64,000 nucleotides of DNA from a virus (IMGVR_UViG_3300042673_001035:1-64000); one strand, 5' to 3'. Positions 1-64,000 are shown, counted from the first letter of the stretch. Notes: generated by a model from the letters alone, not told the origin. Translations and numbers: made by a program.

Positions 1-844
1 TGAAAATTACAATTTCCTTTACTCTACCCTCATCTTCGATTCTTTTTATTTTTTCAATAAATTTATCAACTAAACTATCAGGTATTCCTAAATTAGAATT
101 TATAGCTAATTTTAATTCTGTGTTTGGATTTGGTTCATTTATAATATAATCCAATACACCCCAAGTATCTTTTGATAATAATGGTTCTCCTCCAGTTATT
201 CTAAATGTATGTAAATCTCTATATAGTTCCGGCCACCACTTCCAAAATGCTTCTACATATGGATTTGTATCTTTATGTGGAATTGGAAATTTATCTTCTA
301 TTTTAAGCCATTCATTTGAGTTAAATCTGTCGGTTGTTGGGTAATGTCCAAATTGTTCAATCTCTTCAACCCATTTGGAACTATATGCGGGGCCACAATA
401 AGAACATTTAAAATTACACGCATTTGAGAAAGAAACTTCTACATATTTTGGATTATAATCTTCTCTCCAATCCGAATTAAATATTTCTTCTTTAAATGGA
501 TAAGACCAACTTTCACCGGATTTAAAAACTCTATCACTAAATCTATCCGAATTATCTTCGACATTCCAACAATAGTCACACTCAGTAGGTCTTGCACCAC
601 TCAACATTTCTTTTCTCTTTAATTTTTTAAATCGAGTATTGTGAAGTGCAGATGGATTTCTAGCTATTTCAACTTCTGAAATTTTATGGGTTTTTGGATG
701 GTGACATGAGTGATTATGTCCACTTTGTAATTGTAAAGTTACTTGAGTCCATTTTGCCAAACACATACCAGTACCAACTGCATTTAATTCATCTCTTACT
801 TTTACATATAGTGGGTTTTCTATATATGTTTTATCATCACTCAT
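1..844 (-). CDS. Radical SAM enzyme, C-terminus cut by window edge
   Basis: The minus frame is open from ATG at 842-844 to the window edge, about 281 codons. Near residues 140-147 it has the radical SAM cluster motif CNFKCSYC (CxxxCxxC) inside an EVSFSNACNFKCSYC context, followed by a TGGEPLL glycine-rich motif around residue 220. Both are hallmarks of a 4Fe-4S AdoMet enzyme. An additional early block with Cys and His residues (GHNHSCHHPKTHK, then ARPTECDYCW) is typical of phage and bacterial SPASM/twitch-type relatives. The start overlaps the end of the upstream glycosyltransferase by 8 nt, so it belongs to the same operon. The substrate cannot be read from sequence; the context suggests modification of a glycan or peptide. 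Confidence 0.85.
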   Translation of the reverse strand, partial: MSDDKTYIENPLYVKVRDELNAVGTGMCLAKWTQVTLQLQSGHNHSCHHPKTHKISEVEIARNPSALHNTRFKKLKRKEMLSGARPTECDYCWNVEDNSDRFSDRVFKSGESWSYPFKEEIFNSDWREDYNPKYVEVSFSNACNFKCSYCGPAYSSKWVEEIEQFGHYPTTDRFNSNEWLKIEDKFPIPHKDTNPYVEAFWKWWPELYRDLHTFRITGGEPLLSKDTWGVLDYIINEPNPNTELKLAINSNLGIPDSLVDKFIEKIKRIEDEGRVKEIVIF

Positions 845-2255
845 AACTTATTGTTTTAACATTTATCATTTTATGTCTGTTATAAATAGTGTCAATTGAA
901 ATAAATTCATATTTCATATTATTTATTCCGTCATTTTTATAATCAATTTCACCTTGTTGCATTTTTAATATATATCTCCTTTCATTTTTCGCGGTGGTTT
1001 CACCTTTTGCCCATTTATCAATTCCACCTTCGGTTATCAACCCCTCCGTTTGATGTGGTAGACATCTAAATTTACCATCTCTTCTATAAGGTAATATTGT
1101 ATGTGGTATTTCTATTTTTTCTTTTTTTAATTCTACATTTTCAAAATCACCAAATTCCAAATTCATAGTAAAAATATCTAATACTAAATTTTCTTCAGGA
1201 GTTTCTTTATGTATGTTTTTAATTTCTTCAGGAGTTAAACATCTATTCCACATTTGTATACTTGCAACACCACCTTTGAAAAAAGATTCGACAGGTGATT
1301 TTGAATATCCCACATAAAATGGTTCCATACCATATCTTTTAAGTGGTTCATTGTATAATAGTGGTGATTGTGTTCCTGTTCCTAGTCTTGCATCACTTTC
1401 TCTACCATTTAAGTAGAAATGTATTTTTTTATTTTCTGTGTCAACTGACATTGTAATCCAACTCCATTGATTTTCATATCTTTTAATCCATTGATATAAA
1501 TGTCCTTTCATTCTATCCCATAGTTGCATTGTATATGCCCTACTATTATTAAAAGATAAACCCCAATCATATCCAGGTTTTCTAAAAATAGGATATTCTA
1601 TAAATTGTCTATTGGTGTCACCGATTAACCAGATAGGTACTTTTTCAATTTGTTGTTCTGCTTTTACTAAAATAGAAATTGTATGAGATTCCGATATACA
1701 ATTTTTTTGTTCTCTGCTAGGTCTAAACTGAATTTTTGAATCTACCCCATTAAAATATGCAACATATTTTTCTTTATTAAAATCTAATTTAGTTTTTTCA
1801 GCATAACCTTCCATCACACATCTCCAAAACAAATCATCATCTTCCATACCCCAATCCCAATAACCATTTGAATATCCATTGGTTCTTTCTACTTGTTCTT
1901 TTGAAAAGAGGACTGCACCTCCAAAGTATTCTTCATATTTTAATTGATAATCGGATTGTGAAATTCTAACTGCAATGTGTTGTGGATTCCCTTCTGGAAA
2001 CGAATAATCACAACTATTATCCTCAGGCACCATATCAATATCATGCCAAACTATATAATCACACCCATCATCAAATGCATATTTGGCTGCAATGTTTTTC
2101 ATCAAACCTCTATTAAAAAGTTTATCATCACATTGGTGTGCTAAATAAATTGTATGTTCAATCCCTCTTTCTTCTAAAAACTTAGTAACATGTGGAATAA
2201 ACTCATTCATATGAGCTTCTCTATTTCTATATGGTACACAAACTCCTAATTTCAT
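837..2255 (-). CDS. GT7-type galactosyltransferase fused to LamG-like domain
   Basis: The N-terminal about 170 residues match the beta-1,4-galactosyltransferase (GT7) layout: CVPYRNR near the start, FNRG around residue 48, HDIDMVPED (metal/donor site) around 72 and WGMEDDDLFWR around 137. This fold transfers a sugar from a nucleotide sugar to an acceptor glycan. Residues about 185-350 form a laminin-G/concanavalin-like sugar-binding domain, ending in the typical IQMWNRCLTPEEIKNIH motif. The fusion suggests a transferase with its own carbohydrate-binding module. The gene overlaps the next gene by one base (ATG/stop) and is a tandem paralogue of the upstream neighbour. The exact sugar and acceptor are unknown. 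Confidence 0.85.
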   Translation of the reverse strand: MKLGVCVPYRNREAHMNEFIPHVTKFLEERGIEHTIYLAHQCDDKLFNRGLMKNIAAKYAFDDGCDYIVWHDIDMVPEDNSCDYSFPEGNPQHIAVRISQSDYQLKYEEYFGGAVLFSKEQVERTNGYSNGYWDWGMEDDDLFWRCVMEGYAEKTKLDFNKEKYVAYFNGVDSKIQFRPSREQKNCISESHTISILVKAEQQIEKVPIWLIGDTNRQFIEYPIFRKPGYDWGLSFNNSRAYTMQLWDRMKGHLYQWIKRYENQWSWITMSVDTENKKIHFYLNGRESDARLGTGTQSPLLYNEPLKRYGMEPFYVGYSKSPVESFFKGGVASIQMWNRCLTPEEIKNIHKETPEENLVLDIFTMNLEFGDFENVELKKEKIEIPHTILPYRRDGKFRCLPHQTEGLITEGGIDKWAKGETTAKNERRYILKMQQGEIDYKNDGINNMKYEFISIDTIYNRHKMINVKTISYE

Positions 2256-3550
2256 TATATTCCAACATTTAAATGTATTATATTATTTTGGTTAGTCTTA
2301 CCATATAATTTATATTTTGATAAAGTTGTTAGTCCATCGATTTTTCTATCTCTAGAACCTATTTGTACTTCATTATTATATCTTAATTGATTCCACCTAC
2401 TATTATCGTCTTGCCATCTACCATCATTAAATCCACAATCTTTATGTTCCAATTTTATCAGTTTACTATTTCGTCTAAATGGAATATATGAATAGTAATT
2501 TACAAATGGTTTAAAATAGTCTAAATAAATATTGAAAAATTCGGCGTCATTTTCATTACCAGAAATATCAGTAAATTTATATTCGTTGATATCATAATTT
2601 TTGTAATGTATTTTTATTTCATCATTTTGTTTTAATGAAAATTGATTTAGACTGCCTTTGAAAAAGTGTTTTTTATCATCATCGGAACCAATTATTATAT
2701 TATCTGCATTTGAATAATTGTATATGTGATTAGAAAGTTCAATAGTATGTAAACTATTATTTACTGAAAAATTAATGATGTTTTTTTCTTTAATGTACTC
2801 AATCAATATTTTATTATTAGATACCGTTACGATATCCGAATAAACATCATAGTAATTACCTTTTTTATCAAACAATTGTAAATAAAATCTATTAAAAGAA
2901 TTATAAAAAAGTTTGAAATCATAACCTTTTATTGATAAAATGGGAAATATATCAAATTGTAAATTTTCATTATAAACAACTCTAGCCAAATTGATGTCCA
3001 ATTCTATTTTAAAACTTCTATTATAATTTATAATATTAGGCATTTTTGCATAAGCATTAACACCATTAAAAATGGGTAATTTTTCTTTAGTAAATGTATC
3101 ATTTATAATTTTTGCAAATGGGATATTTTTTCTTACACATCTATATCTTAAATCATCATCCTCAAATCCCCATCCCCAATATAAATTAGAAAAACCATTT
3201 ATCTTTTCAAATACATCAGTAGGGAATAAAGTCATTCCACCAAAATAGGATTCAAACGGAATATTATCTGTTGCTAAATGAACTGGTACATTAGAATATG
3301 AATAATCAACATCAACCGGTATCATATCAACATCATGAATTACTATATAATCACAATTTTCTTTTTGTGCTTCTATGAATCCAATGTTGCACAACATTCC
3401 TCTATTAAAAAGTTTAGCATTATCTTGTTCGACAATAATAATTTTAAAATCTATGTTTTTGGATTCTAAATATTCTACTATACTTTTTGTAAACTCTTGC
3501 AAATGTTCATACCTATTTCTGTATGGAACTATTACACCAAGTTTATGCAT
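2255..3550 (-). CDS. GT7-type glycosyltransferase with LamG-like domain (paralogue)
   Basis: This has the same architecture as the following gene. The GT7-like N-terminus carries IVPYRNR, FNRG, HDVDMIPVDVDYSY and WGWGFEDDDLRYR. The C-terminal part (about 170-330) resembles a LamG jelly-roll, with IIGSDDDKKHFFKGSLNQF. The protein is more AT-rich and Asn-rich than its neighbour and clearly diverged, so this is an old tandem duplication rather than a recent one. The start overlaps the end of the 83-residue upstream gene by 8 nt. Both enzymes probably act on related acceptors. The LamG assignment is weaker here than in the sister gene. Confidence 0.78.
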   Translation of the reverse strand: MHKLGVIVPYRNRYEHLQEFTKSIVEYLESKNIDFKIIIVEQDNAKLFNRGMLCNIGFIEAQKENCDYIVIHDVDMIPVDVDYSYSNVPVHLATDNIPFESYFGGMTLFPTDVFEKINGFSNLYWGWGFEDDDLRYRCVRKNIPFAKIINDTFTKEKLPIFNGVNAYAKMPNIINYNRSFKIELDINLARVVYNENLQFDIFPILSIKGYDFKLFYNSFNRFYLQLFDKKGNYYDVYSDIVTVSNNKILIEYIKEKNIINFSVNNSLHTIELSNHIYNYSNADNIIIGSDDDKKHFFKGSLNQFSLKQNDEIKIHYKNYDINEYKFTDISGNENDAEFFNIYLDYFKPFVNYYSYIPFRRNSKLIKLEHKDCGFNDGRWQDDNSRWNQLRYNNEVQIGSRDRKIDGLTTLSKYKLYGKTNQNNIIHLNVGI

Positions 3551-3794
3551 CCTTTTTATCTTTTGGTACTAATTTGTGAAATTCAGACAAATAGTATTGA
3601 ACTCTACTACTCCAATCATCTTTATCAATTTCTTCAAACCAAACCGTAAGAGCATCTAATGAATTTGCAATCTTTTCTAAAGCTTTTACTTTTTTAGTTT
3701 CAAGCATTAACAATTCTTCATTTGAAATAATAGGAGTTTGTTGTGGAATTTCACTTTTAACAACTTCTGGTGTTTCTTTTTTCTTTAAAGCCAT
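3543..3794 (-). CDS. Hypothetical 83-aa protein
   Basis: A small hydrophilic protein with no recognised family. A Lys/Pro/Glu-rich N-terminus is followed by a predicted helix (MLETKKVKALEKIANSLDAL) and an aromatic segment (WFEEIDKDDW). It is the first gene of the operon running into the two GT7 proteins. A 31-nt promoter-like box (3812-3842) ends 18 nt before its ATG. It might be a chaperone or adaptor for the modification enzymes, but nothing in the sequence proves that. Confidence 0.6.
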   Translation of the reverse strand: MALKKKETPEVVKSEIPQQTPIISNEELLMLETKKVKALEKIANSLDALTVWFEEIDKDDWSSRVQYYLSEFHKLVPKDKKDA

Positions 3795-3811
3795 AACTTA
3801 TTTATTTTTAG

Positions 3812-3842
3812 TAATATATGATTTTTTATTTGTATTGCCAAA
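3812..3842 (-). promoter_or_regulatory. 31-nt promoter-like box
   Basis: Read on the minus strand, it begins TTTGGCAAT and ends CATATATTA with the same 31-nt length as six other boxes in this window. The TTTG and TATATT elements are 20 nt apart, comparable to the Bacteroidetes TTTG / TAnnTTTG promoter. It lies just upstream of the 83-aa gene and directly abuts the stop codon of the preceding gene (stop at 3843). Confidence 0.6.
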
Positions 3843-4691
3843 TTATATTGCAATAATTTTCTTAAATAATTTATTCCATTGTTTATATTCAAATTCTTTT
3901 CCTATATATTCAAACATATATTCACATTCTGTAACATCTATTTCAAAATTGTTACTTCTTAAAGATTGATACATTTTTAAATATTCATTTGAAAAAGAAT
4001 AATCCTTTTTAATATCTGCAACTTGTTTAATTCTTTTAATACATGTTGAATCCCATTTAAAATGGTGTACCTGTACATTATATTCATCCACAGGTGCAAT
4101 TAAAGGGTGGTTCCAACCTTGCCATTTCCATGTAGTTTGGCCGTCTATCTTTGCATAGTGTTGACCAGGTGTGATTTCAATATAACCTTTCATTATACAT
4201 ATTTTATTTGGACATGCACCACTCATTGGATATCTAAAAAAGCCTGCAACTGGAAATTGGTCAAATATATTTTCTTTTTTATTGATTTTAGGAAAATTAC
4301 CAGTCTGACCTATTCTATCTATAAAACCACCTCTAACTAATTCCCAACCATTCCTATCACAGGCTGAAATAATTTCTTTTAAAGGTTTTGAGTAAATATG
4401 TAATTCATCATCATCAGAAACTATCCACCAATCATTAGGAAATAACATTTTGGTTTCGTTATATAATTGAGTAACATATTCCCAATTGAATTTTTCTTTA
4501 GTTACTCTTTCTATAATATGTACATTCTCAAATTGTTTTGTAATCTTAGAAACTTCTTCGAATAAACTAAATCCTTCCCATTCATAAACTACTACATATA
4601 TTTCATCTACCAAATCTTTATAATGATTTAGCATGTGCCACAAAGTGTCTACCCTGCTGCCAGTAACTGTAACTAATCTTAGTTTATTCAT
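3843..4691 (-). CDS. Glycosyltransferase-like protein with DDDE motif
   Basis: The 282-aa protein opens with LRLVTVTGSRVDTLWHML and has a GT-A-like metal/nucleotide-sugar site, WWIVSDDDELHIYSKPL, around residues 87-103. A later HHFKWDSTCIKRI segment is also seen in phage-encoded GT2-like proteins. It is likely a nucleotide-sugar-dependent transferase of the GT-A fold, though the family is not certain. It is the last gene before the 31-nt promoter box and sits 21 nt after the methyltransferase gene, in the same modification block. Confidence 0.65.
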   Translation of the reverse strand: MNKLRLVTVTGSRVDTLWHMLNHYKDLVDEIYVVVYEWEGFSLFEEVSKITKQFENVHIIERVTKEKFNWEYVTQLYNETKMLFPNDWWIVSDDDELHIYSKPLKEIISACDRNGWELVRGGFIDRIGQTGNFPKINKKENIFDQFPVAGFFRYPMSGACPNKICIMKGYIEITPGQHYAKIDGQTTWKWQGWNHPLIAPVDEYNVQVHHFKWDSTCIKRIKQVADIKKDYSFSNEYLKMYQSLRSNNFEIDVTECEYMFEYIGKEFEYKQWNKLFKKIIAI

Positions 4692-4712
4692 TTAATTTTT
4701 TACTAATGTTTT

Positions 4713-5471
4713 TTAAAGCTTTCTTGTTAGTAATGCTAAACCAGTACTTGTAACTTTTTTATCAAACATACGGAAATTTTTTAAATTTACCAAATTCCAA
4801 TCCTTATTTTTTTCTAATTCTTTAATAAATTTTGTTGGCCCATCAAATGGAACAAAATCTTCCTTTGAGTTTTCAGTTACTACAAAAGTCTTATGATAGA
4901 GTTCATCGGTATCATGTATAGTTATAATTGCATTTTCAGACATTATTGTAGAATATAATTCAAAATCTTTTTTAACTCCTTCGTATGAATGGTCTCCGTC
5001 AATGTGTAAATAGTCAATTTTAATATCTTGTCTTACAAAATAATCGTAATAAGCGTTTTCCGATGTTTGTAAAATAACCTGAGGATTGAAATGTTTTCTT
5101 AAAAATGAATTTTCATCTGACCAATCTACAAATCCACCAACTCCATTTACAGCATCTACAATTATAGTAGTACCTATGTCACCCCATTCTGGAGAATTGT
5201 TTCCTTCAAATATTCCTTGTTCCCAAAGGTCACATCTAGCTTGTGTCATTAAACGTGGAATAAAACCACCTCCAGAACCAATACAGACACAAACTTTGGC
5301 ACGATTAAACATTATAAGAGAATAAATCATAAGTCCGTCTCCCAAATGTAAATCAGTTGCACCATGTGACCAACGATATTTAACAGGGTCTAATATCGTA
5401 TTACCATTTTCATCAATTATATGATTATTAGATAAGTAATCTTTTATTAGTGTTTTGTTTAGTAATTGCAT
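4713..5471 (-). CDS. Class I SAM methyltransferase (Methyltransf_24/TylF-like)
   Basis: The motif VCVCIGSGGGFIPRLM is the glycine-rich SAM-binding loop. The segment DYLHIDGDHSYEGVKKDF with the later ITIHDTDELY is characteristic of the cephalosporin-hydroxylase/TylF/Methyltransf_24 group, which O-methylates sugars and small molecules. The gene overlaps the upstream SGNH gene by 44 nt, which is long but plausible in this compact genome; no later Met fits as well. In this context it probably methylates a sugar laid down by the adjacent glycosyltransferases. That role is inferred. Confidence 0.75.
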   Translation of the reverse strand: MQLLNKTLIKDYLSNNHIIDENGNTILDPVKYRWSHGATDLHLGDGLMIYSLIMFNRAKVCVCIGSGGGFIPRLMTQARCDLWEQGIFEGNNSPEWGDIGTTIIVDAVNGVGGFVDWSDENSFLRKHFNPQVILQTSENAYYDYFVRQDIKIDYLHIDGDHSYEGVKKDFELYSTIMSENAIITIHDTDELYHKTFVVTENSKEDFVPFDGPTKFIKELEKNKDWNLVNLKNFRMFDKKVTSTGLALLTRKL

Positions 5472-6336
5472 TTATTTCATCTTTTATTTTAGGCCACAAA
5501 AATTCATCAAAAAATCTCATATGTTGTTCTCCAGATGGATGCCAACGGCCACCTGTTAACATTTCATTTTTATTCAAAAACCATTCTATAATACCACCAC
5601 CAAATCCTCTGATATCCACATCATCTGTGAATAAAAATTTAGTAAAATCTATCTTATCTATTAATGCATTTATAGTATTTAATTCAAGCCAAGATTGTTC
5701 ATATTTTTCTAATTTTTCAAAAATACCTTTATTTGTTTTTAAATTTGCATAATTACCTATTTGTTTTAAATCAACATTTTTTTGTAAGGCCTTTAGTTTT
5801 TCAACACTAGTATCCATATCAAATAAATTACCAATAGTAATCATTTTATATGGTATATTTCTTTCTTCTAAATATTTTTGGGTGTGATATATGTTTTCTA
5901 AAGTTTCCAAAACAGCACCATATAGTGAATAATATTTTTCATAAAAATCTTTTGCAAAACCAAAAACATCGGTTCCGTTATTCATATAATTTATCTTATT
6001 TATCCTTTCAGGAAACATATCCATAAAAGGGAAATTTTTTGATTTATCTTCGGTTACGAAAATAGGATAATCCCATCTGTCTATTGTAGACCATTGGATT
6101 ATAGCATAATCTGGTTTTTGAACATTATATGAATCGTTTAAATACCAAAAAGTTTTTCTTCGTATTGCAATATTTGAAGTACCACCAGCTGATACGTTTC
6201 TTACAACATTATATTGAAAACTATCGATAGGTAATCCATGTTTAAATGGTTTTAATCCATTTTTATAAAACCCAGCAACCCATGCACCATCAACGTCAGA
6301 TGGTGTTGAAAAAGAGCACCCATTTACTAAAATCAT
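5428..6336 (-). CDS. SGNH/GDSL-like hydrolase
   Basis: The block I signature is ILVNGCSFSTPSD (GCS in place of GDS). SAGGTSNIAIRR follows (block II/III Gly and Asn), then IQWSTIDRWDY, and a C-terminal GGRWHPSGEQHMRFFDEF (block V His). These features match the phage SGNH-fold proteins annotated as esterases or acyltransferases. At 302 aa it is longer than the three other SGNH paralogues in this window. It overlaps the next gene upstream by 4 nt. It may add or remove acyl groups on the same glycan handled by neighbouring transferases. Confidence 0.7.
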   Translation of the reverse strand: MILVNGCSFSTPSDVDGAWVAGFYKNGLKPFKHGLPIDSFQYNVVRNVSAGGTSNIAIRRKTFWYLNDSYNVQKPDYAIIQWSTIDRWDYPIFVTEDKSKNFPFMDMFPERINKINYMNNGTDVFGFAKDFYEKYYSLYGAVLETLENIYHTQKYLEERNIPYKMITIGNLFDMDTSVEKLKALQKNVDLKQIGNYANLKTNKGIFEKLEKYEQSWLELNTINALIDKIDFTKFLFTDDVDIRGFGGGIIEWFLNKNEMLTGGRWHPSGEQHMRFFDEFLWPKIKDEINAITKQNTNKRLLI

Positions 6337-7706
6337 ATTAATTTATTTTTTTTGTTTTTTAGAAGTAAAACATTTACATCATTTTTTTTGTTTTTTAGAA
6401 GTAAAACATTTACATCATTCATTATCTTACAATAATGATTAAATAATTTTTCTTTATTTTGTTTAATTATTTTATATTTTTCAATATATAATTTTTTTAA
6501 TTTATTTGTGTTTAATTTTTTTAAGGATTTTATTATCATATCTATTTGTTCAAATTCATCTTTTTCTTCAATACCATTTAATTCAAATTCGTCTAAAAAT
6601 AAATCAATACCAATTTTTTTATATTCTTCATATACTTTTTTAGAACCATATATCATAAAAAACTTTTCGGCAAATACCGGTTTTAATGATTTTTCAGTAA
6701 AAAATCCAAATTTTAAATTAAATATTGCATGAGTTTCACCAACCACATCTATATAAGAATTATTATATTCTTCATTTAAAAAATAATTTCTTAAATGATT
6801 GAATAAAAAATCATGGTCATCTTTTGTCACATTTATTTTATCTATAATTGTTAAAAATTTTTCATAATAATCTTTGTTAAAATATGCTTTATGATTATTG
6901 TTGTGTCTTTGTGTACCATCGGTATATATTTTATCCTCTTTAATTGCAACACCATATTCATCAATAAATCTTTCATTTACATTATTTTCTCCAATATGTA
7001 AAACACCATTTTTGTCCGCATCTAATAAAAATTTAATTCTATGGTATCTTGGTTTTAAACAAGTATGTGAATAAACTTTTGACCTATGTAATTTATTATT
7101 TATATTAAATTTTGAAAATATTGTTTTAAAATCGACATGATATTCTAAAAATGAATATACCATATTTGGATATAAAACTCTCATCATTTGTCCTTCTGCT
7201 AACAAATGAAATAATGAATAAAAAGAATCATAGTAAAAATTTTTCTTATCTTTAAATAATTCATAATCTGATATTTTTATATGTTTGAACTTAAAATCGT
7301 ATAAAAAATATTCTTCCTCATCTTCATAATTTACAGCTTCCAATATTGCAAAATTAAAAAATACTTCTACATTTCTTTCAATATATATTTTTTCTAATTT
7401 CTCAAAATCATTTTTATTATTTTTTAATAATGGGTAGTATAATTCATACCACAATTTTCTATCACATATTATAGTTAAATCATCTGGTGGATTTACATAA
7501 TATGAATCCATATCAATCACATTTTTTGTATTTGATATTTTTAAAAATATATTATCCAAATAATGATTTATATCAATTATATCTTCTTTATATTTTATTT
7601 TCAAAGTATGATGACCTCTATGAATATACTCCGATTCCAATAATTCAGCCTCAGGGAATAAACAATTTAATTCAAAACTATTACACAATATATTTAAATA
7701 CTTCAT
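6333..7706 (-). CDS. Glycosyltransferase-like protein with duplicated C-terminus
   Basis: The protein is 457 aa and strongly AT-rich. The first 300 residues are not recognised, but residues about 310-380 (ETHAIFNLKFGFFTEKSLKP, then FFMIYGSKKVYEEYKKIG) resemble the C-terminal half of fucosyltransferase-like/GT10-type phage proteins, which bind the nucleotide sugar. The C-terminus carries an exact 12-residue repeat (NDVNVLLLKNKK twice) from a 36-bp DNA duplication. The gene overlaps both neighbours by 4 nt. The glycosyltransferase call is moderate; the rest is hypothetical. Confidence 0.5.
   Translation of the reverse strand: MKYLNILCNSFELNCLFPEAELLESEYIHRGHHTLKIKYKEDIIDINHYLDNIFLKISNTKNVIDMDSYYVNPPDDLTIICDRKLWYELYYPLLKNNKNDFEKLEKIYIERNVEVFFNFAILEAVNYEDEEEYFLYDFKFKHIKISDYELFKDKKNFYYDSFYSLFHLLAEGQMMRVLYPNMVYSFLEYHVDFKTIFSKFNINNKLHRSKVYSHTCLKPRYHRIKFLLDADKNGVLHIGENNVNERFIDEYGVAIKEDKIYTDGTQRHNNNHKAYFNKDYYEKFLTIIDKINVTKDDHDFLFNHLRNYFLNEEYNNSYIDVVGETHAIFNLKFGFFTEKSLKPVFAEKFFMIYGSKKVYEEYKKIGIDLFLDEFELNGIEEKDEFEQIDMIIKSLKKLNTNKLKKLYIEKYKIIKQNKEKLFNHYCKIMNDVNVLLLKNKKNDVNVLLLKNKKNKLI
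6346..6418 (-). repeat. 36-bp in-frame tandem duplication
   Basis: Two direct copies, 6346-6382 and 6383-6418, each run T-tract, GTTTTTTAGAAGTAAAAC, ATTTACATCAT. They encode the doubled NDVNVLLLKNKK at the end of the preceding protein. The poly-T tract suggests slippage or recent recombination. The copies are identical, so the event is young. Confidence 0.9.
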
Positions 7707-8677
7707 ATTATTTTTTTTATTTTCTTAATCCAATTTTGTTTATTCGTATATTTTGTTAGTCCTTTTCTTAATTTACAAAATTCTAAATTTACTTTTTCAA
7801 ATCCATCTTCTTGTATTTCTAAATATCTTTGATGAAACTCTCCTTTACTATTTGCTCTATATTTGTAATCAATATGTTTCATCCAATCGGTATGTATGAT
7901 TGGAACTTTACCATTATCTACTGCATCAAAAATTGCATATCCAAATGGTTCTTTTATATAACATCCATGAAATATTTGAAAATTACCTTCGAAAAATTTG
8001 TTATGAAATGTATAATCAAATTCCATAAACCTATGATAGTCCGAATTAGTTTTTGAACCTTCTAACATTCTTTTATAATCATACTTGTTTGAAAATATAA
8101 TTGATGGAATGTAATCTAAATAATGTGCATTCTTTCGTGTTTCACATCTTGCAGCGTAACCAATTTTATTAGTTATTATTCCTGTAAATGGTTTATTTTG
8201 TTTCCATTCATAATAATTTGTAATCGTTTTTGTTTTTGGATATTCATTATGTATTGTATCTTTTTCATAACCTATCCAAACTATATTGTCGGAATTATCT
8301 AATATCTCTTTCTGCCAATCCCAATCCACCTTTGTCATTATATTTTCATAATCGGAATTCAATCCTAACATATCAGGAATAAAAGCATGGACAAATGTAA
8401 GATAAGTTTTATGTAAATAATTTTTGATGATAGGATTTGGTTTGTAAGAGTGGTGCAAGAAAATAATCTTATCACATTCTTTTAATATCTTATCAACTTC
8501 TTTTTCATTTTCGTAAGTATAAATTGCACCAAATTCTTTTATCAAAGGCCTACCATCAATTATAATTTTATAATCTTCTTTTACTAATGGTAAAATATTT
8601 TCTATAAAGTTATTACACCATAAATCGGCCCCACCTATAACATTTTTTCCATAACCTGTTGTAATAAATACTATCAT
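7703..8677 (-). CDS. GT-B glycosyltransferase (GT4-like)
   Basis: The N-terminus MIVFITTGYGKNVIGGADLW matches the Rossmann start of GT-B enzymes with the GGAD/GGAE acceptor loop. The second half has GYAARCETRKNAHYLDYI (the junction into the donor domain) and CYIKEPFGYAIFDAVDNGKV, the EPFG...EA-type donor-sugar motif of GT4. At 324 aa it is close to a minimal GT-B length. The 4-nt overlap with the tail-fibre gene (8674) ties it to fibre expression, which makes the fibre a possible glycosylation target. Confidence 0.75.
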   Translation of the reverse strand: MIVFITTGYGKNVIGGADLWCNNFIENILPLVKEDYKIIIDGRPLIKEFGAIYTYENEKEVDKILKECDKIIFLHHSYKPNPIIKNYLHKTYLTFVHAFIPDMLGLNSDYENIMTKVDWDWQKEILDNSDNIVWIGYEKDTIHNEYPKTKTITNYYEWKQNKPFTGIITNKIGYAARCETRKNAHYLDYIPSIIFSNKYDYKRMLEGSKTNSDYHRFMEFDYTFHNKFFEGNFQIFHGCYIKEPFGYAIFDAVDNGKVPIIHTDWMKHIDYKYRANSKGEFHQRYLEIQEDGFEKVNLEFCKLRKGLTKYTNKQNWIKKIKKII

Positions 8678-11600
8678 ATACTACCACTTATTTGTGCTTC
8701 TAATTTTTCTACTTTTTCTGTTAATTCTTGTATTGCTTTAATTGCAATAGCATGAAATGATGTATAATCTAAATGTTTAAAATCATCATATTTGTAACCC
8801 TTTTTTTCATATATCAATTCGGGCATTATTTGTTGTATATCATCTGCTATAAACCCATATCCTTTTTCAAATTCAAAATTACCAGTTATATGTTGTAACC
8901 AATCATAACTAACTGGATTCAATTTTTTAATAGTTTCTATTCCGTTTAAAATAGTTTTTATATTAGTTTTTGCTCTTATATCTGATGCTGTAACTGAACC
9001 CGCTGCTACTGTTCCTGTCACAGAAATGTTACCAGCAAATACACCAACATTTCCAGCACCAGCTGCATCTCCTAATGCTACATAACTACCTTCTGCAGAA
9101 CCAATTTGTACACCATTTGTTCCAAACTCGGCTCTAGATGCAACCGCTAATAGTGTTGCATTTGCAGTTCTTGCCTCCCATCCAAATGCAATTACATACA
9201 AACTAGCGTTAGAAGTTAATGGAGTGGTTCCATTTGGATTTATTCTAGCTTGAACAACTGTCCCTAAGTAAACTTGTATCCAATAAACTTTACCAGATAC
9301 AGCCGTTCCAATAGATGGTATTGTTACTGTTCCTCCTCCAAACCCAGGTAAATCAACATTACCAAACGGAGAAGTAAAATTGTTCGAAAATTCTAAATTA
9401 GCAACTGTAACATATCCACTTGCAACCGTGGTTCCTACTGAATTTGTTTCTCTAACTACATAAAATATTGATGCATCATATCCATATTGACAACTTGCTC
9501 CGGTTCCCATATTATGACATTGTGCTAATCCTAAGCTTGTTACGGCTGGATATGGTATAACTAATGCTAAATTATTACCATCTACACCAGAGGGGGTTGT
9601 TACAAATGCTTCTACTGTATTTCCTCCGGTTGTTGTCAATGCAGTGAGTGGCCCATACTGAGGTGAGTCATTTCCTTCATTAGATTGGAATTGTGTGCCT
9701 GCACCTGCAACAGTTATGGATACATTTGATGTAGAACCAATATTTACATTACCATTTTTTATTCTTGTTTTAACTATACCACCACTTTTGAAATCAATTC
9801 TATTATTTGCATTATCTATATCAACATTTGTATTAAAAATTGAAGAACTATTAATTGACCACCCACCGATTTTAGCATTTAGACCGGTTAAATCACCAAC
9901 TGTAATCTTATCCGCAGTAACCACACCTGCAGCAATTTTACCAGCAGTAATTGCATTTGCTGCAATTGTTGTTGAAGTTACGGCATCTGCTGCAATTTTA
10001 CCAGCAATAACAGCATCAGCTGCTATTTTGCCTGATGTAACTGCCAATGCATCTAACTTTCCACTAGTTACTGCTAAATCTGCCAATTCTGCGTTTGTTA
10101 CCGAACTTTTTGTGGCCAGACCTCCTAAACCAGTAACATCGGTAGTTGCCGATACACTACTTTTTAATGCCAAAGAACCCAAACCAGTAACATCCGTAGT
10201 TGCCGATACACTACTTTTTAATGCCAAAGAACCCAAACCACTAACTACTGAGTTTGGTACCGTACTACCTACACTTAAATTGCCTTTAATAGTAAGTGTT
10301 GAGCCGTCCCATAACAATGCGTTTCCATTATTACTACCTGTTAAATAAAATAAACCAGTATTATCCATATAGGTTTTCCAGGCCGAACCATTATAAAATC
10401 CCATAATAGTGTTTCCTAAATATAAACCAGAAGTTGTACCAGGAGTTGGCGTTTTTGTAATTCTACCTAATGCATTTGTAAATACTTTATCATCCACTGC
10501 CGATGCTGCATTTGACCCTGATATAACCGCATTTGCTGCTGCATTTGACCCTGATGTAACTGCATTTGTAGCGGCAGTTGAAACATTTGTTGTAGTTGCA
10601 GCATTACCACCCGCTTCAATATTAATTTGTCCAGTAACTGTTAATGTACTATTACCATCCCAAGTTAATTTATTTCCTAATGAAAATTTACCCGTACTAT
10701 CCATATAAACCGTTGTATTGGAATTATTATATGAGCCAGAATCACTTACACCACCAATGAATATTTTTCTTGGGTTTTGTCTTGCATCCAAATAAATAGA
10801 TGGTGTAGTTCCTACTTTGAATAATTCACTAATATATCCTTGTTGTCCTCCTATTGTTGGTGAATATATAAATGTATCACCTATAAATGAACCACTAAAT
10901 TGACCATTTGCTAATTGTTGAACTTTTGATAACGATGATGATAAAATAAATACATTTGAAGAACTTACCGATGAACTCAATGAACTCAACGATGCAGATA
11001 CAGAACCACTAAGTGAACCAACGGAACTACTAGCAGATGAACTATAAACCGTCATTGTTCCACTAATAGAAGATGATACTCTATTTAAATCCGCTAATGA
11101 AGAAGATGCCGATGAACTAATTAATAAAATAGTTCCACCAATATTGGTATTTCCTCCATTAAATGTAGCACTTTGTGTAACAGCTACTGGAACATAATTA
11201 TTATTTACATCATAAAATTCAAATTTGAAATTATAAGTTTCATTACCAATTACCGTTGGCATTGTTGTAACAAAAGAAACTTCATCCGGTGAAAATGCAG
11301 TATCTTCTGATAATCGTAAACTAATATTTCCTAAATGCCACTCTCCCTGTGATTGTGAAAAATACAAAGATGCGGATGGATAATCTCTATCTATTCTAAA
11401 TGGTATTACTGTATCTAATAAATTTTTAGTAGGTGTGGTACCGACTAATGTTGCAATACTACTTGAAATATAAAAAGATACGGAACCTGATACTCCTGGT
11501 GATATCTCTTGAATGGATGATGTTAATTGAGTTAAATAAATTCCTAAATTACTTGAAGTAGATGATGAATAAAATGCATCCAAATTTAATTCGTAAGTAT

Positions 11601-12525
11601 TTGAACTTTTTATATCTAAAGATTGTGTATATGTGAAATATCCACTACCTGTTAATCTAACACCACTTTCAACTCTACTAGATGTAATGAATGTATTTAA
11701 CGAACCTGTATTCCAATTATTTTTAAGTGTTTCCGATGTTAATATTCCAGTCTGTCCTACTACACTTCCTGACAAACCATATGATGTTAATAATTCTTTT
11801 GACTCAACTAATATGTCTTGTATTAAATCAAAATCGGAAATGTCACCTTCGGAAGTTCTAAATACTTTTACTCTTTTAACATCACCTGCAAATGTTTCTA
11901 ATTTTGAAAGTTTAATATTAGCAAAAGATTGATTTATTCCTGAATCTACTTTTGACCCACTTTCAATTCTATATATTGGACTTAATATTTCAGTAATAGT
12001 TGCAACAGGTCTTTGGTAAAATCTAATCTTTGTAGTATTAGCTAATGCCGGATTTACATTTATAGTTTTTGTCCACTTAACATTGTATTTATTTTCCCAA
12101 TCTAAAGGAACGGGAAGTGTAATACCATTTGTATCTTGATACTCACTTAACTCACCTAATATAGTAAGTGTACATGGGCCGTATGCTGTATCCGGATAAA
12201 CATAGACTGCAACAACTTTTGAAACACCCTCATAATATTCCGTAATTATTGATGTATTAGTAGAACCACTTATATTGGTATTAATCATACCCTCACCTGG
12301 TTCGTGATAAATTATATTACCAGCTGAATCTTTTAATTCAATTTGTATTTTAGTATCAGGAACTAAAAAGTCAGAACCTGCAATTAGGAATGCATTCTTT
12401 CCACCCGTAAATGTGCCAGGTAATTCTGTTATTTTAAAATACTTACTATCGGATTGAGTATCATCTACTAATACTGCAAACTTTTCTAAATTCTTTGGAA
12501 ATAGTGTTTTCTTTATAACAGCCAT
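8674..12525 (-). CDS. Tail fibre / receptor-binding protein with S74 chaperone
   Basis: The 1283-aa protein is rich in Ser/Thr/Gly/Ala and low-complexity beta repeats typical of phage fibres. Residues about 760-880 contain degenerate repeats of the LGSLALKSSVSATTDVTG and GKIAADAV type found in trimeric fibres. The last about 105 residues form an intramolecular chaperone of peptidase family S74: SDIRAKTNIKTILNGIE, then LNPVSYDW, YGFIADDIQQIMPELIY and a final coiled coil. In known members this domain trimerises the fibre and cuts itself off at the conserved Ser. A late-promoter-like TATAAATA lies 45 nt upstream. Glycosyltransferase genes follow immediately. Confidence 0.9.
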   Translation of the reverse strand: MAVIKKTLFPKNLEKFAVLVDDTQSDSKYFKITELPGTFTGGKNAFLIAGSDFLVPDTKIQIELKDSAGNIIYHEPGEGMINTNISGSTNTSIITEYYEGVSKVVAVYVYPDTAYGPCTLTILGELSEYQDTNGITLPVPLDWENKYNVKWTKTINVNPALANTTKIRFYQRPVATITEILSPIYRIESGSKVDSGINQSFANIKLSKLETFAGDVKRVKVFRTSEGDISDFDLIQDILVESKELLTSYGLSGSVVGQTGILTSETLKNNWNTGSLNTFITSSRVESGVRLTGSGYFTYTQSLDIKSSNTYELNLDAFYSSSTSSNLGIYLTQLTSSIQEISPGVSGSVSFYISSSIATLVGTTPTKNLLDTVIPFRIDRDYPSASLYFSQSQGEWHLGNISLRLSEDTAFSPDEVSFVTTMPTVIGNETYNFKFEFYDVNNNYVPVAVTQSATFNGGNTNIGGTILLISSSASSSLADLNRVSSSISGTMTVYSSSASSSVGSLSGSVSASLSSLSSSVSSSNVFILSSSLSKVQQLANGQFSGSFIGDTFIYSPTIGGQQGYISELFKVGTTPSIYLDARQNPRKIFIGGVSDSGSYNNSNTTVYMDSTGKFSLGNKLTWDGNSTLTVTGQINIEAGGNAATTTNVSTAATNAVTSGSNAAANAVISGSNAASAVDDKVFTNALGRITKTPTPGTTSGLYLGNTIMGFYNGSAWKTYMDNTGLFYLTGSNNGNALLWDGSTLTIKGNLSVGSTVPNSVVSGLGSLALKSSVSATTDVTGLGSLALKSSVSATTDVTGLGGLATKSSVTNAELADLAVTSGKLDALAVTSGKIAADAVIAGKIAADAVTSTTIAANAITAGKIAAGVVTADKITVGDLTGLNAKIGGWSINSSSIFNTNVDIDNANNRIDFKSGGIVKTRIKNGNVNIGSTSNVSITVAGAGTQFQSNEGNDSPQYGPLTALTTTGGNTVEAFVTTPSGVDGNNLALVIPYPAVTSLGLAQCHNMGTGASCQYGYDASIFYVVRETNSVGTTVASGYVTVANLEFSNNFTSPFGNVDLPGFGGGTVTIPSIGTAVSGKVYWIQVYLGTVVQARINPNGTTPLTSNASLYVIAFGWEARTANATLLAVASRAEFGTNGVQIGSAEGSYVALGDAAGAGNVGVFAGNISVTGTVAAGSVTASDIRAKTNIKTILNGIETIKKLNPVSYDWLQHITGNFEFEKGYGFIADDIQQIMPELIYEKKGYKYDDFKHLDYTSFHAIAIKAIQELTEKVEKLEAQISGSI
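10130..10237 (-). repeat. 54-bp tandem repeat in the tail-fibre gene
   Basis: Two near-identical 54-bp units, starting at 10130 and 10184 with CCAGTAACATC and differing at one or few positions, encode the repeated LGSLALKSSVSATTDVTG block. A third, more diverged unit follows. This is a typical length-variation site of a fibre shaft. Confidence 0.85.
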
Positions 12526-12569
12526 TTAATCTTTTTTAAATAAATATCTCCAAAAAAAGAATTATATCA

Positions 12570-12577
12570 TATTTATA
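12570..12577 (-). promoter_or_regulatory. T4-type late promoter motif TATAAATA
   Basis: The minus strand reads TATAAATA, the T4 late consensus -10 recognised by gp55-type sigma factors, 45 nt upstream of the tail-fibre ATG (12525). A gp55-like protein is encoded in this window. No -35 is expected for this class. A single 8-mer in AT-rich DNA is weak evidence by itself. Confidence 0.45.
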
Positions 12578-12578
12578 T

Positions 12579-12620
12579 AAAGAAAACTAATAAAGTCTTT
12601 AAAAAACTAAAGAAAACTAA
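12579..12620. repeat. Direct repeat AAAGAAAACTAA, possible operator
   Basis: Two exact copies of the 12-mer AAAGAAAACTAA (12579-12590 and 12609-12620) lie 30 bp apart in the short divergent region between the tail-fibre gene and the plus-strand RHH gene. A partial AAAACTAA at 12603-12610 lies between them. Arc/MetJ-type RHH proteins bind short direct repeats, so this could be the autoregulatory operator of the gene starting at 12628. That is inference. Confidence 0.4.
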
Positions 12621-12627
12621 ATAAGTT

Positions 12628-12813
12628 ATGAAGTACGCAATGTTACAAATCAAAAAAGAAACCCATGAACTTCTCAAAGAATATTGTGAAGAACACGGGT
12701 TTAAAATGGGTAGTCTAGTTGAAAATCTAATTAAGAAACACATTGGTGTCTCAAAACCACAATCAAGTGTGTTGAAGGCTGATAAGGTAGTTCTTAGAAA
12801 TCAATCTTACTAA
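12628..12813 (+). CDS. Ribbon-helix-helix (Arc-type) DNA-binding protein
   Basis: The 61-aa protein has an RHH layout: a short strand (YAMLQIKKETHELLK), helix A (ELLKEYCEEHGF), a turn with G, and helix B (MGSLVENLIKKHIG). This is the only convincing plus-strand gene in the window. It is transcribed divergently from the tail fibre, and its 3' end overlaps the end of the gp47-gp46 gene by 20 nt (convergent). It may act as a repressor switching between flanking minus-strand operons. No Shine-Dalgarno is seen; the start follows an A-rich leader. The direct repeats at 12579-12620 are its most likely target. Confidence 0.75.
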   Translation: MKYAMLQIKKETHELLKEYCEEHGFKMGSLVENLIKKHIGVSKPQSSVLKADKVVLRNQSY

Positions 12814-15800
12814 ATCCATTCTCTTTTTTTATTTCAATTAATCCGTCTACGATATCTCTCATTTGTTCTAAGTGAGAAATCATCCATATAAAATCAAATT
12901 GTGTTTTAAGATATTGCATCATCATAAATAAAGATGATAAATTGTCTGCATCCAATGTTCCAAATCCTTCGTCTACTACTAAAAAATTCGGACGAGGTAA
13001 GTTACATACATTAATAAGTGCAACTCTAATAGCAAGGCCACTCACAAACTTCTCCATACCACTACACATCTCCAAAGGCCATTCTTGGTCTTCGTAAACA
13101 ATCTTTGCATTGATTGACTTGCCGTCCATTTCCATTGTAACACCAAAGTCTACAACTTGTGCAAGAATGTTATTGATTTCATTTTCAATTACCGGAAGTG
13201 CTTTACTAATCAACTCATATGGAATACCATCTCTCTTTACAGCATCTAAATAATAGGTGTATAATCGGTTCTTTTCCTCTAAGTCCTTAACATCACTCAT
13301 CTTTTGTTTTATACCCTCTATATAGGTCTGTAATGATGAAATAGAACCATTTGTAGTTGCTATTTGTTTACTGATATCTTTAATGTCCGATTCAATTTTC
13401 TTTTTCTCTACTTCTAATTCTTTGATTTGTTTTTCTAACTCTTTATTACTTTGAATTGTTTCTTCGTTCTCAAAATATCTTTCAATATCTTCTTCTACTT
13501 TGTCCAATTGGGTTTCTAATAGTTCTTCTCTTGTAACCAATCCACTAAATTCTAAATAATAATTTTTATGAGTTGCTTTGGCTTTTTCTAATTTATTTTT
13601 TAAGTCGTTCCACTCATTATATTGTTCTTCTATACCTTCCCATGTATCCAAAGTTTGTTGGATACCTGTACAATCAACCATTGCTTCTCTAACTATTTCT
13701 TTTAATTGAGGCAATGATTCCTTTACTCTCATTGCATCTTTTACAAAGGTATTATCACAACAAAACTTACAATTGGGGTCATATTCATGTTTATCCAAAT
13801 GTGAAATCTTTTCTTCGGCTGAGGATAAATGTCTTTTTGCAATATCATAAACTCTTGTAGCTTCAATTAACGCATTTTGTTCTCTTTGATAATTAGAATA
13901 TACAACTTCTATATCGATACCATTAAATTGTTGTTTAGTTGTAATTGTATCCGTTAACTCAACCATTTTTTCGGTAATAGTAGTAATATTTGTGGTTTTA
14001 TTCTGCATAATATCTTTATTTGTATCAATATCACCTTTTAATTTTTCTCTACGTTCATTCAAATCATCAATATTCAAATTACCATCAATCGGAGTAAGGT
14101 TTCTACTCAAATCTAATATAACACTATCTAATCCACCCTTATCACCATTCAATCTATTCAATTCTTTCTCAAACTCTTTCAACTCACCCTTATTATCTTT
14201 CAACTCATTTGCTTTATCAGCTAGTTCGGTTGTAAAGTCGGTTTTCTTAAAATTTTTGATAAGAACCGAAACTTCTTTGATATCTTCCGTAGCAGTTTCG
14301 TATAATTTATCAAATACATTTAATCCCATAAATTGAGCAAGTAAATCTTTTCTCTCACTTTGTGACTTATCAATGAATATAGAGTTATTACCTTGCAACG
14401 ATAAAGAAGTCAATACAAAATCTTCGTACTTACCAACATATTGTTCAATTACTTGATTGGTATCTCTTCTCTCTGTTCCATTTAAAGATATCTTCTCACC
14501 ACCATCATCATACCAAAAGTTTACATCTACCTTTACATTTTTACCTTTGTTAATTGTTTTAGCAGTTCTTTCAATGTAATAATCTACTCCATTTACTTGA
14601 AAATGTAAATAACATCTAAAATCAGTCTTACGATTGTTTAAGATATTAGCTGCTTTGAATGCTCTACTACTTTTATCATAAAGACAAAATGAAATAGCAT
14701 CAAAGATAGATGACTTACCTTGTGCGTTTGGTGCAAATAGTCCCATCAATCCATTTAACTTACTAAAATCAATTTTGTTATCTTCACCATATGAAAACAT
14801 ATTAGAAAACTCAAATCTAATCGGTTTCCATTGTATGTTTCTTAAAGTATCCTCGTGTACAATTCTACTATTTACGTCTCTGTTAATATTTTCCAATTCT
14901 GCTAAATCTTTCTTATCAACAAATGGCATCATTCTTTCTACATACTCATTGATTAAAGAGTTTTGATAATTGATATCGGAAATATCTTCAAAATCTAATT
15001 TATTTTGTCTATCTCCTGTTTTCTTCTTTGATAATGAGTCCGTTCTAATAATTGTAAAGTCCTCAACACCATATTTCATTTTGATTTCTGCAATTACCTT
15101 TTTAGTATCGGCAGTATCGGTGTTTGACAATCTTACTCTTAAACGAGGATGCTTTGGCATATCATTTACAACTGGAACTTTACCATTGTCGATATCCATT
15201 GTATAATAACCATAATCATTTTGAATATCAATTTCTTCGTAAGTCATAGTGTCCAAATCCCATGCTAAAAAACCATGTCTACCCAATGTTTCACCAAAGT
15301 TTTGTTGAACCAATGAACCTGCATAAACTACCTTACAACCTTTTGGACTTATCATTTCTTGACGTTTATGAATATCACCTAAAAGTGCTAAATCAAAACC
15401 ATCAAATATATCCGTTGTAAAATGCCTACTACTCACCACATAACCTATATCAGTTTGTGAATTATCAACAGGCCCGTGGAATAATGCAATCTTTTTATTA
15501 CCTGTTAGTTTATCAGCACTAATCCAATTGTCTTTGTTATCTAAAATTGAAAATACTGAAAAATCAATACCACCAATTGAAAACACTTGTGTATCTCTTA
15601 AATAATAAAAGTCTTTTAATTCTAATGCATCAACCAATGGAGTAAGAACATCCATTCTATCCATATTGTTCATATTACAATCGTGATTTCCGGTAATAAG
15701 AATTGTAGGACAAGTTTTAGCACACTCTTTGAATAACCAACTTATTTCGTTGACTAATTCTGGTGACATTTCTAATTTAGCGTGTGCAATATCACCTGCT

Positions 15801-15937
15801 AAATATATAATTGCGTCTTTGGTTCCTCTTTTACGGATTTCCTCAAACATCAATTCAAATACCTGTCTATACTCTTTGTGTCTTTTCACATTACGGATAT
15901 GAACATCCGCTATATGATAAATTTTCTTTAAACTCAT
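12794..15937 (-). CDS. Fused SbcD-SbcC (gp47-gp46) recombination nuclease
   Basis: One 1047-aa frame carries both subunits of the Mre11-Rad50/SbcCD complex. Residues 1 to about 340 are the metallophosphoesterase (HIADVHI, LAGDIAHAK, ITGNHD, LFHGPVD, LLGDIHKRQ). Residues about 370-1047 are the SMC-like ATPase: Walker A APNAQGKSS near 400, a long coiled coil with a zinc-hook CKFC near 722, signature CSGMEKFVSGLA near 956, and Walker B FLVVDEGFGTLD near 985. T4 encodes these as separate genes 47 and 46. The enzyme resects DNA ends for recombination-dependent replication. The primase gene precedes it with a 4-nt overlap. Confidence 0.93.
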   Translation of the reverse strand: MSLKKIYHIADVHIRNVKRHKEYRQVFELMFEEIRKRGTKDAIIYLAGDIAHAKLEMSPELVNEISWLFKECAKTCPTILITGNHDCNMNNMDRMDVLTPLVDALELKDFYYLRDTQVFSIGGIDFSVFSILDNKDNWISADKLTGNKKIALFHGPVDNSQTDIGYVVSSRHFTTDIFDGFDLALLGDIHKRQEMISPKGCKVVYAGSLVQQNFGETLGRHGFLAWDLDTMTYEEIDIQNDYGYYTMDIDNGKVPVVNDMPKHPRLRVRLSNTDTADTKKVIAEIKMKYGVEDFTIIRTDSLSKKKTGDRQNKLDFEDISDINYQNSLINEYVERMMPFVDKKDLAELENINRDVNSRIVHEDTLRNIQWKPIRFEFSNMFSYGEDNKIDFSKLNGLMGLFAPNAQGKSSIFDAISFCLYDKSSRAFKAANILNNRKTDFRCYLHFQVNGVDYYIERTAKTINKGKNVKVDVNFWYDDGGEKISLNGTERRDTNQVIEQYVGKYEDFVLTSLSLQGNNSIFIDKSQSERKDLLAQFMGLNVFDKLYETATEDIKEVSVLIKNFKKTDFTTELADKANELKDNKGELKEFEKELNRLNGDKGGLDSVILDLSRNLTPIDGNLNIDDLNERREKLKGDIDTNKDIMQNKTTNITTITEKMVELTDTITTKQQFNGIDIEVVYSNYQREQNALIEATRVYDIAKRHLSSAEEKISHLDKHEYDPNCKFCCDNTFVKDAMRVKESLPQLKEIVREAMVDCTGIQQTLDTWEGIEEQYNEWNDLKNKLEKAKATHKNYYLEFSGLVTREELLETQLDKVEEDIERYFENEETIQSNKELEKQIKELEVEKKKIESDIKDISKQIATTNGSISSLQTYIEGIKQKMSDVKDLEEKNRLYTYYLDAVKRDGIPYELISKALPVIENEINNILAQVVDFGVTMEMDGKSINAKIVYEDQEWPLEMCSGMEKFVSGLAIRVALINVCNLPRPNFLVVDEGFGTLDADNLSSLFMMMQYLKTQFDFIWMISHLEQMRDIVDGLIEIKKENGFSKIDF

Positions 15938-16875
15938 AATGAATTTATTTTGTTCAATAATAATTCTTCGGGAGAAAACTCTTTAGCTTCCTTTAACTCT
16001 TCGTAGAATTTTTCATACCCCATATCGGCGGCATCTTTATCTTTAAGATACATCATTTTTACATGAATACCTTGTTTTCTAAAATATTCGGCAGCTTTAA
16101 GTGCCTCATTAATTGCATCACTATCCAATGAAATAATAATGTCAGTAATTCCACTCATAAAGATTTTCTCTACCAATGTTTTGGATGGAAATTTACCTAA
16201 TAATGGAATTGCATTTCTTTTAATTGTGATTGCATCAAATACACCTTCACATAGTATAATCGGTTCGTTCCAATTGACTTGAGAATCAAAACATATTACA
16301 TTTTTACTGATTGGAGGATTTTTGTATTTCATTTTGTTGTCCGGATAATACGAACGAGAAACAAAGTAATTCAATGACCCATCGGAATTGTATGATGGTA
16401 TAATTACTCTTTGTCCATATAATCCTTCTTTACAATATCCTATGTTATATTTGATTATATCTTTTTCGGTAATACCTCTTTGAGTAAGGTAATGGATTGC
16501 GTGTTTATATTCTGGATTAAACCCCTTTGGAGTCTCACTAAGTGATATAAATTCTTTTGGTAAGGAAATAAACACCTTTGTATCGGCGTCCTCTAATTGT
16601 GGGTTATAATTACTATCTCCGTAGATTTCTCTAATAACTGAAATAACCTTTCTATCGACATCTAACTTTTTTAATAATGAGGTTAATTTCTTACCACCAC
16701 TATTACAAGTCCAACAATGCCACTTTTGAGTTTCTGTATTAACTTGTAGTTTTGGTTTGTGATGATTACAAAACGGACAGTAAAATGCCAACTCATTCCC
16801 TTTAAGAGTGAGATGACTACCTAACACACCGGTTAGAGTAGATACGACTATATTCTTATCATTTTGCTTCAACAC
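15934..16875 (-). CDS. DnaG-type DNA primase (CHC2 zinc finger plus Toprim)
   Basis: The zinc ribbon has Cys33, Cys36, Cys54 and Cys57 (FYCPFC...HCWTC). A Toprim catalytic core follows, with IILCEGVFDAI (catalytic Glu) near 210 and IIISLDSDAINEALKA (DxD) near 253. At 313 aa it has no helicase domain, so it is a stand-alone primase making RNA primers for lagging-strand synthesis. An in-frame stop (TAA, 16879-16881) lies three codons upstream, so the start must be GTG at 16873-16875 or the following TTG. The promoter-like box ends only about 6 nt upstream, which suggests a leaderless or nearly leaderless mRNA. Confidence 0.88.
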   Translation of the reverse strand: MLKQNDKNIVVSTLTGVLGSHLTLKGNELAFYCPFCNHHKPKLQVNTETQKWHCWTCNSGGKKLTSLLKKLDVDRKVISVIREIYGDSNYNPQLEDADTKVFISLPKEFISLSETPKGFNPEYKHAIHYLTQRGITEKDIIKYNIGYCKEGLYGQRVIIPSYNSDGSLNYFVSRSYYPDNKMKYKNPPISKNVICFDSQVNWNEPIILCEGVFDAITIKRNAIPLLGKFPSKTLVEKIFMSGITDIIISLDSDAINEALKAAEYFRKQGIHVKMMYLKDKDAADMGYEKFYEELKEAKEFSPEELLLNKINSL

Positions 16876-16880
16876 GACTT

Positions 16881-16911
16881 AAATATACGATAAATATTTG
16901 ATATTACCAAA
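16881..16911 (-). promoter_or_regulatory. 31-nt promoter-like box
   Basis: The minus strand begins TTTGGTAATATC and ends ATCGTATATTT. It has the same length and element spacing as the boxes at 3812, 38966, 40325, 41488, 49851 and 55232. It lies immediately in front of the GTG of the primase and would drive primase and the gp47-gp46 fusion. It also fills the space just after the stop of the resolvase gene. Confidence 0.7.
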
Positions 16912-16915
16912 TAAT

Positions 16916-17341
16916 TTATGGTCTATTTTCCTCTAAAAACCACTCTTCTGGGATTAATTTGTCGGAATACTTAAATCCGTTCTTTTCACACCACATGCCG
17001 TATGTAGTTTTGGAGTTTTTGCTGATTTTGTTCTTTGAATTGGAAAATACGAAACGAATATCCAAATTAGGGTTTTGTTCCTTTACTAATTGGTGTTTCT
17101 TACGGTCTGCTGCAACAAATCTACCTTTAGTCTCCACTCTAATACCATTGGGTAGTTTGAAATCAGGATGGTAGTTATGTTCGGAGGCAGGTATAATATA
17201 TGCAACCTTTTCGGTTTCATATTCTACGACCATTCCTCTACTTTCTATTTGAGATGATATGGATTCCTCTAAACCAGACTTAAATCCATATTTTTTAGCA
17301 ACCCATTTTGGATTGTTCTTTTTTGTAACTTTTTTAGCCAT
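16916..17341 (-). CDS. T7 endonuclease I-like Holliday junction resolvase
   Basis: The 141-aa protein matches the T7 gp3 family along its length. The catalytic set is recognisable as Glu25 (SGLEE), Glu40 (VEYETEK), Asp60 (YHPDF), Glu70 and Lys72 (GIRVETKGRF). A conserved KTTYGMWCEKNGFKYSDK tail follows. It resolves branched DNA before packaging and can degrade host DNA. T4-like phages normally use gp49 instead, so a T7-type resolvase is a mosaic trait. It sits at the start of the replication/recombination block. Confidence 0.92.
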   Translation of the reverse strand: MAKKVTKKNNPKWVAKKYGFKSGLEESISSQIESRGMVVEYETEKVAYIIPASEHNYHPDFKLPNGIRVETKGRFVAADRKKHQLVKEQNPNLDIRFVFSNSKNKISKNSKTTYGMWCEKNGFKYSDKLIPEEWFLEENRP

Positions 17342-17346
17342 TAAAA

Positions 17347-17568
17347 TTATTTATTTTTCAACGATGCAACTATAGCTGAGTATTTTCTCTCATTTACATC
17401 TCCGTTTCTACCAACTTTTAATTTAGCAGCATCTAATACTTTCTCATCTGCTTTTTGGAAATCGTTTGTAGTATATGGGGTTTTTGCATTTTCATATGCA
17501 GCTTTAGAAATTTTATCAACTCCTAACTCTTTCTGACCTGCATTGTATAAATCTAATATTTTAGACAT
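17347..17568 (-). CDS. Hypothetical 73-aa protein
   Basis: A small, charged, probably helical protein with no recognised family. A TATTTATA box lies 16 nt before its ATG, the same signal seen before several structural genes, so late expression is likely. The downstream gene is the resolvase, 5 nt away. Confidence 0.6.
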   Translation of the reverse strand: MSKILDLYNAGQKELGVDKISKAAYENAKTPYTTNDFQKADEKVLDAAKLKVGRNGDVNERKYSAIVASLKNK

Positions 17569-17596
17569 AATAATTGTTTTTACTTATAAATATATG

Positions 17597-18772
17597 TTAT
17601 GTATCAAAACGGATAATAAAGTTTACTGGAATATCTGGTTCGGACTTAATTGGTTGTGGAAGTTTTGCTACTGCAACTAAATCACAATTATCATCATATA
17701 GTCCAATAGTTGTAATAAATGGTGTTAAAAATGAACCCGTTGAATCTACTGACCCACTTAAATCATAATGTTCAAATCCACCCGAAATCGATGAAGTATA
17801 TTGTGAGGGTATTCTATAATCCAATATATTACCATTTTCTAATACTGTTTTCTTTTTGATATAACTTACTCCAGGATTTGTAATAACGCTCATAGTTTTA
17901 CCATCAGAAGTTATGTACCTCTCCGTTTCTCTACCAATTTCAACTACCGCAGATGGATTTTGTGAAACATTGAATTCGTCCTCATTTACTATTAAAAGAT
18001 ATTCATGTTCATATACCGTTTCAGTTGATTTATAATATAAATTAAAACTTGAGGTATTAAAGTTTTCAACTTCCGTTAATACAATAAGTCCTTGTGCATA
18101 AAATACATTACCCAACTGATTTATAATACCATTTAAAAACGGAATTTCATCTACTTCCAGTATATCATTTTCGAAATCTATTTTTATTAATTGTAATGTA
18201 TATGATATGGAATTATATTCAACCACCAATATATTTGTTTCTAAATTTAATTGAGTTATTTTGAAAGAAATTAAAACATTGGTCAAATCTTGTATTGTTA
18301 TTTGTTCATTATCAAAATTTACAATTTCTAATTCAACATCAATTATATTGCCTGACAAATTACCAAAACTATCATCTAAATATGTAGTTGTATCATCTGT
18401 TAATATAACCGAACCTCTTTTTATTCCTTCACCAACACATTTTTCTGGAATTGATATAACTATTGCACTACCACTTAAATATCTTTCTTTTGCTTTGGTA
18501 AATATAGTAAACCCACTAGTTTTTATACCATATCGTTGAATTGGGTTATCTTCTCTACCATTATAAAATGTAGATTTTATTTGACCATATACAGAGTGTT
18601 TATTATAAGTAGAACCACTTAAATGACCTGTACTTATATTAAACATTTGTGTGTCCGAATAGATACCTTCTTCTGCAATTAAAACAGAAGCTTCCGATGT
18701 AACTTCATCCCACTCTTTGTATGCCTTAAATGGCCTTATACTAATATCCGACTTTGGTATTCTTTTTAACAT
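17597..18772 (-). CDS. Virion structural protein sharing C-domain with next gene
   Basis: The start is placed at Met in MLKRIPKSDISIRPF (ATG 18770-18772). A longer frame to 18826 would translate through a strong terminator hairpin, so the first 18 codons are rejected, giving 391 aa. The protein is rich in Ser, Thr, Val and Ile, with a beta-rich tail-protein look (HLSGSTYNKHSVYGQI). The C-terminus (TTIGLYDDNCDLVAVAKLPQ) is clearly homologous to the end of the adjacent 412-aa protein (TSVGLYDDANELLAVAKVSK). It is probably a tail or baseplate component; the exact T4 equivalent is unknown. Confidence 0.7.
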   Translation of the reverse strand: MLKRIPKSDISIRPFKAYKEWDEVTSEASVLIAEEGIYSDTQMFNISTGHLSGSTYNKHSVYGQIKSTFYNGREDNPIQRYGIKTSGFTIFTKAKERYLSGSAIVISIPEKCVGEGIKRGSVILTDDTTTYLDDSFGNLSGNIIDVELEIVNFDNEQITIQDLTNVLISFKITQLNLETNILVVEYNSISYTLQLIKIDFENDILEVDEIPFLNGIINQLGNVFYAQGLIVLTEVENFNTSSFNLYYKSTETVYEHEYLLIVNEDEFNVSQNPSAVVEIGRETERYITSDGKTMSVITNPGVSYIKKKTVLENGNILDYRIPSQYTSSISGGFEHYDLSGSVDSTGSFLTPFITTIGLYDDNCDLVAVAKLPQPIKSEPDIPVNFIIRFDT

Positions 18773-18797
18773 ATCGTATATAAATATTCTTTTAATG

Positions 18798-18821
18798 AAA
18801 AACCCCCAAAACAGGGGGTTT
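18798..18821 (-). terminator. Rho-independent terminator
   Basis: An 8-bp perfect stem AAACCCCC/GGGGGTTT with a 6-nt loop is followed on the minus strand by a T-rich stretch (TTTTTCATT). It sits between the 412-aa structural gene and the 391-aa gene and terminates the upstream transcript. It is GC-rich and strong for this genome. Confidence 0.85.
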
Positions 18822-18845
18822 AACATTATTTAATATATTCTCCGA

Positions 18846-20084
18846 TTAGAAGTCTAATTTAACTTTTATTGCAATTTCCTTATCAAATGATTTTTCAATT
18901 GGTTTAGAAACTTTAGCTACTGCTAATAATTCATTTGCATCATCATAAAGACCAACACTTGTAATGTATACTTTAGGGTCTCTTTCAAATAATGGTTGAA
19001 CAAACTCACCTACTAATCCTGTTACGAATGTTGGATTGTTTGAGAAATTGAATTCTCTATTGTTTGCTCTTACAAAATAGTGAGATGTAGAAACATTCTC
19101 AGTTCTTCTCATTTGGAAGTCTGCACCTGCACCAATTGAATTTAATAATGCAACTGAACCAGAGTTTGCACCATTATTTTGATGGTAGATATTTGTTATT
19201 GATGAATTAGCTGGTGCTAATTTTACATCAACTCTATTTTGTAATGCAGTTGGGTTTAACAATATAATTCCCATATCAGGATAGAATAAACCATATCCTT
19301 GACTTGAAGTTACATCAGAATAAGATGTGATACTTGAAGTTAATGCAGAACCAATATTTAATGTTCCTTCTACTACATTATAAACTCTACCTGCAGTTGT
19401 TACATTTTCATCAGAACCACCACTATCATCAATAAGTGTCAAAGAACCTTTTGAACCTGATAATTCTATTGAAAAATTACCTGGGTCTAATCTTTCTTTG
19501 TATCTAGCTCTGTTTACATTGATTACATAGAAATTTTGTAGGTTGTGTCCGCCTGCAGTTGAACCGGTATAAACACTAAAGAATGCATCAGAACTATCCA
19601 ATAAAACATTCTTAAATTGATTATAAGTTGCCTTTGTTGGTAAATTTGATGAATCAGTTTGTTGTAATGTAGGTGCACCATATCCATTCACATCACCATA
19701 CGCAATTGAGAATTGAACCTCAGCTGCAGTAGAAGATGTTGCAATGTTATAAACATCTAAATAATATTTACCACTAACACCCGATTGTTGTTCGGATGAT
19801 GTGAAAAATGCTGTTAAACTTCCCGTATCACCACTCCATATTCCAGAAGTTACGATTTCGGTTCGGTTAGTTACTTTGTCAATTGTACCAAATTTTTTGT
19901 AGATACCATTTGTAATTGTAGTGATATCCGAACTGATTTGTTCACCAGTTCCTAAAAATTGGTTTACGATTCTAACTAATTCGTTAGTATCTACTGGAGT
20001 TCCTGCGGTGTTTGCTGCACCGGCTAAGTAATTTGATATATTACTTGCTAATAGGGCTCCTCTACTGTCTCTTATTAATGCCAT
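18846..20084 (-). CDS. Virion structural protein (tail sheath/baseplate-type)
   Basis: The 412-aa protein has a repetitive Ser/Thr/Gly composition (DVTSSQGYGLFYPDMGIILL) and the C-terminal TSVGLYDDANELLAVAKVSK motif shared with the downstream gene. The GLYDDxxELLAVAKxSxP ending is typical of structural proteins in T4-like marine phages. It is followed by a strong terminator and preceded by a 9-nt gap to the 207-aa structural gene. An abundant virion protein is likely; the exact identity is not resolved. Confidence 0.7.
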   Translation of the reverse strand: MALIRDSRGALLASNISNYLAGAANTAGTPVDTNELVRIVNQFLGTGEQISSDITTITNGIYKKFGTIDKVTNRTEIVTSGIWSGDTGSLTAFFTSSEQQSGVSGKYYLDVYNIATSSTAAEVQFSIAYGDVNGYGAPTLQQTDSSNLPTKATYNQFKNVLLDSSDAFFSVYTGSTAGGHNLQNFYVINVNRARYKERLDPGNFSIELSGSKGSLTLIDDSGGSDENVTTAGRVYNVVEGTLNIGSALTSSITSYSDVTSSQGYGLFYPDMGIILLNPTALQNRVDVKLAPANSSITNIYHQNNGANSGSVALLNSIGAGADFQMRRTENVSTSHYFVRANNREFNFSNNPTFVTGLVGEFVQPLFERDPKVYITSVGLYDDANELLAVAKVSKPIEKSFDKEIAIKVKLDF

Positions 20085-20093
20085 AGTATTTTA

Positions 20094-20717
20094 TTATTGA
20101 ACGTAAGTTACTGTGATTGGAATAGTTTGTGAACCACCCGTTTCGTTACCATAAACTGTAATAGTTGTTCTGATAGTCGAAGTTAATGATGGGTTTGGAA
20201 TAAATTTGAAAGTTAATCCTTTCGCGATTGCTGCAGTTGCAGATACATCGTCTCCGATAAATACTGGAACCGAACCAATTTCAGATGTTACACCTTCACC
20301 GATAATATCACCCGCATTTTTGTTAGATAATACAATTGTATATCCTAAACTTCTATTACCTGCAGGAGATGTAGTTGGAGATAATGCAACCTCACCACTT
20401 CTTTGATTAACCGAAATGTTAGGAACACCAAATTCAACAACTGGAATTCTAGTTGTGTTTTTTGGTAAAGTTACTAACTTATACTTCATTACTTGAGTCT
20501 CATCCGGATTAGCTTCCAACACAGGCATGTTTTTAATAGCTGCATCGTAGTAAGCTGAACCCAATGGGTGAGCTGGTTCGTAAAGTGTGTAATCAATCTC
20601 ATCATCTGCCAATGCAAATTGAGTAATGTTTAAACCTTGACCTGCTGCTAATTTTTCTCTACCTTTTTTGGTAAGAATAGCGTCAACGGTTAATTCTGTG
20701 TTACTTAAATATCCCAT
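20094..20717 (-). CDS. Virion structural protein, 207 aa
   Basis: The N-terminus MGYLSNTELTVDAILTKKGR is a conserved opening of small phage tail/neck proteins (LTxKGREKLAxG). The remainder is beta-rich, with a C-terminal Ig-like stretch (TVYGNETGGSQTIPITVTYV). A TATTTATA box lies 20 nt upstream. It is most likely a minor tail or baseplate protein. No enzymatic motif is seen. Confidence 0.65.
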   Translation of the reverse strand: MGYLSNTELTVDAILTKKGREKLAAGQGLNITQFALADDEIDYTLYEPAHPLGSAYYDAAIKNMPVLEANPDETQVMKYKLVTLPKNTTRIPVVEFGVPNISVNQRSGEVALSPTTSPAGNRSLGYTIVLSNKNAGDIIGEGVTSEIGSVPVFIGDDVSATAAIAKGLTFKFIPNPSLTSTIRTTITVYGNETGGSQTIPITVTYVQ

Positions 20718-20764
20718 AGTATAATATTATCTTTGTTTATAAATATAATTATTTTGAAATTTCG

Positions 20765-23700
20765 TTATTCTACTTCTAAAATTGGTTCAGAAGTATTTCT
20801 ACCTGTTCTATTTACAGTTAATGTATTTGGATTAGATACAAATATTTCAACAGGTGGTGCACCATCTAAAGTAGTTGCAGCAGTGTTTTTTGAACCTCTA
20901 AAGAAACTATTTTCTAATCCCTTTGTCAAATCCGATGTATTTCTATAATGTGTTGGCAAATACCCACTCACAGGTTTTACTGCAATTATATTACCTTGTA
21001 TAACAGGAACTATTGAACCACTAAATGGCTGAATGTTTAATTTAGTTTCAGTATAAGTTTGAATATCGGAAATATATCCACCTCTAGGGTCACCTAATCC
21101 ATTTGCAGATGCCGTTACCGCAAATTTGGTAACCATTCTTTCTTTCTCTTCGGTAATCAATTGAACTCTAATTCTTTCCGTTACTCTCCTATTATCTTTA
21201 TCAAAATAAGTTCTAATTGCATTACCATCCTGTGCATAAATACCAAATCCAATGGTTTCGTATGCAGTTTGACCATATGTTTCAATACCTAAATCTATTT
21301 CCGTTGTAATTGTCGGTTCATCTAATCCCGCATCTATTGTTACATCTTGTTGATATGATTCAGCATTTGTAATCGTAGTATCGTTGTTGTTAATTAAACT
21401 ATCGTATTGATATGAGTCTGCAATTAAATTTTCAGAAAGATTTGCATCTACTATACTATCATATTGGTTATTTTCTCCAATTATATTTTCTGAAAGATTT
21501 GCATCAACTATACTTTCGTATTGTGTGTTATCAGCACTTAATATAGTTGTATCTTGATAATGTATTGTTACATCTTGTTGATATTCGTCACTTGTTGGTT
21601 TCTTTTGTGCAATCTTACTTCTTTCTAAAATATGAGGTTCGATTAATAAACCCGTAGTAGCTTTAACTCTTGCAGGCAACATTTTTTTAATATCCTCAAA
21701 CATAGATTTCTCATATAGTTTGATTAAATTGATATATGCATAGATGTCTCTATTATCATATCTTTGGAAATAATAATGTCTTAATTCATCCAATCTCTTA
21801 TAATTTGACTTATATCTATCCGATGGGTCTCCTATATAGTTATCCAAATTCAATCCACCTAAAGATTTTGCAATATCAATATTCAATTCTTTTGTAGGAG
21901 AGAAAAATAAACCAACTCTATTAGAATCCGTTGGTGATTGGTCAAATGATTTTTTAGTTGCTCTACTCTTTGAAGATAAATCCGACACCAATTCTTGTGA
22001 CTCAAATCTAACTTTATTTGTAGAATATCTCGTAGAACCGGCATCTGGAATTTCCAATACAACGGTTCTATCTATTGCTTCAAATTGATGTGGATATGTT
22101 GATATAGATGTAAATCCACCAACTGAAGCTGATAATAGTGGTTGCACATTCATTGAATACAATGAAGAGGTTGTACCATTTTCATAGTCATTTCTAGTCA
22201 ATCCACTCTCAAAATATATATTTGTATCCACATTTGGCAAAGTTGTATATGTTGCCAAATTTTTAGGATATTCAAAATCTAATCTAAAATATAAATCATC
22301 AGTAGATGCGGATGTATGATTTCCGTTAATCATTTCCGGAAAAGAAACGTGTTCAAAGAATCTTTCTTTATCCAATGGAGTTGACCACAAACGAAACTCA
22401 TCTACACTACCACTATAATTTCCACCCAATCTAATAGTTGAACCACTTTCCCAATTTGATGATGTTAATGATAAAATAGATGTTGATTGAAATATAGTTT
22501 TTTCTTTATCTGCCTGTCTTAAATTTAAAGACATAGTAACATCACTACCACTTGCAGTTAATCTACTAATTTCAACACCAAAAAATGAGTCGTTAAAAAT
22601 AGGTAATAAACTTGATGATACGGATTGGGATGCAATATTAAGAATTACATTACCAAATTTAGAATCAACTGAACCACTTAATTTAACATTCCAATTACTT
22701 CCGGATATTAGAGTAAAATCACCACTATATGCAGGTTTTACAAATAATTCAATTGTATCTGGTTTTCTATTTTTTTCCGTATTTTGCCAATTTAATTGAA
22801 CATATGAACCACTAACCATTTTTAATGCAGTAGTTATATTTTCAAATTCAAATTTAGTTTTATTCGTATCAGTAACTTCAGGACCACCAAACTCTAAAAT
22901 TGAAAGATTTGATGCAGGTACTCCATAACATGCTAATAATGCATAAACACCTCTTCGTGTACCTTTGTGTTTTAGTAAATATGGTATGTTATTTGCAATT
23001 CTTCTCCAAACTTCGTATGTTCTTTGTTTAGCCGGATTTGTTTCTTTTATTTTACCATCCGAATCCATACCAAATACATAATTCCAAAGTTGTGAATCTG
23101 CAGCTAAATTTTTAGCATCCCAATTAAATGATTTTAATATGTCAAATAATAACTTATCCGAAACATTTTTTGATTTATACCCCAAACCTCTACTTCTTTC
23201 TATTGCCTTTGTATGAAAGTATATATTATCAAAGTGATGACCTATCATTGATAAAAATAATAAAACATCTTCATTTTCAGTATTATTTACAATATGTTGA
23301 GGTATATTGTTTATTACATTATCTCTATTTTCTAAATCATAATCAGTAGCTAAATCTATTATATTGTTATACCATTGTGTCACATTTGAATCCGTACTAG
23401 GTTGTCTATTATCACCGGAATAAGGCCAAGACATTGATGATGATGTGTATAAGAACATATCAAATCCATCAAATCCTTGTATAATTTGTTCCTTCTTTAT
23501 TCTATTTCTTTCAACATCCTGAATAGACGATATTGATGATGTATATGACGATGGTATACCAACCGATGCACTAAAATTTGCAACATCCGTAGATGAACTC
23601 AATATTAAATGTTCATATCCTTCAATCAATTGTACTTTATATACAAAATTGTCAACTCTTTCCTTTGCAGAACTAAAATGTACAAAATTAGGCCATTCGT

Positions 23701-25384
23701 AATTATCAGAACCACTTATGTAATATTCAATATTTAAACCATCGGTACTTATTAAAGACGAACTTAAATATTGTGAAACCAATCCACTTGACGATGAAAC
23801 CGATGCACTTAGTATCAATTCATCCAACGATTCGTAGTTAGTAGATTTACCTTTTGTAAAATCTATATCTATATCGAAATTTGGCCCCTTTAGAGGAGGA
23901 CATATTAAATTCGATTGTTCCGATAAAACTACCGTCTCAATTAATGGATTTGTTAATAATTTAGTAATCCAAAGAGTTGAATTTTCGGTTATATTTGCAG
24001 GAAGTGGTGAGTACAATTTCAATATTAAAGACTCAACCTCTTTGGTGACAATTGTATTTCCTAAAGCATCTTCTCCCTTATCAGATAATGTAAAATTATC
24101 CTCTTCCCATGATGAAACTATTATTTGTTCATCATTACCAAAGTTTGCAAGATGAGTTAGATATTTACTTTCCTTTTCCGGTTCTGTGAATTTTACATTT
24201 TCAACAAATGCATCAAATAAAGTCTTTTTAAGTATATCTTCATCTAATCTTATACTTGATAATAATAATGATGTTTTTATTTCATATTCATTACCAACTA
24301 ATTCAACTGCACCACTTCTATTATATGGTTTTACGATAAAGGTTACATTATCACTACCAGCCCATGTTGGAAATTTAGTAGTTAAATCTTTTAAATTTAT
24401 TTTAATTTTACCATTTGCAGGTAATGACTTAAATAATTGAATTCTACTTTTGTCCTTTGCAATTAAATCAATATCAACTGATGAAACTGCAAATGAATTC
24501 CACTCTACATCATATTCTAAATTAAAATCCGAAAATGAGGGAACATCTATACTATTAGGAAATATAATTTGAGTAATTGATGGAAAATCATTTACACTAT
24601 TAAAATTAACAATAATGTCTGTCTTATTTCCTGTACCATATGCATTACTATATGGAACTACTATTAATTTTTTACTACCATATATCCCTGCAAAATCTTT
24701 TTTGAATGATAAATCAATGAACCCCTTAGTTGCAGGAACTGTTATTTTACTATTCGTATTTAAATAAAAATCAACAAAATCAGCATTAGATGAATTAAAT
24801 GGTATATTAACTATTGTATCTAAATCGGAATCTTTTACATTGTAGTCGTATTTTGTACTTGTAATAGATACGATTGGTTGTTCGGATAGTATTGTTTTTT
24901 GCATTACAACCGATACTGCAAATCCACCTGTTAATAATTCGGTAGCTGGTATTGATATGAATTTGTCACCAACTGTCCACTTTGAAACATCTTTTGAATT
25001 TTTCTCTGCAACTTGTCTGTTTGCATAAAATATTTTTAAAATTTTATAATTACTCGGAAGTGTTCCTTCTACATAAATTCGTAAATTTGAATTTGTAAGA
25101 TTTGATTTTAATGTATTTTTACCATCTGTATTATAATCGGCCAAACTTATGGTATCAGTAGATATAATAGTATCACCAGAAACTATCTCATATTTTAATT
25201 TTAATAAATCACCAACTTCATTTTGTAAATTAGATGCAAATACAATCTCATAATTAACTAAATAATCCACAGTCAATGGTTCATTGGTTGGTGTGCTACC
25301 AGATGGTAGTGGAATAAATCCAATTTCACCACCGGTATTTATACCACCATATCCTAATCCTATATCTTCTGTACTTTCTACCAT
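20765..25384 (-). CDS. Giant baseplate/tail protein with LamG domain
   Basis: The 1539-aa protein starts at ATG 25382-25384, with a TATTTATA box 11 nt upstream. The N-terminal half is made of beta-sandwich-like segments. Around residue 985-1015 a LamG motif (GGNYSGSVDEFRLWSTPLDK) marks a carbohydrate-binding jelly-roll. Residues about 1270-1370 contain short repeats (QYESIVDANLSENII, QYDSIVDANLSENLI, QYDSLINNN). The C-terminal part holds basic, aromatic segments. It is probably a large baseplate or fibre-connecting protein that may bind surface sugars. It is similar in style to proteins between gp6 and the fibres in marine T4-like phages. Confidence 0.75.
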   Translation of the reverse strand: MVESTEDIGLGYGGINTGGEIGFIPLPSGSTPTNEPLTVDYLVNYEIVFASNLQNEVGDLLKLKYEIVSGDTIISTDTISLADYNTDGKNTLKSNLTNSNLRIYVEGTLPSNYKILKIFYANRQVAEKNSKDVSKWTVGDKFISIPATELLTGGFAVSVVMQKTILSEQPIVSITSTKYDYNVKDSDLDTIVNIPFNSSNADFVDFYLNTNSKITVPATKGFIDLSFKKDFAGIYGSKKLIVVPYSNAYGTGNKTDIIVNFNSVNDFPSITQIIFPNSIDVPSFSDFNLEYDVEWNSFAVSSVDIDLIAKDKSRIQLFKSLPANGKIKINLKDLTTKFPTWAGSDNVTFIVKPYNRSGAVELVGNEYEIKTSLLLSSIRLDEDILKKTLFDAFVENVKFTEPEKESKYLTHLANFGNDEQIIVSSWEEDNFTLSDKGEDALGNTIVTKEVESLILKLYSPLPANITENSTLWITKLLTNPLIETVVLSEQSNLICPPLKGPNFDIDIDFTKGKSTNYESLDELILSASVSSSSGLVSQYLSSSLISTDGLNIEYYISGSDNYEWPNFVHFSSAKERVDNFVYKVQLIEGYEHLILSSSTDVANFSASVGIPSSYTSSISSIQDVERNRIKKEQIIQGFDGFDMFLYTSSSMSWPYSGDNRQPSTDSNVTQWYNNIIDLATDYDLENRDNVINNIPQHIVNNTENEDVLLFLSMIGHHFDNIYFHTKAIERSRGLGYKSKNVSDKLLFDILKSFNWDAKNLAADSQLWNYVFGMDSDGKIKETNPAKQRTYEVWRRIANNIPYLLKHKGTRRGVYALLACYGVPASNLSILEFGGPEVTDTNKTKFEFENITTALKMVSGSYVQLNWQNTEKNRKPDTIELFVKPAYSGDFTLISGSNWNVKLSGSVDSKFGNVILNIASQSVSSSLLPIFNDSFFGVEISRLTASGSDVTMSLNLRQADKEKTIFQSTSILSLTSSNWESGSTIRLGGNYSGSVDEFRLWSTPLDKERFFEHVSFPEMINGNHTSASTDDLYFRLDFEYPKNLATYTTLPNVDTNIYFESGLTRNDYENGTTSSLYSMNVQPLLSASVGGFTSISTYPHQFEAIDRTVVLEIPDAGSTRYSTNKVRFESQELVSDLSSKSRATKKSFDQSPTDSNRVGLFFSPTKELNIDIAKSLGGLNLDNYIGDPSDRYKSNYKRLDELRHYYFQRYDNRDIYAYINLIKLYEKSMFEDIKKMLPARVKATTGLLIEPHILERSKIAQKKPTSDEYQQDVTIHYQDTTILSADNTQYESIVDANLSENIIGENNQYDSIVDANLSENLIADSYQYDSLINNNDTTITNAESYQQDVTIDAGLDEPTITTEIDLGIETYGQTAYETIGFGIYAQDGNAIRTYFDKDNRRVTERIRVQLITEEKERMVTKFAVTASANGLGDPRGGYISDIQTYTETKLNIQPFSGSIVPVIQGNIIAVKPVSGYLPTHYRNTSDLTKGLENSFFRGSKNTAATTLDGAPPVEIFVSNPNTLTVNRTGRNTSEPILEVE

Positions 25385-25408
25385 TTATTGTTTTTTATAA
25401 ATATTTTA

Positions 25409-26710
25409 TTATCTAATATTTTCTACTCTACCCATTCCACCATCCGTTCTTTCTCTGCCATCATTCGGGCCATCAAATCCGTCAAATGGATTTCCACCAC
25501 CTCCGGAGTTGCTACCACCACCAGTTCCACCACCTGGTGCAATATATCCACATGTTGGTGAATTTGATGCAATCAATGATTCATATGAACCACCACTTCC
25601 ATCTGCATATTTTCCATATTGGTCATATCCTTTACACAATGTTGAAAGTAATGTACCCTTTGCAGGATAAATTATTCCCAAATTAGAATCATCAAATACT
25701 GTAACTGAACCCGTTGGTGAATAAACATTTATTTTGGTTTCTGTGAATGTTGAAAATGATTCTAAATTATTTTGTATTTGTTTTTGTAATTCTGTAATTG
25801 CAAATTCTTTTGGTAATTGTTTTACTTCAACATTTCGTCTTTTCAATACTTTTGAATTGATATCAATACAATTATTTAAAATCTTTTGAATTTCAGACAA
25901 CATCACATTGTAATCATATACTTCAAAATCATCAAATCTAGTTTCAGATTGTTTACCGAAAGTAGATTCCCCAATAATATAATATTTGTTAGTTAAATAA
26001 TATCCAACTGATAATTTAAAATCTTCAAATATTTTTGTTCTAAATGTATCAAATTTAGTTAATCCAAAGTCTTTTCTTAAAATTGCAAAAAAATCTTTAC
26101 CAAATTTACTTTCTAAGTATGAATCTATTTTAGTTAAAAAAGAATTTTCATATGCATTTAAAGAATCTAATATAGAAGTTTTATAATATAAAAAATCTTT
26201 ATTTAAACTTTTAAGATTTTTAAATTGTCTATTAGTTATTGAATTGATATTAGAATCTTTAGTTTTTAAAGGTAAAATTCTTATCTCATTTCTGGATGGT
26301 GAAACTTCTTGTATCCAAACTTTTGTCAATTCGTTTTCACTACCAACTTTTTGTTTTACAAAGTTTATATTAACTTTAAGAATTCCATTTTTAAATCCCA
26401 ATGCATTCAATAATTTTTCAATATCAATTGCTAATTCTTTTTGTCCACCTTTATTTGTAATATTATAAAGATATTTTTGAATGTCACCTTTTTTAATATA
26501 TGCAACATTATTCCCCGACTTATGTGGTAACAAATTATTGTTAATATCATAAACCGATACTTCCATAACATCATATCTACTATTACCAAAATCAGCTTTC
26601 TCTATTTCATTTTTGGATAATATAAATAAGTCTTTATCATCAATAAACTTTCCCTCGTTTGTTGAGTTATTATTGATTGAATCAATGTTTGTATATTTCG
26701 TAATACTCAT
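25409..26710 (-). CDS. Baseplate-region structural protein with Gly-rich tail
   Basis: The 433-aa protein has a mixed alpha/beta N-terminus and a strikingly glycine-rich C-terminus (residues about 390-420, PGGGTGGGSNSGGGG) that may be a flexible linker to an interacting partner. No known domain is recognised. It lies within the uninterrupted baseplate run (gp6-like, gp25-like and gp5-like genes). Confidence 0.6.
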   Translation of the reverse strand: MSITKYTNIDSINNNSTNEGKFIDDKDLFILSKNEIEKADFGNSRYDVMEVSVYDINNNLLPHKSGNNVAYIKKGDIQKYLYNITNKGGQKELAIDIEKLLNALGFKNGILKVNINFVKQKVGSENELTKVWIQEVSPSRNEIRILPLKTKDSNINSITNRQFKNLKSLNKDFLYYKTSILDSLNAYENSFLTKIDSYLESKFGKDFFAILRKDFGLTKFDTFRTKIFEDFKLSVGYYLTNKYYIIGESTFGKQSETRFDDFEVYDYNVMLSEIQKILNNCIDINSKVLKRRNVEVKQLPKEFAITELQKQIQNNLESFSTFTETKINVYSPTGSVTVFDDSNLGIIYPAKGTLLSTLCKGYDQYGKYADGSGGSYESLIASNSPTCGYIAPGGGTGGGSNSGGGGNPFDGFDGPNDGRERTDGGMGRVENIR

Positions 26711-26723
26711 AATCTATTTAAAT

Positions 26724-27875
26724 TTAAAAACCTTCATACGATTTAGGATGTGCAATTTTTAATCGAGTTTTAAAATCTCTTGAATCAGAAGTACCATCCG
26801 CTCTAGTCACCTTTATATTAAGTACACCATCAAAGAATTCAGTATTTTGTCTTTTAGCAAATATAATTTTTTCAGGAGTTTCTATAAAAGTTATTTCTTC
26901 CGTTGAACCTGCAGTTATTTTAAATGATTCTTTTGGAGCTTTAAACCAAGCTTGGTCACTCTTATATTCATTTAAAAAAGTTGAAATACTTTCCGCTCTG
27001 AATTTTGTAGTTAAAGTAACAGTTACAGGTTCTAAATCATTATTTATTAATTTTAAATTTTTACCATATACCCATTCTTTTGCTCTATCTCTTGCATTCT
27101 TAATTTTATAAGCCATTACCGGATCGTTTGCCGAACCTTTTGCTAAGAAGTTTGCAGTTACTATTTTATTGATAATAGTTCCACCTTGACTTTGTGCAGT
27201 TTGTTCTAAGTCTTTTTGTTGTCTTACTGCACCTAATTGGGATTGTAAACCTTCTATAATTGCATTTAATGAATTTATTTGTTGAATTAATGCCTCAATT
27301 TGTGCTTTAAATCCTGTCTTTTGTGATTGTAGTGATGCTCTTAAAATACTTTCATCAACCGATTTTTGTAATGATGTAGAAATTTGACTTGTAAAATCTT
27401 CTATCGTTGCATTTAAAGTTTCAATTTGATTAACCAATAAATCATTTGTTTGTTCAATACTTAATCTATTATTTATTTCAGTTTGAACTTGTGCTTGTAG
27501 AGTTGTTATCTGAGTATTTAAATCGGCAATTGTTAGTGTTAATCTTTGCACTTGCTTTCTTAAATCTTCAACCAAATTAACCTGTTCAGTGTATAATGGT
27601 CTTGGAACTAAATCTAAATTGGCAGTAGGTATATTTGGTAATAATTCTTTAACTTCAACATCAACCGCCTTTACTAATTCTTCATTATCGTATTTATCTT
27701 TTGTTAAACCTTTGAAAACCAATGATGATGCAACATTGTTAGAATCGACAACATTTATACCATATTCATTTCTTGAAATTGCAGCCGAACCCGACACACT
27801 TAAAATACTTTCTAAGTCATTCTGTCTTTGGGTTGCTATTTTTTCAGAAATTGTTTCTAAAGTTGTCAATGCCAT
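26724..27875 (-). CDS. Coiled-coil structural protein
   Basis: Residues about 95-225 form a long predicted coiled coil (LRKQVQRLTLTIADLNTQI and onward), flanked by an N-terminal globular part and a C-terminal beta domain (AESISTFLNEYKSDQAWFKA). It is likely a trimeric fibre- or pin-like baseplate part. It starts 1 nt before the stop of the 360-aa gene. It is not assigned to a T4 protein. Confidence 0.6.
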   Translation of the reverse strand: MALTTLETISEKIATQRQNDLESILSVSGSAAISRNEYGINVVDSNNVASSLVFKGLTKDKYDNEELVKAVDVEVKELLPNIPTANLDLVPRPLYTEQVNLVEDLRKQVQRLTLTIADLNTQITTLQAQVQTEINNRLSIEQTNDLLVNQIETLNATIEDFTSQISTSLQKSVDESILRASLQSQKTGFKAQIEALIQQINSLNAIIEGLQSQLGAVRQQKDLEQTAQSQGGTIINKIVTANFLAKGSANDPVMAYKIKNARDRAKEWVYGKNLKLINNDLEPVTVTLTTKFRAESISTFLNEYKSDQAWFKAPKESFKITAGSTEEITFIETPEKIIFAKRQNTEFFDGVLNIKVTRADGTSDSRDFKTRLKIAHPKSYEGF

Positions 27876-27876
27876 T

Positions 27877-28959
27877 TTAAACTATTTCAAATATTAATTT
27901 ATCATCTATAATAGTAGATATACCACTTTCAACTATTTTTAGTTTTAATTTGTAAGTTCTATTGATTGGATATGTTGATGTATCTAAATTAAAATAGTTT
28001 GATGTACTATCACAACTTAACTTAGAATAATCTCCAAACGGAACAATTATTTCATTTGTTATATAATCTTCTATTTGATAATATACTGAACCAGATGGTA
28101 AATATTTAGATTGGTCGTATTGAAATGTAGTACCAAATGATTTTGAAGGATATGCATCTCTACCCTTAACTCTTATTTTTATTTTAGAGTTTGCAGGATA
28201 TTCTTTCTTAAGGTTTGTAACCACTACTTTATAACCCTCTTCGGCCGATCCTGTTACCGGTGTTAAACTTCCAGTTATAAATGCACTATCATCCCAAACT
28301 AACTCTAATTTAGGTTCGTATATCGTATTTGTTTCCTTTGAAAAGAATTTTAATAAACCATAATCTAAATCATTGTTTTCTACATCAATACTATGTCTAA
28401 CTATAAATCCATTATTCTTTAAAGAACCACTAATCCATTGATGAATTATATTGGTCACATTCATTCTAATATCATCCGGTTCATTACTAAAAGATTGTGT
28501 TGCAGAACCTGTAATAAACCAAGTACCACCTTCTGCATTTGCTGAACCCGTTGTGCCTGCTGTAAATACTGCTGTACCTGCCGTTACATTATCTTGCCAT
28601 GTATTTATTCCATCTCTGTATTTCCAACTAATTCCGTCTGATGTTATATTGTCAAATTTTGTTCCTGTACCCATTGTCCAACTTTGAGAAACTGCATTTG
28701 CATAAATTGAATACTCTAATGGAATTTCTTGTGAGTTAGCAGAACGTAATACTAAATATGTTTGCCAACTACCTGTTCCTATTGATGTTATTTCTGACTT
28801 AATTGAACCGGTGTCGAATTTAATTAAAGTTCTTGCTATATCTTTTGAAGAACCATAATAAAGTTTACCTACTTCCAATATCTCATCTCTACCTGCGTTT
28901 TGTTCAGGTTGTTGAAGATATATACTTGCGTCCAATGATGATGTGAAAAATTTATGCAT
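27877..28959 (-). CDS. DNRLRE-domain structural protein
   Basis: The 360-aa protein opens with a DNRLRE-like beta domain: MHKFFTSSLDASIYLQQPEQ, then ARTLIKFDTGSIKSEI, NVTNIIHQWISGSLKNNGFI and YGLLKFFSKETNTIYEPKLE. These track the conserved DNRLRE pattern of secreted and surface proteins. The C-terminal 100 residues are another beta domain. It shares one base with the gp6-like gene. It is likely an outer baseplate or fibre-attachment protein. Confidence 0.68.
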   Translation of the reverse strand: MHKFFTSSLDASIYLQQPEQNAGRDEILEVGKLYYGSSKDIARTLIKFDTGSIKSEITSIGTGSWQTYLVLRSANSQEIPLEYSIYANAVSQSWTMGTGTKFDNITSDGISWKYRDGINTWQDNVTAGTAVFTAGTTGSANAEGGTWFITGSATQSFSNEPDDIRMNVTNIIHQWISGSLKNNGFIVRHSIDVENNDLDYGLLKFFSKETNTIYEPKLELVWDDSAFITGSLTPVTGSAEEGYKVVVTNLKKEYPANSKIKIRVKGRDAYPSKSFGTTFQYDQSKYLPSGSVYYQIEDYITNEIIVPFGDYSKLSCDSTSNYFNLDTSTYPINRTYKLKLKIVESGISTIIDDKLIFEIV

Positions 28960-30971
28960 TATAAGGCCCTCCCTTTTATGTCTTTTGTTGGATATTTAAC
29001 TTCAAATATAGATGGGTCTAAAGAAGGATAGACAATCTTACCTTTAGTTGCCTCATCTATGTTGTATCTATTTGGTGAATAATTTCCGTCACCACCACAT
29101 AAGTTTGAAAGTTTTACGGATGGTACACTCATTACTCCATCTACATTTGCAAGTATCAATTCTATTTCAGAAATATTAATTGGTTTATTAAATGTCCAAT
29201 TATCTATATTAAAATATTCTTGTAATTCGGTTAAACAATTTGTTACAACTTCTCTTTTATTATAGTTTGAATAACATATTATTTCAAAATCTACTCCAAT
29301 GTTTATAATAAATCCGTCTATGATATTAACACCATCTGTTAACATTCTATATTCGGAAATGTAAGTTTTTAAGTTCTCTTTAACCGCTCTATTTAAGTTT
29401 GTTAATTTTTTATTAGAGTCGTATCCTAAAATATATAGATTGATTGCAAATGGATTATTTACTTCCGAAATTGATGTTTTCTTTTGTGTAAGATATTTAA
29501 CCAATTCTTTTTGAATATTCTCTCTACTACTATCTTTAAGACTATCTACTAAATTTACGAACTCAGCTATATTTTTAGGATTAGCTAAAATAGATGCTGG
29601 TGAGTTATTATCAATTTCACCATCAGCACTTACATATGCTTTAGTTACACTACCATATCTTTCAGGCATCGATAAAGCTCTTACTATATAATCTTCTTTT
29701 GTAACTGTTCTATTTTGAGAACCAAAAGTAGCTAATGCATTTTGTCTAATTTCTTCTATTGTTTCTACACCTCTACCACCAGCTGCAGGTTCTAAGTTTT
29801 CAACTGCAACAGATTGTTTCATTGAGTTATATAAAACTTCATTTTCAACTGCCAATAAATCTTCATCATATTCTATTCTAGAAATACTAGTTAAGTCACC
29901 TGTATTTACATTAGATTCTACACCCCCACCAACTAAGTATTTTATAGTCAATGTTTTATTTACAGGTGCAATTCCAAATGTGTTTGTTTTTAAGAAATTG
30001 GATGGGTCTATACCTTGATTTAATCTTTGGATAGAATTGGCCAATCCTAATCCTACATTTTTTGGATTTGGTAAAATGATTTCATCATTCATAGTAACAT
30101 CACCACTTCCAAATTCTAAATCCAATGTATTGTCGGAATTTACTTTAACGGAAAATCTACGAGGAACTTTTTGAACTTCCAAAATATAAGGTACAATTGA
30201 TGATGATGTATATAAGTCACTATTTGATTCGGTATTTGGTTTTTCAACAAAAATACTTTCTTGTGCTAAATAAGGTACTTCGTAATATTTTAAATTATCT
30301 TGGTCTGCAACTGATGTTATACCAATTATATTAGTATCACTCAATGTTGTTGTAGGATAATCCGTTGAATCTCCAAATGTCTTAGTAGTAGTTACTTCCT
30401 GTGCAGATATTGCTTTAATTCTTTTTGTTAATAGATAAAAAGTTGGATTGCCGGTTACATCTCTTTCAAATACATCAATTTCTCTATCATTTGTATTTGA
30501 AAAATCCAAAGAATCTGTTGTTCTAAATACCATATTTGAATTAGAGGTAGATGCAACTTCCATCCCATCTTTTATTCTCAAACAATAACTTTCGTCTGGA
30601 ACAACACTTGAACCTGAATTTTTAGACGGAATCAATTGATATACCGTCAATGTTGTTACTGCAGGTGATGATGTTTTTGGTTTATATCCCATTGTTTGTG
30701 CCAATGCAACAACATTTTTTCTTTCCGTTGCATTTGCCAACATTGATTCTTTTAATTGAACATCTTGATAGAAAGATAATACATCTCCTATAACAGCAGC
30801 TTGTTCCAAAAACACCATACCAGGTGATGCTTCATTGAAATCGGAATATGTGTTTGGAAAATATGTTTTAGTATAATCAATTAGGTTTTGTTTTAAAGTA
30901 TTAAAATCTTTACCTAAATAATTTATATTTTTTTCACTTCCCCAACTTTTCTTAACAGGTTTAATAGCCAT
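28959..30971 (-). CDS. 6: Baseplate wedge protein gp6-like (baseplate-J family)
   Basis: The 670-aa N-terminus is diagnostic: NYLGKDFNTLKQNLIDYTKT, YFPNTYSDFNEASPGMVFLE and ANATERKNVVALAQTMGYKP. The central part carries VENLEPAAGGRGVETIEEIRQNA and AxxTFGSQNRTVTKEDYI, the baseplate_J core. gp6 forms the dodecameric inner baseplate ring that couples sheath contraction. It is placed next to the gp25-like gene, as in other contractile systems. Confidence 0.9.
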   Translation of the reverse strand: MAIKPVKKSWGSEKNINYLGKDFNTLKQNLIDYTKTYFPNTYSDFNEASPGMVFLEQAAVIGDVLSFYQDVQLKESMLANATERKNVVALAQTMGYKPKTSSPAVTTLTVYQLIPSKNSGSSVVPDESYCLRIKDGMEVASTSNSNMVFRTTDSLDFSNTNDREIDVFERDVTGNPTFYLLTKRIKAISAQEVTTTKTFGDSTDYPTTTLSDTNIIGITSVADQDNLKYYEVPYLAQESIFVEKPNTESNSDLYTSSSIVPYILEVQKVPRRFSVKVNSDNTLDLEFGSGDVTMNDEIILPNPKNVGLGLANSIQRLNQGIDPSNFLKTNTFGIAPVNKTLTIKYLVGGGVESNVNTGDLTSISRIEYDEDLLAVENEVLYNSMKQSVAVENLEPAAGGRGVETIEEIRQNALATFGSQNRTVTKEDYIVRALSMPERYGSVTKAYVSADGEIDNNSPASILANPKNIAEFVNLVDSLKDSSRENIQKELVKYLTQKKTSISEVNNPFAINLYILGYDSNKKLTNLNRAVKENLKTYISEYRMLTDGVNIIDGFIINIGVDFEIICYSNYNKREVVTNCLTELQEYFNIDNWTFNKPINISEIELILANVDGVMSVPSVKLSNLCGGDGNYSPNRYNIDEATKGKIVYPSLDPSIFEVKYPTKDIKGRAL

Positions 30972-30974
30972 TTA

Positions 30975-31412
30975 TTAATTATTTATACTAACATTTAGTG
31001 TTTCGGTTAATGATGGATTTGACTTTAATGAAAATTTTACTTCTAAAGTAATTCTATTTGCATCTATATCATTTTCATCATAATCAAATATTATATTATC
31101 TACATTTATATAAGGTAACCAAATATTTACTGCATCTAATATAGAATTTTCAATATCAGTTGCAATAGATTCTTCTACAATTTGTTCAAAGATTAAATTG
31201 TGAATATCACAACCAAAGTCAGGTTGCATTTCTCTTTCACCCTTTTTAGTTAGTATTAAATTTACTAAATTATCTTTTGCCTGTGTTAGAGTAGTGTAAT
31301 TAACGGCAAATATACCATTAGAATTGGATTTTCTACCGAAACCAACCCCTAATGATTTATAATCGTTTTCCGCTAAATCATTTACATTAATTCTACCTAA
31401 CTCTATGGCCAT
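30975..31412 (-). CDS. 25: Baseplate wedge protein gp25 (GPW/gp25 family)
   Basis: The 145-aa protein has the GPW/gp25 signature: LVNLILTKKGEREMQPDFGC followed by DIHNLIFEQIVEESIATDIE and a C-terminal beta strand region (ANRITLEVKFSLK). gp25 nucleates sheath assembly on the wedge in contractile tails. The N-terminal DYKSLGVGFGRKS matches other T4-like members. It lies 3 nt upstream of the gp6-like gene. Confidence 0.9.
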   Translation of the reverse strand: MAIELGRINVNDLAENDYKSLGVGFGRKSNSNGIFAVNYTTLTQAKDNLVNLILTKKGEREMQPDFGCDIHNLIFEQIVEESIATDIENSILDAVNIWLPYINVDNIIFDYDENDIDANRITLEVKFSLKSNPSLTETLNVSINN

Positions 31413-31415
31413 TTA

Positions 31416-31907
31416 TTAAAATCTTTTAACTAATTCTGAATAATTTCTCGTCAATGCTTTTATAGTTGCATCTTGTAATCCATCACCGGTTGATTCAAAG
31501 TTTGGAACATTTGATGGTACATTTACCTCTCTAAAATCCATTGTTTCCCACTCACTTTCATCAACTCTTAATTCTGGTTTAATCATATCCAATACACTTC
31601 CAACCGCTTGAGCTCCCTCTTTTCTTTGTTCTGCAGTAAATGGTTGTGTCATATTCAAAATCTCATTTATCATTGGGTCTTTTGAAAATTCCCTTGCAGG
31701 TTTTTGTGTTTGTTGAATTGATTGTTGTTTTTTAATAGGTGCAACTGGAACCTCCGTCATCTCTCTTAAAGATGGTGTTGATTTATTTTGTGAGTTTAAT
31801 GTAACTGCACCAGATTTGATAAGCTTAGTTATTTCCTCTTTAACTTGTTGCTTAACTTCGTTTTTAACAACTTCTTTAATTAAAGTTAGTAAAATTTCTG
31901 ATTTCAT
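31416..31907 (-). CDS. Hypothetical 163-aa baseplate-operon protein
   Basis: The N-terminal about 35 residues are a charged helix (LIKEVVKNEVKQQVKEEITK), then a Pro/Gln-rich linker, then a conserved-looking C-terminus (ESTGDGLQDATIKALTRNYS). The layout resembles small baseplate assembly or connector proteins, but the family is not recognised. A TAATAAATA-type A/T box lies 24 nt upstream of the ATG. Confidence 0.55.
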   Translation of the reverse strand: MKSEILLTLIKEVVKNEVKQQVKEEITKLIKSGAVTLNSQNKSTPSLREMTEVPVAPIKKQQSIQQTQKPAREFSKDPMINEILNMTQPFTAEQRKEGAQAVGSVLDMIKPELRVDESEWETMDFREVNVPSNVPNFESTGDGLQDATIKALTRNYSELVKRF

Positions 31908-31953
31908 AATAATTGTTTATATATGTTTAGTAATAAATATTTGATTTAATAAT

Positions 31954-33408
31954 TTATCCAACATTCGGTATAGTTGGTGTTTTAATGTCTGCATTAACCT
32001 CAGGCATCTTTATGTCTATGTTTGGTAACGATATTGTTAATAATGATGCCAAATCGGTCACACTTATATTTGGCAATTGTGGTAACTCCGGAAATTGTGG
32101 TAATTCTATACTACCTAAATCAACTTCGGGGAATTCAACCGTAGATGGAAAATCAGGAACCGGTGGGCCCATTTTAACTTGATATCCATTATAATTTATA
32201 ATTGCAGGTGCCGGTGGAGTTGGAGGTGTGTATTGTGCCGTAACTACCATATTTCCACCCACATTTAATAAATGTAATTGTGCCAAAGATAAAAATGGGT
32301 CAAGCATTACATTCGTTTTTGTACTGAAAATAAAACTTGGTGGAGTAAAACTAATAAATGGTGGGTCTGGTATTAACCCCTTTATCTTATCTTCCGCCAA
32401 TGCTCTAATCTCTTCTTCAGTGGGAGTTTTATCTTTAATTTGTTTTTCCAATTCTTCTTTCGTTGGAAGTTTCGGTAATTGAATTTGCAAATCTATATCA
32501 GGAACTAAACCATTTATCGTATCTTTTACAAATTTTTTAATTTCTTTTAAGTTTGGTTTTGGTTTTGGAATGGAATCTAAAATTGCAACAACTGCTTGAA
32601 CATATTGATATATTGGTTGTAATATAATATCTTCAATTGGAGGAATGATTTGTTTTTTAACTTCTTCGATTGCCTGTTCTAATAATTTTTCTTTAGTTTC
32701 TTCTATTATTTTTTTTCTATCTGGTAATTTTGGAAATTCAAATTTTAATGCCTTTTTAATTTGTTTTCCAATTGCTGATTTTTTCTTTTTTGCTTCTTTT
32801 AATTTCTTTATTATTTCTACTGCACCCTTAACTATTGGGTTATTTTTTATATCCGGTGCAACAACTTCTTTATTTATTATCTTTTGTGCAGTTTCATATA
32901 CAGGAATTGCAATCGGTGGTAAAGGTGGAACGGATGGTAAAGTAATTGTTTGTTTTTTTAATTCGTCCTCTAAAATTTTTAATGCTTCCACTTCAGCTTT
33001 ATGTGCTGCAGTAGTTGCAGCTAACGTAATTGGGTCTGGCCCTATGTTTTGAATAGCTCCAGGTGCAGGTGGAGTTGATGGCCATCCTAATGGTTTTATT
33101 AAAGGATTTGGCAATGGTGACATTTCTGCACCTAACCAGTATGCATCAAATGCAGATGGGTATAATTCTTGTAATACATTGAAATTACTACCTACACTAT
33201 CTGTTCCTTTTTTTAATGCAATTTTTATAGCATCTGCCATGCCTTTAACATTACCATTGATAACATTAACTCCGTATAATAAATCCCCACCACTTTTAAT
33301 TGCCTTATCATATTCATTTGCATAAAATTCAGCAAATGCATCAGGATCAGCTTTAAATTGACCAGTAAGCATTGCAGTTAATACATTCAATTTAAAAATT
33401 GCCCACAT
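31954..33408 (-). CDS. Pro-rich structural/assembly protein
   Basis: The 484-aa protein opens with a globular helical region (MWAIFKLNVLTAMLTGQFKA) and carries many Pro-rich segments (LPSVPPLPPIAIPV; TPPTPPAPAI). Lys/Glu-rich helices (KELKEAKKKKSAIGK-like) occupy the centre, and the C-terminus repeats LPxxPxLP motifs. The order of genes suggests a hub-region or tail-tube-associated component. No domain is identified. Confidence 0.55.
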   Translation of the reverse strand: MWAIFKLNVLTAMLTGQFKADPDAFAEFYANEYDKAIKSGGDLLYGVNVINGNVKGMADAIKIALKKGTDSVGSNFNVLQELYPSAFDAYWLGAEMSPLPNPLIKPLGWPSTPPAPGAIQNIGPDPITLAATTAAHKAEVEALKILEDELKKQTITLPSVPPLPPIAIPVYETAQKIINKEVVAPDIKNNPIVKGAVEIIKKLKEAKKKKSAIGKQIKKALKFEFPKLPDRKKIIEETKEKLLEQAIEEVKKQIIPPIEDIILQPIYQYVQAVVAILDSIPKPKPNLKEIKKFVKDTINGLVPDIDLQIQLPKLPTKEELEKQIKDKTPTEEEIRALAEDKIKGLIPDPPFISFTPPSFIFSTKTNVMLDPFLSLAQLHLLNVGGNMVVTAQYTPPTPPAPAIINYNGYQVKMGPPVPDFPSTVEFPEVDLGSIELPQFPELPQLPNISVTDLASLLTISLPNIDIKMPEVNADIKTPTIPNVG

Positions 33409-33409
33409 A

Positions 33410-34624
33410 TTACTTACTTAAAAAGTTTCTAGATGATTGTATCTTAGATAGTCTTTGTTTAATTGATGTGAATATTGCCGAATTATGTGGGCCTGCACCG
33501 GTTGGGCCGACACCTGTTGCAAATACCATTTTATTTATGGCATCTAACATTTCACTCATCAAATCAATCAATTCACCCGATAGTACCATTCTTTGAACTT
33601 CGGAACCGGCACCACCTGGATTTCCAACTTTACCAATGTAAACAACTCCGGATGCATCACTATTTAATACTATATTTTTATTGGTATGGATTACAATGTC
33701 ACTATCGGAATGTGCATATATTTCTTTTGCAGAATCTATACTATATCTACCATCGGTTATAACTCCAGTATTTCCTTTTCCAAATATAATAAACTCACTT
33801 GCCTTTGCAGACAATACTATTCTATCGGAATTTACGAATAATTGGTTACCTGTTAGTTTTTCTGAATTAGGATATTCTCTAAAAGCTATTTTGGTTTTAT
33901 TTATATTTTCTTTAAATGGTACTTTAATTTTATTAGATGTAAAATATACGGATGTACCATCACCATTGATATCTTCGTCTATTAGTGTTCCTATTTTTGA
34001 ATTGTCAAGTTGTGGATTTTGTTTATTTCTTATAAAAATACCAGGAGATGAAGTTTTACCATCCTCAGTTAAAAAAAATTCACTAAATCTAATAGTATTA
34101 CCAACTCTACCACTTATGATAGTGTCTCCATTTCTTGGTTTTAAGAATTTAATCTTTTCATTTACTTTATATCGTTTCTCATCCGATTTTTTAGGTGTTC
34201 CTGTCTGACCTGTGGAACCAGTTTTTGTTTCTGTATAGTTTTTGTTTTTACCTTCAGAATTTCCAGTAGATACATTTTTCTCTCTACCAATTTCGGAAAC
34301 TAATAATGACTCTCTAAAATTCGGATATTGTGTTGCAGAATATGGTAACCAATAATGTGAATTTTGAATGTTTAATATTAATACAGTTTCACCTATTAGT
34401 GGATATGTTATATTATTTTTGTCAAATGGAAATGCATAGTCTTCTTTGTTAATAAAACTTTCTCTCCTATACTCTATTGCACCTAAAAATCTAACATCAG
34501 TATCCGTAAAGTCATTATTATCATTATATACTGGTACTAATTTTTTCTCTAAATCATTTTTTATAGATTTATCCGATTCAGTATAAACTCTGTATACGGT
34601 TGCTAGATAAGTTTCACCAATCAT
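33410..34624 (-). CDS. Baseplate hub/spike protein, gp5-like OB fold
   Basis: The 404-aa N-terminus follows the gp5 OB-fold layout: MIGETYLATVYRVYTES, FLGAIEYRRESFI and ITYPLIGETVLILNIQ. The C-terminal half has short beta repeats (IVLNSDASGVVYIGK) compatible with a needle-like beta-helix. No lysozyme domain is present between them, unlike T4 gp5. The protein probably caps the tail tube and starts membrane penetration. It shares one base with the next gene. Confidence 0.72.
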   Translation of the reverse strand: MIGETYLATVYRVYTESDKSIKNDLEKKLVPVYNDNNDFTDTDVRFLGAIEYRRESFINKEDYAFPFDKNNITYPLIGETVLILNIQNSHYWLPYSATQYPNFRESLLVSEIGREKNVSTGNSEGKNKNYTETKTGSTGQTGTPKKSDEKRYKVNEKIKFLKPRNGDTIISGRVGNTIRFSEFFLTEDGKTSSPGIFIRNKQNPQLDNSKIGTLIDEDINGDGTSVYFTSNKIKVPFKENINKTKIAFREYPNSEKLTGNQLFVNSDRIVLSAKASEFIIFGKGNTGVITDGRYSIDSAKEIYAHSDSDIVIHTNKNIVLNSDASGVVYIGKVGNPGGAGSEVQRMVLSGELIDLMSEMLDAINKMVFATGVGPTGAGPHNSAIFTSIKQRLSKIQSSRNFLSK

Positions 34625-35028
34625 TATAATTTAGTTTTAATTTCTTCAATTTCAATTTGAATATCCGTTAATTTCTCTTTATTTTTTTCTTCTACTTGAT
34701 TTATCGTATCTTCCATATCTGCAAGTAATTGTTCTTTTTCATGTTCACTTAACCAACCATCTTCACCGATGCCTTTAGCTTCGGCAGCTGCAAGTCTTTG
34801 TGCAATAGTTGCAAGTTTAATTAAGTGGTCATCATTCTTAACCGATACCTCAATCAAATCTTTTATGATTGGTGCAATTACCGTTGCCTCACCTACATTA
34901 CGAATTAATTTTCTCAAAGATTCAATTAATTCAGAAATGTTTTTCTTTTTATTTTGTTGATTTTCGTATATATCTTTAAATAATGATGATAAATTTTTAC
35001 CATCAAATAATTGAAATTCGTTTGCCAT
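34624..35028 (-). CDS. Hypothetical coiled-coil protein, 134 aa
   Basis: It is almost entirely helical: KDIYENQQNKKKNISELIES at the start and a C-terminal acidic coiled coil (LADMEDTINQVEEKNKEKLT). It starts the hub operon just upstream of the gp5-like gene, which suggests an assembly chaperone or hub component. No family is recognised. Confidence 0.58.
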   Translation of the reverse strand: MANEFQLFDGKNLSSLFKDIYENQQNKKKNISELIESLRKLIRNVGEATVIAPIIKDLIEVSVKNDDHLIKLATIAQRLAAAEAKGIGEDGWLSEHEKEQLLADMEDTINQVEEKNKEKLTDIQIEIEEIKTKL

Positions 35029-35051
35029 TTTATATGTTTATGTACTAATAA

Positions 35052-36749
35052 TTATTTACTTATTAAAAACTTACCCAAAATCAAGTAATCCATATCACAA
35101 TTATGAAATGTCCAAATTGCTTTTTGTGGGTCATTTGTCATTGTGTGGTCTTTTAAGTTAAATGATGTATTTAATAAAATAGGTGTTCCTGTTAGTTTTT
35201 CGAACTCCTTTAATAAGTCATAGTAAAGTGGGTTATCTTCTCTTTTAAGTGTCTGTATCCTTGCCGAATTGTCAACATGGGTTACTGATGGAATGTTTAC
35301 TCCATTTTTAACTTTGACAACCTGATTCATATAAGGAACATCTTCTTCTGATAGAAAATACTTTTGATAATCTTCAATTGTAACCGATGGTGCAAACGGC
35401 CTAAACATCTCTCTCTTTTTGACAACCTTATTAATTCTATCTCTAATATCCGGCAAATGTGGATTACCCAATATAGAACGATTACCCAATGCTCTTGCAC
35501 CAAATTCAGTTCTACCTTGAAACCAACCTATAATGTTACCTTCATCAATTAATTTTGCAACCGATTTACACAACATCTCATTGGTATCGAACATTTCAAC
35601 TTTACTTCTATTGTTTTGCAATATGATTTTAAGTAATTCAGTACTATTCCATTCTTCACCTAAATATGGAGATTGATTATCACCACCTTTTACTTTTGGA
35701 TTGCCTAATACAATATGATGTTGATATAAACATGCACCAATTGCAGAACCCGAATCTGATGGTGCAAATGGAATCCAAACATTTTTGATATTTGTATGTT
35801 TTTTTATTTTACCATTAGCAGTTCCGTTATATGCACATCCACCACCTAATACTAAATTTTCACATTCCCAAATATTAGTAATTCTATTGATAATGAAATA
35901 TAATGCACTTTCATACCACTTTTGTAATGCGGCAGCTAGGTCTTTATGATGTTGTTCAATTGGTTCATCTTTAAATCTTGGTGGAAATCCAATTAAATCA
36001 ATAAGTTTTTCATTAAACATATCATTATCCGATGTGTGCCATGTAAAGTAAGACATATCCATTTTTACAATATCAAATTCACCACCTATTGTTACAACTT
36101 TATCAAATACACTATGATATCTAGCATCATCACCATATGGAGCCAGTCCCATCACTTTATATTCACCTTCGTTTGGTTTAAATCCTAAATACGCCGTAAA
36201 TGCCGAATAAATCAACCCCAAAGAATGTGGAAATTGTAATGTTTGTATTTTATGAAACCCTTTACTATCACACATTGTGGCGTATACCGAATGTCTTTCA
36301 CCAACTCCGTCAATTGACAAACCTATTGTTGTATCAAATGGTGATGTATAATATGAAAGTGCTAAATGTGATAAATGATGATGTGTATAGGTAATAATTC
36401 CTTCATATCCAATAGATTTCAATATTTTTTTTAAATTACCTTCGGTTTCATTCCATCTTTTATTAAACTTTCTCCACTTCATTGGGTATCTTAAACCACC
36501 CCACTTTCCTATTGTTTCTTTAACTCTTTCATACTTATCATTTGGGTTTTCATACCAACAAACCATATCAATTTCATCAATTGTTATTTTTGTATATTCT
36601 AAACACCATTGAATTGCTTTAAATGGAAAAGAACTATCGTGTTTAATTCCTGATAGTTTCTCCTCTTCGATTGCACATATAACTTTACCATCTATAACAA
36701 TTGTAGCTGCTGAATCGTGGTAAAATCCTGATAAACCTAATTGTATCAT
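35052..36749 (-). CDS. Carbamoyltransferase (NodU/CmcH family)
   Basis: The 565-aa full-length protein matches the O-carbamoyltransferase family. The N-terminal Kae1-like ATPase part has LGLSGFYHDSAATIVIDGK, EEEKLSGIKHDSSFP, HHHLSHLALSYYTSPF and LGGGCAYNGTANGK. The C-terminal YrdC-related part has WFQGRTEFGARALGNRSIL near 405-425 and PILLNTSFNLKDHTMTN. Family members transfer carbamoyl from carbamoyl phosphate, via carbamoyl-AMP, to sugar or antibiotic hydroxyls. In a phage the acceptor may be a glycan or a modified DNA base; nothing here decides which. It lies between late baseplate genes and the late sigma gene. Confidence 0.92.
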   Translation of the reverse strand: MIQLGLSGFYHDSAATIVIDGKVICAIEEEKLSGIKHDSSFPFKAIQWCLEYTKITIDEIDMVCWYENPNDKYERVKETIGKWGGLRYPMKWRKFNKRWNETEGNLKKILKSIGYEGIITYTHHHLSHLALSYYTSPFDTTIGLSIDGVGERHSVYATMCDSKGFHKIQTLQFPHSLGLIYSAFTAYLGFKPNEGEYKVMGLAPYGDDARYHSVFDKVVTIGGEFDIVKMDMSYFTWHTSDNDMFNEKLIDLIGFPPRFKDEPIEQHHKDLAAALQKWYESALYFIINRITNIWECENLVLGGGCAYNGTANGKIKKHTNIKNVWIPFAPSDSGSAIGACLYQHHIVLGNPKVKGGDNQSPYLGEEWNSTELLKIILQNNRSKVEMFDTNEMLCKSVAKLIDEGNIIGWFQGRTEFGARALGNRSILGNPHLPDIRDRINKVVKKREMFRPFAPSVTIEDYQKYFLSEEDVPYMNQVVKVKNGVNIPSVTHVDNSARIQTLKREDNPLYYDLLKEFEKLTGTPILLNTSFNLKDHTMTNDPQKAIWTFHNCDMDYLILGKFLISK

Positions 36750-36751
36750 AC

Positions 36752-37450
36752 TTAAATTTTTATATCACCATATTTGTCATATTCATTATATAGTTCCATT
36801 TGCCTTTCTTTCATTTTGTTGACAACTTTGGTTATATAATGTGTAGGGTGTCCTGTCATTTCTCTAATAAGTAAATATAATGATTTTTTATTAAAGTTTT
36901 CAATAAATTCAGCTCTACGGAATAATTCTAATACTGAGTCTGCAATCTGTAAATCTCTTTTCTTTGGAAAATAATTCTCCAAATGTTTATCCCAATATTG
37001 TAACATTCTAACATTAAAAGTTCTAAATTCGTCATTTCTTTCCTCCTCTCTAAAGTTATTTTCAGTATCAAATGATTCAGGTAAACCAGACATTATATCC
37101 GTATCTTTATATCTTTTGTAATTTGCATTATTATTTAAAATAAGATAGTTTCTTGCAACAATAGTAAAATAAGAGAATGCTTTACCTTTACCACTCTTAT
37201 ACATGTGTATTTTTTCAATCATAAATGTAACAACCTCTGCCATTACATCTTTTGGGTCATCATCAAAATAAGTAAATTTCCATTTATTATAAACTATTTC
37301 TGCAAGTTTGTCAAATGCAGATGCAATTCTTTCTCTATATAATTTATCTTTAATATATTGGTCATCGGTTAGATTATATTCAATAATAGCATCTTCCGTA
37401 TCTTTTGTAAAATATTGACGATTCGGCCCCCTTTTCTTTCTAATTGGCAT
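36752..37450 (-). CDS. 55: Late-transcription sigma factor, gp55-like
   Basis: The 232-aa protein has the layout of T4 gp55 and its relatives. A basic start (MPIRKKRGPNRQYFT) is followed by a sigma-70 region-2-like core (DVMAEVVTFMIEKIHMYKSG, then KGKAFSYFTIVARNYLI) and a helical C-terminus (KKSLYLLIREMTGHPTHYIT). It would redirect host RNA polymerase to late promoters; the TATAAATA at 12570 fits. The basic C-terminus may contact the sliding clamp. The 11-nt overlap with the upstream 91-aa gene suggests translational coupling. Confidence 0.85.
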   Translation of the reverse strand: MPIRKKRGPNRQYFTKDTEDAIIEYNLTDDQYIKDKLYRERIASAFDKLAEIVYNKWKFTYFDDDPKDVMAEVVTFMIEKIHMYKSGKGKAFSYFTIVARNYLILNNNANYKRYKDTDIMSGLPESFDTENNFREEERNDEFRTFNVRMLQYWDKHLENYFPKKRDLQIADSVLELFRRAEFIENFNKKSLYLLIREMTGHPTHYITKVVNKMKERQMELYNEYDKYGDIKI

Positions 37451-37715
37451 TTTGTTGTGTTTTGAATTTTTCGATGGTTTCTTTTATTTGATAAAATATA
37501 GAACCTACTTCATCGTCCTTCTCAAACATTTCACGAGAATCGATTTCTCTTAATGCCTCCAGTAATGCTTCGTTTCTTTCTAATTCCGTTTGTAAAAATA
37601 CATCATTATCTTCGATGATATCTTCGTATTTTTCTAATTTTTGTAAAAGATTATAAATTACAAATAATGATGCAACTACTAATACTGATAATATTGTGAT
37701 TATTGTGTATAACAT
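37440..37715 (-). CDS. Small membrane-anchored coiled-coil protein
   Basis: The 91-aa protein has one N-terminal membrane segment (ITILSVLVVASLFVIYNLL, residues about 5-24) and an acidic coiled coil after it (KLEKYEDIIEDNDVFLQTEL). The topology is like T4 holin-regulating or spanin-like proteins, but no specific match is claimed. It overlaps the sigma gene by 11 nt and lies 2 nt from the deformylase gene. Confidence 0.6.
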   Translation of the reverse strand: MLYTIITILSVLVVASLFVIYNLLQKLEKYEDIIEDNDVFLQTELERNEALLEALREIDSREMFEKDDEVGSIFYQIKETIEKFKTQQNAN

Positions 37716-37717
37716 AA

Positions 37718-38353
37718 TTAAACGATTTCGTATCCTTGTAAAAAATATTTGTTTGCATTTTTGTATTTGATTTCAACCATTTCACCTTGTGGAGATTTCA
37801 TTACAATTTTATCGTTTCTACCATAACTAACTCTTTTGACAACCTGTGTATTATAAACTCTATCTTTGATTGTAAATCCGTCTAAATGGTCAATTTCGTG
37901 TTGAACTATAACTGTCATCATAGTTTCCTTAGATACTGACTTATTTTGTTCATCACCTTCTGGATTAATTTCAAATGTTAATTCACCCAAATTATCCGTA
38001 GCTATAACAACTTTAGAAGCTCTAATTGTTTTGATTGGAGACCTTAATGTTGATGGTATAGATAAACAACCTTCAAAGAATAAAAATCCTTCTTTTGACT
38101 TTTCTTTAATTATTGGATTTACTAAGAATAATTCTTCATCACCAAGCTGGATTAAACATGCTCTTTTTTTAATTCCAATTTGTGTTGCAGAAATTCCCAA
38201 TCCTGGATGTTTTACCAAAGCTTCACTTAATTGTAATCTTAATTCATCATATTCTTGTTGTGTAATTTCTGTTTTAGGAGTCGGTGTTTTAAGATACTCC
38301 GTAAACTCTTTTGTTGTTAGTCCATTAGAACCTTTGTCAACTATTAATTTCAT
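37718..38353 (-). CDS. def: Peptide deformylase
   Basis: All three motifs are present: GISATQ (motif I, near residue 54), EGCLSIP (motif II, near 94, Cys ligand) and QHEIDHLDG (motif III, near 147, HExxH). The 211-aa length includes a short C-terminal extension. The enzyme removes the formyl group from new proteins. Phage-encoded deformylases are known in marine phages and are thought to help turnover of host proteins or of early phage proteins. The gene sits in the operon led by the nucleotidyltransferase. Confidence 0.93.
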   Translation of the reverse strand: MKLIVDKGSNGLTTKEFTEYLKTPTPKTEITQQEYDELRLQLSEALVKHPGLGISATQIGIKKRACLIQLGDEELFLVNPIIKEKSKEGFLFFEGCLSIPSTLRSPIKTIRASKVVIATDNLGELTFEINPEGDEQNKSVSKETMMTVIVQHEIDHLDGFTIKDRVYNTQVVKRVSYGRNDKIVMKSPQGEMVEIKYKNANKYFLQGYEIV

Positions 38354-38356
38354 ATT

Positions 38357-38566
38357 TTATTTTTTTAATCCGTATTTTATCCACTTATACCAAACTCTTT
38401 CGTGAATGTAATATTGAATGGGTTTATAAATCAATTCTGCTACTCCAAATGTTGCACCTATTTTAATATCACCACTTACCCACCACATTATACCAAATCC
38501 AATTAAAGTTGATACAATACGATATGAAATGGTTTTGGCAATATGTCTTTTACGCTCTACTACCAT
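38357..38566 (-). CDS. DUF2061 membrane protein
   Basis: The 69-aa protein matches the small DUF2061 family: HIAKTISYRIVSTLIGFGIM, then WWVSGDIKIGATFGVAELIY and KPIQYYIHERVWYKW. It has two membrane segments. Family members are often found next to sulfate-assimilation or nucleotidyl genes; here it overlaps the nucleotidyltransferase gene by 17 nt. The function is unknown. Confidence 0.85.
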   Translation of the reverse strand: MVVERKRHIAKTISYRIVSTLIGFGIMWWVSGDIKIGATFGVAELIYKPIQYYIHERVWYKWIKYGLKK

Positions 38567-38945
38567 CTTCTTTATCTATGTTATAAATAATTACATCACC
38601 ATTTGAGTCAATGTATTTTTGTCTAATTGCAGTTCCACTAATTTTTTCTATTTCTTTTGGGGGTTCGTGATATATAACCTCATATCCAACACCTCTACCA
38701 TAGTTTACACTTTCAATGTCTGGAATAATCGATAACAATATTTTATCCCAATTGTTTGTAAAAAATGGTTCTTTTTGTAATTCTTGTAATACTTCTTGTG
38801 CTGATTTAGGATTATTTTCATCCTTTTGTACATCTCTAATTGCAACCCAACAATTTTTTCCGTTTTCTAATTGTTGATTGATTAACCACTCATGTCCTTT
38901 GTGCCATGTTTGCCATCTTCCGATGAATAATGCATATTTTTTCAT
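38550..38945 (-). CDS. Nucleotidyltransferase (HxGH, NMN/cytidylyl-type)
   Basis: The 131-aa protein has the N-terminal GRWQTWHKGHEWLI (HxGH with GRxQxxHxGH context) and the C-terminal KEIEKISGTAIRQKYI (ISxTxIR-like). Both are nucleotide-binding signatures of the cytidylyltransferase-like fold. The small size and these motifs fit NMN adenylyltransferase or pantetheine-phosphate adenylyltransferase relatives. The real substrate may be a sugar- or alcohol-phosphate. A promoter-like box lies 21 nt upstream of the ATG, making it the first gene of the operon with DUF2061, deformylase, sigma and carbamoyltransferase genes. Confidence 0.8.
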   Translation of the reverse strand: MKKYALFIGRWQTWHKGHEWLINQQLENGKNCWVAIRDVQKDENNPKSAQEVLQELQKEPFFTNNWDKILLSIIPDIESVNYGRGVGYEVIYHEPPKEIEKISGTAIRQKYIDSNGDVIIYNIDKEDGSRA

Positions 38946-38965
38946 AAATTATAATTTCGTATTTC

Positions 38966-38996
38966 TAATATACGAAAATAATTCTAATTTACCAAA
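38966..38996 (-). promoter_or_regulatory. 31-nt promoter-like box
   Basis: The minus strand begins TTTGGTAAATTAG and ends TTCGTATATTA, same length and spacing as its six sisters. It ends 20 nt before the nucleotidyltransferase ATG. A perfect copy of the ATACGAA/TTCGTAT dyad follows it downstream (TTCGTATATTAGAAATACGAA), a possible extra regulator site. Confidence 0.7.
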
Positions 38997-38998
38997 TA

Positions 38999-40090
38999 TT
39001 AATAAGTTTTAATATTTTCATTTTCACTTCTCAATCTGGATAACTCTCTAACATTACCACCCTTAGTTGATAACCAATAATTAACGGCCTTTGGGTTATT
39101 TATCCATAAATTTCTTTTATTCCAAGGAAATTCTGGATGCATATACTCTTCCCATTTTAAATCTGGAAGGTTTTCTTCTACATTTTCAGAAGTAGGTGTA
39201 TCATCAACCACAACATCAGTAGATTCAACATTTGTATCTTCTTCTTTTTTGTTAGTCTCATTTTTTTCGTTTTCGTTAACAATATTATCTCCGTAAACCT
39301 CATATAAACCCAATTTTTCATCATTTTCCATCATTTCAACTAAAATTTCTTTTTGTTTTTGTTTTTTATTCGAAATTAACCCGTTGAATGCGATAATAAG
39401 TGCGACTGCCAATGGGTCAAACACTATTACAATCAAAAATATGAAGAATTTTACAACATTTTTCAGTTCCATACCAAATGCTTCGGCAATAAACCTAAAA
39501 CCACCAACTTCTTTCTCCAAATCTAAGTTTGAGGTCTTAATTTCGTTGATTTTTTCGTTATTTTTAGCATTTTCTGTTTGTAAACCTTCAATTTTTTTGT
39601 TAATTTGAGCTGTTTGTCTATCTTTTTGGTCAATTGAACGTAAAAGACGAGAATTTACCTTACCTTTGTCTAAAATTGTGTTTTGTGTTGAGGATAACTG
39701 ACCCAATTGGGCGTTTAATTGGGTAATTTGAGCGGTATTTTGGTCAATTTTCGTAGTATAGACTAAAACTTCTCTATCTACCTGTTGCAATTTTAAGGAC
39801 TGAGATTGGAATGCATTGGAAAGATATCCAAATATACCCGCAGAAGTGATTAACATCAGTAATGCAACTGCAGAGGTCAAATACCACTTATTAAACCCCT
39901 TAATGTTTTCCCACTCTTGTTTTAAATAAGTTGCTGCAACTAACTTTGCAAACTCTAATGCACCGGCCATTACCATAACTGATACGGCTGCTCCACTAAA
40001 TAGAACACCCAAACCTGTTACGGAGAAGTAAGCTGCACATCCGGCAATAATTAGTGCAGAAAATCCGACTAAGTATTTAAGCCAATTCAT
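38999..40090 (-). CDS. Multi-pass membrane protein with central coiled coil
   Basis: The 363-aa protein has N-terminal membrane segments near residues 4-27, 33-52 and 72-92 (VALLMLITSAGIFGYLS). A coiled coil (about 100-200, KIDQNTAQITQLNAQLGQLS onward) is followed by another membrane segment near 212-235 (FFIFLIVIVFDPLAVALIIA) and an acidic C-terminal tail. This architecture recurs in marine T4-like phages without a known role. It starts directly after the 58-aa gene (zero spacing), so the two are co-translated. Confidence 0.7.
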   Translation of the reverse strand: MNWLKYLVGFSALIIAGCAAYFSVTGLGVLFSGAAVSVMVMAGALEFAKLVAATYLKQEWENIKGFNKWYLTSAVALLMLITSAGIFGYLSNAFQSQSLKLQQVDREVLVYTTKIDQNTAQITQLNAQLGQLSSTQNTILDKGKVNSRLLRSIDQKDRQTAQINKKIEGLQTENAKNNEKINEIKTSNLDLEKEVGGFRFIAEAFGMELKNVVKFFIFLIVIVFDPLAVALIIAFNGLISNKKQKQKEILVEMMENDEKLGLYEVYGDNIVNENEKNETNKKEEDTNVESTDVVVDDTPTSENVEENLPDLKWEEYMHPEFPWNKRNLWINNPKAVNYWLSTKGGNVRELSRLRSENENIKTY

Positions 40091-40267
40091 TTATCGATTG
40101 ATTCTGGTTAATTCGGCAACTCTCTCTACTATCTTTCTTGCATCTTCTAAAGTAGTGTGAGCAACTGATGGTGTCATTGATTGTGCACCAGTAATTCCGT
40201 TTTGTAAAATCCTTAATTTTCCGTCTAAAGATTCTAATAACATTTGTATTTTTTCGTTGTATATCAT
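40091..40267 (-). CDS. Hypothetical 58-aa protein
   Basis: The frame runs from ATG at 40265-40267 to TAA at 40091-40093. The protein begins MIYNEKIQMLLESLDGKLRI and ends with an amphipathic helix (TTLEDARKIVERVAELTR). The stop abuts the ATG of the membrane protein with no gap, as expected for a real operon gene. It lies between a terminator (upstream side) and a membrane protein. No family is recognised. Confidence 0.65.
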   Translation of the reverse strand: MIYNEKIQMLLESLDGKLRILQNGITGAQSMTPSVAHTTLEDARKIVERVAELTRINR

Positions 40268-40292
40268 AGTAATAAATATTTGTTTATAATAA

Positions 40293-40324
40293 AAAAGGTA
40301 GAAGTGTTTAATCTCCTACCTTTT
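40293..40324 (-). terminator. Rho-independent terminator after Hsp20
   Basis: A 9-bp stem (AAAAGGTAG / CTACCTTTT) is followed on the minus strand by T6. It closes the Hsp20 transcription unit. The promoter-like box at 40325-40355 lies just upstream of it on the transcript, so that promoter would read through this hairpin; attenuation is possible. Confidence 0.8.
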
Positions 40325-40355
40325 CAATATACGAAAAATAACTGAATTAACCTAA
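40325..40355 (-). promoter_or_regulatory. 31-nt promoter-like box (variant)
   Basis: The minus strand begins TTAGGTTAATTC and ends TTCGTATATTG, the same 31-nt length as the family, but with TTAGG for TTTGG. It overlaps the last codons of Hsp20 and precedes a terminator hairpin, then the 58-aa and membrane-protein genes. Confidence 0.5.
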
Positions 40356-40733
40356 TTTCGGGGTTAATTTTTTTGGTTTGGACTCTTCTTTTCTTTCAAT
40401 AGTAATTAAGAGAATACCATTTTTAATTTCAGCTTTTGCTTTTTTACCATCAAAGTTTTTACCTACGGTAACTCTTTCTTCAATGTCTGAAATTAATTGA
40501 TTGAAAGGATTTTCTTTGTCCTCTTTTGTTTTTTTGGCTTTGATTTCAATCTTGTCCTCAAAACAATTGATTTCAATATCATCAGGATTGTGTCCTAATA
40601 CTGATAATGCAATTGATGCAGATTCATCTTTAATGTCTACTGCAAATTTGTTTTGAACATAAGTTGTTTTTGTTTTTGATTGTTCGATTGGAAAAAATTC
40701 TTCAAACAATTTACTGTAATCAATCATGTACAT
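40347..40733 (-). CDS. Small heat-shock protein (Hsp20/IbpA family)
   Basis: The 128-aa protein shows the alpha-crystallin domain: NKFAVDIKDESASIALSVLG, IEINCFEDKIEIKAKKTKE, ERVTVGKNFDGKKAKAEIKN and the closing GILLITIERK. The C-terminal Lys/Pro tail may hold the IxI-like anchor (LTPKLG). It holds unfolding proteins during infection. sHsps are frequent in marine myoviruses. It is followed by its own terminator. Upstream, at 40761-40787, a related TTTGG / TATATA pair with shorter spacing could be the promoter. Confidence 0.9.
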   Translation of the reverse strand: MYMIDYSKLFEEFFPIEQSKTKTTYVQNKFAVDIKDESASIALSVLGHNPDDIEINCFEDKIEIKAKKTKEDKENPFNQLISDIEERVTVGKNFDGKKAKAEIKNGILLITIERKEESKPKKLTPKLG

Positions 40734-40810
40734 AATATAAATGTTTTTAGTTAATAATACTCTATATAGTCCAAATACTATACCAAAGGACTACTTTTGA
40801 CATTTTGACA

Positions 40811-41458
40811 TTAAATTATGTTATCTTGTCTTTCAATGATTGTAGACATATGGTCTGCCCAATGCATAATAAATTGTAACTTATAAACCAATTGTTTCTT
40901 TAAGTCGTGACCTGCTAAATACTTTTGATTATCTTCATCATACATACCATCGGTAAGTTTAATTGCAAAATATTCTTTCTCATTATACTGAATGCCGTAA
41001 TGGTTCAATGTAAAAAAAGTTCTATCGGTTAGTGTCATATATGGAATATTCTCATTACGAACAAATAAAGTTCCGTATTTTTTTTGAGACCACTCTTCCT
41101 GGTTTGGTAAATAATGTAATTCACCTTTAACACCCAGCTTTCCTAAATCGTGATGTAGACAACTAAATATCAATTCTTCTTCGGTGAAATCAATCTCTCC
41201 ACCCTGTGATACAAATAGGTCTCTCATTTTAAGAGCGTTCTTACATACATTAAAGATGTGGTCTATATACCCACCTATATATGCGTTATGATAGTGTTTT
41301 GAGCCAGATGCGGCCGATAGTGTAAGGTTAACACCCAATTCTTCTTCGGAATACATATGGAGTAATTTCTCCAATCTTTCTCCTGTGAAATATTTTTTAA
41401 TTATACCTATAAATCGGTCATAATTTGCTTTTAATTCTTGTTCTGTCTTTTGTTTCAT
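40811..41458 (-). CDS. HD-domain phosphohydrolase
   Basis: The 215-aa HD metal site is visible as His67 (GGYIDHIFN), His102-His103-Asp104 (CLHHDLGKLG) and a later Asp/His (MHWADHMSTI, residues about 200-208). The family hydrolyses nucleotides or cyclic nucleotides. In T4-like marine phages similar proteins are annotated as metal-dependent phosphohydrolases. A 31-nt promoter box lies 30 nt upstream, making this a single-gene unit. It could serve nucleotide recycling or removal of a defence signal nucleotide; the latter is speculation. Confidence 0.8.
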   Translation of the reverse strand: MKQKTEQELKANYDRFIGIIKKYFTGERLEKLLHMYSEEELGVNLTLSAASGSKHYHNAYIGGYIDHIFNVCKNALKMRDLFVSQGGEIDFTEEELIFSCLHHDLGKLGVKGELHYLPNQEEWSQKKYGTLFVRNENIPYMTLTDRTFFTLNHYGIQYNEKEYFAIKLTDGMYDEDNQKYLAGHDLKKQLVYKLQFIMHWADHMSTIIERQDNII

Positions 41459-41487
41459 AATTTAGAGTTTAATTGTTTATAATACTC

Positions 41488-41518
41488 TAATATACGACAA
41501 ATTTTTGATAATACCAAA
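41488..41518 (-). promoter_or_regulatory. 31-nt promoter-like box
   Basis: The minus strand begins TTTGGTATTATC and ends GTCGTATATTA, one of the best matches to the family. It ends 29 nt before the HD-hydrolase ATG and directly follows the stop of the first 2OG-oxygenase gene. Confidence 0.75.
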
Positions 41519-41519
41519 T

Positions 41520-42002
41520 TTAAATTAATGAACTTAATTTTAAATTTTTAGATACCCATACTGCCATTATTTCTCTACAACCAGATGTTATTTCTTTAAC
41601 TTCATGATATTCGGTTTTGCCGTCAAATGTTACCATATCTCCTTTTTTAAAATCAATCAACTCTTCATTAACATATAATTGTCCCCCTTCAAAATTATCA
41701 TTTAACATAATCAAATATGTTTTACTTGATTTGATGTCCAAATGTTTTTTAGCAAAATATCCAGATTCATATTTTATATAATGTAATGAATATATTATTT
41801 CATCTTTTTCTAATGTTATATATTTTGATATGGTATCGACCAATATATTATTAGTTAAATCACAATAAAATATATCTTTTAAATTTATTACGTTTTTAAA
41901 ATCGTGATATGATTTTATTTTATTGTTTTCATTTCCAAAATTATAATTTTTTAATATTATATCAATATCGTTATAATCAATTTTATTTTTAAATATCTCC
42001 AT
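41520..42002 (-). CDS. 2OG-Fe(II) oxygenase A
   Basis: The 160-aa prolyl-hydroxylase-like oxygenase has the iron triad His87-Asp89 (AKKHLDIK) and His133 (TEYHEV), and 2OG-binding Arg143 (GCREIMAVW). The jelly-roll strands between (YLIMLNDNFEGGQLYV) match P4Hc-type small oxygenases. These hydroxylate protein side chains, sugars or nucleobases. It is one of four such genes within 4 kb, each with the full set of residues. It is the last gene of the modification island. Confidence 0.85.
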   Translation of the reverse strand: MEIFKNKIDYNDIDIILKNYNFGNENNKIKSYHDFKNVINLKDIFYCDLTNNILVDTISKYITLEKDEIIYSLHYIKYESGYFAKKHLDIKSSKTYLIMLNDNFEGGQLYVNEELIDFKKGDMVTFDGKTEYHEVKEITSGCREIMAVWVSKNLKLSSLI

Positions 42003-42005
42003 AAT

Positions 42006-42629
42006 TTATATAATTTTATTTGTTTTATTCTCAAATTTTACAATTGGTTCATTCGTATTTAATAAACTATAAATTTTTTTGTAAAAGTCATAACAACCTT
42101 GCCAACCTGGATGCCAATCCATTGGATTACCCCCTTCATCCGCAATAGAAGATACTTGTATTAATTCTACAAACTCTTTTGTTTTTTCATAAAAATCATC
42201 ATTCCACGTTACAAATATTGGTTCATATTCTTTATAAAAATATTTTAACTTTTTAATAAATAGTATTTCATCGTTTCTACCGTCAGCAAGCCAACTTTCC
42301 GTTTCTTTAACTCTTAATTCTAATAATTTTTTTGCAAACGATTTGTCTTTATACCACTCCCAATTTAAATATTTTATATTGTGATTCGTTTCTCTATCTC
42401 CAAAATATCTTCTTGGAAATCTTCCAGGTGCAGTAAATACGATTACGATTCTATCTCCTTCTCTATGATTTGGAATATTTCCAGTTTGATAAACTATTGA
42501 ATGATTATCAGAACCATATTTACCGAAATTTATAATATTATAGTGATTAGATAAATAATCAACCCAATGTATTTTAGGTAAATCCCAATCAACAAAGCTA
42601 TCTCCACATATATAAAGGTTTGGCTTCAT
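42006..42629 (-). CDS. SGNH/GDSL-like hydrolase
   Basis: The 207-aa protein has block I YICGDSFVDWDLPKIHW, FGKYGSDNHSIVYQTG (Gly/Asn blocks) and a C-terminal GGNPMDWHPGWQG, where DxxH supplies Asp and His. The short length and Trp-rich active region are shared with the other phage SGNH proteins here (5428, 49911, 62030). It may remove or attach acyl groups from a glycan. It overlaps the upstream oxygenase gene by 4 nt. Confidence 0.75.
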   Translation of the reverse strand: MKPNLYICGDSFVDWDLPKIHWVDYLSNHYNIINFGKYGSDNHSIVYQTGNIPNHREGDRIVIVFTAPGRFPRRYFGDRETNHNIKYLNWEWYKDKSFAKKLLELRVKETESWLADGRNDEILFIKKLKYFYKEYEPIFVTWNDDFYEKTKEFVELIQVSSIADEGGNPMDWHPGWQGCYDFYKKIYSLLNTNEPIVKFENKTNKII

Positions 42630-43126
42630 ATTAATTTATTTGTTTCTAATTTTATGTGTTCATTTTGTAAAAACCAAATTAATGAATATCTATCTCCTTC
42701 TAAAATGGGTGTTATTTCGTGTTCAATTCTTACATCAAATATATAGGTATTTCCTATTTCTTTATTTAACACATATTCATCCGAATTATATAATTTAAAA
42801 TTTCCTCCCTCAAAATCATCATTCAATAATACACCCACTGCGTAAACTCTATTATCTCTAATATCATTATGTTTTCCAAACCATGCACCTTTTGTAAATT
42901 TATGAAAATGTATCCTTTTGTTTATTGTTCTGATTGTAATGTTTGTTTCCTTTTGTAAAAACTCCTTCAACTTATCAAATAACCAAATAGTATTTTTATT
43001 ATATTCTATACTCATTGATTCATACATTCTATCTTTATAGTTCCAATTTTGTTTTTTTGATTTTGATATATCAATAATTGATTGACATTCTTGTTGATTA
43101 AATAATATTTTTTGTTTTAATATCAT
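42626..43126 (-). CDS. 2OG-Fe(II) oxygenase B
   Basis: The 166-aa protein has the iron triad His86-Asp88 (FGKHNDIRD) and His136 (RIEHEITP), and Arg146 (GDRYSLIW). The GVLLNDDFEGGNFKLYN segment gives the same fold as oxygenase A, of which it is a diverged paralogue. It is embedded with 4-nt overlaps on both sides between an SGNH protein and a radical SAM enzyme. Confidence 0.87.
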   Translation of the reverse strand: MILKQKILFNQQECQSIIDISKSKKQNWNYKDRMYESMSIEYNKNTIWLFDKLKEFLQKETNITIRTINKRIHFHKFTKGAWFGKHNDIRDNRVYAVGVLLNDDFEGGNFKLYNSDEYVLNKEIGNTYIFDVRIEHEITPILEGDRYSLIWFLQNEHIKLETNKLI

Positions 43127-44181
43127 AAAAGTTTTGATAAGTTTTTTCTTAATTTGTGTTTTTTAATTATATCATTCATATTATGAATGCACATTTGATT
43201 AAAACAAACTTTATTTATTTGATTTAAAAATTCTTTAAATTCAGGGTGTGATTCTGACCATATTTGTTTTATTAAAAATTCACCATCTGTATATGTTCCC
43301 CAATTTGTAATTTTATTAAAATATATTTCAACCTTTTCTTTAAGTATATTTTTCATCAATTTATAAAATGAGTCCATCTCTGTGTAATTTGTATCTTGTA
43401 CAACGAATGAAGTTCTAACTTTTTTTATTGTTTCACATTTAGAAATAAAATTTAAGTTTTCAATTAAAACGCCCCAATCCCCACCTCTTCTAATAATTTC
43501 ATATGTTTTTTGAGTTGATGCATCTATACTTATTTCTATTGTTTTTATTAAATGGTGTATGTGGCTTAAACTATTCCACATTTTTTCATTTAATAATAAT
43601 CCATTGGTATGTAAATGAATTTGTTTTATATTTGGGAATTTTTTATTATCAAAATTTAGTAATAATTTTCTAATTGATTTGGATGCAAATGGGTCTGCAG
43701 AACCTGAAAGATATAACATCTTTATATTTTTACCATAAACATCAACAATTTTATTTATTGTATTATCAATAAATTCCAATTCCGCTCCATCCGCCATAAT
43801 TGCCACATTTCTACAAGATGGACATGATAGATTACAACTTCTATCAAATGCAAAATTAATATTAGTCGGGCCGTTTTTATAATCATTAACATTAAAATTG
43901 GTTATATGTTTAAACCCCTGTGGTATGTTTTTATTAATTAACAATTCAGACAAATACGGACATTGTGTTTTTGAACAATATTTGTATGAACCATCTAAAA
44001 TTGATTCTTGTATTTTTTTTAATTCGTCACTCTCCCAAGCAGTTTCAATATCTTTTAAATTGGAAATTTTATTGGGTAACCAAGATGGACAACAACTATA
44101 TATTCCATTTTTATGTGCTTCTAAATATTCAAATGGAGTTGTACATATATATTTTTTTAGTATTTCTTCGTTTGTATCCAT
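43123..44181 (-). CDS. Radical SAM/SPASM-type enzyme
   Basis: The 352-aa protein has the cluster CNLSCPSC (CxxxCxxC, residues about 117-124) in INFAFDRSCNLSCPSCRN. It also has YLSGSADPFAS (GGEP-like position), LHTNGLLL and SIDASTQKTYEIIRRGG, all standard in the AdoMet radical core. Extra Cys near the N-terminus (YSCCPSW; SKTQCPYL) and C-terminus (NKVCFNQMCIHN) suggest auxiliary clusters as in SPASM enzymes. Such enzymes make thioether, C-C or epimer changes in peptides, or process sugars. It lies centrally in the oxygenase island. Confidence 0.9.
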   Translation of the reverse strand: MDTNEEILKKYICTTPFEYLEAHKNGIYSCCPSWLPNKISNLKDIETAWESDELKKIQESILDGSYKYCSKTQCPYLSELLINKNIPQGFKHITNFNVNDYKNGPTNINFAFDRSCNLSCPSCRNVAIMADGAELEFIDNTINKIVDVYGKNIKMLYLSGSADPFASKSIRKLLLNFDNKKFPNIKQIHLHTNGLLLNEKMWNSLSHIHHLIKTIEISIDASTQKTYEIIRRGGDWGVLIENLNFISKCETIKKVRTSFVVQDTNYTEMDSFYKLMKNILKEKVEIYFNKITNWGTYTDGEFLIKQIWSESHPEFKEFLNQINKVCFNQMCIHNMNDIIKKHKLRKNLSKLL

Positions 44182-44187
44182 TTCATC

Positions 44188-44775
44188 TTACATTAATGTT
44201 TTTTTATTTTTGAAAGCTGGAATAGTAAATAAAACATTTGCTGCGATAACAACTCTATCCTTATCCGAATTTGGAGATGTTTCGGGTCTATGATATAACC
44301 CTGCAGGGAAAACAAATAGTTCATCTTCTTCAGGTAAAATGAGTATATCTTGTTCATTATGTATAAACCCCAATCTACCATCTTTTTTTTCTAAATTATT
44401 TGGCATTTGAGCATAATATGTAAAGGTATAATCACTTATTATGGAACTTTTGACTGTTTTTGAAAATTCCATATGATTATGCCAATGGGATTGTGTAGTG
44501 TCACTTCTTAATATAAGAGCCCATGGATAGATACAATAATCTGCATTTTCAATATTTTTATCTTTATAAAATAACTCTTTACATTTTTCTACACCAAAAT
44601 TAAGTATATAATCTATCTCTTTACATTTTAATATAAGCTCTGTTTGGATACCTGGATAGTCGTATGATAAATTATGAGAAAATAATCCTACATTTTCATA
44701 AATTTTTCTAATCAAATCTTCCTTTACAAATGGAAAATTTACTTTGTATCTATGTACATTCATTTCATTAATCAT
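44188..44775 (-). CDS. 2OG-Fe(II) oxygenase C (TIGR02466-like)
   Basis: The 195-aa protein has the iron site SHWHNHMEFS (His99/His101) and His162 (GLYHRPETSP), with Arg174 (KDRVVIAANV) as 2OG contact. The pattern WxHxH...FPxxLxHxVxP matches the putative 2OG oxygenase family common in marine phages. It differs from the P4Hc-like genes A, B and D, so it probably does a separate reaction. The start overlaps gene D's end by 4 nt. Confidence 0.78.
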   Translation of the reverse strand: MINEMNVHRYKVNFPFVKEDLIRKIYENVGLFSHNLSYDYPGIQTELILKCKEIDYILNFGVEKCKELFYKDKNIENADYCIYPWALILRSDTTQSHWHNHMEFSKTVKSSIISDYTFTYYAQMPNNLEKKDGRLGFIHNEQDILILPEEDELFVFPAGLYHRPETSPNSDKDRVVIAANVLFTIPAFKNKKTLM

Positions 44776-45386
44776 ATTAAGCTATTTTTACTTTTTATTT
44801 TAATATCGTTTTCAATAATCCAACCACTTATTGAATATCTTTTATAGGTTTTATCAACTATTTCATCGACGAGATGTAAATCTTTAATATTTTCAACATC
44901 AAATATATTTAAACTATTAAATTTAGGTAATAATTTATGTGTAATATTATCATTTTTATCAACAAATTGCAAGCACCCACCTTTACTTTCATCTACATCT
45001 TTTGTTAAATTATAAACAAATGCATATTTTCTATCAAACACCGAATCATTGTGTTTTGAAAGAAAACTACCATATGTATATTTTGAAATAAAAATACTTT
45101 GAGGTATGAAAAATTTGTCATTAAGTAAATTACTTAATTTAAATTCAAAATTTAACATTTTTAATAAATCATAGATAAATTCTGTATTTTCAATCTTTTC
45201 AAACCAATAAGAAAATTCACCTTTTTTAAATTTAGATTTTTCAAATTCATAAGATTTTTTATGATTAGAAGATGTTATCCAATCTTGTTGTGAATCTATT
45301 ATTTTATATATAGTTTCTGCAGTTTGTTCAGATAAAAAATTTTCTATCTGTGTTGGTTTGGTTTTTAATTCTTCTATATAATTCAT
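44772..45386 (-). CDS. 2OG-Fe(II) oxygenase D
   Basis: The 204-aa protein has an iron triad at His112-Asp114 (LSKHNDSVFD) and His171 (DLHLVDEIV), and Arg183 (YKRYSISGW). The central FVYNLTKDVDESKGGCLQFV is the usual strand with GGxL. It is prolyl-hydroxylase-like, with an N-terminal helical extension of about 70 residues. It is the fourth oxygenase of the island, 3 nt downstream of a sulfotransferase-like gene. Confidence 0.82.
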   Translation of the reverse strand: MNYIEELKTKPTQIENFLSEQTAETIYKIIDSQQDWITSSNHKKSYEFEKSKFKKGEFSYWFEKIENTEFIYDLLKMLNFEFKLSNLLNDKFFIPQSIFISKYTYGSFLSKHNDSVFDRKYAFVYNLTKDVDESKGGCLQFVDKNDNITHKLLPKFNSLNIFDVENIKDLHLVDEIVDKTYKRYSISGWIIENDIKIKSKNSLI

Positions 45387-45389
45387 ATA

Positions 45390-46076
45390 TTATATTAAAT
45401 TTATTTTATTTTGAAATCTTGATTCAAAGGTATTCCATAAAAAATTTTTTAAATCATCGTTTAATATAATTTTATTATTTTCTTTTTTTGTTTCATTAGT
45501 TTTTACTATTTTTAATTCTACACCAAATTTTTGGTATATAAAACTTGTAAATTTATCTAATTCTGTAATATCAAATTCGTATGTACATTTTTCATTTTCA
45601 GTCCAAAAGTTTTTAGAACCAAAAATACATAAAGTGCCAGTTAAATTTTTATTTATTTTAGTAAAAAAACCATTGTAACAATCCCGCATTTCTTCTAAAT
45701 TTTCTGAATATATTGCATTTGCAAAATTAGTATTGAAATGTTTGTAGATAAATTCATTATCAACATCTTTCCAATCTATAATTAGTTCATTTTTATGTGT
45801 GTTTTTAGAAACATCAAAAAAAAATTCTAATGCACTTAACCATCTATCAAACCAATTTCTATTAATACAAAACGTTTCTTTTATTCCAAACTCATTTATA
45901 CATTGACTTTTTCTTAAATGGTAGTGTTTTAAATTACTTTTACTATTTTTAATAAATGATTCTATTAAAGGTGATTTTTTAATTTTTAAAACTGACGATT
46001 CAAATGAATTTATTAAAGAAACAGATGCACACCTTGGTATTGAAATCCAAATAAGTTCGTTATTTATGAGTAACAT
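45390..46076 (-). CDS. Sulfotransferase-like protein
   Basis: The 228-aa protein has an N-terminal PSB-loop-like WISIPRCASVSLINSF (compare PKCGTTSL) that would bind the 5'-phosphosulfate of PAPS. CINRNWFDRWLSALEFFFD matches the RNPxxRxxSxY 3'-phosphate motif. This supports a carbohydrate-type sulfotransferase fold. A sulfated glycan or Tyr could be the product. It is preceded by the 89-aa Cys-rich gene and followed by oxygenase D. Confidence 0.72.
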   Translation of the reverse strand: MLLINNELIWISIPRCASVSLINSFESSVLKIKKSPLIESFIKNSKSNLKHYHLRKSQCINEFGIKETFCINRNWFDRWLSALEFFFDVSKNTHKNELIIDWKDVDNEFIYKHFNTNFANAIYSENLEEMRDCYNGFFTKINKNLTGTLCIFGSKNFWTENEKCTYEFDITELDKFTSFIYQKFGVELKIVKTNETKKENNKIILNDDLKNFLWNTFESRFQNKINLI

Positions 46077-46088
46077 ATTAAAATATTT

Positions 46089-46358
46089 TTATAGTAACCT
46101 CTTTGATTCTGATTTTACTTTTGTAAAAAATTCATCATCTACATCTTTCCATTTACCTTTTGGACATGGATTTTGATTCTCTGAAAATATTTTTTTGGAT
46201 ATCGGACACCCACATGCCGAACAAATAGGTTTTGTTAATATAAGTTTTTTATACTCACATCCATTACATATGTTAGCTCTATTTAATGCCAACAATCTTT
46301 GGGATTCAGTTGGATTAAATGAAATTATCCAAGCATTAATTATTTCAGTAAAATTCAT
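46089..46358 (-). CDS. Small zinc-ribbon-like protein, 89 aa
   Basis: Six cysteines form CNGCEY, CSACGC and PCPKGKW, consistent with a small zinc-binding fold (CxxC near 33 and CxxCxC near 50). The CPxGKW ending is found in small phage proteins of unknown role. It could be an adaptor or a metal-binding carrier for the neighbouring enzymes. No function is assigned. Confidence 0.7.
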   Translation of the reverse strand: MNFTEIINAWIISFNPTESQRLLALNRANICNGCEYKKLILTKPICSACGCPISKKIFSENQNPCPKGKWKDVDDEFFTKVKSESKRLL

Positions 46359-46378
46359 AACTTATTAATTGAAAAAAT

Positions 46379-46456
46379 TTAAGAATTGTCACTTACTATT
46401 AATGCACCTATTTGGGTCATTATAGTATTAATTGTTGTAATTTCTTGTATAGTCAT
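46379..46456 (-). CDS. Possible 25-aa peptide
   Basis: A short frame begins at ATG 46454-46456 and runs MTIQEITTINTIMTQIGALI then VSDNS before TAA. A TATTTATA box (46479-46486) lies 22 nt upstream, like those before late genes. It lies between the zinc-ribbon gene and the ATP-grasp/Hint protein. It may be random, or a small peptide such as a modification substrate; too short to judge. Confidence 0.25.
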   Translation of the reverse strand: MTIQEITTINTIMTQIGALIVSDNS

Positions 46457-46477
46457 TTTATTAAATATTTTATTTTA

Positions 46478-47986
46478 TTATAAATACAAACAAACTCTAC
46501 CACCATCATAACAAGGGTTATTATAATTGTAAGTACAGGTTTCGTACATTTTATTACATCCACCAGCTCCGATACCAAATACGAAACAACGTTGGCATTG
46601 AAAGTTATGTTCGATTGCTACAAACATACCATCATCGGTTTTAGTTAAGAATAAGTGTTCATCCTGAACTCCAATCTGCCATCCATCAAATCCTTCTACA
46701 CTATTTGTTATATTTGTTACAGTTTTTTCGTTTACTTCAATTGTTTCTAAATTATCCGTTTGTACTAAAAGTATTTTATCACCTATTTGTAACATATCTA
46801 CTTCTTCATCTTCGGAATGAAGTTTTGTCCATTTAACAATATCACCTCTCTTTATAAGATATTGTGATATGGATGTATCCTGCCATGTTGTATTATCATC
46901 AAATGTAATTGTTGTCATTGGTGATAATACATTTGATTTTGTTTTAAACTGAACGACATTTGTACTAAATGTTGAATTTGATAAAAATTCATTAAAATCA
47001 ACTTGATAATTTCGTAATTCGTTTGATGAATCTAAATTTGGTTGATTTTCATATAATTTAATAGTCTTTATTATATCACCAGCTTGTAATTCTAATCCTG
47101 TTTTATATGTACCATCTGCCATCATTACCAAATCGGTGTCTAACAATTTAGGCCTACTAATATCTTGGGTGTTTGTGATATATGACTTTCTAAAGTTTGA
47201 GTCTATTTCGAAAGTTTCAGAATTATAAGTAACATTATCATACAATTGTACATTACCATGTTTAGTATATGCACCAATTGAAATAGATTCTAATGTCGAT
47301 GGATATAATAAATTATATGAACGAACTATACTGACTACATTATTTTCAATTTTATTTAAATTTAAATGATACTCCATTAAAAAATATTCATCGGTTACAT
47401 TTTGTAATACCACATCTAATTCTTCCAATGTAGTTACTTTATAAAATTTAGGGTATTCGTTTCTGTCGTATACCGGATATTTAGCTTTTAAAATAAAATT
47501 TGGATGTACTCCATTATCCGATATCGTTGTTATATTTGATATAAGTTCGTCATTTTCATTTTTATATGCAAATTGATGGCCAAATTCAGTAGATTGGATT
47601 AACTTTAAAAAATTAACTTTATCCTTACAATAAGTTTCATCCAATATCGCCGTAACATCATATGCACTTCTTATAATTAGATGTGTATCGGAATCATCAA
47701 CGTGTGGGATAGTTATATTACCACCTACTTCCTCAAAAGCATATTCAATATTTAAACCAGTACATAAAATTTCTAATTTATCGTGAAATTGTCTTATGCC
47801 ACCAATATATGTTACTTTAGTAAAGTTATTGGTAGTTATGAAATTGGATAATTCATCTAAATTAAATAAACTATTATATTGTTCTTGTGTTAGTCTGTTG
47901 ATACCTGAATTTGTGTTTGTTTCAATTGGTAATAAATTACCTACCGAATTATATACAAAGTCGGTTCCTAATAATACTGTTCTCAT
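46478..47986 (-). CDS. ATP-grasp-like/Hint-like protein with Cys-rich tail
   Basis: The 502-aa protein has an N-terminal part (about 1-270) that looks like an ATP-grasp arrangement (KVNFLKLIQSTEFGHQFAYK, NFILKAKYPVYDRNEYPKFY, EYFLMEYHLNLNKIENNVVS). Around residue 280 a Hint/intein block A-like segment appears, LLDTDLVMMADGTYKTGLEL then QAGDIIKTI, but the usual nucleophile Cys is absent. The last 41 residues hold six Cys (CQRC, GGC, ETC, NPC, RVC). A TATTTATA box lies 20 nt upstream of the ATG. It could be a self-processing virion protein or a peptide substrate/ligase in the island; both are inference. Confidence 0.5.
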   Translation of the reverse strand: MRTVLLGTDFVYNSVGNLLPIETNTNSGINRLTQEQYNSLFNLDELSNFITTNNFTKVTYIGGIRQFHDKLEILCTGLNIEYAFEEVGGNITIPHVDDSDTHLIIRSAYDVTAILDETYCKDKVNFLKLIQSTEFGHQFAYKNENDELISNITTISDNGVHPNFILKAKYPVYDRNEYPKFYKVTTLEELDVVLQNVTDEYFLMEYHLNLNKIENNVVSIVRSYNLLYPSTLESISIGAYTKHGNVQLYDNVTYNSETFEIDSNFRKSYITNTQDISRPKLLDTDLVMMADGTYKTGLELQAGDIIKTIKLYENQPNLDSSNELRNYQVDFNEFLSNSTFSTNVVQFKTKSNVLSPMTTITFDDNTTWQDTSISQYLIKRGDIVKWTKLHSEDEEVDMLQIGDKILLVQTDNLETIEVNEKTVTNITNSVEGFDGWQIGVQDEHLFLTKTDDGMFVAIEHNFQCQRCFVFGIGAGGCNKMYETCTYNYNNPCYDGGRVCLYL

Positions 47987-48032
47987 ATTTTATGTTTCTA
48001 TTTGTCTATAAATATAAATTAATTAAATAAAA

Positions 48033-49832
48033 TTATATTATTTTTTTTCCATATTGAGGTTTTGGAATATCGTTTAAGTCTTCAAATAAGATAATAGGTT
48101 CTTCAATGGTTTCAATCTCATTTGAGATTATAGTGTATGATTGTGATCCTGTTTCTTGTTTTTCTTTTAATTCTAAATATAATCCTCTATTATAGATTGA
48201 ATATGGTATTCCTATTCTTTTAAATGTCTCCTCAGCTTGTTCAATTCTTCTTAACCTATCCATTGGTGTATTCCACTTTGTTGTGAAATTAACACCATTC
48301 TCATATTCTAAATATTGTTTCTCCACATCTCTCCACTTTACTAATAGAGTTTGATGTAATAAAAATACGGAACAGGTTACTATTTCTGCCATACAATCTC
48401 TAAATTCCTCTACAAAGTCTAAAGTTTTTTGAAAATCTTCATCGGTTTCGTTTAGATATCCAACAATGATTTGCATACCAAACAACAATGGATATTCAAA
48501 TTCAGTTCCCTTATTTTCTTCATTTACCTTTCTTACATTTTCAAAAATTTCTCTCACACCTTGAACATCGGTGTATTTTTTCATATGTTTAAGAACTGGT
48601 TCGGAATAAGATTCGAATCCTGTAATAAACTTTGTTAGTCCTGCTCTACGATATAATCTTATAGTTTCTATATCTCTCATTTGAGATTGTAGTCTAACAT
48701 TACCACCGATATTAATATCTAATCCTCTTTCGATAATTTTTTCACACAATTCTTTTAACCACTTTGGATTACCATTGATAATTGAATCGTGACAAAAGAA
48801 ATACTTCTTTCCTTTTGCAACCCATCCTTCTAATTCCTCTAACACATTTTCAACGGTTCTATATCGGTATTCAGGTATATAATCCGGTACTGAACAAAAC
48901 GAACAACGATAAGGACAACCTCTACTCATTGTAATAGGTTTAGTGTCCTGATAAACTGACTTATAATAAAAATTATCTTCTAAAGAACTATAATCCGGAA
49001 TAGGTAATGCATCCATTGGAATATTTGCTCTCATTTTATTGTGGATAAAAATACCATTTAATTGCCAAATTAATCCAGGTATAGACATTAAGGACTCCTC
49101 ACTCCAATCTGACTTAAGTATTTCTACAAATGTCATCTCACCATCACCTCTACTGATTGCATCGATGAAAGTATATTCGTTTGTTTTATAATTTGAATTG
49201 GGTAATCTACCAAAGTCTAACACTTCAACACCATTACCACCAATTAAAATTTTAACCTCTGGATATTTTTCTTTTACTAATTTTGCAATTGCAAGTGTTG
49301 CATCTATATTACCATCGATAATACTAAATCCTAAAAATTTAGGCTTTGCTTTCTCTAAATATCTACCAACGAATCCGTATGCAATATCATATGTTTCCTG
49401 AAAATTATATAATAGATGAAACTGACTTTGTTTGGAGTATGTATTAAATAAATTGAAAAACTCACCTTGCTTATCCGGTGGATTTAAAAAGAAATAGTCA
49501 ATTACTGGGTCAATGATTGCAACCCTTAATTCGGGTTCATATTTGTCTATCCAAGACTTTAAACCAACTATGCCGGAATAATAACCTGATTCATTGATAT
49601 TAGGAACTTGTAATAACAAACAATCTTGTTCTTCTATATCTTGAAAATGGAATTTATGTTCTATCTCCAATCCTTTGCCTTTCTCTGCAAAAACAGTTTG
49701 ACGCATATATTGTAGTAAATCGACTTTGATGTCAAATACTTCAACACCACTTTTCATTTGGTCATCTACTCTATTCTCAACTTTTTGAATTTGACTTTCA
49801 ATATCAGGACTAATGATTTCGTCAATTTGCAT
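48033..49832 (-). CDS. B12-binding radical SAM enzyme
   Basis: The 599-aa protein has an N-terminal cobalamin-binding Rossmann part (KAKPKFLGFSIIDGNIDATL; VKILIGGNGVEVLDFGRLP, residues about 150-220). The radical SAM core CPYRCSFCSVPDYIPEYRYR lies near 305-325 (CxxxCxxC), followed by GNVRLQSQM and ITGFESYSEPVLKHMKKY. The classic class-B methylase/cyclase layout performs C-methylations or radical ring reactions on unactivated carbons. A promoter-like box begins 19 nt upstream, making it the start of this unit. The gene is unusual in a phage. Confidence 0.92.
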   Translation of the reverse strand: MQIDEIISPDIESQIQKVENRVDDQMKSGVEVFDIKVDLLQYMRQTVFAEKGKGLEIEHKFHFQDIEEQDCLLLQVPNINESGYYSGIVGLKSWIDKYEPELRVAIIDPVIDYFFLNPPDKQGEFFNLFNTYSKQSQFHLLYNFQETYDIAYGFVGRYLEKAKPKFLGFSIIDGNIDATLAIAKLVKEKYPEVKILIGGNGVEVLDFGRLPNSNYKTNEYTFIDAISRGDGEMTFVEILKSDWSEESLMSIPGLIWQLNGIFIHNKMRANIPMDALPIPDYSSLEDNFYYKSVYQDTKPITMSRGCPYRCSFCSVPDYIPEYRYRTVENVLEELEGWVAKGKKYFFCHDSIINGNPKWLKELCEKIIERGLDINIGGNVRLQSQMRDIETIRLYRRAGLTKFITGFESYSEPVLKHMKKYTDVQGVREIFENVRKVNEENKGTEFEYPLLFGMQIIVGYLNETDEDFQKTLDFVEEFRDCMAEIVTCSVFLLHQTLLVKWRDVEKQYLEYENGVNFTTKWNTPMDRLRRIEQAEETFKRIGIPYSIYNRGLYLELKEKQETGSQSYTIISNEIETIEEPIILFEDLNDIPKPQYGKKII

Positions 49833-49850
49833 GAATATAATAATTTAATT

Positions 49851-49881
49851 AAATATACAAATAATTATTGAATTTTCCAAA
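49851..49881 (-). promoter_or_regulatory. 31-nt promoter-like box
   Basis: The minus strand begins TTTGGAAAATTC and ends TTTGTATATTT, with the family's exact length. It ends 18 nt before the B12-radical SAM ATG and would start transcription of the 48-41.5 kb modification island. Confidence 0.6.
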
Positions 49882-49910
49882 TAAATCAATTTTATTCAAA
49901 AAAATAAAAT

Positions 49911-50558
49911 CTATATTAATGTTGAACCATTGTTATTAATATAATTAATCATTATATCAGCCAATACTTTACAGCCAAATTCGGATAGGTGGTGGTCATT
50001 TATTACGCCTTTTGTTTCATTTATTATTTCCATCTTACCTTTATAATATGACCAATATAAATTATTTACTATTTTACTTTTTTCAAATTCGGAAAAAGCT
50101 GACCAATAAACTATTTTGTTATTTTTAAATGTATAATTTAACAAATCCATCCATCCCATTATTTCTTTTAAAAATAATTCGGAATCTCTATTTACTAAAA
50201 TTTCTTGTAAAGTCCTCTCACTTATAAGTGGTAAATCTGGTAAATGATTAAGAATTATTGTATGGAAAAATTTGTTAGACATATCTGCTAGTCTAAATCT
50301 TGTTATTGATGACCATCCTATTATTATATAATCACCATCTTTGATGTTATTGATTTGTTTTATAATGGAATCTAATATCGTATAATTATCACTACCACCT
50401 TTAGCACAATTTCGAAATGGTAATTCTAAATTATCCGCAAGAATTTCTGGCCAAAATTTGGGTTCATACCCTTTCCATTTGATATATTCATCTGCCCACC
50501 GATAAGATTTATTATATCCCTCAGTATTAGAATCACCAAAAAACCATATCTTATTCAT
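49911..50558 (-). CDS. SGNH/GDSL-like hydrolase (paralogue of 62030 gene)
   Basis: The 215-aa protein has block I KIWFFGDSNTEGYNKSYRW, CAKGGSDNYTILDSI, IIGWSSITRFRL and a C-terminal INDHHLSEFG (catalytic Asp/His). The protein at 62030 aligns along its length (HYINWKGY, GGWDNYSIF, FGWSNSARFRL, IDNKHFSEQG), so the two are recent paralogues placed 12 kb apart. It is probably an esterase or acyltransferase. The G-rich repeat lies just upstream of its ATG. Confidence 0.78.
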   Translation of the reverse strand: MNKIWFFGDSNTEGYNKSYRWADEYIKWKGYEPKFWPEILADNLELPFRNCAKGGSDNYTILDSIIKQINNIKDGDYIIIGWSSITRFRLADMSNKFFHTIILNHLPDLPLISERTLQEILVNRDSELFLKEIMGWMDLLNYTFKNNKIVYWSAFSEFEKSKIVNNLYWSYYKGKMEIINETKGVINDHHLSEFGCKVLADIMINYINNNGSTLI

Positions 50559-50583
50559 ATTTTATAATATTGTTTAAATTAAT

Positions 50584-50630
50584 TGGGGTGGGGGTTGGGG
50601 GAGAAAGTCGTTTTTTAAGAAAATTTTTAG
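50584..50630 (+). repeat. G-tract dispersed repeat, copy 1
   Basis: The plus strand reads GGGGTGGGGGTTGGGGG then GAGAAAGTCG and a T/A-rich tail (TTTTTTAAGAAAATTTTTAG). The same element occurs in reverse orientation at 60104-60151, with C-tracts on the plus strand. It lies in the short gap between the SGNH gene and the 233-aa sulfotransferase-like gene. G-runs could form a quadruplex-like structure; not tested. Confidence 0.75.
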
Positions 50631-50651
50631 AACATACCTTCTATTGATAGT

Positions 50652-51353
50652 CTATATCAATTCTCTTTTTATACTTATTATACTTTTTAATTTCATTTTA
50701 AGATTCAATATATCATCTTCCAATTTATCAATTTCATTTTGTTTTTCCATTAATAAGTCGTATGATGTCAGTCCTCTTTCATTATTTAAAATTCGTTTTA
50801 ACCATAACTCATCTTTGTCACATAAAATATATAATTCATCCAATTTGTCTTTTGATATCATAGATAAAATTTCAACTTTTGATTTAAAATGTTTCATTTT
50901 ATGGGAATCATATAATTCGGGTTTATATTCAATTTTATAATCAAAAAATTCCGACAATTTGTCTAGATGTATCATTTTGAATCCAAAAATATTCCATATA
51001 CGATACAGATTTTTATATAAGTTTGGAGACCAATGTTCGGATTTATCATCAATCATATTTTCAATAATTACATCCAAATTCCAATCTTGTTTACGATTAT
51101 TGGAGGTGTGTATTTTGCCCTCTATATTTCCCCACACATAATCGGTTTGAATCGCCGATATGATATGTTCACACGGATTTCTATATGTTACAATTGAATT
51201 TTGTGTAATATCGATTGGTGGATTAGGTGAATTTGGGTCTATATCCACTTCCGATTGGTTTATCCAATTAGAATTTCTTACAAATCGAATACCACACTTT
51301 GGAATACAAATAATTGGTTCTCTATCTTTATATTCATGTTTTGATAAAATCAT
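50652..51353 (-). CDS. Sulfotransferase-like protein
   Basis: The 233-aa protein has REPIICIPKCGIRFVRNSNW at the start (PKCG PSB loop) and NSIVTYRNPCEHIISAIQTD as the 3'-phosphate site, the layout of carbohydrate sulfotransferases. The C-terminus is a Lys/Glu-rich helix. This is the second such protein of the island; both could decorate the same acceptor. Starts lack a Shine-Dalgarno. Confidence 0.7.
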   Translation of the reverse strand: MILSKHEYKDREPIICIPKCGIRFVRNSNWINQSEVDIDPNSPNPPIDITQNSIVTYRNPCEHIISAIQTDYVWGNIEGKIHTSNNRKQDWNLDVIIENMIDDKSEHWSPNLYKNLYRIWNIFGFKMIHLDKLSEFFDYKIEYKPELYDSHKMKHFKSKVEILSMISKDKLDELYILCDKDELWLKRILNNERGLTSYDLLMEKQNEIDKLEDDILNLKMKLKSIISIKRELI

Positions 51354-51363
51354 AGTATTGTGT

Positions 51364-51519
51364 TTATTTCTTCATTAGGTCTCTTTTAAGACGCTTTAGA
51401 TACCATATAGGAAAATATATCACCCAATACATAGAAACGACAAATACACCACCCATAATGACAATGGACATGGTTATAAGTCTTAAGATTAGTAATATAG
51501 TATTAATGAGAGATACCAT
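51364..51519 (-). CDS. 51-aa membrane peptide
   Basis: The frame runs from ATG (51517-51519) to TAA (51364-51366). The protein begins MVSLINTILLILRLITMSIV and continues with IMGGVFVVSMYWVIYFPIWY, two closely spaced membrane segments, then a basic end (LKRLKRDLMKK). It overlaps the end of the 91-aa membrane gene by 17 nt. It may act with that protein, perhaps as holin-like or accessory subunit; not proven. Confidence 0.6.
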   Translation of the reverse strand: MVSLINTILLILRLITMSIVIMGGVFVVSMYWVIYFPIWYLKRLKRDLMKK

Positions 51520-51778
51520 TACCATAAATTGATGTCCAGATGCCGACTATACCAACCAAACACCAAAAGGCATTCAATATAATGTATGCACGGTTATCTC
51601 TTTCCCATGCAGCATAAGTTAAAATAACGGCATCGATAGTATTCCATATCCACATCCAAAGAAAAGGAGTATCAGGTCCCATAATAGAAAGAGTACCAAA
51701 TGCAATGATTCTCATCACTACTCCGATATTCTCCATCCATTTAATTGTGGTTTCACTTAATAACTTTAGTTTTGACAT
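51503..51778 (-). CDS. Small 3-TM membrane protein
   Basis: The 91-aa protein has hydrophobic segments near residues 18-35 (IGVVMRIIAFGTLSIMG), 40-58 (WMWIWNTIDAVILTYAAW) and 65-85 (YIILNAFWCLVGIVGIW). The last resembles the end of PnuC-like or small transporter proteins (LNAFWCLVG), but it is much shorter than known transporters. It may be an ion or vitamin-channel-like peptide; uncertain. Confidence 0.65.
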   Translation of the reverse strand: MSKLKLLSETTIKWMENIGVVMRIIAFGTLSIMGPDTPFLWMWIWNTIDAVILTYAAWERDNRAYIILNAFWCLVGIVGIWTSIYGNGISH

Positions 51779-51783
51779 AACTT

Positions 51784-52809
51784 TTATTTAGTTTGTAGTT
51801 TCTTAATTTGTTCTTGTAGTTCTACTACCTTACGAGCAAGATACCCTTGATTTTGTGCATCCGTAGTTTGGCCTTGTTGTATTTGTTTTTCTACATTTGC
51901 TCTATCTTCTTTTGCCTTTCTCTCTATATCGGACAAACCTTTATCTAATTCTTTTTTAGCATCGTCTAAATCAGTCTTAATAGTATTAATAGGATTAGTT
52001 TCAACGGATACTAATGTACTACTTTCAGTACTCTTAACACTATGATTGTCTTCGTCACTATCGGACTCTGCAATAAGGTCTTTTTGAATTATACCATAGA
52101 TATTAGGAGTAGGTATTATGCCATCAAAGAAAGTACTCTTAATACGATTAAAATCTTTTCTGAGTAAATCTAATTGTTTATCTAACTCTATAAGAAAGGT
52201 TTGTAGTTTGAGTGGGTCGAAAATAGTTTTTTCTTGGTCGGTTACTGTTGCAATAGGTACAAACGTATAGTGAGGGTTTAATTGTTTATCTACCATTTTT
52301 TCATAGTCTACCACTTCAAACTTATCGGATGGTCGTTTACTTACCTTATCTAATGTATAATTAATTTGGTCTATTAACTTATTGGGTATACCTTCTGTTA
52401 ATCCGTTTTCTGCATCATCTATATAAGATACATCTACAACGCCTGCCTGTCTATTCTGTAAATCTCTACTATCTATACTCTTTTGTAGTTGGGTTACGTC
52501 CAATTCAATAATCTTAATTGTTTTACCCATACCCACTTCTTTATCCTTAACCATTATCTTACCATTCTCTACAATATCATAGTGTGGGTTCTTTGAGTCT
52601 TTTATATCGTTAAGTGTTTGTGGAGAACATAAATAATCTAAACCTATCTTTACTATAATACCATTTCCTTTAATAACTGGTTTAAGGTTTGCAAGTGGTG
52701 TACCAATAGGCAGGTATATAGGTTTAATATCGTTTGATGCAGATATCTTCCAATTCTTGCCATCGGTTGTATATCTTTCCGAATTTTGATTGATTAACTT
52801 AATACTCAT
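51784..52809 (-). CDS. Hypothetical 341-aa protein
   Basis: No family is recognised. The N-terminal part is mixed alpha/beta (TDGKNWKISASNDIKPIYLP), followed by charged linkers and a C-terminal coiled coil (DDAKKELDKGLSDIERKAKE and EQIKKLQTK). It starts 11 nt inside the following 99-aa gene (overlap). A structural or host-takeover role is possible; no evidence decides. Confidence 0.55.
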   Translation of the reverse strand: MSIKLINQNSERYTTDGKNWKISASNDIKPIYLPIGTPLANLKPVIKGNGIIVKIGLDYLCSPQTLNDIKDSKNPHYDIVENGKIMVKDKEVGMGKTIKIIELDVTQLQKSIDSRDLQNRQAGVVDVSYIDDAENGLTEGIPNKLIDQINYTLDKVSKRPSDKFEVVDYEKMVDKQLNPHYTFVPIATVTDQEKTIFDPLKLQTFLIELDKQLDLLRKDFNRIKSTFFDGIIPTPNIYGIIQKDLIAESDSDEDNHSVKSTESSTLVSVETNPINTIKTDLDDAKKELDKGLSDIERKAKEDRANVEKQIQQGQTTDAQNQGYLARKVVELQEQIKKLQTK

Positions 52810-53098
52810 TACTTATTTCTTTATATGCCTTTCTATATAACTTTAATTCATCCTTAATAGTAGTTTTACGATTTACTCTTATATCGTATATCGTTCTTTG
52901 TAGTTCTTTATACAATCCCATATAGATTGCATCTGTTATTATATAGTTAATAGTTAATTTTCTTTCATATTCTTTATACTCTTTCTTTTCAAATTCATCT
53001 CTTACTTCCTCTAATGGTTGCAAAGAAAAGATTTTTGCAACTCCAATAGATGTGCCAAACTCTTGTGCAGCTTTGTCAAAGACTTCTTCTTTTAACAT
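52799..53098 (-). CDS. Hypothetical 99-aa helical protein
   Basis: The small, charged, largely helical protein includes QPLEEVRDEFEKKEYKEYER. It overlaps the 341-aa gene by 11 nt, so the two are co-translated. No recognised family. Confidence 0.5.
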   Translation of the reverse strand: MLKEEVFDKAAQEFGTSIGVAKIFSLQPLEEVRDEFEKKEYKEYERKLTINYIITDAIYMGLYKELQRTIYDIRVNRKTTIKDELKLYRKAYKEISNEY

Positions 53099-53109
53099 AT
53101 AGAATAGAT

Positions 53110-53340
53110 TTAATAAGGTTTCTTTTTGGTTGGAATTGGTATAACTAATTTTTTTTGCATGATAGTAGACATGTGTGGAGTAAGATTGATGCCTACACCT
53201 CCGTCATTACCCCATCCCTGATTACCACAACGAGTTATAAAATCCTCATCACTCTCTCCTTCTAATCTTTCACACCTACCCTCTAACACTTTAACCAATA
53301 CCTCTTTTAACTTAATCATTTCTGAATGTTTATTGTACAC
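53110..53340 (-). CDS. Hypothetical 76-aa protein
   Basis: It starts with GTG at 53338-53340. It contains CERLEGESDEDFITRCGNQG and a Gly/Asn run (QGWGNDGGVGINLTPHMST) that looks like a small ligand-binding or metal loop, with a basic C-terminus. No family is recognised. The long gap upstream (53341-53634) with structured DNA belongs to its 5' side. Confidence 0.5.
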   Translation of the reverse strand: MYNKHSEMIKLKEVLVKVLEGRCERLEGESDEDFITRCGNQGWGNDGGVGINLTPHMSTIMQKKLVIPIPTKKKPY

Positions 53341-53634
53341 ATAAATATCTTAGATAAAAGAAATTCAGTTAAAGGGTATATGTGTGTATCATACATCATG
53401 TCAAAAAAGAGCTATAGGTAAAAAATTGGACCCCGGTATTCGCACGTATCCGACCCGGTTTTACAACTCGCGCTTTTTTTGAGCGACATGAAACTGTTAC
53501 TCGTTTCTCTCCAACCCCGCCACAAAAAAATGAGCACAAAGAGACCGACAGCATTTACGCTATCGGTTCATCCTATGATTAGGAGCTCTTTGTAATTAAA
53601 ATAAAAATATGAAAACCAATGAAAACTTTTCTCT
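53341..53634. other. Gene-free, structured intergenic region
   Basis: About 294 nt without an open frame. It is less AT-rich than the surroundings (contains ACCCCGG, CGACCCGG, CGCGC). It holds a short hairpin around 53469-53485 (CGCT/AGCG with a T-run), a C-rich stretch CTCTCCAACCCCGCC similar to the dispersed C-tract repeat (53506-53520), and the three-way junction at 53536-53593. Confidence 0.6.
53536..53593. ncRNA. Predicted three-way-junction structured element
   Basis: An outer stem ACAAAGAG/CTCTTTGT (8 bp, perfect) encloses two hairpins. Hairpin 1, ACCGACAGC/GCTATCGGT, has 9 positions with one mismatch and loop ATTTAC. Hairpin 2, TCCTA/TAGGA, has loop TGAT. The design is compatible with a structured RNA on either strand. 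On the minus strand it lies in the leader of the 76-aa gene. Recognised riboswitch or ribozyme cores were not found. Random formation of three consistent stems in 58 nt is unlikely but not impossible. Confidence 0.5.
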
Positions 53635-53847
53635 TTAAAATTGTCTACTTACCCACTTAGGATAATTACTATATTGTTGCATGAGTTCAGTTGCTCGATA
53701 ATCTTTCACTTCTACTCTACAACCTATATTCATCTCTTTGCACCAATGTTGAAAGTTCTCATCTGCTAATACCTTCTCTCTTTCTTTCTCTATACTATGT
53801 AATCTATCTATGTCTATACTATTGATTGTCTCTACTATTGTATTCAT
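53635..53847 (-). CDS. Hypothetical 70-aa protein
   Basis: Mostly helical (DRLHSIEKEREKVLADENFQ), then an aromatic-rich end (YSNYPKWVSRQF). No family is recognised. The codon style matches the phage. Confidence 0.5.
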   Translation of the reverse strand: MNTIVETINSIDIDRLHSIEKEREKVLADENFQHWCKEMNIGCRVEVKDYRATELMQQYSNYPKWVSRQF

Positions 53848-53898
53848 ACTACTATGTTTTATAACTTAACTGAATTTATTTTTATTAAGATTGTCCGA

Positions 53899-54129
53899 TT
53901 AAGCTTTTGCTTTGGGTGGACTCTGCGTGAATAACTCTTTAAGGTATTCTTCCTCATCCTCCATTTGTTCAGCGGTCATCTCATTGTATCTATCTAACAA
54001 TGCAATTGCGGACCTGATTTCACTTAACTGCTCACTAGCAGCCCACTTCGGTTTGCCGTCTTGCAGACCTTTAATCTTCTTCATCAATACTATCTCGTCT
54101 TGTTTTAACTTCTTAATTGCGTAGTCCAT
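53899..54129 (-). CDS. Hypothetical 76-aa coiled-coil protein
   Basis: The N-terminal helix (IKKLKQDEIVLMKKIKGLQD) and acidic C-terminus (EQMEDEEEYLKELF) fit a small coiled-coil adaptor. It overlaps the SprT-like gene by 17 nt. No known family. Confidence 0.5.
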   Translation of the reverse strand: MDYAIKKLKQDEIVLMKKIKGLQDGKPKWAASEQLSEIRSAIALLDRYNEMTAEQMEDEEEYLKELFTQSPPKAKA

Positions 54130-54535
54130 CTTTATACTTTTTATTTATCTTATCTTTAATTTGTTTCCACACTATCGGTGTATACTTATCTTCGTTTCTT
54201 CTTGCTTGTCTCTCATACGGGTTTCTACTATATGAACCGGGGTACTTATAGTATTTCGTTCTTATTGGTTGTAGTTGGTGTGTCCATTCGTGTATACACG
54301 TATTGATTAACTCTCTCACATCACTACATTGGTCCCAGTATATCCATACCTCATTGTCGTCCGCGTCATATGCACCACAATCGGTGTCATATCCTTTCAC
54401 TACGGACCAGATAGGGTCAAACTTCTTTCGTTTGTTTACTCCCATATTCGTGCGACACCATCTCAGGACCATATTTGCAATTCGCACTGCAGGTTCTCTA
54501 CCTAATTTTGTTATAGGCGTTTTTAAATATATCAT
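54113..54535 (-). CDS. SprT-like zinc metalloprotease-type protein
   Basis: The HExxH motif is CIHEWTHQLQPI. The protein has MIYLKTPITKLGREPAVRIA at the start and a downstream Arg/Tyr-rich section (NPYERQARRNEDKY), as in small SprT-like or WLM-type peptidases. The start is placed at Met22 of the longest frame (54533-54535, about 140 aa). The upstream part overlaps the terminator hairpin and would be translated through it. It may process a host or virion protein. Confidence 0.6.
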   Translation of the reverse strand: MIYLKTPITKLGREPAVRIANMVLRWCRTNMGVNKRKKFDPIWSVVKGYDTDCGAYDADDNEVWIYWDQCSDVRELINTCIHEWTHQLQPIRTKYYKYPGSYSRNPYERQARRNEDKYTPIVWKQIKDKINKKYKDGLRN

Positions 54536-54553
54536 ATTCGTTTTAATATGGTT

Positions 54554-54587
54554 ATAAAAAAAGTGGTACTCTCGGGGTACCACTTTG
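54554..54587 (-). terminator. Rho-independent terminator
   Basis: The stem AAAGTGGTAC/GTACCACTTT (10 bp, perfect) with loop CCCGAGA is followed on the minus strand by T-run TTTTTT. It terminates the transcript carrying the lipoprotein and tRNA-like gene. Confidence 0.88.
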
Positions 54588-54666
54588 TTAACTATCAAAG
54601 TTTTTCTTGTAAAGTAAATCGGAGAATAACCTATTTGTAAAGTAACCGAGATAACTTTGATATAGA

Positions 54667-54764
54667 GCGGTGAGCTAGATTTGAACTAACCCCTTTAGTC
54701 TGGATGACTATCGTGCAACCCATGGGCTTTTACGTCCGTGAGGTAACCATTACACTTTCACCGC
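54667..54764 (-). tRNA. tRNA-like gene, anticodon not assignable
   Basis: The minus strand has a perfect 7-bp acceptor stem GCGGTGA/TCACCGC, a T arm GTTAG-TTCAAAT-CTAGC (one G-T wobble), and a D-arm-like AGTGTAATGGTTACC with GG. The 98-nt length exceeds a class I tRNA by about 25 nt. A stem TAGTC/GACTA could be a long variable arm, but I tested T-containing loops and found no 7-nt loop with U33 closed by a 5-bp stem. So it is either degenerate, interrupted by about 25 nt, or a non-decoding tRNA mimic. The 3' end has no encoded CCA. Confidence 0.55.
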
Positions 54765-54796
54765 TTCATTGGTACGAACTAATAGTCCGTACTAAA

Positions 54797-55120
54797 TTAT
54801 TTTACTTCAACAACTTCAGCTGAAGGTGTTTGTAAAGTATCAACTGTTTGTGTTGTAGTTGTATCTACTACTGCTGTTGTTGAATCAGTTGTTGCTTCAG
54901 TTGAAGCAGAACCACAACTAGCCAAACCTAATACTAATACTAAAGACATCGCACCTACTTTTGCTTTATTCAAAATAGATGATAATCTTTTTGCGTTGTA
55001 AAGAGCTTTAGTTGTATAAAAATCTCTCTTTTGTTCACTCAAAGTCGTACTCGCTTCGTTTAAGTTGTTTACTAATTCAGTTACTTGATAGTTCACTTTT
55101 GTTGCAATTTTCTTTGCCAT
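54797..55120 (-). CDS. Membrane-anchored lipoprotein-like 107-aa protein
   Basis: After a charged N-terminal helix (YQVTELVNNLNEASTTLSEQ) of about 57 residues comes SLVLVLGLASCGSAS, a hydrophobic stretch with the lipobox LASC, then a Ser/Thr tail (TDSTTAVVDTTTTQTVDT). ASC with following Gly-Ser is the favoured Bacteroidetes type. A lipobox this far from the N-terminus is atypical: it could be a type II anchored protein or a fusion. It is the first gene after the 31-nt box at 55232. A role in superinfection exclusion is possible but unproven. Confidence 0.6.
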   Translation of the reverse strand: MAKKIATKVNYQVTELVNNLNEASTTLSEQKRDFYTTKALYNAKRLSSILNKAKVGAMSLVLVLGLASCGSASTEATTDSTTAVVDTTTTQTVDTLQTPSAEVVEVK

Positions 55121-55231
55121 GTTATTTTTTTGCTTCCCATTAAGTTATTAATTGTTCAAACTCCATTGAGGCGGGTCGCTTTTACCTCAGCTTCGTTTGT
55201 ATCTTTATTGTGTTAATGTCTTTGTTATATG

Positions 55232-55262
55232 TAATATACGACAAATATTTGACATTACCAAA
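55232..55262 (-). promoter_or_regulatory. 31-nt promoter-like box
   Basis: The minus strand begins TTTGGTAATGTC and ends GTCGTATATTA, among the best matches. It sits about 110 nt before the lipoprotein gene, with the tRNA-like gene downstream, and directly follows the stop of the 86-aa gene. The leader contains a GAGG/CCTC hairpin (55168-55188). Confidence 0.72.
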
Positions 55263-55263
55263 T

Positions 55264-55524
55264 TTATTTTGCCCATTGGAATTGGATATTATCCACTCGG
55301 TCTAATTTCTTTTGCATTTTCATATACAATTCTGCAACTTCAAGGTTTCCTTTGTCGGATAATGTACCTGTGAAAAATTCTTGTAATACGATATTTAATG
55401 CTTTTTCTTTTGCTTCATATTCATATTGCATTGCTTCATCAAACATATCACTTATTAATTCTTGAATACGTGTTTGACTCAATTTGGAATAGTTTACTTT
55501 TTGTTTCTTTACTTTCTTACTCAT
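55264..55524 (-). CDS. Hypothetical 86-aa helical protein
   Basis: A charged, helical protein (QELISDMFDEAMQYEYEAKE) with a basic N-terminus; likely an early nucleic-acid-binding or host-modulating factor. No family match. Confidence 0.5.
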   Translation of the reverse strand: MSKKVKKQKVNYSKLSQTRIQELISDMFDEAMQYEYEAKEKALNIVLQEFFTGTLSDKGNLEVAELYMKMQKKLDRVDNIQFQWAK

Positions 55525-55551
55525 TTTGTTTTATTTTGTTTTGTTTATAAT

Positions 55552-55935
55552 TTATTTTCTTTTAGCTACTACATTATTGATTGCAGTTCTTGATTTCGTA
55601 CGTTTATCTGAAAATTGATAAGCTAATTCATTACTTTCTTTTGATTTTCTCCAAGGTTTCTTACTAAGTCTATTGGTATTTAGGTATATACACAATGAAC
55701 CGATACCAGGTACATATTGCCTACCTGAATTGATTAAATAATTTTGTACCAATTGAAGTGTTGAATTTGAAAATTCCCTATCTTCTCTTAAAGCAGAGTT
55801 ATCATATATATTTGCAGTCTGCATGCAAAGATGATAGAAGTCTGTGTATTGTTTAGTATATTTATCTGTCCATGTATTTGGTGGCATTGTTTCACCAATA
55901 ATTTGTTTTACTTTTGTTGTTTTCACTTTACTCAT
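55552..55935 (-). CDS. Hypothetical 127-aa basic protein
   Basis: Lys/Arg-rich ends and a central conserved-looking segment (QYTDFYHLCMQTANIYDNSA; RQYVPGIGSLCIYLNTNRLS). No known motif. Likely early gene of unknown function. Confidence 0.5.
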   Translation of the reverse strand: MSKVKTTKVKQIIGETMPPNTWTDKYTKQYTDFYHLCMQTANIYDNSALREDREFSNSTLQLVQNYLINSGRQYVPGIGSLCIYLNTNRLSKKPWRKSKESNELAYQFSDKRTKSRTAINNVVAKRK

Positions 55936-55958
55936 TTTGTTTCTTTTTTATTTATTAA

Positions 55959-56357
55959 TTATTTATCGGTGTCCTCACCATTTGCGGTTGTTGATTCTAC
56001 ATTGATACTACCACCATTGTAGTATGTACTATAAGCGGTGTCCAATGACAATTTGTTTGAAACCAATGCACCCTCTAATGCATTAGTTGCAATCAATTCC
56101 TTTTTATCTTTCTTACTCAATACATTTTTTATCAATGAGGTTTCTAACTTATCCATTTTAGTTTCTACTTCAATCTCACCTACATACTTACGAACACTTT
56201 CTTCGTCAACAAAGATACGAGGTTTGTCCATCTTGGGACCTGATAACTCAATCACTTCGTAGATATGTTTACCATCACCGAAATTGAATTTCTTATTCTT
56301 CACTACAGCTTTATAACCTCTCTTACCTAGCTTAATTTCTTTTACTTTCTTATTCAT
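55959..56357 (-). CDS. Hypothetical 132-aa protein
   Basis: The N-terminal beta strands (KLGKRGYKAVVKNKKFNFGD) and DKPRIFVDEESVRKYVGEI suggest a small mixed alpha/beta fold. The phrase structure 'EV.ELSGPK...F...E..R.YV' resembles the 88-aa protein at 57384 (EVYKVTGPKGIKKFFSNRKD and onward), so the two may be distant paralogues. No function is assigned. Confidence 0.5.
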   Translation of the reverse strand: MNKKVKEIKLGKRGYKAVVKNKKFNFGDGKHIYEVIELSGPKMDKPRIFVDEESVRKYVGEIEVETKMDKLETSLIKNVLSKKDKKELIATNALEGALVSNKLSLDTAYSTYYNGGSINVESTTANGEDTDK

Positions 56358-56421
56358 ATATTATCTTTTAATGTTTTTAATTACTTCGTTCATTGGGTAC
56401 CAGGGTATTGACCTTTGCATA

Positions 56422-56739
56422 TTAATGTGTTGAATTTAATTCATAATGAAACTTTTGTAATTGTTTCGTTTCATATTCGTGAGCGGATTTCTTTCCTCTA
56501 ATTACTTTGAGGATAAACAAATCATAAACTGACTCACTATGTTCTCTCATATCGTTGTATAAGGACCAGTTTTTGTTTTCTTTTCTCGCTCGACTAAAGT
56601 GTTTTTGTAATCTTAATTTCGCAGAGTAGTGGAAACGTCTACCTATTGCGGCAGTAATACCAATATAACTCTTACCATTTTCAGTATTGACTATCTCATA
56701 TACTACATGGTTTCTATCGTTTCGTTTCTTTCGTACCAT
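56422..56739 (-). CDS. GIY-YIG endonuclease-like protein
   Basis: The 105-aa protein has the catalytic core signature VVYEIVNTENGKSYIGITAA, with the downstream Arg (GRRFHYSAKLRLQKHF) and Glu/Asn positions (NWSLYNDMREHSESVYDLF). The small size and lack of an extra DNA-binding domain fit a stand-alone homing or Seg-type nuclease. It may introgress DNA or degrade competitor genomes. It overlaps the start of the 89-aa gene by 37 nt. Confidence 0.72.
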   Translation of the reverse strand: MVRKKRNDRNHVVYEIVNTENGKSYIGITAAIGRRFHYSAKLRLQKHFSRARKENKNWSLYNDMREHSESVYDLFILKVIRGKKSAHEYETKQLQKFHYELNSTH

Positions 56740-56972
56740 TTCTTAATCTCTTTATCTATTGAAAAATTTGTTTCTTCTTTGTTCGTATATTGCACAATTA
56801 GTTTTTGTGGTTTCTTACGACAAAGATAAGTTTGTTTTTTCGATTTTAGTTTTTTAATTTTCCCTAATACAAATGCAAACCAAACTTTATCCGATTGGTG
56901 AACTTCAGGTAATACCTTCTCCCACACTTTTAATTGGTGGTTGATAAGGTGTAATGTTAAATGCTTACTCAT
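56703..56972 (-). CDS. Hypothetical 89-aa basic protein
   Basis: Helical, Lys-rich protein (SDKVWFAFVLGKIKKLKSKK) with no recognised domain. Its end overlaps the GIY-YIG gene by 37 nt. Probably an early protein. Confidence 0.45.
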   Translation of the reverse strand: MSKHLTLHLINHQLKVWEKVLPEVHQSDKVWFAFVLGKIKKLKSKKQTYLCRKKPQKLIVQYTNKEETNFSIDKEIKKWYERNETIETM

Positions 56973-56989
56973 ATTCTATTTTATTTATT

Positions 56990-57382
56990 TTATTTTACTA
57001 TTGTACCATACCCACCTGAATTTGTGTTAGTTCTAAACCAACTCCAATCTTCATCACTATAAAACCTATCCCAATTCTCACCTTTCTCCAATCCCTTACG
57101 ACCATTGTATTTGATTACTTTGATATCTTTTAAATTCTTTCTAATCGTTGAATAGTATCCGTTTACTTTCACTTCATGCAATCTACCATCTTCTTTTAAC
57201 ATTAAACTAATGATTGTAGTCCATGCTGGTTTATTCATTAACTCCATTGCATTGTATAAATGTTTATATACTTTTGCAATCATTCTTTTGTTAATACTAT
57301 CATATCCTACTTTTGACTCCCATATTTCGTTTGGTGTATCAATTGGACTTTGTAAATGTGTTGGTGTTATATTCTTATTCAT
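56990..57382 (-). CDS. Hypothetical 130-aa protein
   Basis: N-terminal helix region and a DNA-binding-like central part (IISLMLKEDGRLHEVKVNGY; YSTIRKNLKDIKVIKYNGRK), ending in a Gly/Asn-rich tail (WFRTNTNSGGYGTI). The middle region could be a winged-helix-like fold, but I cannot support it further. Confidence 0.5.
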   Translation of the reverse strand: MNKNITPTHLQSPIDTPNEIWESKVGYDSINKRMIAKVYKHLYNAMELMNKPAWTTIISLMLKEDGRLHEVKVNGYYSTIRKNLKDIKVIKYNGRKGLEKGENWDRFYSDEDWSWFRTNTNSGGYGTIVK

Positions 57383-57383
57383 A

Positions 57384-57650
57384 TTATTGTATTATTTTAA
57401 TTGGTAATTTAATATTTTCTATTCTTTTGATTTCAGTAAACACATCAACGATATTCATTTTTGTATCGGTATGTTTTTTAACGAACTCACTCGCGTCCTT
57501 TCTATTACTGAAAAACTTTTTGATACCTTTAGGACCTGTTACTTTATATACTTCAAATTCAGCAGGTTTAAAGTTCTCACTTTTCATTCTCAATACTCTT
57601 TTGACTTTCTTTATAGAGTAGTTACTCTTTACATTTTCTTTACTTTTCAT
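57384..57650 (-). CDS. Hypothetical 88-aa basic protein
   Basis: Basic protein with FKPAEFEVYKVTGPKGIKKF and a helical tail (DASEFVKKHTDTKMNIVDV). Possibly a distant relative of the 132-aa gene at 55959. No function is known. Confidence 0.45.
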   Translation of the reverse strand: MKSKENVKSNYSIKKVKRVLRMKSENFKPAEFEVYKVTGPKGIKKFFSNRKDASEFVKKHTDTKMNIVDVFTEIKRIENIKLPIKIIQ

Positions 57651-57675
57651 ACTTTACTTTTTTAATGATTAAACA

Positions 57676-57704
57676 AAAATAGTGTTAGATTAACCTAACA
57701 CTAT
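57676..57704 (-). terminator. Rho-independent terminator
   Basis: A perfect 10-bp stem ATAGTGTTAG/CTAACACTAT with a 6-nt loop is followed by T4-G-T3 on the minus strand. It overlaps the stop of the 124-aa gene (57690). It ends the transcript coming from the iteron region. Confidence 0.85.
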
Positions 57705-58064
57705 ATCAATAGCTCGTTTTGACAAACCTAAAGTTTGTTTCAACTCTTTACGACATTGACTAACAAACTTCTTTTCTACTTTACCCAATTTGATAGGATA
57801 AGATGAAATAATTTGTGAAATAGTCAAAGACTCTTTTTTCAACTCAGCGAAAAACTTCATCTGTTTTTTCACTTCGGTATTATTTTTACACACTACCTTA
57901 TGTGTACGACCCATAAAGTCTTTAAACTCAACAATACTATTCGGTTTTGTAGGTATGTTAAACTTACTAGCCGAAAAATTACGATATTGAGGTTTTTCGT
58001 TACGAGACGTATTATACGCGACTTCCGTATAAAAGTTAAATTCATTTGTCATTCTATTATTCAT
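57690..58064 (-). CDS. Hypothetical 124-aa basic protein
   Basis: The segment SIVEFKDFMGRTHKVVCKNN is a beta hairpin-like part. The C-terminal half is helical and basic (KKFVSQCRKELKQTLGLSKR), possibly a DNA-binding helix. It is the first gene downstream of the 811-nt control region. A TATCTTT box with TCGTAT (58113-58122) lies about 50 nt upstream of its ATG. It may act on the iterons. Confidence 0.5.
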   Translation of the reverse strand: MNNRMTNEFNFYTEVAYNTSRNEKPQYRNFSASKFNIPTKPNSIVEFKDFMGRTHKVVCKNNTEVKKQMKFFAELKKESLTISQIISSYPIKLGKVEKKFVSQCRKELKQTLGLSKRAIDIVLG

Positions 58065-58170
58065 ATTACAATTTTTTATATGTGATAGGTCATTCTCTCA
58101 ACCCAATACATAAAGATACGACTATTTAAGGTCCTGGCAATGGACTTTTGAAACTATTTTGAAAAGTTTT

Positions 58171-58420
58171 TATGGGCAATCAACCAGTTGCACATATATT
58201 TTTTTACTATGTGTAAGTCATTAAGAATCAATCTGTTATAACTCATTGAAAATCAACCAGTTACGGGCCGGGATTTAACATAATATCAGTTATATGTCTT
58301 TTTGAGCATAACTCATTGATACTGAATAAGTTACTCATTTAACATAATATCTTATATAAGAACACTCTAATGCGTTGAAAATCAGTCAGTTATACCAACA
58401 TATTGATTATCAACGAGTTG
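58171..58420 (+). repeat. Six degenerate 20-bp iterons
   Basis: Start positions are 58171, 58219, 58244, 58314, 58373 and 58401. All six align over 20 bp to the consensus YATTGAnAATCAACCAGTTR; the best copies are CATTGAAAATCAACCAGTTA and CGTTGAAAATCAGTCAGTTA. Spacings are 48, 25, 70, 59 and 28 bp. Copies 2 to 3 and the start of 4 share an ATAACTCATTGA flank. The pattern is like binding sites of a replication initiator or repressor. Confidence 0.7.
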
Positions 58421-58507
58421 CACAGGTCAACCTTTAACTTTACTTTTCCGGGATTCGGTAAAGGGATTACTTTACTTTTTTAAATATATTTGACTAATAT
58501 CAGCAGG

Positions 58508-58647
58508 ACCCGTGCAACCCTTGCCCACATTGAGTTTCAGAGGACGACTAAAATAAATTCACTTTACTAAACCCGTGCAATCCACTGCCAGTAAGGGTTT
58601 GACAGAATATTTTTCTACCAGGTCCGTGCTACAACAGAATATTTTTC
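58508..58647 (+). repeat. Paired short direct repeats beside the iterons
   Basis: ACCCGTGCAA occurs at 58508-58517 and 58571-58580, with a shorter GTCCGTGCT at 58622-58630. ACAGAATATTTTTC occurs at 58602-58615 and 58634-58647. The order is block 1, block 1, block 2, partial block 1, block 2. It points to duplicated regulatory modules rather than random DNA. Confidence 0.65.
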
Positions 58648-58875
58648 GGTGTATTATTTCGTATGGAGAAAAAATCCGTTTCAATGTGTGAATGTGCAGG
58701 ATATATTGACTTTGTTTGATATACTTTTATTGATATGTTCGTTTATGTAGTGTGTAAGTATGTAAGTATTTTATTTTGATACATAAAAACTTTTGACACT
58801 CTTTAACACAATTTACCACTTTCACCCACAAATTAACACTGAATTATTTATTTTGATATACCATTGATTGATATA

Positions 58876-59010
58876 CTAACTAAATAAATGTTTGTATTGT
58901 TTAAATATCTTTGAGGCTTTCTTTTTTCGTTTCACACCTACTATCTTTTTATCTTTAATTTGTACTATCTTGCCTGCTCGTATAGTTTCATTCTCTTTTA
59001 ATAATATCAT
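58876..59010 (-). CDS. 44-aa basic peptide
   Basis: ATG at 59008-59010, TAG at 58876-58878. The protein begins MILLKENETIRAGKIVQIKD and ends with a strongly basic tract (KIVGVKRKKKASKIFKQYKH). It is the last gene before the iteron region. The length and charge fit a small DNA/RNA-binding factor. It lies 7 nt from its neighbour. Confidence 0.55.
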   Translation of the reverse strand: MILLKENETIRAGKIVQIKDKKIVGVKRKKKASKIFKQYKHLFS

Positions 59011-59017
59011 ATCTTAT

Positions 59018-59179
59018 TTACTTTCTCATTGTTATACTTCTAAAGTTACTTGCATCCTTTGTAAGTTCTCTTAACTCCTTCACTTCATATAGTACACATA
59101 CCATACCTATTATCGCAATACACATTAATATAAACGATATTCCCTCTAATATATCTTTTGTTTTTAGTTCGTTACTCAT
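59018..59179 (-). CDS. 53-aa single-pass membrane peptide
   Basis: The start is set at Met14 of a longer frame (ATG 59177-59179), since the longer version would overlap the next real gene. MSNELKTKDILEGISFILMC is followed by IAIIGMVCVLYEVKELREL, one membrane segment with a charged C-terminus. It is the first of four short membrane peptides in a row. Confidence 0.55.
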   Translation of the reverse strand: MSNELKTKDILEGISFILMCIAIIGMVCVLYEVKELRELTKDASNFRSITMRK

Positions 59180-59180
59180 A

Positions 59181-59360
59181 CTATTTTGTTTTTGTTTTAA
59201 TTCTACTCCAACTCTCAATGATTAGTTCCCCTATAATCAATAATGCAAAGTAATCCTTTACAACAGGTACCTTATTCCAATCCTTTAATATAACTTGCCA
59301 AAAGATACTTACAATCAATATCAATTCAATTAGAACTATCCACTTATTAATTCCTTTCAT
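59181..59360 (-). CDS. 59-aa membrane peptide
   Basis: ATG at 59358-59360, TAG at 59181-59183. MKGINKWIVLIELILIVSIF (membrane segment 1) is followed by DYFALLIIGELIIESWSRIK (segment 2). It lies 1 nt from the next gene. No known family. It fits an early membrane-modulating protein. Confidence 0.55.
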   Translation of the reverse strand: MKGINKWIVLIELILIVSIFWQVILKDWNKVPVVKDYFALLIIGELIIESWSRIKTKTK

Positions 59361-59366
59361 ATTATC

Positions 59367-59540
59367 TTATTGTTGCTCTATGTCTCTAAATCGTTTCAGT
59401 AATTGATTCTCTCGCTTATTGTAGTATTCCTCTAATCTTTCCTCTAATTCCTTTATTCTTTTCTTATCCTTTATATAGTTCTTATGTTGGTTATACATTA
59501 CTATTACACTTACTATCATTACTACTATTATTCCTATCAT
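59367..59540 (-). CDS. 57-aa membrane peptide with coiled coil
   Basis: ATG at 59538-59540, TAA at 59367-59369. MIGIIVVMIVSVIVMYNQHK gives one membrane segment, then an extremely charged helix (KKRIKELEERLEEYYNKREN). The layout resembles small antiholin/spanin-like or membrane-scaffold peptides. Confidence 0.55.
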   Translation of the reverse strand: MIGIIVVMIVSVIVMYNQHKNYIKDKKRIKELEERLEEYYNKRENQLLKRFRDIEQQ

Positions 59541-59546
59541 ATTGTT

Positions 59547-59642
59547 TTATTTATTTCTTTTATTCTTTATATACACTCTTAACCATATCAGGTATACTAT
59601 CATTATACTGACTACATATAGTATTGTTTGTCTTATATACAT
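59547..59642 (-). CDS. 31-aa membrane peptide
   Basis: ATG at 59640-59642, TAA at 59547-59549. MYIRQTILYVVSIMIVYLIW is a single membrane segment, with a basic end (RVYIKNKRNK). Very short, but in the same operon and direction as its neighbours. Confidence 0.45.
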   Translation of the reverse strand: MYIRQTILYVVSIMIVYLIWLRVYIKNKRNK

Positions 59643-59685
59643 TATTCTTAGCTGAATTTATTTTATCTCATTTTTCAAATTTGAA

Positions 59686-59907
59686 TTAGTTTATTATACA
59701 CTTACTACCTTCCCAAATAATTGTATCACTTTCACACGTTATGTGCCACTTATACCCTACTCCTTCAATCCAATCTTTTGTAGTCCTTAACTTTACATTG
59801 ACTTCTACTTCACTTGCGAGATACTCTACTTCATTAATCAGGACTCGCCAATGTAGTGTGTCAGTTTCTAAAGCTTTTGTATTATATCTTATATTTACTT
59901 TATTCAC
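59686..59907 (-). CDS. Hypothetical 73-aa protein
   Basis: It starts with GTG inside the GTGAATAA overlap with the next gene (59900-59907). It contains aromatic and Cys residues (GYKWHITCESDTIIWEGSKC) and one beta-rich core. No family is recognised. Confidence 0.5.
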   Translation of the reverse strand: MNKVNIRYNTKALETDTLHWRVLINEVEYLASEVEVNVKLRTTKDWIEGVGYKWHITCESDTIIWEGSKCIIN

Positions 59908-60049
59908 TATCTTTATTTATTGTTTCATTTGTCGCAAATAGAATAAATAAACAACCTAATCCTACTTCACCCATTAACATATACATTCCACCCAAAAAGA
60001 ATGCAGTCGGTGCGCATACTACATTCCAAATCCTTTTAATCTTTTCCAT
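59900..60049 (-). CDS. 49-aa two-TM membrane peptide
   Basis: ATG at 60047-60049, TAA at 59900-59902. MEKIKRIWNVVCAPTAFFLG and MYMLMGEVGLGCLFILFATN form two membrane segments. The stop overlaps the GTG start of the next gene, a classic coupled pair. Confidence 0.55.
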   Translation of the reverse strand: MEKIKRIWNVVCAPTAFFLGGMYMLMGEVGLGCLFILFATNETINKDSE

Positions 60050-60103
60050 TTTACTATTGTTTTATTTGTTATTACTATCTTATTACTGTTTTTGACTTTG
60101 CAT

Positions 60104-60151
60104 GACTATCAAAAAAATTTCCTTAAACGACTCACCCCCAACCCCCGCCCC
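60104..60151 (-). repeat. G-tract dispersed repeat, copy 2 (inverted)
   Basis: The plus strand reads ACTATCAAAAAAATTTCC, TTAAACGACTCA, then C5-AA-C5-G-C4. This is the reverse complement of the element at 50584-50630, with the same order of A/T tail, CGACT core and G/C tracts. It is followed by CTTCGGTTCGTGGATCGTGG. It occupies the gap before the 101-aa gene. Confidence 0.75.
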
Positions 60152-60177
60152 TTCGGTTCGTGGATCGTGGTTTCGTA

Positions 60178-60483
60178 TTAACCTAATGCAACTAATCTTA
60201 ATTTATCAATGAATATATCCATATTACGAATATCTAATAGGGTTATATAAAGTACATGTCCTGTACTACTTTGTAATTTGTATGTATTGGTATTCCATTC
60301 ATTCCTATTCAATGTAACTGTTATTGCGTATTTCATGTTAGATAATTCAAATTTGTATTGATATTCACTTTTACTATATGTAATATTATCAATACTAAAT
60401 TGTTCCTCAATTCTTGCAACATAAAAGTTTTTCTTACCCAATCCTTTATTGTTTAGTTTATTTAAGTTCTTAATCGTTAACAT
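60178..60483 (-). CDS. Hypothetical 101-aa beta-rich protein
   Basis: A mixed, mainly beta protein (IEEQFSIDNITYSKSEYQYK; ITVTLNRNEWNTNTYKLQSS). It looks like a distant relative of the 115-aa gene at 62745, which has the same order (LTI-N-K; ... Y-F; T-YEIVL). No function. Confidence 0.5.
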   Translation of the reverse strand: MLTIKNLNKLNNKGLGKKNFYVARIEEQFSIDNITYSKSEYQYKFELSNMKYAITVTLNRNEWNTNTYKLQSSTGHVLYITLLDIRNMDIFIDKLRLVALG

Positions 60484-60486
60484 ATA

Positions 60487-60705
60487 CTATCCTTTTATTT
60501 CAAATTCTTTATTGTAGATATTGTTTTCTTTTATCCATTCTATCGCATAGTTTATACCTATTCCCTTTTGATACATTCCTGCATCTTCTATCTTACTACC
60601 CTTATCCATCAATTCATCTGCCAATCCTTGTAATTGATTTAATTCCTTTCTTTCAATTGTTATAAATTGTTTAAAGTCTCCTATTAATTGATTTGTCTTG
60701 TCCAT
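60487..60705 (-). CDS. Hypothetical 72-aa protein
   Basis: Helical, charged protein (ITIERKELNQLQGLADELMD; YQKGIGINYAIEWIKENNI). It overlaps the 174-aa gene by 22 nt. No recognised family. Confidence 0.5.
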   Translation of the reverse strand: MDKTNQLIGDFKQFITIERKELNQLQGLADELMDKGSKIEDAGMYQKGIGINYAIEWIKENNIYNKEFEIKG

Positions 60706-61208
60706 AATCCGTTTATTAATTTATAATGTTTAATTCTATCTATTCCGATTGAGTAAGGTATTGTTATAAATGTTCGCTCACTTTCAATACTCCATTCTTT
60801 TTTTAAACTATTAGCAGTATATTGATTGTTGATATATTCTTTTATTAGTTTATAATCATACCAAAGTAATTCATCTAAGTTATTATTGAGAAATTGTATA
60901 TAGTCTACATACCAACCTTTATACTTGTTTGTCCATACTGAATTATCAGTAGCTGTATATGTGTCCGAATTATTCCAATACTTTTGTTTTCTTACGGGTA
61001 TTCTAAAATGATTATATTGTTTAATCCTATCCATTCCGTAACTAATCATCTCAACATCACATCCTCTTTTAAATTTGTTCACCTCTAAGTCTAAATCCCA
61101 TTTGCCACCTATTTGAATGTCGTACCAATTATTTTCCTCTAAAAATTGTTTTGCAACTTCCCTATCTTTTGTATCGTCGTGAGAAAGTGCATCCTTTCTA
61201 TTTACCAT
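60684..61208 (-). CDS. Hypothetical 174-aa protein, possible nuclease-like core
   Basis: The segment NWYDIQIGGKWDLDLEVNKF followed by RGCDVEMISYGMDRIKQYNH has some look of a PD-(D/E)xK strand-turn (D-x7-ExD), but I cannot confirm the catalytic residues. The rest is Trp/Tyr/Asn-rich. I list it as unknown with this as one option. Confidence 0.4.
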   Translation of the reverse strand: MVNRKDALSHDDTKDREVAKQFLEENNWYDIQIGGKWDLDLEVNKFKRGCDVEMISYGMDRIKQYNHFRIPVRKQKYWNNSDTYTATDNSVWTNKYKGWYVDYIQFLNNNLDELLWYDYKLIKEYINNQYTANSLKKEWSIESERTFITIPYSIGIDRIKHYKLINGLWTRQIN

Positions 61209-61214
61209 TTCGTT

Positions 61215-61757
61215 TTATATTAATTTTCTTTTTGCTTTGTTTCTATTCCTCAATCTATTTGTGTTATCCAATAGGTGTTCATACCTTGTATTCATTATAC
61301 CTATGTAATCCTTTATTCTTTGTATGTCCTCTTTTGTATTATATATCCTTTCGTATGTAACTTGTAAGTCAATTTCTTTTATTCCATTAATTAGTTCGTT
61401 ACGATTATAAATCACATTTTCAAATTGTTTTATATATATTTCGTTTTCTATTATCCATTCATCACTTACTTCATATCCATTACGCCATTCCTTTCGTTGT
61501 GATGCTCTGGTTTGAGATATTGCACATTCCCTTGCATCCGTTCTAGTCAATCCAATTATCTTGTCCCAATTACTGAAATCAATATCTTTTATATTTTCTA
61601 TTTCATTTATCAAATATTTCACTACGATATTATCACCTTCAATAGATTCATTTGTTCGTATTGGTTCGTGTATCATTTTATATCCCAACTCCAATGCTAA
61701 CCATTCATTCAATTGATACCCACCACTTCTCGCCAATGCTATAATTAATATTCTCAT
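61215..61757 (-). CDS. Sulfotransferase-like protein (Stf0-type)
   Basis: The 180-aa protein has MRILIIALARSGGYQLNEWL (P-loop-like ARSG start of Stf0-type sulfotransferases) and KIIGLTRTDARECAISQTRA (3'-phosphate-like Arg/Ser motif). The sugar or lipid-linked acceptor is unknown. It is a third sulfotransferase-like gene, outside the main island, next to another SGNH protein. It may be co-regulated with the 62030 gene. Confidence 0.65.
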   Translation of the reverse strand: MRILIIALARSGGYQLNEWLALELGYKMIHEPIRTNESIEGDNIVVKYLINEIENIKDIDFSNWDKIIGLTRTDARECAISQTRASQRKEWRNGYEVSDEWIIENEIYIKQFENVIYNRNELINGIKEIDLQVTYERIYNTKEDIQRIKDYIGIMNTRYEHLLDNTNRLRNRNKAKRKLI

Positions 61758-61766
61758 ACTATTATT

Positions 61767-62018
61767 TTATTTGTCCATTTCGTTTTCAAAAGCTTTCATC
61801 GCTCTTTTTACATTATCCATTTCGGGTATATCTAACTTTTCACCCAATGAAACGAATCCTATTGTTAATATTGCAAATACAATACCAATACTAAATTCAA
61901 CCGCTCGTTCACTATACAATGTGTCATTTTTTGCAGTCACTCCGTTATGTGTGGTTATTTGCAACCCTAATAGTGTTTCTCTTTTACTTAAAAAGCTAAA
62001 TCCTAATTCTATTTTCAT
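61767..62018 (-). CDS. Hypothetical 83-aa membrane protein
   Basis: One or two hydrophobic stretches (VEFSIGIVFAILTIGFVSLG) in a hydrophilic frame with charged ends. Likely a small membrane protein; no family. Confidence 0.5.
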   Translation of the reverse strand: MKIELGFSFLSKRETLLGLQITTHNGVTAKNDTLYSERAVEFSIGIVFAILTIGFVSLGEKLDIPEMDNVKRAMKAFENEMDK

Positions 62019-62029
62019 ATTATATTGTT

Positions 62030-62677
62030 TTATATTATTTCTTTGTTTTTAATTCTGTTATATTTTGCTTCTAATACTTGGGATAATTTTAATTGTCCTT
62101 GTTCACTAAAATGTTTATTATCTATTTCACCATTGGTTTCATTTTTGATTATTTCAAACTCATTTAAACAATCTGCTTCTAAAGTATTTTTAAATGCTGT
62201 CCAATGTATCACATAGTTATTCTTTAATGTATGGTTTATTAAATTTATCCAATTATTAACCTCACTGTCATATTTTTTATTACTTCTATTTGCTAATAGT
62301 TTCTTTATACTATCCCTATCCATATATTCCGCATCCCTTAACATTCCATTATCATTGGGTAAATAGTTTATCCACTCTCCATTCTTATCGGTTAATCTAA
62401 ATCTAGCACTATTTGACCAACCAAATATAATTAAGTCATCTTTTTTAATTTCTTTTACAACTTTGCAAAAAGATTCAAATATAGAATAGTTATCCCAACC
62501 ACCTACACCATAATTCATTAACTTCATACCCAATCGTTCCGATAATAGTTCACCATATACTTTTGGTACATATCCTTTCCAATTTATATAATGGTGTCTC
62601 CAATGAATTACTTTACAATCTTTATTTGGTAAAAAACTTTCAGTAAAACTATCACCAAATGTCCACAATTTTAACAT
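62030..62677 (-). CDS. SGNH/GDSL-like hydrolase
   Basis: The 215-aa protein has WTFGDSFTESFLPNKDCKVI (block I), YGVGGWDNYSIFESF, FGWSNSARFRLTDKNGEW and IDNKHFSEQG (block V His). It is a clear paralogue of the 49911 gene; the two share length and block spacing. It lies between a small membrane protein gene and the degenerate G/C repeat. A sugar-ester or lipid-ester role is plausible. Confidence 0.78.
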   Translation of the reverse strand: MLKLWTFGDSFTESFLPNKDCKVIHWRHHYINWKGYVPKVYGELLSERLGMKLMNYGVGGWDNYSIFESFCKVVKEIKKDDLIIFGWSNSARFRLTDKNGEWINYLPNDNGMLRDAEYMDRDSIKKLLANRSNKKYDSEVNNWINLINHTLKNNYVIHWTAFKNTLEADCLNEFEIIKNETNGEIDNKHFSEQGQLKLSQVLEAKYNRIKNKEII

Positions 62678-62691
62678 ATTATTTTATTTAT

Positions 62692-62740
62692 ACTATCAAA
62701 AAAATTTTCACAATTCGAATGGTACTCAACCCTATCCTTT
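62692..62740 (-). repeat. Degenerate third copy of the dispersed repeat
   Basis: It shares ACTATCAAAAAAATTTTC with the 60104 element (identical apart from one base), then ACAATTCGAA, and ends CTCAACCC with only short C runs. It occupies the same kind of gap, upstream of the SGNH gene's start. It probably decayed from the same repeat family. Confidence 0.45.
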
Positions 62741-62744
62741 TTTA

Positions 62745-63092
62745 TTAAGATGGAAAATAGTTTATATTGTTATTCATTTGCGTTTGTGCTTTTGGTTTAC
62801 ATTTTACTATCAATGCTTCAAATATTAATGCGGTAAGTTCAAATGATTTTAATTTTCTACCTACAATCCATTCTCTGCCGTATTGTGTTATATCTGCACC
62901 ATCCCTTAATACTATTTCATATTCTTTTGTCGTAGTTCCGTTTCTAAATATTTTTATTGTGTATGGCATAGAATTATATGCAACTTTAAAACTATATTCC
63001 GTTTCGGTTTCTCTTACTTCACCTATTCTAAAGTCTTTGTAGTCATGTGACCAACCTTCTAACTTTTTATAGTTATTTATTGTCAAACTCAT
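62745..63092 (-). CDS. Hypothetical 115-aa beta-rich protein
   Basis: A compact protein (SLTINNYKKLEGWSHDYKDF; IKIFRNGTTTKEYEIVLRDG), possibly related to the 101-aa protein at 60178. No function is recognised. It overlaps the end of the 44-aa gene by 20 nt. Confidence 0.5.
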   Translation of the reverse strand: MSLTINNYKKLEGWSHDYKDFRIGEVRETETEYSFKVAYNSMPYTIKIFRNGTTTKEYEIVLRDGADITQYGREWIVGRKLKSFELTALIFEALIVKCKPKAQTQMNNNINYFPS

Positions 63093-63207
63093 ACACTAAA
63101 TAGTTTTGTTCTTTGTGTGTTTCAACTCTTGTAGGTTTTTGTTTTAGTAAACTATCTACTGACAATTCAATTTCATTTTTAACAATCATTTCAATTGTCC
63201 TTTGCAT
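63073..63207 (-). CDS. 44-aa hypothetical peptide
   Basis: ATG at 63205-63207, TAA at 63073-63075. The protein begins MQRTIEMIVKNEIELSVDSL and ends NYLVYEFDNK. It overlaps the 115-aa gene by 20 nt, as expected for coupled genes. No family. Confidence 0.45.
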   Translation of the reverse strand: MQRTIEMIVKNEIELSVDSLLKQKPTRVETHKEQNYLVYEFDNK

Positions 63208-63223
63208 GTATATTATTTTCACA

Positions 63224-63793
63224 CTATCCTTTTAAATCGTTTCTAATATCTTGTTTTACTTTTTCCAAATATACCATTCTTTCATTATGTGAAACAAAGG
63301 GTACACTCCAAAATTGACGGGTTTTTGTTTTAAACCAACCGAATACAAATGAATATACACCCATAACCAACCTCAATTTAACTGAATTAAAATACATTGT
63401 TAATACAGGTAATGCAGGTGCTCCATGTGTCAAATAAGTTCTAACTTTTTTATCACTCAATAAAGGTGTCGGATATCCATACACTTTTGTAACGGGTGTA
63501 AACTTATATGCAAATCCTGGTGTAAATATTTGGTCAAAGAATGCCTCCATTGCCGGCGTACATCTAAACCACCAAACGGGAGATATAAAGTAAATTCTAT
63601 CTGACCATGTTATCAACTCTTTATATTTTTTTATTTTATCCTTTCCAAAATCAAATGTTATATTTTCTTTGTATAAATCAATAACACATGTTTCCTCTTT
63701 ATTTTCTTTTAAAAAGCTTTCAATAGTTTTTTTAATACCATTGTAGCAGAAACTCTTTTTATCAGGGTGTCCTATTATAATTAAGTTTTTCAT
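63224..63793 (-). CDS. Flavodoxin-fold NAD(P)H oxidoreductase (MdaB/NQO-like)
   Basis: The 189-aa protein has KNLIIIGHPDKKSFCYNGIK (flavin phosphate loop), RIYFISPVWWFRCTPAMEAF (classic SPVWW-x3-PAxxKxFxD element of the flavodoxin_2 family), DQIFTPGFAYKF and RTYLTHGAPA. The family reduces quinones or other small electrophiles with NAD(P)H and FMN/FAD. This is unusual cargo for a phage: it may protect against oxidative stress or alter host electron flow. It lies upstream of the UvdE-like gene end, with the same direction. Confidence 0.85.
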   Translation of the reverse strand: MKNLIIIGHPDKKSFCYNGIKKTIESFLKENKEETCVIDLYKENITFDFGKDKIKKYKELITWSDRIYFISPVWWFRCTPAMEAFFDQIFTPGFAYKFTPVTKVYGYPTPLLSDKKVRTYLTHGAPALPVLTMYFNSVKLRLVMGVYSFVFGWFKTKTRQFWSVPFVSHNERMVYLEKVKQDIRNDLKG

Positions 63794-63794
63794 T

Positions 63795-64000
63795 TTATAT
63801 AAATTTTAATATTGCTAAATCTTTTTGTTTTGCTTCAACCATTATGTCCACGTCGTTATTATATGTTTCAGGTAATTTTTGAATGTAATCACTATGAGCT
63901 TGTGGTTTTACTTTTATATTGTTTTCGTGTAATGCTTTTGATTCGGAATAGTGTACTGCGGGTGTTATACCTTTGGGCCATGTTGTAATTGCTAGGTCTA
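63795..64000 (-). CDS. uvsE: UV damage endonuclease (UvdE-like), C-terminal part
   Basis: The frame is open from the window edge to TAA at 63795-63797, so only the last about 67 residues are seen. TPAVHYSESKALHENN, VKPQAHSDYIQKLPETYNND and VDIMVEAKQKDLAILKF fit the end of UvdE/UvsE: a substrate-pocket HYS, the AHSDYI metal-ligand His/Asp and the DIMxEAKxKDxAxL helix. The TIM-barrel enzyme nicks 5' of UV photoproducts. Most of the protein is outside the window, so this is a partial call. Confidence 0.72.
   Translation of the reverse strand, partial: DLAITTWPKGITPAVHYSESKALHENNIKVKPQAHSDYIQKLPETYNNDVDIMVEAKQKDLAILKFI

Follow-up and report, generated by a model that had tools for sequence, protein, structure and literature searches.

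In RiPP pathways, such as those of the sactipeptides, graspetides and glycocins, a conserved leader carries the genetically encoded peptide at its C-terminal end, and radical SAM, 2OG and sulfo- or glycosyl-transfer enzymes adjoin the precursor. Sublancin of SPbeta is a prophage-encoded RiPP with a conventional leader, a protease/exporter and immunity. In polymorphic toxins with a pre-toxin Hint domain, Hint frees a variable C-terminal piece, while conopeptides are built on Cys frameworks whose loops change fast, and come with enzymes of the hydroxylation/sulfation type.

The viral gene cassette described here resembles RiPP pathways in having a conserved leader that ends in a candidate peptide, with enzymes adjoining. 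It differs from them in that the leader is ∼460 aa long and contains a Hint domain predicted to self-cleave, no separate protease or exporter was identified, the genes are phage-borne, two extra parts (M and H) are present, and the Cys residues are even in number and likely disulfide-bonded. With BIL domains and inteins, the precursor-like protein I shares the Hint fold and the C-terminal His-Asn (HN), its best structural match being a BIL domain; unlike them, it has neither an N-terminal Cys nor a fixed +1 nucleophile, joining of exteins is not expected, and Hint always precedes a Cys-rich tail and is linked to modifying enzymes. In contrast to the polymorphic toxins, the piece carried by I is a short Cys-rich peptide and not a folded toxin domain, and neither a secretion-type N-terminus nor an immunity gene was identified. 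The tails are like conopeptides in their Cys frameworks, their fast-changing sequence between the Cys and the hydroxylation/sulfation-type enzymes that go with them; the likeness need not mean common ancestry, and the predicted release mechanism and the organism are other. Sublancin and the cassette would both represent phage-encoded peptide products, with differing precursor architectures.

The chance is put at about even that a small peptide, heavily modified and rich in disulfides, is made by the cassette in a RiPP-like manner, from a precursor that cleaves itself. That it defines a virus-specific peptide class (hypervariable, disulfide-rich, released from an intein-like leader, tailored by phage-encoded oxygenases, one radical SAM enzyme and one sulfotransferase, and accompanied by a universal microprotein partner) is held slightly more tentatively. 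The open-access literature yielded no account of a viral system like this one; the initial view was that no named phage system is known to have this content. No described family combines a precursor built in this way with M and H. No curated RiPP model was matched, so that the cassette does not belong to a known RiPP class; if it proves to be a RiPP pathway, it would form a RiPP class of its own.

Genomic setting and gene content

The window analysed here (64,000 nucleotides; IMGVR_UViG_3300042673_001035:1-64000) is part of a 116,680-bp uncultured-virus record, and its − strand carries nearly all of its long ORFs. The nearest isolates by baseplate protein, Microcystis phage Mel-JY01 and the Flavobacterium phages 'immuto', are just 40–44 % identical. 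Bacteroidota-like signal peptides elsewhere in the genome give a hint of the host, and only that.

A sequence-only reading had marked positions 41520–51353 as an enzyme island, a complete tailoring kit like those acting on ribosomal peptides or complex glycans. The island is real: all 12 ORFs (A–L) were found, all on the − strand, H to A forming a tight, partly overlapping run. Conservation of the core in many viral contigs shows more than chance. A kit of RiPP-like appearance is supported for this core (I, M, H, G, D and the 2OG genes), whereas J, K and L lie outside the conserved unit; the assigned limits were too wide on that side, and a family encoded at 61215–61757 sits in the cassettes of relatives. 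Microprotein M and the precursor-like element within ORF I had been overlooked.

The 61215–61757 ORF (180 aa) is located 10 kb from the island, beside another SGNH protein (62030–62677); in related cassettes its family lies between D and C. In locus L019, an ORF of 185 aa at a comparable position gave a weak Sulfotransfer_3 match (E 0.04).

A promoter/terminator scan gave no excess over shuffles. PADLOC detected no anti-phage defence system, its sole match being a weak one of J to PDC-M51A (E 4e-8). None of the ten ORFs A–J gave an NCBIfam match above the curated cut-off; matches below it were seen for D and J only.

Precursor-like protein I

ORF I (46478–47986, −) encodes an N-terminal domain (47177–47986), a Hint (intein-like) domain (46604–47149) and a Cys-rich tail (46481–46603). 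It had been read as an ATP-grasp/Hint-like protein; the Hint half of that label is borne out by fold, and ATP-grasp is merely hinted at. In the AlphaFold model (mean pLDDT 77) the tail is disordered, and the C-terminal half is a Hint fold closed by His-Asn and followed by the fast-evolving tail. The best PDB match of the Hint region was the BIL2 domain 6y75 of T. thermophila (E 6e-9), followed by inteins and Hedgehog.

His460-Asn461 (46604–46609) is invariant in a 19-sequence alignment, and HN closes the domain in all 105 distinct I proteins in which it was called (for L180 the automatic call took an earlier HN; the true site is MHN before SCWCC...). Across the same 105 proteins the residue at +1 is variable and never Cys. 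The Hint start has no conserved C/S/T. The intein pattern of Cys/Ser at position 1 with Cys/Ser/Thr at +1 was thus not found in I, which retains the Hint fold and the C-terminal His-Asn of BIL domains and inteins. In inteins, the penultimate His (G:6) and the last Asn (G:7) drive Asn cyclisation; when this step runs without branching, cleavage occurs at the C-terminus only, as a side reaction that is known for inteins (PMC4031507). Since I has neither an N-terminal nucleophile nor a fixed +1 nucleophile, its Hint domain should cut at the C-terminus only, freeing the tail; self-cleavage is accordingly predicted after Asn461.

Eight residues of the N-domain are invariant among 64 relatives (D9, E22, N24, T25, R106, D110, K167 and R222). 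A weak RimK ATP-grasp match was obtained for 5 of the 64 members (best E 0.09); a biotin carboxylase match on the E-x-N strand (E 1.6) was lost with a larger profile, and Foldseek searching with the I model returned no ATP-grasp match. The ATP-grasp identity is therefore treated as a lead only. Pfam scans of I identified no toxin family.

The Cys-rich tail

The putative released peptide of the window, FQCQRCFVFGIGAGGCNKMYETCTYNYNNPCYDGGRVCLYL, has 41 aa and 6 Cys. Among 96 distinct short tails (25–73 aa) the number of Cys is even in every case (6 in 58, 8 in 36 and 10 in 2), and evenness was seen again when the first set was clustered at 85 % (26 with 8, 20 with 6, one with 10). The tails are rich in Cys, Gly, Pro, Ser and Tyr; His makes up 0.2 %. 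Cys frameworks are common within clades and differ in spacing between them, tails of a second clade being close to CWCPWNYCGxWCxSxYCPxC.

The tail diverges faster than the body of I (identity 0.57 where the body has 0.84), with a pN/pS of 0.51 versus 0.22 by simple, partly saturated counts; relaxed constraint may account for part of the higher tail value. A diversity-generating retroelement was considered as the source of variation and rejected, as the fetched DNA contained no second tail copy outside I genes. One 211-kb virus (L019/L078, IMGVR_UViG_3300042892_005961) encodes I twice, and the two tails look unrelated.

In most I proteins the chain ends with a tail of about 25–57 aa. In about nine of them, a Peptidase_S74-like chaperone region follows directly (sub-threshold Pfam matches), an arrangement that points to virion fibres. 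These additions give rise to the chief rival explanation, unlikely in our estimate yet deserving of weight, in which the tail is a module displayed on the virion, where it would serve receptor binding, decoration or ejection; Hint and, in some phages, an S74-type chaperone would mature it, and the enzymes would decorate the particle surface. The C-terminus of L113 matches a PHROG 'virion structural protein', and the cassette is on the strand of the structural genes, both consistent with display. Against it, most I proteins end at the tail, no structural domain was found in I besides the S74-like additions, and the window encodes its structural proteins in genes of their own.

Tailoring enzymes and H

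The four 2OG-Fe(II) oxygenases named earlier are of unequal standing. A (41520–42002), C (42626–43126) and F (44772–45386) match Pfam 2OG-FeII (E 3e-9, 1e-7 and 2e-19, respectively) and contain HxD...H...R, which reads HND...H...R in F. E (44188–44775) is a weaker member, identified through PHROG_81 (5e-15), in which HxH...H...R, conserved in 28 relatives, replaces the HxD form. A copy of C (>45 % identical) occurs in 30 of 58 loci.

Both proposed radical SAM enzymes, D (43123–44181) and J (48033–49832), were confirmed by Pfam matches and CxxxCxxC. D has a Cys-rich, twitch/SPASM-like N-terminus and a match to NF033640 below cut-off. J has a B12-binding match, likewise below cut-off; RiPP C-methyltransferase and BchE-type models also matched J below cut-off.

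Two sulfotransferase-like proteins had been proposed, of which G (45390–46076) is tentatively supported and L (50652–51353) is unproven. Some of the 33 members of the G family match Sulfotransfer_2/3/4 (best 5.5e-5), and all seven top PDB matches of its fold are sulfotransferases, but weak ones (E ≥ 0.025). The two SGNH assignments were retained on different grounds: B (42006–42629) belongs to the profile family of K and has GDS and a conserved late His, whereas K (49911–50558) has a GDSL match below cut-off (2e-4). Profile searches of the PDB with G and the SGNH proteins gave no match.

H (46089–46358), the Cys-rich zinc-ribbon protein of the sequence-only reading, does have six invariant Cys in a zinc-ribbon-like arrangement. 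Neither a protease nor an exporter was identified among the island ORFs.

Conservation and distribution

With I, D and J as queries, IMG/VR yielded 43 loci, and the I profile yielded 151 stretches. These contigs are fragmentary, some of them come from similar samples, and only near-identical I proteins were removed; profile scans rely on seed patterns, so that distant relatives may escape. With these bounds, over a hundred viral relatives carry the cassette and I-type proteins are common in uncultured viruses. Among 84,980 bacterial and archaeal species genomes, the I profile picked out a single relative; it lies in a Pelagibacterales MAG, on a contig of 3.7 kb that could be a stray viral one. 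At the sensitivity used, tblastn with I, D and two divergent I proteins had no hit among 50,697 phage records.

In the first locus set, the 6 kb downstream of I were compared with the 6 kb upstream. H was present in 44 of 53 downstream versus 2 of 36 upstream regions, G in 43/53 versus 0/36, D in 28/53 versus 1/36, and 2OG genes in 48/53 (153 genes) versus 9/36; all downstream copies are on the same strand. The H profile matched at least 498 stretches in viral contigs, and I is beside H in 74 of the best 80 homologues among these. H is present throughout the second locus set by construction, because this set was collected through H. Part of the refutation check set with the sequence-only reading came out in its favour: core genes co-occur across many viruses, and their pairwise identities track those of I (Mantel r 0.54 for H, 0.51 for G, 0.52 for D and 0.33 for C). 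The second-clade order, 2OG-G-H-I-M-(SGNH, 2OG)-D, indicates that the content of the cassette is kept while its order changes.

J, K and L were excluded from the core by their distribution across loci and are regarded as separable neighbours. J was seen without I in the fetched stretches of L007 and L009; the L007 contig has an I cassette ∼18 kb away.

Glycosyltransferases often come after the cassette, FkbM and SGNH genes occur in or next to cassettes, and D-like radical SAM genes are present in viral glycosyltransferase clusters with no I in the fetched stretch (L040–L044). Because of these D-like genes and the trailing glycosyltransferases, sugars may be the target of some of the enzymes. 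A fuller version of this idea, in which the whole island serves to tailor glycans (polysaccharide of the host or the virion) and I has no part in this, being some regulator or enzyme, draws on the same gene neighbourhoods and on the sulfotransferase-like genes; it is considered improbable, more so than virion display. The strictest linkage is that of I-M-H-G plus the 2OG genes, and a kit of this kind would explain some enzymes and not I, leaving the putatively released, fast-changing tail with its even Cys unaccounted for.

Microprotein M

M (46379–46456, −; MTIQEITTINTIMTQIGALIVSDNS) is a 25-aa microprotein encoded within the 119-bp gap between I and H; it was missed before, being below the ORF cut-off. 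An unannotated M-type ORF (24–50 aa) follows within ∼80 nt of I in 105 of 105 distinct I genes; in the first set, all 61 distinct I genes had one, compared with 18 % of shuffled gaps. The ORFs form recognisable subfamilies, of which the IG type ends in almost invariant residues ('IGxLI..xNS'). This constraint and a pN/pS of 0.32 over 287 pairs, again by simple and partly saturated counts, mark M as a gene. A scan with the M profile by itself confirmed 7 loci, as 25 aa yield weak E-values. M may serve in docking, folding help or immunity, or as a second substrate.

Proposed pathway

I has the makeup of a ribosomal precursor, with a conserved leader and a variable C-terminal core, and candidate tailoring enzymes are encoded with it. 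In the self-releasing, RiPP-like pathway proposed here, ORF I would act as a long scaffold (N-domain and Hint) bearing the peptide as its C-terminal tail. Hint would keep the last intein step alone, Asn cyclisation at His-Asn, by which the tail would be freed. The 2OG oxygenases, the radical SAM enzyme D and the sulfotransferase-like G would modify the tail before or after release, sometimes joined by SGNH proteins or glycosyltransferases; the tail is thus the presumed substrate of the neighbouring enzymes. H and M may be dedicated accessories for folding, docking or presentation. The tail Cys probably form disulfides, which would be possible only after lysis or in the virion, since the cytoplasm is reducing and no exporter was identified in the island. 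The peptide may be directed against competing phages, rival bacteria or, after lysis, other cells.

Two further explanations were weighed. Even Cys numbers and the zinc-ribbon-like character of H would suit a tail that binds metal (Zn or Fe-S) in a metalloregulator with a Hint relic; this is judged very improbable, as Cys counts step by two (6, 8, 10), spacing varies between clades, His is nearly absent from the tails and the HN of Hint is retained. Least probable of all is that M, which accompanies every I and has a constrained C-terminus, is the modified peptide, with a RimK-like ATP-grasp domain of I acting on that C-terminus, because the assignment, despite the weak RimK signal, is not established and Hint and the tail would be left unexplained. 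The self-releasing RiPP-like pathway is the simplest account that covers every conserved part.

If this account is true, phages produce their own modified peptide natural products, many different ones across uncultured viruses, by a release mechanism that was not found described for RiPPs. The puzzling 2OG oxygenases, radical SAM enzymes and sulfotransferases of phages would gain a testable function, and the cassettes would be a large source of new disulfide-rich peptides and tailoring enzymes.

Additional loci

At 1–4691 of the window, Glycosyltransferase-7-type genes lie beside a truncated ORF at the window start, for which the profile of radical SAM D gave a match (E 2e-30); L040–L044 have clusters of a similar kind. 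GT9/TibC-like glycosyltransferases (L033:11065–12192 and similar ORFs, 371–391 aa) are encoded inside some cassettes, next to D. A second H-like zinc-ribbon ORF (E 2e-10) was identified away from the cassette at L114:1252–1551 (genome 65252–65551), and no second I gene was found in that genome. Fifteen tRNA genes are clustered on the − strand at L115:12829–16496 (genome about 96.8–100.5 kb).
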